Below are positions 1 to 20,426 of a stretch of 20,426 bases of DNA, piece after piece (the first letter of the stretch is position 1; the number at the start of each line of letters is the position of its first letter). The translations under genes were made by a program, and so were the position numbers. Source of the stretch: a virus; the IMG/VR virus record IMGVR_UViG_3300008262_007086, positions 1-20,426 of that record; one strand, 5' to 3'. The notes below the pieces were generated by a model. It worked only from the letters and a program-made list of their open reading frames with translations, did not search any database and had not been told where the DNA came from.

Positions 1-33
1 CGGCGGGCGAATTCGGTTAAAAATTCAGGCTCA

Positions 34-108
34 CGGGGTGTAGCGCAGTCTGGCTAGCGCATCTGGTTTGGGACCAGAGGGTCGTAGGTTCGAATCCTAT
101 CACCCCGA
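34..108 (+). tRNA. tRNA-Pro (anticodon TGG)
   Basis: The acceptor arms CGGGGTG (34-40) and CACCCCG (101-107) pair perfectly, with A108 as discriminator base. The anticodon stem TCTGG/CCAGA encloses a seven-base loop TTTGGGA, giving anticodon TGG, which reads proline codon CCA. The T arm contains the standard GGTTCGAATCC. CCA is not encoded; GAC follows the acceptor stem. The tRNA reads rightward and its 3' end abuts the recombinase gene on the other strand, which overlaps it through position 54. The tRNA therefore appears to be the integration target of the element to its right. Confidence 0.96.
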
Positions 109-1589
109 CTTGATTGGACAGCAAGCCGTTCGGCCAAAAAATCGAACGGCTTAGTCTTTGTCAGCACTAGACTTACGTCGCTCAGGGTGCGGTTCAAACA
201 AAGCAAATTCAAGATTTCTCTTTTTTGCATGTTGTTTGAACAAAGCCACAAATCTCCTACGTTTTGGCTCCAATCGAAGAGTTTTAGCCCCAACTCGCTG
301 TTGACGTGCTCCAACGCAACCACCTTCTCGTACGACTCCTCTACCCCCTTTAAGTCGCTCTTGAGCTGGTTCGATTTCGCCGAATAAGTGTCCTGGTCGA
401 GCGTCCCGGCGAGGTAAGCATCCAGCAATCGTTGTTGCATATTGGCCAATTCCGTCTTGCGCTTATTGAGCTGGGTCAGTTGCCGTTTCTTCGATTCGGC
501 AATGTCGGCAAACGCCTCGTGGATCGACTGTCGGAACCAACCCGCGATCTCGGGTGTCGGAAACCTTAGCGCGTGGAGATCTTTGATGATGGCCATCTCA
601 AGGTCGCACTCACGCCACCGGATCTTGGGATGATCCGGTCCGGGCTTGTTGTTGGCACATCGGTAGTAGACGTGCTCGTTTTGACCTCCCCCTTTTAGCT
701 TGCGTACGATCTTTTCTCCGGTGATCGCCTGACCGCAGTACGCGCAGCTGATAAGTCCGCCCGAATAGGCGAGACTCGGATTTCCCGTCCTGCGGTTCTT
801 GCCATGCATGATGTCACGGCACATATCGAAAAGGCTTCGGTCTATGAAGGTCTTGTATTTTCCCTTATGCATCTGCCCACGCCGGTAGATCTCTCCAATG
901 TAGAACCGGTTTCGCAGGATATGGGCAATCGATGTCCGACCGAATCTGGCTTGATGGTCTCTGTAGACGTAACCTTCTTCAACTAGCTTGTCAGCCACCG
1001 AATCGATGGTGTAATTGCCAGTGGCATAGAGCTCAAATATGCGTAAAACCGTCCTGGATCGCTCTGGATGCGGCTGGACGGGTTCGTTGCGATCTGGAAC
1101 GTTCATATAGCCGTAGGGTGCTAAACCTGTGGGCCAACCCTGTCGGACTTTCTCATCGATCCCCTTGAGGACCTCGTTCCGCAAGTTATCGCTGTAGTAT
1201 TGGGCGACGGCGGCCATGACGTTGAACGATAACGCGCCGGCAGCTCCGGGCCCAAACTGGTTGTCCACAAATGCCAGATGCACCCCGCACTGATCCTCCA
1301 ATTCTTGCATCCGCACCGCATCTCGCATATTTCGGCAGATACGATCGAGCTTGTGGCTGACGATCGCTGCAATCTTTTGCTTCCTGGCGTTGGAACGCAC
1401 CCAGCGGTACATCTCGTTAAAGACAAGACGCTCGGCACCTCTTTTGGCCGACTCTGCAACGATGAATTCACGGATACAAGTCCATCCGGAGCGTTCCACT
1501 TTCTCTCTGGTGGCACGCAACTGAGCGTCGATCGAATAACCTTCGCGCTGTTCCCGCGAGGAAACTCTTGCCCAAATCACTACGTTCAT
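54..1589 (-). CDS. Large serine recombinase (integrase) ending inside tRNA-Pro
   Basis: A 511-residue large serine recombinase, the enzyme class that integrates and excises phages and integrative elements by serine-mediated strand exchange. The N-terminal resolvase fold begins at once, with the nucleophile in WARVSSREQ (about Ser10 or Ser11) and a DRICRNMRD helix. The Recombinase domain (about residues 165-275, around GLAPYGYMNVPD and RNRFYIGEIYRRG) follows. Next comes a zinc-ribbon (CAYCGQ, then YYRCANN and WREC) and a coiled-coil segment (about 370-430), so the domain order and length are normal and it looks intact. AAGGA just upstream supports ATG at 1589. The last ~16 residues (GDRIRTYDPLVPNQMR) are the complement of the tRNA-Pro gene, so the present C-terminus was created by the junction. 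It is the last gene of a three-gene leftward operon, 4 bases after the 78-residue gene. Confidence 0.95.
   Translation of the reverse strand: MNVVIWARVSSREQREGYSIDAQLRATREKVERSGWTCIREFIVAESAKRGAERLVFNEMYRWVRSNARKQKIAAIVSHKLDRICRNMRDAVRMQELEDQCGVHLAFVDNQFGPGAAGALSFNVMAAVAQYYSDNLRNEVLKGIDEKVRQGWPTGLAPYGYMNVPDRNEPVQPHPERSRTVLRIFELYATGNYTIDSVADKLVEEGYVYRDHQARFGRTSIAHILRNRFYIGEIYRRGQMHKGKYKTFIDRSLFDMCRDIMHGKNRRTGNPSLAYSGGLISCAYCGQAITGEKIVRKLKGGGQNEHVYYRCANNKPGPDHPKIRWRECDLEMAIIKDLHALRFPTPEIAGWFRQSIHEAFADIAESKKRQLTQLNKRKTELANMQQRLLDAYLAGTLDQDTYSAKSNQLKSDLKGVEESYEKVVALEHVNSELGLKLFDWSQNVGDLWLCSNNMQKREILNLLCLNRTLSDVSLVLTKTKPFDFLAERLAVQSSRGDRIRTYDPLVPNQMR
60..125. other. Putative attachment-site junction at the tRNA-Pro 3' end
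   Basis: The integrase reading frame crosses from its own conserved C-terminal segment (KPFDFLAERLAV) into the complement of the tRNA with no stop until position 54. This is what an element integrated at or just beside the 3' end of the tRNA would give. The exact crossover cannot be read, because serine integrases share only a short core between att sites. No second copy of the tRNA 3' end was seen in the window. Confidence 0.45.
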
Positions 1590-1593
1590 CTCT

Positions 1594-1830
1594 CTATCCT
1601 TTCTGAACTTCCATCAATACTTCCGCAAGCCGCTTCACGTTGGAAAGGATCTCGACCGCTTCGCTGTCGGAAACCTCGCGTCCGTAAGCTTTGCTCCAGA
1701 CCCGTTTGGTTTCCTCGAGAAATTCGATCGTTATCCAAGCATTCCTAGCGAAGAACTCTTCGACTCGCTCGTCGGACACAGGAGGCTCGGTTTTGGTGAA
1801 AAGTCCAGGGGTTCTGCGGTTATTTGGCAC
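1594..1830 (-). CDS. Hypothetical protein, 78 aa, in the recombinase operon
   Basis: A small protein of unrecognised family. It is predicted to be mostly helical, with charged amphipathic stretches (DERVEEFFARNAW; SNVKRLAEVLMEVQ) and no transmembrane segment or cysteine pair. The start is GTG at 1830, with a GGAAGG about 11 bases upstream. It lies 20 bases downstream of the sigma-like gene and 4 bases upstream of the recombinase, whose ribosome-binding site overlaps this gene's end, so the three genes are probably co-transcribed and translationally linked. Its position suggests an accessory to integration or its regulation (a directionality factor is one possibility), but nothing in the sequence proves that. 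Confidence 0.72.
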   Translation of the reverse strand: MPNNRRTPGLFTKTEPPVSDERVEEFFARNAWITIEFLEETKRVWSKAYGREVSDSEAVEILSNVKRLAEVLMEVQKG

Positions 1831-1850
1831 GATTTACCAATCCTTCCAGA

Positions 1851-2378
1851 TCAATGTGAGTTGCAGGAATCGGAGCCTAGGCCGACCTCGATGAATCGCT
1901 CGCGAATCGCATCGATGTGCTTTCGCACGGTGTGCCAGGACATGTTCAAACTCTGAGCGATCTCGTTGATCGATTGCCCCTGAGCCAGCGCATCGCAGAT
2001 CCGCTGCGAGACCTCGCACAACGTCGATCGAGCGGCAGTCACGTCGGCCAACATGCTGATCTGCGACTCGATATCGCTACCGCTTGTGTTGCCGGCTAGA
2101 TCATTGGGGATGTTCTCACTTCCGGTGACATGCTCGGCATAGCGTGTCTTGGTTCGCTTGTAGTTCCGAAGCTGCCTGTCAATGATGGCTGTGATGGCCG
2201 TCTGGCTCGATGCTCCGTTGGATCGCTCGGGATCGAACTGGAAATCCATGAGCACCATGAGGATCTGCTGCTGCGCGTCCTCGATGTCTTGCCTGCGCAA
2301 TCCCATGCGGCGAGCACGCGATGCGATCCACTTACAGATGGTCTTGTTGGTCGGTCGTTTGAATGCTGAGTCAGACAT
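1851..2378 (-). CDS. Sigma-70-like / LuxR-type HTH regulator
   Basis: A 175-residue protein resembling a small sigma-70-family factor. The N-terminal half has a region-2-like helical stretch (ARRMGLRRQDIEDAQQQ, then a basic NYKRTKTR). The C-terminal part (about residues 125-170) has a region-4-like helix-turn-helix: ICDALAQGQSINEIAQ followed by LNMSWHTVRKHIDAIR. ATG at 2378 is preferred over an in-frame TTG at 2390. It heads the leftward operon ending in the recombinase and borders the iteron-rich region, so it is a natural candidate for a transcriptional regulator of the element. Whether it truly recruits core polymerase or is a plain DNA-binding repressor or activator cannot be decided from sequence alone. 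Confidence 0.78.
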   Translation of the reverse strand: MSDSAFKRPTNKTICKWIASRARRMGLRRQDIEDAQQQILMVLMDFQFDPERSNGASSQTAITAIIDRQLRNYKRTKTRYAEHVTGSENIPNDLAGNTSGSDIESQISMLADVTAARSTLCEVSQRICDALAQGQSINEIAQSLNMSWHTVRKHIDAIRERFIEVGLGSDSCNSH

Positions 2379-2428
2379 GATGCGTTCCAATGGCCTACGT
2401 GTGTGTCTTTAACGCGTGGCTATTGTTC

Positions 2429-2445
2429 GCAAATTACAGGGTCAT
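2429..2445 (+). repeat. 17-bp direct repeat, copy 1
   Basis: The 17-mer GCAAATTACAGGGTCAT occurs here and again, identically, at 2569-2585, exactly 140 bases later. The two copies flank the three tandem iterons, as expected of a protein-binding site bounding an operator or origin. Confidence 0.85.
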
Positions 2446-2498
2446 GTCTGTAGAGTCAGACATAGAGTCTCAGACTCATATTGCTCGGCTGGATCAAA

Positions 2499-2558
2499 CT
2501 CAGATTCAATCCATTGCACTGAGATTCTATACATCGCACTGAGATTCAATCCATTGAG
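2499..2558 (+). repeat. Three tandem 20-bp iterons
   Basis: Three abutting 20-base units start at 2499, 2519 and 2539. Units 1 and 3 share the core GATTCAATCCATTG; unit 2 reads GATTCTATACATCG at the same place. The 20-base period is close to two helical turns, so bound proteins would line up on one DNA face. Such iterons are typical of replication origins and multi-site operators. The position between the regulator and the replication genes supports either role. Confidence 0.85.
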
Positions 2559-2560
2559 CA

Positions 2561-2585
2561 ATGACCCTGCAAATTACAGGGTCAT
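2561..2585. promoter_or_regulatory. Inverted repeat, probable operator
   Basis: ATGACCCTG (2561-2569) and CAGGGTCAT (2577-2585) form a perfect 9-bp inverted repeat around the 7-base spacer CAAATTA. The right arm belongs to the second copy of the 17-bp direct repeat. A half-site (CAGGGTCAT, 2437-2445) also lies in the first copy. This is the usual design of a dimeric repressor or activator site. Confidence 0.65.
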
Positions 2586-2619
2586 CGGCAAATGTCATTT
2601 ATTGCCCAAGCGCGCGAAG

Positions 2620-2648
2620 TTGAGGGTCGAGCGGCAAATAATTATATG
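2620..2648 (+). promoter_or_regulatory. Possible promoter of the replication operon
   Basis: TTGAGG (2620-2625) resembles a -35 box, and an AT-rich block AATAATTATATG ending at 2648 supplies a plausible -10 (TTATAT, 2642-2647, 16-base spacer). It lies about 180 bases before the first gene and just right of the inverted-repeat operator. Planctomycete promoter rules are poorly defined, so this is tentative. Confidence 0.3.
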
Positions 2649-2826
2649 GAGGCCTTTCGCTTCCAAACTCGAAAACGCAGCGTTTTGCGAATTCGGGTTT
2701 CTTGGCCGACGGCAGTAAGCAGGTGGGATGGCGTATCGCAGCAAACTTTTCTCGATCGGACTCCCTGTGCCCATCTGCTTACTGACTTCTTTCACCCCTG
2801 GTTTTGTTCTTGTAAGGAAAACGTGT

Positions 2827-3639
2827 ATGAGTTTATTACAACAAGTGCAGCGTGGTAGATCCCATCTGCCACCTCGAATGCTAGTCTACGGCACCGAAGG
2901 GGTCGGCAAGAGCAGCCTGGCTGCCGCAACCCCCAAACCGATCTTCATCCAGACCGAAGATGGCCTGGGCGAGATCGATTGCGACAAGTTTCCGCTGGCC
3001 AAATCCCTCGAGGACGTGGTCGCGGCGCTCACAGAGCTGGAAACCCAAGCTCACGACTACCAGACCGTGGCGATCGATTCGCTCGATTGGCTCGAACGCC
3101 TGATCTGGGATGCGGTATGCCGGCGTGAGACGGTCAATTCGATCGAGAAAGTCGGCGGCGGATACGGCAAGGGCTACACGCTAGCCTTGGACTACTGGCG
3201 TCGATTGATCGACAAGCTCGGTAATCTCCATCGCGATCGCGGCATGATGGTTTTTCTGATCGCTCATGCCAAGGTCGAGAAGTTCGAGGATCCGGAAGCG
3301 CCGGCCTACGATCGCTACTCACCCCGTCTGCACAAACACGCTAGCGCCATCATCACCGAATGGTGCGACGCGGTTCTTTTTGCCACCAAGCGTTTCATCA
3401 CCCGCACCGAGGAGAGCAGTTTCGGTCGCCAAAGAGCGATCGCTGCCCCGGTTGGTGCTGCCGGAGGTGAACGCATCTTGAAAACCGTCGGAGGCCCATC
3501 GTGTGTGGCCAAGAACCGTTACCGGCTAGCACCGGAGATTCCATTGGCTTGGGATGCGATCGTTGGCGGCATCCTCGGCTCTACCAACGAAACTGCCAAC
3601 ACCGTTTCTGTTTCAGAAGGAGCTACTCACCTTGGCTAA
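2827..3639 (+). CDS. Sak4/RecA-like phage ATPase (AAA_24 type)
   Basis: A 270-residue P-loop ATPase of the kind found in phage recombination modules (AAA_24/Sak4-like), which help single-strand annealing or strand exchange with a partner SSB-like protein. The Walker A motif GTEGVGKSS is at residues 22-30, and a Walker B-like strand (TVAIDSLDW) is near residue 83. A downstream FLIAHAKVEKF matches the sensor-like strand of RecA-type folds. ATG 2827 is chosen over the longer in-frame start at 2728 because AAGGA (2814-2818) sits 8 bases upstream and homology-like sequence begins only after it. It is the first gene of the rightward operon and overlaps the DUF669 gene by 8 bases, a pairing common in phages. 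Confidence 0.88.
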   Translation: MSLLQQVQRGRSHLPPRMLVYGTEGVGKSSLAAATPKPIFIQTEDGLGEIDCDKFPLAKSLEDVVAALTELETQAHDYQTVAIDSLDWLERLIWDAVCRRETVNSIEKVGGGYGKGYTLALDYWRRLIDKLGNLHRDRGMMVFLIAHAKVEKFEDPEAPAYDRYSPRLHKHASAIITEWCDAVLFATKRFITRTEESSFGRQRAIAAPVGAAGGERILKTVGGPSCVAKNRYRLAPEIPLAWDAIVGGILGSTNETANTVSVSEGATHLG

Positions 3640-4090
3640 TCTCAACAACTTCAACGCAAATCAGGTGGAACCCACCTCGGATTTCGAACCGATCCCATCA
3701 GGCAAGTACCTGGCGGTGATCACCGAGTCGGAGCTCAAGCCGACGAAAGCTGGATCGGGCAGTTATTTGCAGCTGACCTTTCAGATCATCGATGGGGAAT
3801 ACAAAGGTCGATTCCTTTGGTCCCGACTCAACCTCTACAACTCGAATGCCACGGCTGTGAAGATCGCCCAAGCGGAGCTCTCGGCGATCTGCCGTGCCGT
3901 TGGGGTTCTTACGCCAAAGGACTCCGTCGAGCTGCATAACTTGCCACTTGAGATCAACGTCAAGTGCCGCAAGCGTGACGATGCGGACGAGATCACTAAC
4001 GAGATTAAGTCCTACAAGAAGCAGGCGACGGCGACCGCACAGCCACAGCCGGCTAGTCAGATGACGGCTCCTTGGAGACGAGGATCGTGA
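3632..4090 (+). CDS. DUF669 family protein (putative ssDNA-binding recombination partner)
   Basis: A 152-residue protein matching the DUF669 pattern: an N-terminal SDFEPIPSGKYLAVITESE, then a beta-rich core with SGSYLQLTFQIIDGEYKGR and LWSRLNLYNSN, and a Gln/Pro/Ala-rich tail. DUF669 proteins sit beside Sak4/AAA_24 ATPases in many phages and are thought to act as SSB-like partners; that role is from family context. The TTG at 3632 is the likely start, with AAGGAG (3617-3622) 9 bases upstream, overlapping the ATPase stop by 8 bases. Upstream in-frame codons lack a ribosome-binding site. Confidence 0.85.
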   Translation: MANLNNFNANQVEPTSDFEPIPSGKYLAVITESELKPTKAGSGSYLQLTFQIIDGEYKGRFLWSRLNLYNSNATAVKIAQAELSAICRAVGVLTPKDSVELHNLPLEINVKCRKRDDADEITNEIKSYKKQATATAQPQPASQMTAPWRRGS

Positions 4091-4440
4091 TCGAACTTGA
4101 ACTGCCGTACCCGCCGTCAGTGAACCATTACTGGCGGCGGGTGGGAGCACGGACGCTCATCAGTCGCAAGGGTCGAATCTTCCGACAAAAGGTCGTTTCG
4201 ATCCTTGCGGCCCGCGGCGTTTGCCCACTCGATGGCGACTTGGAAGTCCTCGTCGAACTCTATCCCCCGGACCGTCGTCGCCGGGACGTGGACAACACAC
4301 TCAAAGCTTTGCTCGATGCGCTTGGGCAAGGGAGTGCATACCACGACGACAGCCAAATCATCCACCTAGACACCTGGAAACGCGAACCAATCCCCGGAGG
4401 CATGGTTTTTGTACGCATCTCGATATGTAGGAGAGTGTAA
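4087..4440 (+). CDS. rusA: RusA-type Holliday junction resolvase
   Basis: A 117-residue RusA-family endonuclease, which cuts four-way junctions produced by recombination or replication of phage DNA. It opens with the family's ELPYPPSVNHYWRR and carries the acidic metal-binding cluster RRRDVDNTLKALLDAL followed by HDDSQI. Length matches the family (about 120 residues). GTG 4087 is the best start because it overlaps the preceding TGA as GTGA and GGAG lies about 9 bases upstream; a TTG at 4072 is an alternative. Its place between DUF669 and a helicase is typical of phage recombination cassettes. Confidence 0.93.
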   Translation: MIELELPYPPSVNHYWRRVGARTLISRKGRIFRQKVVSILAARGVCPLDGDLEVLVELYPPDRRRRDVDNTLKALLDALGQGSAYHDDSQIIHLDTWKREPIPGGMVFVRISICRRV

Positions 4441-4442
4441 CG

Positions 4443-4727
4443 ATGACAAAGAGTATCAAACGAATTGTATGCAGCGATTGTGGAACGAGTGTCTCTAGAA
4501 AACACCATGAGTGCCCTGAATGCGGCGCTTTGATGCCGGCGAGAAAACGCCGGGTGAGTCTACCGAGTGTCGATCCTGAATGCGATGGAGTCAGAGAGGC
4601 GCGGCGCAGCCTTGACTCTCGCCTTGGTGAAGGCTTTGGCATGATGATCGATGGCTTCGAATGGATCGATCAGGTCTTCAGCGATGACAACACGCTCGCT
4701 GGTCGCGATTCGTACGATGAGGAGTAG
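4443..4727 (+). CDS. Zinc-ribbon protein, 94 aa
   Basis: A small protein with a clear N-terminal zinc ribbon: CSDC at residues 10-13 and CPEC at 24-27, each followed by Gly, then a basic segment (PARKRR). The C-terminal half is acidic and shows no known motif. AGGAGA (4428-4433) precedes the ATG by 9 bases, and its end carries the AGGAG for the downstream helicase, so the two are translationally linked. A nucleic-acid-binding or protein-adaptor role is plausible; the specific function is unknown. Confidence 0.85.
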   Translation: MTKSIKRIVCSDCGTSVSRKHHECPECGALMPARKRRVSLPSVDPECDGVREARRSLDSRLGEGFGMMIDGFEWIDQVFSDDNTLAGRDSYDEE

Positions 4728-4731
4728 CGCC

Positions 4732-6396
4732 GTGCTTTTGCGTCCCTATCAACAAGCGGCAGTCGATGCGGTCTACGACCATCTGCGTCAGCGCGATGAC
4801 AATCCTTGTGTGGTCATTCCAACAGCGGGGGGGAAAACTCCCTGTATGGCCACGATTTGCAAGGATGCCGTCACACTTTGGCAAGGTCGCGTTCTGGTAC
4901 TGGCCCACGTCAAAGAGCTGCTGCAGCAAACCGCCGACAAGCTTACAGCAGTCTGCCCCGAGGTGGACTTCGGTATCTATTCGGCAGGCCTCAAGCGTCG
5001 CGACACCAACAATGCCGTCATCATCGCCGGTATTCAATCGGTATATAAGCGTGCTTGTGAGCTAGATCGGTTCGATCTGATCATTATCGATGAGGCGCAC
5101 CTTATTAGTCCTGATGGTGAGGGAATGTACCAGCAATTCCTTGCCGATGCCAAGAAGGTCAACCCGCACCTCCGCATCATTGGGTTTACAGCCACGCCGT
5201 TTCGGCTCAAGGACGGTGAGATCTGTGCCCCTGAAAACATCCTCAACACGATTTGTTACGAGGTTGGAATCAAGGAACTGATCCGAGATGGTTTTTTGTG
5301 TCCGCTTATCTCTAAGTCTGGCAAAGAGCAAATCGACTTTGGATCGCTGCACATTCGCGCTGGCGAATTCGTGGCCGACGAGGTCGAAGCTCTCATGGAT
5401 AGCGAATCGCTGGTTGAATCCGTGTGTCGCGAGATCGTCGAGTACTCGGCCGACCGCAAAGCCGTGCTGATTTTCTCGAGCGGTGTTCGACATGGCAACC
5501 ACATCGTCGATACCCTTCGAGACAAACACGGCATCGAGTGCGGATTCGTCACTGGCGAAACCTCCTCGGAGGATCGGGACCGATTGCTCTCGCGATTCCG
5601 CAGTGGCCAATTGAAATACCTGTGCAACGTCAACGTGCTGACCACCGGCTTCGATGCACCCAACATCGATTGCGTGGCCCTGGTACGTCCGACGTCTTCA
5701 CCAGGTCTTTTTTACCAAGCTGTCGGGAGAGGCTTCAGGCTTCATCCGAGCAAACAGAACTGTTTAGTCCTCGACTTTGGTGGCAATGTTCTTAGGCACG
5801 GGCCGGTCGATTGCCTGCGGATCAAACCTGCAGGGAGCCAATCGACTGGAGAGGCACCTGCCAAGCAATGTCCCAAGTGCAACGCACTCATCGCGATGGG
5901 GTACGCGAATTGCCCGGAGTGCGGTTTTACCTTTCCCCCACCCGAAAAACAGACCCACGAAGCCCAAGCGACCCAAGCACCGATCCTATCTGGCCAAGTC
6001 ACCAACACACACTACCAAGTCACCGACACACATTACTACAGCCATCTCAAACGTGGGGCCGCCGACGATGCACCTAGATCGATGCGAGTCGATTACATCG
6101 TTGGTTTCCGCACGCACAAGTCCGAATGGGTTTGCTTCGAACACTCAGGCTACGCACGGCAACGTGCGATCTCTTGGTGGAAACAGCGATCCCTGGATCC
6201 GGTTCCATCTACCACCGACGAAGCACTAGCTCGAATCGAAGGGGGGGCCGTTGCGCAAACCCTTGCGATCGTTGTTCGCAGCGTCTCGGGGGAAGAGTAC
6301 GACCGGATCGTCGAGTATGAGCTCGGGCCGATGCCCGCACCGCTCGAGGATTTTACTACACAGACTGAATTTTTAGATGATGAGGTACCATTTTGA
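4732..6396 (+). CDS. DEAD/DEAH-box superfamily 2 helicase with zinc ribbon
   Basis: A 554-residue SF2 helicase that would unwind or remodel DNA during element replication or recombination. It has a Q-motif-like RPYQQAAVDAV at the N-terminus, Walker A PTAGGKT (residues 30-36), DEAH (120-123), the FTATPFR motif III and the QAVGRGFR motif VI (about 328-335). A zinc ribbon follows (CPKC 380-383, CPEC 394-397). After a repetitive linker comes a C-terminal module with YIVGFRTHKSEWVCFEHSG and a Trp-rich stretch seen in some phage helicases. GTG 4732 is chosen because AGGAG (4720-4724) lies 7 bases upstream; the longer in-frame start lies inside the zinc-ribbon gene. Its stop overlaps the next gene's TTG. 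Confidence 0.92.
   Translation: MLLRPYQQAAVDAVYDHLRQRDDNPCVVIPTAGGKTPCMATICKDAVTLWQGRVLVLAHVKELLQQTADKLTAVCPEVDFGIYSAGLKRRDTNNAVIIAGIQSVYKRACELDRFDLIIIDEAHLISPDGEGMYQQFLADAKKVNPHLRIIGFTATPFRLKDGEICAPENILNTICYEVGIKELIRDGFLCPLISKSGKEQIDFGSLHIRAGEFVADEVEALMDSESLVESVCREIVEYSADRKAVLIFSSGVRHGNHIVDTLRDKHGIECGFVTGETSSEDRDRLLSRFRSGQLKYLCNVNVLTTGFDAPNIDCVALVRPTSSPGLFYQAVGRGFRLHPSKQNCLVLDFGGNVLRHGPVDCLRIKPAGSQSTGEAPAKQCPKCNALIAMGYANCPECGFTFPPPEKQTHEAQATQAPILSGQVTNTHYQVTDTHYYSHLKRGAADDAPRSMRVDYIVGFRTHKSEWVCFEHSGYARQRAISWWKQRSLDPVPSTTDEALARIEGGAVAQTLAIVVRSVSGEEYDRIVEYELGPMPAPLEDFTTQTEFLDDEVPF
5995..6036 (+). repeat. 21-bp in-frame tandem repeat in the helicase linker
   Basis: Two adjacent 21-base units differ at two positions and encode QVTNTHY then QVTDTHY, directly after the zinc ribbon. 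It looks like a recent in-frame duplication in a flexible linker. Confidence 0.85.
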
Positions 6397-8630
6397 ACGC
6401 TTCCATGAATTCCGATAATTTGCTCGAGTCCGCTTTGGCTTACCGCAACTGTGGTCTTTCTGTACTGCCGGCCAGACGGCTTGAGAAGCGACCCGACCTT
6501 GCAGGTTGGAAGGTCTATCAAACCGAGTTGCCTGAGGTCGATAAACTTCGAGAGTGGTTCTTTGATCCCAGGGATGCCATCTGCATCGTCACTGGACAGA
6601 TCAGTGGCAACCTCGAGATGCTAGATTTCGACCGAGGCGGTGACCGGTTCGATGCCTGGCGGTTGAAAATCCCCCCCAAGCTTTTTGCTAGATTGGTTAT
6701 CGAGACGAGCCAGTCCGGAGGCAAGCATGTCATCTACCGTTGCGCCGAACCGGTCAATGGAAATATGAAGCTTGTCATGGGGTTCCGTGATGGTGCTCTA
6801 GTTACGCTTATCGAGACTCGAGGTGAAGGTGGTCTTTTCCTTTGTGCTCCCACGCTTGGGTATTCGATCGAGCAAGGTGGATTGACCGAAATCCCAACTC
6901 TCGCCGCCAGCGAGCGAGAGTTGCTACTCGAGACTGCCTGGGGGCTAAATGAGTACCTGCCGGCTGCCGAGTCTCCAATCGATTCCCAGTTCGTGCCTGA
7001 AAACCGGCCTGGAGACGATTTCAATAATCGAGGCGATGTCAGAGCACTCCTGATTAAGCATGGTTGGGTGCTTGCCAAAAAAAGTGAAAGCGAGCTTTGG
7101 CGAAGACCCGGTAAATCTCATGGTTGGTCAGCATCATTGAAGGACAAGTCATTCTATGTCTTCAGTGCAAACGCTACGCCCTTTGAGCCCAATCGCGCTT
7201 ATAGTCCCTTTGCAGTCTACACATGGCTTGAGCACAACGGTGATTTCGAAGCCGCAGCCAGGACCCTTCGGCTTTTGGGATACGGCAAAGATGAAGTCAA
7301 TCTGATCTCTTTCTACGAAGCCGACCATCCCGAACTCGAGGAAGAGAATTGCCGGATACAGTTACCCCCGGACCCAGGCATCATGCCAACGGAGTTGATG
7401 CGTGTCCCCGGGTTTGTCTCCGAGGTTATGGATTTGTGTCTTGAAACCGCTCCGTACCCAAATCACGTCATGGCATTTTCGGGGGCGCTTGCTCTGCAAG
7501 CCTTCCTCGCCGGGCGGAAGGTTCGTGACCCTGGTGATAATAGGACCAATCTATATCTGCTCGGCCTTGCCCACTCGGCAGCCGGCAAGGATTGGCCACG
7601 GAAGCTCAACACTCGAATCCTCTTTGAGATCGGAGCGGCAGCTTCTCTCGGCGAGCGGTTCTCAAGCGGAGAGGGGATCCAAGACGCTCTCCACACCTGT
7701 CCGAGCATGCTATTCCAAACCGATGAGATCGATGGGATGCTCCAGTCGATGAGTAAGTCGAAGGACGGCAGACATGAGAACCTCATGTCAACATTGCTCA
7801 CGATGTATTCGACTGCTAATTCGGTCTACCCGATGCGGCGTAAGGCCGGCAAGGAGACACCGGGCTCTATTGACCAACCCTGCCTGGTCATCTACGGAAC
7901 TGCCATTCCGAACCATTACTACGAGGCTCTCTCCGAGAGGATGCTCACCAACGGGTTCTTTGCCCGAATGATCATCCTCGAATGTACCGAGCGGGGTAAT
8001 GGTCAGGAACCAAAGTTTCTCGACATACCGGATCGGATCATGACCACCGCACGTTGGTGGAACGATTTCATGCCTGGAACCGGAAACCTTCAAACCTGGC
8101 ACCCCGTTCCCATTTGTGTTCCGCAGACGCAGCAAGCCATCGCGATGCTCGTTGAAGCTCGGATCGAATCCGAACGTGAGTATCGCAAGGCTGAAAGCCA
8201 AAACGATGCTGTGGGAACCACCGTTTGGGGTCGAGTCAACGAGCAGATCCGCAAGCTAGCGCTGCTTTATGCGATCAGTGAGAACCATATCAAGCCACTG
8301 ATCGATGTTGAAGCAGTCGCATGGGCAACCCAGTTTGTGATGCATCAGACACGTAGGTCCTTATTCATGGCCAGAACCTATTGCACCGAAACAGAGTTTG
8401 CACAGCGATGCCAGAAAGTCCTCGACATGCTTCGAGCCTGGCAAAAGGAGTTCGGAGACGCATGGATGCCCTACAGGGACATCGTCCGGAAGTATCGTTG
8501 GAGTCGCAAGGAGCATGAAGATATTCGAAACGCTCTTAGCGATCAGGAACGCATCGACACCGACCAGCTAAAGTCCGGTGGCCGACCACGCCTTGTCTAT
8601 CGGCTACGTCCAAAAGTCATCCGCATCTAG
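6393..8630 (+). CDS. Prim-pol / DUF3987 primase-helicase (replication initiator)
   Basis: A 745-residue two-part replication protein. The N-terminus (about residues 8-190) is a bifunctional primase-polymerase domain, with metal-binding LDFD (77-80) and the SGGKHVIYR signature (from about 108) that supplies the catalytic histidine. The remainder (about 320-700) matches DUF3987, a helicase-like ATPase module usually fused to prim-pol in phages and integrative elements. Its P-loop region reads HSAAGKDWPRK, with Asp where Ser/Thr is normal. TTG 6393 overlaps the helicase stop as TTGA and has GAGG (6381-6384) 8 bases upstream; ATG 6405 is the alternative. Expected to prime and drive replication of the element. 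Confidence 0.9.
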   Translation: MNASMNSDNLLESALAYRNCGLSVLPARRLEKRPDLAGWKVYQTELPEVDKLREWFFDPRDAICIVTGQISGNLEMLDFDRGGDRFDAWRLKIPPKLFARLVIETSQSGGKHVIYRCAEPVNGNMKLVMGFRDGALVTLIETRGEGGLFLCAPTLGYSIEQGGLTEIPTLAASERELLLETAWGLNEYLPAAESPIDSQFVPENRPGDDFNNRGDVRALLIKHGWVLAKKSESELWRRPGKSHGWSASLKDKSFYVFSANATPFEPNRAYSPFAVYTWLEHNGDFEAAARTLRLLGYGKDEVNLISFYEADHPELEEENCRIQLPPDPGIMPTELMRVPGFVSEVMDLCLETAPYPNHVMAFSGALALQAFLAGRKVRDPGDNRTNLYLLGLAHSAAGKDWPRKLNTRILFEIGAAASLGERFSSGEGIQDALHTCPSMLFQTDEIDGMLQSMSKSKDGRHENLMSTLLTMYSTANSVYPMRRKAGKETPGSIDQPCLVIYGTAIPNHYYEALSERMLTNGFFARMIILECTERGNGQEPKFLDIPDRIMTTARWWNDFMPGTGNLQTWHPVPICVPQTQQAIAMLVEARIESEREYRKAESQNDAVGTTVWGRVNEQIRKLALLYAISENHIKPLIDVEAVAWATQFVMHQTRRSLFMARTYCTETEFAQRCQKVLDMLRAWQKEFGDAWMPYRDIVRKYRWSRKEHEDIRNALSDQERIDTDQLKSGGRPRLVYRLRPKVIRI

Positions 8631-8688
8631 CGACGACAAAACCAATTAGTTGTTTGTTTCTTGTTTCCACCCAAAGGAGATTTTGATA

Positions 8689-8910
8689 ATGCGTCGATGT
8701 GATCAATGCCGTTTTTTCCATGCCTACCCACCTGCCGACTCTCCGAACCGGATCTCTTTCTCAGGGGATCAGATTCGCGGGGGAGGCGAGTGCCGAAACA
8801 ATCCGCCAGTGTTTTCGGACGAGCTTAATCCCATCGGAACCTTTCCGGTGGTATTCAGTGAATACTGGTGTGGGCGGTTCGAGCGCAGTGAGTCGGTTGA
8901 GAAAGGATAG
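8689..8910 (+). CDS. Small Cys-rich (probable metal-binding) protein, 73 aa
   Basis: A 73-residue protein with CDQC (4-7), a third cysteine in GECRNNP (35) and a fourth in YWCGRF (61), a spacing suited to binding one zinc or iron ion. No membrane segment or signal peptide. ATG 8689 is chosen over upstream in-frame codons because AAAGGAGA (8673-8680) sits 8 bases before it. It is the last gene of the replication operon and is followed by a terminator-like hairpin. Function unknown. Confidence 0.75.
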   Translation: MRRCDQCRFFHAYPPADSPNRISFSGDQIRGGGECRNNPPVFSDELNPIGTFPVVFSEYWCGRFERSESVEKG

Positions 8911-9301
8911 GCCTGCCTACCCCGTGCTCCGCAACTAAACCGCTGGGTTATGATTCCAAAACACCCAGGATTTATACAAGCAGGCCGACGCTTCAAAACA
9001 TCGGCCTGTTAGCGTTTCTACGCGGGATTTTCAAGGGTTTGCACGCGTTAGCCTAGTCTCAAACTCTCCCCTGTGCGATGTCTCTACCAACAGCGGCACG
9101 AACGGATCGCTGCCGTCCTTGCCTTGGACCTGGCTCGCGTTCTTGACCAAGGGTCCAAAATTTCCGCGAACTCTCGTGAGCCGAGCCTTGAGTTTCTCTC
9201 CGGATTGAGGCTCACTGTGTCTTAACCCGACTTCGGCGAGCCAGACAACGCCGACGGTTGGTCTATAACGGATTCCAGTTCTTACGCTTAGGAAACAATT
9301 C
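8911..9301. other. Non-coding stretch between operon end and recombinase relic
   Basis: About 390 bases. The left part holds the terminator-like hairpin. A leftward open frame covers 9031-9330, but its product matches nothing I recognise, it overlaps the recombinase relic's start, and no ribosome-binding site is evident, so I did not call it. The right part may be degraded upstream sequence of the relic. Confidence 0.5.
8981..9014 (+). terminator. Terminator-like hairpin after the replication operon
   Basis: CAGGCCGA (8981-8988) and TCGGCCTG (9001-9008) form a perfect 8-bp GC-rich stem with a 12-base loop about 70 bases after the last operon gene. The following T-rich stretch is short and interrupted, so efficiency is uncertain. 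Confidence 0.6.
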
Positions 9302-9682
9302 ATGAAACCAACACGGAAAGTAAACGCCAAGAACCGCTGCGCGATCTACACACGAAAGTCCTGTGAAGAGGGACCTGAGCTGGAATTCAACTCGCTGCAA
9401 GCCCAGCGCGAATCAGCTGAGTCATTCATCGCTAGCCAGCAACAAGAAGGCTGGGAATGCTTGCCGGAGCATTACGACGATGGCGGTTTCTTGGGCGATA
9501 GCCTCGATCGCCCCGCTTTTAATCGACTCCTCGAAGACATCAAAAGCGGAAAGATCGATTGCGTGGTGGTCTACAAAGTCGATCGACTCAGCCGCTCCAC
9601 CAGGGAATTATCTAGGATAATGGAAACGTTCGATGAATTCGGTGTTTGCTTCGTCTCGGTGAGAGACCACAACAATAGTTGA
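9302..9682 (+). pseudogene. Truncated serine recombinase (N-terminal catalytic domain only)
   Basis: The 126-residue product is the first part of another large serine recombinase: RCAIYTRKSCEEG with the catalytic serine near residue 20, LEFNSLQAQRESAESFI, DDGGFLGDSLDRPAFNRLL and VVVYKVDRLSRSTREL. It is co-linear with the family until FVSV. It then changes to RDHNNS and stops, where intact members continue for about 350 further residues (rest of the catalytic fold, Recombinase domain, zinc ribbon, coiled coil). No downstream piece was found in the next 100 bases. It differs clearly from the 54-1589 recombinase (EFNSLQAQ versus YSIDAQLR), so it is a relic of a separate element, not a duplicate. 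Confidence 0.85.
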
Positions 9683-9715
9683 GAACCAAGGCGAGATACG
9701 ACTCATCCACCGATC

Positions 9716-9745
9716 CACATTGGAAACCAATCGGCTACCAATGTG
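9716..9745. repeat. Inverted repeat between convergent frames
   Basis: CACATTGG (9716-9723) and CCAATGTG (9738-9745) are perfect 8-base inverted arms separated by 14 bases. They lie between the rightward recombinase relic and the leftward PEP-CTERM gene. A shared terminator is possible, though there is no T run on either strand. Confidence 0.4.
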
Positions 9746-9768
9746 CTGTGAGATTGTTCAGGTCGTAA

Positions 9769-10794
9769 TTAGCAAGATGTCGTATGGCCCTTTCTGCGAG
9801 CACGGGAAGCTAAACACAGTGCACCAAGTCCGAAGATTGCAATGGTGCTTGGTTCGGGAACTTCTCCTCCGGCTGATGACAGCCTAACAACACGAAATCC
9901 TACCGTTAGATTTTTGCCGGTAGGATCCACATCGTCATAACGTGCAGACGATGAAAGGTAGCTTGGTCCATCGAACCATGTACCACCTCGAATTCCTCGG
10001 ATCGATAAACCGTTATTATTTAGGAGGTCGATCGAGCTTTCTTCCCATTCGCGTACGTTTCCGCCAAGCCCCATCACACCAAAAGGACTCAGGCCGCCAG
10101 CACTATCAATGACCGCAGGACCGTTGCCCCCGGGTTGGAAGTAAACCGATGTATTATCTGCAATCCCACCGGAAACAGCCGATGGAGTCAAGCCGTTTAA
10201 GCTTGGGTAGTCCGAATAGCTGTTTGTGACCGGGTTATAGTAAGCCGCCTTGTACCACTCGTTATCACTGGGTAAGGCAAATAGTGCTCGCTTGCTTCGA
10301 TATGGATTTGTTGGGTCATAATCAAGTGGACTCGAAGCGGACCAAGTCGTGATGTTGTCGTTAACTCCTCCAGTGGTGAAATTGTACGCAGCAGTCCCTC
10401 CGCTTACTGTATTGAGCCAATTAACGAATCTAGCCGCCTCATTCCAAGACAATCCGGTCGCTGGTTGATTGGCTCCGTTTCCTCCATACGGTGTCATGTC
10501 AGCTAGCGTAAGGCCGAGTGAGTTCGCGGTGCCAAATGCTGAATTGTACTTGGTGATCATGTCTCGGCTGACCTCGAACTTGCCGATCCCAAAGACGTAA
10601 CCAACACGCCCTGCCGCGTTGGGGGTGGCTGAAGGTCTTGTGTCTGCCAGGTTATTTGTTGCACCGATAGTAACGAAGTCGATGCTAAACTGCGTGGCAC
10701 CCGAGCTGAAGTTCACAACTGCACCGTTGCTTGCGGCAAGCAACGTAAGCAGCGCGGTGGCGAAAAATGAACAACGAACGATAAAAGTCTTCAT
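9769..10794 (-). CDS. Secreted FGE/SUMF1-fold protein with PEP-CTERM anchor
   Basis: A 341-residue exported protein. An N-terminal signal peptide (basic MKTFIVRC, then a hydrophobic ATALLTLLAASNGA) is followed by an FGE-sulfatase/SUMF1-like domain (about 40-305) with the fold's hallmarks GLSWNEAARFVNWLN, LPSDNEWYKAAYY, GNVREWEES, RGIRGGTWFDG and VGFRVVR. The C-terminus is a PEP-CTERM sorting signal: VPEPST, a hydrophobic helix, then RARRK. The copper-binding cysteine pair of true formylglycine-generating enzymes is absent from the segment after RGGTW, so a binding or structural role at the envelope is more likely than sulfatase activation. ATG 10794 is preferred; a TTG at 10806 is possible. 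It is transcribed divergently from the kinase gene. Confidence 0.9.
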   Translation of the reverse strand: MKTFIVRCSFFATALLTLLAASNGAVVNFSSGATQFSIDFVTIGATNNLADTRPSATPNAAGRVGYVFGIGKFEVSRDMITKYNSAFGTANSLGLTLADMTPYGGNGANQPATGLSWNEAARFVNWLNTVSGGTAAYNFTTGGVNDNITTWSASSPLDYDPTNPYRSKRALFALPSDNEWYKAAYYNPVTNSYSDYPSLNGLTPSAVSGGIADNTSVYFQPGGNGPAVIDSAGGLSPFGVMGLGGNVREWEESSIDLLNNNGLSIRGIRGGTWFDGPSYLSSSARYDDVDPTGKNLTVGFRVVRLSSAGGEVPEPSTIAIFGLGALCLASRARRKGHTTSC

Positions 10795-11255
10795 GTGTAT
10801 GTCCAATCAATGGTGGTCTACCTCCATGAAAAAACAACAACTGACTCCTTTCGGCTGCGAAGTGAAGATTTTCATAATAGCAGAATCCCATGTTGGAAAT
10901 CGCACTAGCCAAAGCCTAAGGGCTAGCCGTTTTGTGGATTTTTCATCCATCCCCTGGTGTCGGCTTACGACCCTTTTTAGACCGGACTGAAGAATTCTTG
11001 ATCGATACCTCAATCGAGCCTGATTGCTATTCATCACGGTTTTTTTTTGGATCGAGTTCTTGGCCTACCTGAGCTGATTGTTTACTCAGAAGGTAGCTGG
11101 TTGGGTTTGCAGACAAAAAATGCTAATATACTTTCAAAGTGAAACATGCTTTGATGATTGAATCCCCAAGCTGGTGTCGCTTCCTCTCAGGGCGAGATGT
11201 AGCACGATGCCCCCTCAACCCGCTACCGAATCCAGCGTTATTCCAAATCCAATAC
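10795..11255. other. Divergent intergenic region (PEP-CTERM gene / kinase)
   Basis: Holds a 6-bp hairpin CTAGCC (10905-10910) / GGCTAG (10921-10926), a nine-T run at 11040-11048 and the tentative kinase promoter. Frames inside are short and composition-driven. A longer in-frame start for the kinase exists at 11139, but the ~39 residues it adds look unlike a kinase N-terminus. Confidence 0.5.
11101..11129 (+). promoter_or_regulatory. Possible kinase promoter
   Basis: TTGGGT (11101-11106), a 17-base spacer and TAATAT (11124-11129) resemble sigma-70 boxes. Transcription would begin near 11136, giving a ~120-base leader to the preferred start at 11256, or an almost leaderless message if translation began at 11139. 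Confidence 0.35.
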
Positions 11256-14200
11256 ATGATGACCAACCATCCAAACCCCATCGACGACGATTCCGAGAAG
11301 ACCAAGGCGTTCGAGCCGAGCACAGCCGATGATGCAACGCTCTTGCCTCGTGCAGATTCAGCGCCACGCGATGAGTACGCTACACTTGATCAAAGCCAAA
11401 GTGGGCAGGCAGTCGAGGCACCATCTCGCCCCCAATCGATCAAGTATTTCGGTGACTATGAGATCCTAAGTGAGATCGCTCGCGGTGGGATGGGTGTGGT
11501 CTACAAGGCCAGGCAATCAAAGCTCAATCGCATCGTTGCCGTTAAGATGATCCTCTCGGGCGAACTGGCGTCCCAGGAAGCGATCTCACGATTCTTTACC
11601 GAGGCTCAAGCCGCAGCGACACTTGATCATCCTGGGATCGTGCCCGTCTATGAAATTGGAGAGCATGAAGGCAAGCACTATTTCACGATGGGCTACATCG
11701 AGGGAAAGAGTCTTGCCGAGAAGGTTAACCAAGGGCCACTCCCACCCAAAGAAGCTGCCGAGATGACGCGTAAGATCGCCGAAGCGATCGCTTATGCGCA
11801 CAACAAAGGGGTCATCCATCGCGATTTGAAACCCGCGAATGTTCTCTTGGATGCAAACGGCGAGCCCAAGGTGAGCGATTTTGGGCTAGCGCGCAAGATC
11901 GAGCAAGACAGTGGGCTAACGCGAACTGGGGCGGTGATGGGCACGCCTAGTTACATGCCACCTGAGCAAGCCGCTGGCAAAACAAGCCAAGTGGGACCGT
12001 TGTCGGATGTCTATTCGCTCGGAGCAATACTCTACTGTTTGCTTACTGGTAGGCCACCATTCCAGGCGGCCAATCCGCTCGACACGATGATGCAGGTGAT
12101 TGAGAAGGAGCCTGTATCGGTGCAGACTCTCAATTCAGGGGTGCCCAAGGATCTAGAAACCATATGCCACAAGTGCTTGCAGAAGGATCCAGCGAAGCGA
12201 TATGGATCGGCGCAGGAGTTTGCGGATGATCTACAGCGCTGGCTTAAAGGTGAACCGATTCAAGCGAGAGCGGTGTCGAGTAGCGAGAGAATGTGGAGGT
12301 GGGTTAAACGTAATCCTGTCGTATCGGGCTCGATCGCGGCAGCCATGTCAGCCGTGATTCTAGGATCAATCGCTTCGCTGTGGTTCGGGATCGAGGCGAA
12401 TCGTTCTCGATTCGTTGCCGACCAAAAAACAGCGGAAGTCTTAGCAGAGAAAGCGAATGTTGAAAAACAGAAACAAATTGCGGAAACCGCCGAAGTAAAT
12501 GCAAGGATTGAATCCGAGCATACGCGAGAGGCGTTAGAGATATCTGAGTTGTCGCGTGCACGATCGAATAATTTTTTATCTAGTGCTCTCTTTATTCAAA
12601 ATCGCGCAGAAGAAGCTTGGTGGATCCTACAAAACATCCCCCCTAAATACCGAAATCTCGAATGGTTTCTCTCGATTAAGGAATGCGAGGGTGGAGACGT
12701 TACCTTGCACGGTCATTGTGATCGAGTAACGTGTGTTGCGATGAGTCCTGATGGTAGTCAAGTTGTGTCCGGAAGTTGGGATTCCACCCTTAAGCTTTGG
12801 AATGCTGTTTCGGGAGAACAACTCAAAACATTCGTCGGGCATACAGACGGAATAACCAGCGTTGCCTTCACCTCGGATGGAACGCGAATTGTGTCAGGTA
12901 GCCTTGATAATTCTATCAAAATATGGGATCCGCAGACTGGGCAGGAGACGAGAACGCTTACGGGACATAATGACAGTGTTACAAGTGTCGCTTTCAGTTC
13001 GGATGGTGAACGAATCATCTCTGGAAGCAGAGATACCACTATTAAAGTTTGGAATTTTTCATCCGGAAAAGAGGAACGAACGCTTGCAGGCCATCTCAAT
13101 ACTGTTTCTTGTGTTGCGTTTAGTCCAGACGGAGCAACCGTTGCCTCAGGCAGTTGGGATAATACGATAAAACTTTGGAATTCCAGGACGGGCCAACAGC
13201 TCAAAACTTTTACCGGACAGTCTCATCAGAACTGCGTAGCTTTTAGTCCAGATGGGATGCAAATCATATCCGCAAGCGATGACAATTGCGTTAGGCTTTT
13301 TGATACAAGCTCTGGGGATGAGATTATCGTCCTAACAGGTCACACCGATAGTGTACTCAGTGTTGCTTTCAGTCCCGATGGTACTCAAATCATTTCAGGC
13401 GGTGCTGACAGTACGCTCAAGCTTTGGGATCCTAAATCAGGATTAGAAAAAAGAACACTTAAAGGAAGATTTCGACATGTTACAAGTGTAACTTTTAGTC
13501 CCGATGGTACAAGAATCGTATCTGCGAACGACGCTCAAACCATAAAGTTTTGGGATTCTACAACGGGTATGGATCTGAACACGCTAACAGAGCACACTAG
13601 CCCTGTACTGCGCCTTTCAACAAGTCGGGATGGCCAAAGGCTTATCTCGGGTAGCGAGGACGGGGTTCTTCTTCTATGGGACATTACGACTGGAGAGTTG
13701 ATTCAAAGATTGAATGGCCATAAAAATGCAATAACGAGTGTTGCCTTTAGTCCGGACTGTAAACGGATAGTGTCCGGAAGTACAGATGGAACGATAAAAA
13801 TATGGGATGCTTCTTCTGGTGAATTAACGAGAACCTTCTATAGCGACACGGATTCTGTATCTCGAGTTGTATTTTCGCCAGATGGTGAATTTATCATTTC
13901 CATTGAAGGAAATACTGTCAGGACACGGGAATCAATTACGGGTCAATTAATCAAGACATTTGACAAAGACCTTCAATATCTAACATGCCTGGCTATTAAA
14001 CCGAACAGCTTGCAAATCTTGATCGCCACTAATGATCCAATGCTAATGCTTTTGGATGCCGATTCAGGCCAAGAACTCAATTCCTATTCACATCAAACCA
14101 AAGGCAGTATAACAGATATATCGATAAGTCCCGATTCCGCTACAGTTGCAATTACCCCACCACTTACGCTTCTTGAAGCAGACTCTCTCAAAGAATTGAA

Positions 14201-15068
14201 AAGCTTTGCAAGCAACTCAAAAGCTATCTTAGCTTCCTGCGCAGTTTTCAGTCCTGATAGCACAAGACTCGTCTCTGGTGGGTTCGATAATCACTTGATA
14301 TTTTGGAACACGGCAGAGAATGATGAACTGAAACTAGTCAACGGCCATCGCGGTAGGGTCAACGCCGTAGTCTTCACTCCCGATGGGAGTCAGTTGTTTT
14401 CAGGGAGCATCGACCATACCATCATCCGTTGGGATACATCAAAAAACGAGGAGCTAAAATTACTTACTGGACACAATGGTAAAGTGTCTCATGTTGGGTT
14501 TAATTTTGACGGAACACGTGTCATTTCAGCGGGATGGGACGAGGCTGTAAAGCTTTGGGATGCTGCATCGGGAAAAGAGCTTAGGACGTTTCGCATACCG
14601 AGAAATGAACGAGCTTCAAATATCTTTTTTAGTCCGGACGGCAAATTTGTATCGGCGGAATATGGGTACGATAAAATGGTTTGGGATGTGGAAACTGGAG
14701 CCCAGGTGGATAACGCGCCTACAACCATGGAAGCCACTTTAAAAAACCATTCCGCCGATGGAAGATATCTAGCAATCAGTATCGGTAATAATGTCGCGCT
14801 CGTGGATCTAGAATACGCCAAATCCCCTCGCGAGCAAGCTCGCAGGAAGCGCTCAGCTCGGCTAAAGCCGCACTGGCACCAAGAGCAGGCAGTTGCGGCG
14901 GAGTCCCGTGAAGACTGGTATGCAGCGACTTTTCATCGCGCCTGGGCCGTGAGAGGGAAACCAGACTCAATCCAAGACCGGAAATCGCTGCAGTCGAGCC
15001 TTGCCAAGCTTACGGCTAAATCCCCATCCCTCGCCAAGCAATTTGAAAAATTGTTATCAGCTGACTAA
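11256..15068 (+). CDS. Membrane Ser/Thr protein kinase with WD40 propellers
   Basis: A 1270-residue Hanks-type kinase of the planctomycete multi-domain type. The kinase domain (about residues 65-330) has the glycine loop IARGGMGVVYKA, the VAVK lysine, HRDLKPANVLLD, DFG and GTPSYMPPEQ, so it looks active. A single transmembrane segment (about 355-378, VVSGSIAAAMSAVILG) and a charged coiled coil follow. From about 484 to 1180 there are 16-17 WD40-like repeats of ~42 residues, many with VAFSPDG...SGS.D.TIKLWD. Repeats 10-12 and the last are degenerate. Two propellers, probably extracytoplasmic, would sense a ligand or bind partners for an internal kinase. Start at 11256 (an ATG follows at 11259) is preferred over 11139, but no strong ribosome-binding site marks either. 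Confidence 0.93.
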   Translation: MMTNHPNPIDDDSEKTKAFEPSTADDATLLPRADSAPRDEYATLDQSQSGQAVEAPSRPQSIKYFGDYEILSEIARGGMGVVYKARQSKLNRIVAVKMILSGELASQEAISRFFTEAQAAATLDHPGIVPVYEIGEHEGKHYFTMGYIEGKSLAEKVNQGPLPPKEAAEMTRKIAEAIAYAHNKGVIHRDLKPANVLLDANGEPKVSDFGLARKIEQDSGLTRTGAVMGTPSYMPPEQAAGKTSQVGPLSDVYSLGAILYCLLTGRPPFQAANPLDTMMQVIEKEPVSVQTLNSGVPKDLETICHKCLQKDPAKRYGSAQEFADDLQRWLKGEPIQARAVSSSERMWRWVKRNPVVSGSIAAAMSAVILGSIASLWFGIEANRSRFVADQKTAEVLAEKANVEKQKQIAETAEVNARIESEHTREALEISELSRARSNNFLSSALFIQNRAEEAWWILQNIPPKYRNLEWFLSIKECEGGDVTLHGHCDRVTCVAMSPDGSQVVSGSWDSTLKLWNAVSGEQLKTFVGHTDGITSVAFTSDGTRIVSGSLDNSIKIWDPQTGQETRTLTGHNDSVTSVAFSSDGERIISGSRDTTIKVWNFSSGKEERTLAGHLNTVSCVAFSPDGATVASGSWDNTIKLWNSRTGQQLKTFTGQSHQNCVAFSPDGMQIISASDDNCVRLFDTSSGDEIIVLTGHTDSVLSVAFSPDGTQIISGGADSTLKLWDPKSGLEKRTLKGRFRHVTSVTFSPDGTRIVSANDAQTIKFWDSTTGMDLNTLTEHTSPVLRLSTSRDGQRLISGSEDGVLLLWDITTGELIQRLNGHKNAITSVAFSPDCKRIVSGSTDGTIKIWDASSGELTRTFYSDTDSVSRVVFSPDGEFIISIEGNTVRTRESITGQLIKTFDKDLQYLTCLAIKPNSLQILIATNDPMLMLLDADSGQELNSYSHQTKGSITDISISPDSATVAITPPLTLLEADSLKELKSFASNSKAILASCAVFSPDSTRLVSGGFDNHLIFWNTAENDELKLVNGHRGRVNAVVFTPDGSQLFSGSIDHTIIRWDTSKNEELKLLTGHNGKVSHVGFNFDGTRVISAGWDEAVKLWDAASGKELRTFRIPRNERASNIFFSPDGKFVSAEYGYDKMVWDVETGAQVDNAPTTMEATLKNHSADGRYLAISIGNNVALVDLEYAKSPREQARRKRSARLKPHWHQEQAVAAESREDWYAATFHRAWAVRGKPDSIQDRKSLQSSLAKLTAKSPSLAKQFEKLLSAD

Positions 15069-15262
15069 CGATGTGAAACGGTGTATACTACAAATCAGCT
15101 TATGCACGAACGATCATTCCGTCTGAGAGGCTTACTTACCAAGCCAGCCGGCCGCCACGATCGGTTTGTGTGATTGAGCCGGCCCCTATAATGAGCGGTT
15201 GTAATCATGGGCTTGCCGGCGGCGATTTACCTGTGGTCGTAATCGACTTGGGCTCATCGATT

Positions 15263-15310
15263 TTTGGGACAAAATCGTTTTCTCGATTTGGCGATTTCTT
15301 TGGGACAAAA
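15263..15310 (+). repeat. 12-mer direct repeat pair
   Basis: TTTGGGACAAAA occurs at 15263-15274 and 15299-15310, start to start 36 bases. The first copy lies between CGATTTT/AAAATCG inverted arms, forming a small hairpin. Confidence 0.7.
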
Positions 15311-15383
15311 GACACAGTACAAAAATCAAAAAGTACCATTATCCCAGTGAAAGCTATGGTTTTCTTTTCATTGTTTCTCCCAT

Positions 15384-15489
15384 GGGGTCGCGCCCTATAG
15401 AGTATATATAAATATATATATATCTTTCATACATATATACATACACATCACACACGCACACACACGTACGTGTGCGTGCGTGCGACCCC
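15384..15489. repeat. Alternating purine-pyrimidine tract within inverted arms
   Basis: GGGGTCGC (15384-15391) and GCGACCCC (15482-15489) bound ~90 bases that run from a TA/AT dinucleotide stretch into CACACG/CGTGTG sequence. The right half (15451-15484) is a near-perfect palindrome centred on CGTACG, with two mismatches. Such DNA tends to form cruciforms or Z-DNA. Element ends or a MITE-like insertion are possible. Confidence 0.7.
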
Positions 15490-15684
15490 TCCTTCAATTT
15501 GTTTTTTATGGTCAGAACTTTCCCGTCTTGGTTGCCCTCGCTACGAGCAACAATACAGCTTGCGATTCGGAAGGACTGTCAATCGATTACCGCTCAGGCA
15601 TCGCAAAGATGGATCAATACGTCCACCACCTGACTAAGGTATCGATCAAAGCCCCGCATTCGCTTCAAGACGCGCGCAGGCTGT

Positions 15685-15700
15685 AGGTTTGCGCAAACCT
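15685..15700. repeat. Perfect 16-bp palindrome
   Basis: AGGTTTGCGCAAACCT is its own reverse complement. A symmetric site of this length suits a dimeric DNA-binding protein, but no promoter could be tied to it. Confidence 0.6.
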
Positions 15701-15854
15701 GCGATCGGCGATGTGCGCTCGATAGCGAAGCGACTAGACGCCTTAAAAGCGAAATCGCGTTTCTATGCTTTAATCGCAAAGCAGGAATAATCGCTTTGCA
15801 AAAAAACATCTGTTGCTAGCACTTGAAAACGTTTCTGCATTGGAATAAATTACA

Positions 15855-15972
15855 CCCACGGAACGACTGTTCGCTTATGCGAACTGCCGCAAAATCCGTA
15901 ATGGCGGAATTTACGCCATCGGATAGGTACTTCCGGCGGATTTTGCGTCCTTGAGGCCCGTGGGAACAGTCG
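15855..15972. repeat. Cluster of interlocked inverted repeats
   Basis: Inverted pairs are CGCAAAATCCG (15888-15898) / CGGATTTTGCG (15937-15947), ATGGCG (15901-15906) / CGCCAT (15914-15919) and GTTCGC (15869-15874) / GCGAAC (15879-15884). CCCACGG (15855-15861) pairs with CCGTGGG (15958-15964), and CGACTGTTC (15864-15872) pairs with GAACAGTCG (15964-15972). The last two cross rather than nest, so a single-stranded form could be a pseudoknot. Confidence 0.7.
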
Positions 15973-16053
15973 CCATATTAGACACAGTTTGTTTTGTGGG
16001 TGGGAAAATCAGTTCCACCAACAAAAACACAAGCAAAATACACAAACCAAGCC

Positions 16054-16102
16054 ACCGACCCAACCTAGCTAAACACCGACCCAAACACCCATCGACCGAC
16101 CC
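16054..16102 (+). repeat. Three spaced ACCGACCC boxes before the methyltransferase
   Basis: ACCGACCC starts at 16054, 16075 and 16095, a 20-21-base spacing close to two helical turns, within an A/C-rich, G-poor leader just before the methyltransferase start. It may be an operator array or an unstructured leader. Confidence 0.55.
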
Positions 16103-16139
16103 CCTTTCCGTTTCGCATCTCCCTTGGAAAGGTCAGTCC

Positions 16140-18338
16140 ATGATCATCGAAGTTTGGTCTCTCGATCGCGTTAAACCCTACCCCAACAACCCTCGCGTCA
16201 ACGATGATGCAGTCGATGCCGTAGCTGCATCCATCCGCGAATTCGGATTTCGACAACCCATCGTCGTCGACAACGATGGTGTGATCATCTGCGGGCACAC
16301 TCGCTTTAAAGCAGCTCAGAAACTAGGGCTCAACGAAGCCCCCGTGACGGTTGCCAAAGATCTATCCCCAGAACAGATCAAGGCCTACCGGATCGCCGAC
16401 AACAAAACCGCAGAGCTTGCCGATTGGAATTACGACCTGCTCCCAATCGAGCTGGGCGACCTGCAAACCAACGGCTTCGATTTGTCGCTCTTGGGATTCG
16501 ATTCCGATGAGCTGCTCAAGCTACTCAAAACCGACGTCGAAGAAGGTCTTACCGATCCCGATGATGTGCCGGCACCTCCGGACGCTGCCGTGACCCAACC
16601 TGGTGATCTTTGGATCTTGGGTAACCACCGACTGCTCTGCGGGGATTCCTCGAAACCCGAGGATCTCGATCGACTCCTGGGTGGTAAAACAATCCAACTG
16701 GTCAACACAGACCCGCCCTACAACGTGAAGGTGGAACCGCGATCGAACAACGCGATCGCAGCCGGCCTATCGTCGTTCTCGAACGATACCGCTTCTCAAA
16801 AGCTCAAAGGTGGCCAAGGGAACGCTGCCTCGTTTGGCATCGACCACGAGACCGGCAAACCCAAGCATCCGCCCACGCACAAGAAGCTCCGTGCTAAGGA
16901 TCGTCCCCTGGCCAACGACTTTGTGAGCGATCAGGAGTTCGATCGACTGCTCGATGCGTGGTTTGGGAACATCGCTCGGGTGCTCGACCCAGGTCGTGGT
17001 TTTTACATCTGGGGTGGGTACGCCAACTGCGGCAACTATCCCCCGTTCCTCAAGAAGCATGCTTTGTATTTCAGCCAAGCGATCATCTGGGACAAGATGC
17101 ATCCGGTGCTTACCCGTAAAGACTTCATGGGAGCCCATGAATGGTGCCAACCACCAGATACGATGGTTCAAACCGCGGGGGGAACGAGTACGCTGGGCCA
17201 AATGCGTGACGACGACCGCGTGGTTAGTTTTTATTCGCACAGCTCAGCGATCGTCGGCTTGCGAGATGGCTACCGAGTCAAAGTCGGCCGGCGGCCTTAC
17301 GGAGGAAAGCTCTATGGGATAACAACCCCGACGAAGCAATCTTGGGGTACCGATGGTCACATCTGGACGGTACGCATGACCGCAGATTACGCATCGCGAT
17401 GGTGCGTGTATTTGATGCGTCGTGGCACTTGGTGGCGAGTGGGCATGACCAAGATGCGAACCACCTGGGGCTTTGGCGTAAAGGGGCGATTGCTTCATGA
17501 GCTTGGGGATGAGGCCTGGATTCTCTCGCTGCATGACTCGGCTGCGGAGGCTCGGATGCAAGAACAGCTGGTGTCGATTCAATTCGGGATTCCTCAGACA
17601 TGCTGGGTCACGAATCGAAACTCGACGCACAGGCAAAGTGATCACATAAGGGACTTTTACGCTCAACTTGATGCGGTTGCTCAGGAGATCGCTGCTTGCA
17701 ACGTTCTTGCACACTTCAATCGAAACCGAAAGTATCCGTTTGTCGAGACCAACGATACCAGAGTAAAGTTTGGAGCAAGGCAGTCGATCCAAGTGCGTTC
17801 GTGCAATCTTCTTCCTGGCAGCATGGAAATTCCAACCCCAACGCGAGGTCAAAGTGTGGCGTGGACTCCGATCCGGGCCGTTGATGTTCAGGGCTACTCT
17901 GGTGAGGTTGTCTCCTTGGGAGTCGATACGCATGAGCACTACATTGCCGACGGACTTGTCACCCATAATTGCTTTTATGGGTGGCTTGAAGGGGCTGCCC
18001 ACGTGTACCTCGGGCCCAACAACGCTACGGACCTGTGGCAGATCAAAAAGGTTAACCCGCAGTCGATGGTCCATCTGACTGAAAAGCCCGTCGAGCTGGC
18101 GGTCCGTGCGATGCAGTACTCGTCGCGACCAGGAGAGAACGTGCTGGATCTGTTTGGTGGTAGCGGATCGACCTTGATCGCTGCCCAGCAGACTGGTCGG
18201 CATGCGTTCCTCATGGAGCTCGACCCGCTCTATGCCGACGTCATCGTCGATCGGTACCAGCGGTTCACTGGCAAGCCGGCGATCCTAGAGCGGACGGGGA
18301 CCTCCCCCATTCCGATGCGTGCGGCCGACGCGAAGTAG
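16140..18338 (+). CDS. ParB-like / beta-class DNA methyltransferase interrupted by an intein
   Basis: A 732-residue precursor that should become a 457-residue methyltransferase after splicing. Residues 1-110 are a ParB/Srx-like domain (VKPYPNNPR, FRQPIVVDNDGVIICGHTR). The catalytic part carries DPPY (191-194) before LDLFGGSGST (around 672 in the precursor), followed by ELDPLYADVI; this IV-before-I order and the D/P-P-Y motif fit a beta-class N6-adenine or N4-cytosine enzyme. The intein splits the host at GAHEW / CFYGW, inside the conserved catalytic core, so activity must depend on splicing. ATG 16140 has AAAGG 7 bases upstream; the 63 in-frame codons before it are low-complexity leader. No restriction partner is adjacent. 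ParB-methylase fusions are common in phages and integrative elements. Confidence 0.93.
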   Translation: MIIEVWSLDRVKPYPNNPRVNDDAVDAVAASIREFGFRQPIVVDNDGVIICGHTRFKAAQKLGLNEAPVTVAKDLSPEQIKAYRIADNKTAELADWNYDLLPIELGDLQTNGFDLSLLGFDSDELLKLLKTDVEEGLTDPDDVPAPPDAAVTQPGDLWILGNHRLLCGDSSKPEDLDRLLGGKTIQLVNTDPPYNVKVEPRSNNAIAAGLSSFSNDTASQKLKGGQGNAASFGIDHETGKPKHPPTHKKLRAKDRPLANDFVSDQEFDRLLDAWFGNIARVLDPGRGFYIWGGYANCGNYPPFLKKHALYFSQAIIWDKMHPVLTRKDFMGAHEWCQPPDTMVQTAGGTSTLGQMRDDDRVVSFYSHSSAIVGLRDGYRVKVGRRPYGGKLYGITTPTKQSWGTDGHIWTVRMTADYASRWCVYLMRRGTWWRVGMTKMRTTWGFGVKGRLLHELGDEAWILSLHDSAAEARMQEQLVSIQFGIPQTCWVTNRNSTHRQSDHIRDFYAQLDAVAQEIAACNVLAHFNRNRKYPFVETNDTRVKFGARQSIQVRSCNLLPGSMEIPTPTRGQSVAWTPIRAVDVQGYSGEVVSLGVDTHEHYIADGLVTHNCFYGWLEGAAHVYLGPNNATDLWQIKKVNPQSMVHLTEKPVELAVRAMQYSSRPGENVLDLFGGSGSTLIAAQQTGRHAFLMELDPLYADVIVDRYQRFTGKPAILERTGTSPIPMRAADAK
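17145..17969 (+). mobile_element. Intein with GIY-YIG-like homing domain, inserted in the methyltransferase
   Basis: A 275-residue in-frame intein. It starts with Cys1 (CQPPDTMVQTAGG, block A), has a block B-like TDGH at residues 69-72 and ends with block F/G VVSLGVDTHEHYIADGLVTHN before Cys+1 of CFYGW. All residues for standard class 1 splicing are therefore present. Between the splicing halves lies a nuclease-like segment. VYL with Tyr at 89, then WRVG ending at residue 100, resemble the GIY and YIG motifs; Arg115 in KGRLLHE and Glu140 in RMQEQ fit the catalytic Arg and Glu. LAGLIDADG motifs are not seen. G+C resembles the host gene, suggesting long residence or a similar donor. Confidence 0.92.
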
Positions 18339-18340
18339 CG

Positions 18341-18661
18341 TCACATCTTGTGGCAATGCCACTGGCCGTCTTGGAAGACATAGAGGTAGTTCGCATCGCA
18401 GTTGCGAGCGAACTCCATGAGCGACCGATGGTCGCAAACATGCTTTGGGGGTCGAGCCCGAGCCAAGTACTCGGGTCCCCCTGTGCTAGAAGTTAAACTT
18501 CGCAGTTCTCCCCCGGCGACCAGCGCAGCGACATTCTCGATGGAGGTAAATCGTTGATTGAGAATCACTCCAGCATGTTCTGGGTAGCCATCGTAATGCA
18601 GGTAGGTTGCTTGAAAGCTCCCGTCACCTTGTGCGTATGCGATTGTTGCTCGTGTTGCCAT
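18341..18661 (-). CDS. Hypothetical phage-type protein, 106 aa
   Basis: A 106-residue protein I can place only as a phage/element hypothetical. It opens MATRATIAYAQGDGSF and has conserved-looking HYDGYPEHAGVILNQRF and a C-terminal DANYLYVFQDGQWHCHKM. No signal peptide or membrane segment. A GAGAGAGG stretch precedes the ATG. Its stop lies 2 bases beyond the methyltransferase stop on the other strand, so the two are tightly convergent. It is the last gene of the leftward cluster. Confidence 0.78.
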   Translation of the reverse strand: MATRATIAYAQGDGSFQATYLHYDGYPEHAGVILNQRFTSIENVAALVAGGELRSLTSSTGGPEYLARARPPKHVCDHRSLMEFARNCDANYLYVFQDGQWHCHKM

Positions 18662-18679
18662 GGTTATGCCTCTCTCAAG

Positions 18680-18892
18680 TTAGGTTGCATCGGGACTAAG
18701 GATCTCGATAAGGTCGTCGGGCAGCGAGAGCATCAAGCGCCGGCCGTTGTCCCAATCGACCACGACCTGTGTCCAGCGATGGTGCGGATGGATCGCACAG
18801 ACGGTACCAAGCGCGCCGGGTGGGATCGGATCGGGATCTTCGGGCATGTGGATCAGTCGGATCCGATCTCCGACTTTGGGTGCATCGATCAT
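18680..18892 (-). CDS. DUF4314-like small protein
   Basis: A 70-residue protein with the DUF4314 pattern: VGDRIRLIHMPEDPDPIPPG, then GTV and a C-terminal VVDWDNGRRLMLSLP. The family is common in phage and mobile-element gene sets; its biochemical role is not known. AAAGGAA about 8 bases upstream supports the ATG at 18892. It precedes the 106-residue gene in the leftward cluster. Confidence 0.82.
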   Translation of the reverse strand: MIDAPKVGDRIRLIHMPEDPDPIPPGALGTVCAIHPHHRWTQVVVDWDNGRRLMLSLPDDLIEILSPDAT

Positions 18893-18910
18893 GGTTGCGG
18901 TTCCTTTCGT

Positions 18911-19162
18911 TTAGAGAATCTTTCCGAGGAGGCTTTTCTTCATCGCTTCGATCGCTTCGCAGGCCAGGAGGTGTTCGGTAAGAAGCGGGCCGGCAGTCTG
19001 TGGTTGTTGTGCGTCGGCGATCTCGAGGAGTTCTGCCAAGGCGTGGATCCCTTCGATCGCTTTGTAGTAGGACTCGCGGATCTCTTGGGCTTGGTGTGGG
19101 TCCATCGTGCGGAAGGCGTCGCGAAGAATATTCTCGTTGGCTTTTTTGTCTGCGGTGGTCAT
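18911..19162 (-). CDS. Hypothetical helical protein, 83 aa
   Basis: An 83-residue, largely helical protein of unrecognised family (TTADKKANENILRDAF, then AQEIRESYYKAIEGIHAL and ACEAIEAMKKSLLGKIL). The ATG at 19162 has GGAGAG 6 bases upstream; an ATG two codons earlier (19168) and a much longer upstream extension are less likely because the latter is composition-poor and lacks a binding site. Function unknown. Confidence 0.68.
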   Translation of the reverse strand: MTTADKKANENILRDAFRTMDPHQAQEIRESYYKAIEGIHALAELLEIADAQQPQTAGPLLTEHLLACEAIEAMKKSLLGKIL

Positions 19163-19354
19163 CGTCATCTCTCCGTGTTTGCGTTGGGGTTTTCGTTTGG
19201 CGTTCACACACAGTTCGCATGCTTTGGTGGGAACATCAAGCCGATGTGGAAAGTAATTTTTTGGATTCTCGAAGAATGTTTTCGAGCCCAACAAACGCCA
19301 CCGTTTGGCACCGGTCGCGTCGCTTCGGATGTTGGGGTAACTAGGCCATCCAAC

Positions 19355-19389
19355 GAGAAAACGCCCACACGTCCAAACCGTGGGGCGTT
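19355..19389 (-). terminator. Terminator-like hairpin for the leftward genes
   Basis: On the leftward strand AACGCCCC(A)C-type arms (19380-19389 with 19360-19368, one bulged base) form a GC-rich stem and a TTTTCTC follows. It sits 20 bases after the stop of the gene at 19409-19648, splitting the cluster into two possible transcription units. Confidence 0.65.
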
Positions 19390-19408
19390 GTCGCCAAATC
19401 GACCCGTC

Positions 19409-19648
19409 CTAGCGCTTGAGCCAATTCCGAATCGTCTTGAGTTCGTATCGGCCCAAACCAGAAACCGCATAGTCCTGACCGTTGTGCCCTCGGGCGATCA
19501 ATCGATCACCTCGGCGCTCGACATACTCGACCGTGGTATCGAGCGATGGGTCATCCTCGGATTGGATCAGGTACGAATGATCGGATTCGGGGTAAACCCG
19601 CTGGCCATCGGCAAGGTCGCTCACCAAATGGATCTGTCCGATGTGCAT
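19409..19648 (-). CDS. Hypothetical protein, 79 aa
   Basis: The real product probably begins MHIGQIHLVSDLADGQRVYP at 19648, where GGAG lies 7 bases upstream. The longer frame upstream overlaps another gene and is low-complexity Arg/Pro/Ser. The 79-residue protein is beta-rich and acidic with a VEYVERRGDRLIARG segment, and resembles small phage proteins, but I cannot name a family. Its start lies 1 base beyond the upstream gene's stop, so translation is coupled. Confidence 0.7.
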   Translation of the reverse strand: MHIGQIHLVSDLADGQRVYPESDHSYLIQSEDDPSLDTTVEYVERRGDRLIARGHNGQDYAVSGLGRYELKTIRNWLKR

Positions 19649-19649
19649 G

Positions 19650-19844
19650 CTAGTGCTCCGTGGTCGTGGTGGTTTGGTCGCGGTTGGGTAGTGGTGGATC
19701 GAGCTCTTCGGCAATCGAGAGCAGAATCTCGGCAAGTTGGTTGGCGTAGATGCAAGCCACCTTGCCCGACTCAAAAGCTTCTTCGAGTCGCAGCGCAACC
19801 TTTCGCATCGCATCTGCGACTCGGTAGTTTGGATCGGTGCTCAC
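19650..19844 (-). CDS. Hypothetical helical protein, 64 aa
   Basis: A 64-residue protein, mostly helical (DAMRKVALRLEEAFESGKV, LAEILLSIAEELDPPLP) with a Thr-rich tail. GTG 19844 overlaps the upstream stop as GTGA, the same start/stop coupling used elsewhere in the element. Family and function not recognised. Confidence 0.7.
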   Translation of the reverse strand: MSTDPNYRVADAMRKVALRLEEAFESGKVACIYANQLAEILLSIAEELDPPLPNRDQTTTTTEH

Positions 19845-20380
19845 TGGGGTACCTCGGCGTTAGCGGCTACGAACCGGCCCCGTTCGGTCTTTACGAACTT
19901 CGAGCCTTGGCCCTTGCTAAGGTCTCTGAGGATCGCGCTGTAGAGAGTCGCGTGCGGGGTTTTTCCACCGGGGCTTGTCCAGTAACCCTTGCTGGTCATC
20001 GCCTCAATCATCTGCTGGACGTTGAGGGGTTCGGTCGCTTCGCACAGAACCTTGTGAGCGGCAGCCAGAGCACTCAGGCGTTTGGGTTCTTGGCCCTCGG
20101 CCTTCTTCGCGACCCGCTTGGGTTTGATCGGTACCACATCCGGGGTTACATCGGCGGGTTGTTCTACCGGCGATTCGCTTTGCGTTTTCGCGGTCGATTT
20201 GATTTTGCCGACCTCGCCCTGCAATCGCTGCGCGGTTTGGATCACGATCTTTTTTCCGGTAGCAAGATTGGTGGCGAACCAACCACCGCTGGGTTTCTCG
20301 CTATCGATCTGAATCTCGACCTTCTTGCCGGTGACGTTCGCATAGTACTTGCCACCGATCTTGACCTCTGCCTTCTTCAT
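19841..20380 (-). CDS. HARE-HTH domain protein
   Basis: A 179-residue protein. The N-terminus (about 1-55) has a beta-rich KKVEIQIDSEKPSGGW / ATGKKIVIQTAQRL module, a basic-acidic linker follows, and the C-terminus (about 100-175) matches the HARE-HTH winged helix: LSALAAAHKVLCEATEPLN, QQMIEAMTSKGYWTSPGGKT, ATLYSAILRDLSKG, FVKTERGRFV. HARE-HTH domains often occur with DNA modification or restriction systems and are proposed to read DNA state; a partner for the nearby methyltransferase is inference. ATG 20380 (GGGAGAGAG just upstream) is preferred over an in-frame ATG at 20419. Confidence 0.85.
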   Translation of the reverse strand: MKKAEVKIGGKYYANVTGKKVEIQIDSEKPSGGWFATNLATGKKIVIQTAQRLQGEVGKIKSTAKTQSESPVEQPADVTPDVVPIKPKRVAKKAEGQEPKRLSALAAAHKVLCEATEPLNVQQMIEAMTSKGYWTSPGGKTPHATLYSAILRDLSKGQGSKFVKTERGRFVAANAEVPQ

Positions 20381-20426
20381 TCGTCTCTCTCCCGTATTGG
20401 AACCGTGGTTAGCTGCCATCGTCAGG

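Follow-up and report, generated by a model that had tools for sequence, protein, structure and literature searches.

The window analysed here, a viral record of 20,426 bp, carries a DNA methyltransferase gene that is interrupted in frame by what is very probably a mobile class 1 intein, lodged in a prophage methyltransferase and bearing a homing endonuclease of the GIY-YIG type. With less assurance, we also consider it the better-founded expectation that this element represents a widespread, hitherto unrecognized class of inteins—mobilized by a divergent GIY-YIG nuclease that has arginine in place of the tyrosine of the YIG motif—which moves among the phages, prophages, and plasmids of some eight bacterial phyla and whose hosts include methyltransferases, SF1 helicases, and DnaE, among other proteins.

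The precursor gene (16140..18338, plus strand) is a single open reading frame that starts with an ATG at 16140, ends at 18338, and encodes 732 amino acids, or 457 if the insert is subtracted. Pfam places in it a ParB-N domain (PF02195; E 2e-8) and an N6_N4 DNA methyltransferase domain (PF01555; E 4e-23), and the frame matches PHROG 498 with an E-value of 1e-121. The insert (17145-17969, plus strand) comprises 275 open codons between those for GAHEW and CFYGW, dividing an N-extein (16140..17144, plus strand) from a C-extein (17970..18338, plus strand) that opens with the +1 cysteine (17970-17972). Two intein-free homologues, L144 and L145, run through GAHEW-CFYGW uninterrupted at exactly the insertion codon, and the borders of the intein are therefore correct to the codon; in all, 80 intein-free homologues span the same codon boundary without a break. 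The N-extein includes DPPY (16710-16721) and the C-extein FGGSGS (18153-18170), which we take to be the catalytic motif IV and the AdoMet-binding motif I, respectively, of this methyltransferase class. Because the intein lies between these two motifs, it is reasonable to suppose, as a sequence-only reading of the window had done, that the methyltransferase would need splicing for activity.

Elsewhere in the window, a tRNA-Pro gene (34-109) overlaps the end of a serine integrase gene (54-1589) in an arrangement that looks like a prophage attachment site. Between the phage replication genes and the methyltransferase lies a stretch (9302-15068) that holds a truncated serine recombinase followed by host-like genes of lower GC, among them an FGE-sulfatase with PEP-CTERM and a protein kinase with WD40 repeats; this stretch is either cargo or a provirus boundary.

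The splicing (Hint) part of the intein (275 amino acids, Cys1 to Asn275; 17145..17969, plus strand) is divided into two halves. The N-terminal half (residues 1-82; 17145..17390, plus strand) is delimited by model strands (E7-E78), by structural matches to inteins, and by its presence in a mini-intein (L140), and includes TDGH at 17349-17360; the C-terminal half (residues 213-275; 17781..17969, plus strand), delimited by conservation, the model, and a PF14890 match ending at residue 275, closes with His274-Asn275. The class 1 signatures named in the sequence-only reading were all found in place, namely Cys1 directly after GAHEW, TDGH at residues 69-72, YIADGLVTHN running to Asn275, and Cys+1. 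Among 70 non-redundant relatives, Cys1 is present in 69 (the remaining one has a gap), His72 and Asn275 in all 70, and His274 in 69, whereas the +1 residue is Cys in methyltransferase inteins and Cys or Ser in helicase inteins. Searches with intein profiles gave weak but correctly placed matches, to Pfam Intein_splicing at E 0.002 and, for the full open reading frame, to TIGR01443 at E 0.003, those to the Pfam intein models falling short of the curated Pfam cut-off. An AlphaFold (AF2) model of the intein, built from a 70-sequence alignment, has a mean pLDDT of 96.1 and a pTM of 0.91; the top Foldseek matches of this model in the PDB are all Hint or intein chains (E down to 1e-5), and a profile hmmsearch against PDB sequences returned Hint proteins only, while the single intein sequence found nothing useful there by phmmer or hmmsearch. 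The earlier proposal of a complete intein at 17145-17969 is thus borne out by structure, by these profile matches, and by the empty alleles: conservation and modelling confirm residues 1-275 as a complete class 1 intein, which would be expected to splice.

Between the Hint halves lies the putative GIY-YIG domain (residues ~83-155; 17391..17609, plus strand), which had been called by eye from Tyr89, Val99-Gly100, Arg115, and Glu140. These residues are placed as then described, with Tyr89 at 17409-17411, Gly100 at 17442-17444, Arg115 at 17487-17489, and Glu140 at 17562-17564 (all plus strand), and the call is now supported by residue invariance, topology, structural matches among viral models, and a shuffle-controlled profile alignment. 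Tyr89, Gly100, and Arg115 occur in 70/70 non-redundant relatives (27-94% identical) and Glu140 in 69/70. The two patterns by which relatives had been collected sat at the ends of the intein and included none of the four residues, so that the conservation of these is no artefact of pattern selection. At position 98 (17436-17438, plus strand), where the YIG motif has its tyrosine, 69 of the 70 have Arg and one has Lys. Basic residues also occupy this position in other accepted GIY-YIG enzymes, Hpy188I among them; the YIG tyrosine is consequently no strict criterion of the superfamily, and we therefore claim the domain as a divergent GIY-YIG domain, in which the departure at Arg98 bears more on mechanism than on fold.

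The predicted topology of the domain is beta-beta-alpha-beta-alpha (strands 86-93 and 96-103, helix 111-118, strand 123-130, and helix 133-147), and the domain modelled alone reaches a pLDDT of 91. In a Foldseek search of BFVD, a collection of predicted viral structures, the first two matches are named as a methyltransferase and a helicase and the third is unnamed; by size and similarity, these three are other members of the same intein family. The first matches that are not inteins are a GIY-YIG domain protein (probability 0.97) and a phage homing endonuclease (0.94), followed by weaker matches to Hef-like, intron, and SegE-like GIY-YIG enzymes, interspersed with unnamed proteins. Aligned by hhalign with a profile of about 80 Seg/Tev-type GIY-YIG proteins gathered with T4 sequences, the domain profile scored 27.4, compared with a mean of 10.0 (SD 2.0, maximum 17.8) for 299 column shuffles and 14.5 for the reversed profile, and the Tyr, Gly, and Glu columns coincided with those of the Seg/Tev-type nucleases; a two-sequence MUG113 alignment, also tried as an hhalign target, was too shallow. 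The domain is followed by a helical tail (residues ~156-212; 17610..17780, plus strand; model helices at 165-173 and 177-190) that presumably contacts DNA, and in which no canonical DNA-binding module (NUMOD) was identified.

Full-length relatives found by tblastn occupy the same site of the same gene in Streptococcus suis phages and a Providencia plasmid, and helicase genes in SPO1-type phages, Vibrio phage RYC, and cyanobacterial plasmids; Justusliebigvirus phages gave a partial match. Two collection scans yielded 116 loci from viral contigs and about eight bacterial phyla (Planctomycetota, Acidobacteriota, Bacteroidota, Fibrobacterota, Pseudomonadota, Cyanobacteriota, Bacillota, and Binatota), with a full copy in about 5 of 392 Planctomycetota genomes. 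We conclude that the family is widespread, has gone unrecognized, and numbers at least about 100 copies. The element is hosted by the methyltransferase, by SF1 helicases (interrupted at several closely spaced points of motif III), by DnaE (L106), and by a PD-(D/E)XK nuclease (L104); the host protein at a further locus (L095) matched no Pfam family but possibly resembles a terminase large subunit. In the intein tree, the methyltransferase inteins fall on one side of a branch (SH-aLRT 97), as expected for alleles of one site.

Several loci depart from the common layout. A chromosomal UvrD-type helicase of Planctomycetota (L246) has a GIY-YIG intein of greater length, with an additional domain, in a layout that resembles the helicase intein of Justusliebigvirus muut (L022). 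Two methyltransferase frames have a second intein before the H/T(E,M)KP motif (L039:3047-3673 and L072:3853-4971), a mini-intein in the former and an apparently LAGLIDADG-bearing one in the latter, so that the gene of L072 would combine two inteins that differ in nuclease type. In two further loci (L136:1499-1948 and L138:3088-3519), the nuclease domain is interrupted at almost the same position (CAEQV.S..YGIPTT.W), and an ATPase-like gene or the methyltransferase N-terminus is joined to it on the upstream side; these breaks are deletions or assembly joins.

Several observations indicate that the intein moves, or moved recently, presumably by homing. Closely similar methyltransferases differ by its presence or absence, the exteins of the intein-free L144 and L145 being 91-92% identical to those of the window. 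Intein and extein histories conflict in both directions: L076 and L048 have exteins that are 94% identical and inteins that are 58% identical, while L086 and L129 have inteins that are 84% identical and exteins that are 55% identical. Neither the intein nor the extein data tolerate the tree of the other (delta-lnL 1049 and 1593), and as the AU tests were made with 1000 replicates and fast trees, the size of these likelihood gaps carries more weight than the AU p-value; some of the conflict could be due to ordinary phage recombination. In comparisons of close relatives whose dS is unsaturated, the nuclease has the lowest dN/dS (about 0-0.03), followed by the Hint part (0.04-0.13) and the tail (0.13-0.19); that the nuclease is the most constrained part suggests recent homing activity. 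A mini-intein of Pirellulaceae (L140:1733-2164; 144 amino acids) sits at the same site and keeps the splicing halves but not residues ~80-212, i.e. the GIY-YIG domain and its tail.

The sequences that flank the site are more equivocal. Identity to intein-bearing relatives climbs to 92-97% near the site and identity to an allele with Ala at +1 (L143) drops to 65-70%, but the intein-free L144 and L145 likewise reach 88-97% on the N-terminal side, so that co-conversion of the flanks is only suggested. The +1 residue, Cys in intein-bearing methyltransferases, is Ala in 23 of the 80 intein-free alleles examined (L143, L146-L159, L164-L165, L176, L190, L192, L195-L196, and L199). Alanine at this position suggests incompatibility with class 1 splicing of such an insert; being unable to splice it, these alleles may be protected, or they may reflect an older difference.

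Around the observed anatomy, predicted fold, invariant residues resembling an active site, empty alleles, conflicting histories, and strong purifying selection on the nuclease, we infer splicing, DNA cutting, and the position of the cut as follows. The Hint part (residues 1-82 and 213-275) would excise itself through an acyl shift at Cys1, transfer to Cys+1, and cyclization of Asn275, thereby restoring an intact methyltransferase of 457 residues. The GIY-YIG domain and helical tail (residues 83-212) would constitute the homing endonuclease, with which the freed intein would cleave intein-free copies of this methyltransferase gene at the GAHEW/CFYGW codons or close by; repair templated by an intein-bearing copy would then spread the element between phages and prophages.

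An unlikely alternative is that the intein splices while its GIY-YIG domain no longer cuts, or only weakly nicks, and persists as a structural or regulatory insert spread by phage recombination. Such recombination is common, and the replacement of the YIG tyrosine by Arg in 69/70 relatives would fit a nuclease that has lost its function; yet Tyr89, Arg115, and Glu140 are retained in 69-70 of the 70, dN/dS is lowest in precisely this domain, and the element recurs in such dissimilar hosts as methyltransferase, helicase, and DnaE. The mini-intein, moreover, shows that the nuclease can be lost, and a domain that can be lost has been retained for a reason. We thus favour an active homing endonuclease over an inert insert.

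A challenge to the GIY-YIG assignment itself—and its main weakness—comes from the searches in which the domain went undetected. Pfam GIY-YIG models, profiles of the kind with which the sequence-only reading had suggested comparing the segment, matched none of the 70 relatives scanned singly, and single-sequence searches of Pfam, NCBIfam, and PHROGs left the middle domain without a match. PF01541 and PF13455, run on SPO1, Justusliebigvirus muut, the window, and an empty relative, missed the inteins. Queried with the domain, phmmer and hmmsearch found no PDB sequence, and a Foldseek comparison with PDB structures yielded no GIY-YIG match (best E 1.9). These results would suit another nuclease or DNA-binding fold that merely resembles GIY-YIG, a reading that we hold to be quite improbable in view of the topology, the viral Foldseek matches, and an hhalign score far above the shuffled null in the same register. 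We take the missing Pfam and PDB matches as a mark of divergence, and the lack of a Pfam GIY-YIG model that detects the domain is probably why it has been overlooked. The other part of the original description, that LAGLIDADG motifs are lacking, stands, as neither a reading of 17145-17969 nor Pfam disclosed one. That a nuclease lies within a methyltransferase also brings to mind a non-splicing domain of the enzyme, e.g. a restriction-type nuclease in one chain with its cognate modification enzyme. Conserved intein termini, the Hint fold, and homologues that are intein-free at the exact codon boundary leave this with hardly any credibility, and we rejected it as the same insert also occurs in helicases and DnaE. 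The divergent GIY-YIG intein accordingly remains our preferred reading.

Intein nucleases are described as LAGLIDADG or, less often, HNH enzymes. A 2006 survey of GIY-YIG proteins knew of none in inteins (PMC1564403), and phrase and co-occurrence searches of the literature, with subscription papers mostly outside their scope, returned no report of a GIY-YIG intein; it is likely that none has been reported before. The closest named counterpart is the intein in gp34.33, a UvrD-type helicase of Bacillus phage SPO1, together with its CampHawk allele: it also has 275 amino acids, is 34% identical end to end, and shares the Y/R/G/R/E set and the CQP...THN ends, but is inserted at the helicase motif III site GDDDQ/SMYSF and has Ser rather than Cys at +1. 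The SPO1 record annotates this insert as ‘intein’ without a nuclease type, the CampHawk genome paper likewise calls it an intein (PMC3868849), and neither source, so far as read here, names a GIY-YIG domain. The methyltransferase inteins of the Streptococcus suis phages and the Providencia plasmid share the site (HEP/CLYGW) and show 39-40% identity along the whole intein; those of S. suis have about ten more residues and are deposited as ‘adenine-specific methyltransferase’ and the like, with no intein annotation.

Other systems agree in part. An actinophage intein also occupies a phage DNA methylase and is patchily distributed and horizontally transferred, but has 327 amino acids and a LAGLIDADG nuclease (PMC9957025). 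The T4 Seg proteins, I-TevII, and the MUG113/T5orf172 group have Tyr, Gly, and Glu in register with the intein domain—and a MUG113-type protein (L224) reads KAG, so that a basic residue likewise stands at the place of the second tyrosine—but these nucleases are free-standing or reside in group I introns. In the AceL NrdHF split intein, the nuclease is a separate gene between the split halves (PMC7891396), whereas here it lies within one polypeptide. The element as such was therefore already known as an intein in SPO1; its GIY-YIG nature probably has no earlier report, and the size of the family and the family-wide Arg go beyond what the sequence-only reading described.

The finding means that Hint domains have captured a further type of nuclease, in a family that Pfam misses. 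The family offers compact inteins of 275 amino acids and a small new site-specific nuclease. Since SPO1, a model phage propagated in B. subtilis, belongs to the family, both splicing and homing are testable at once.
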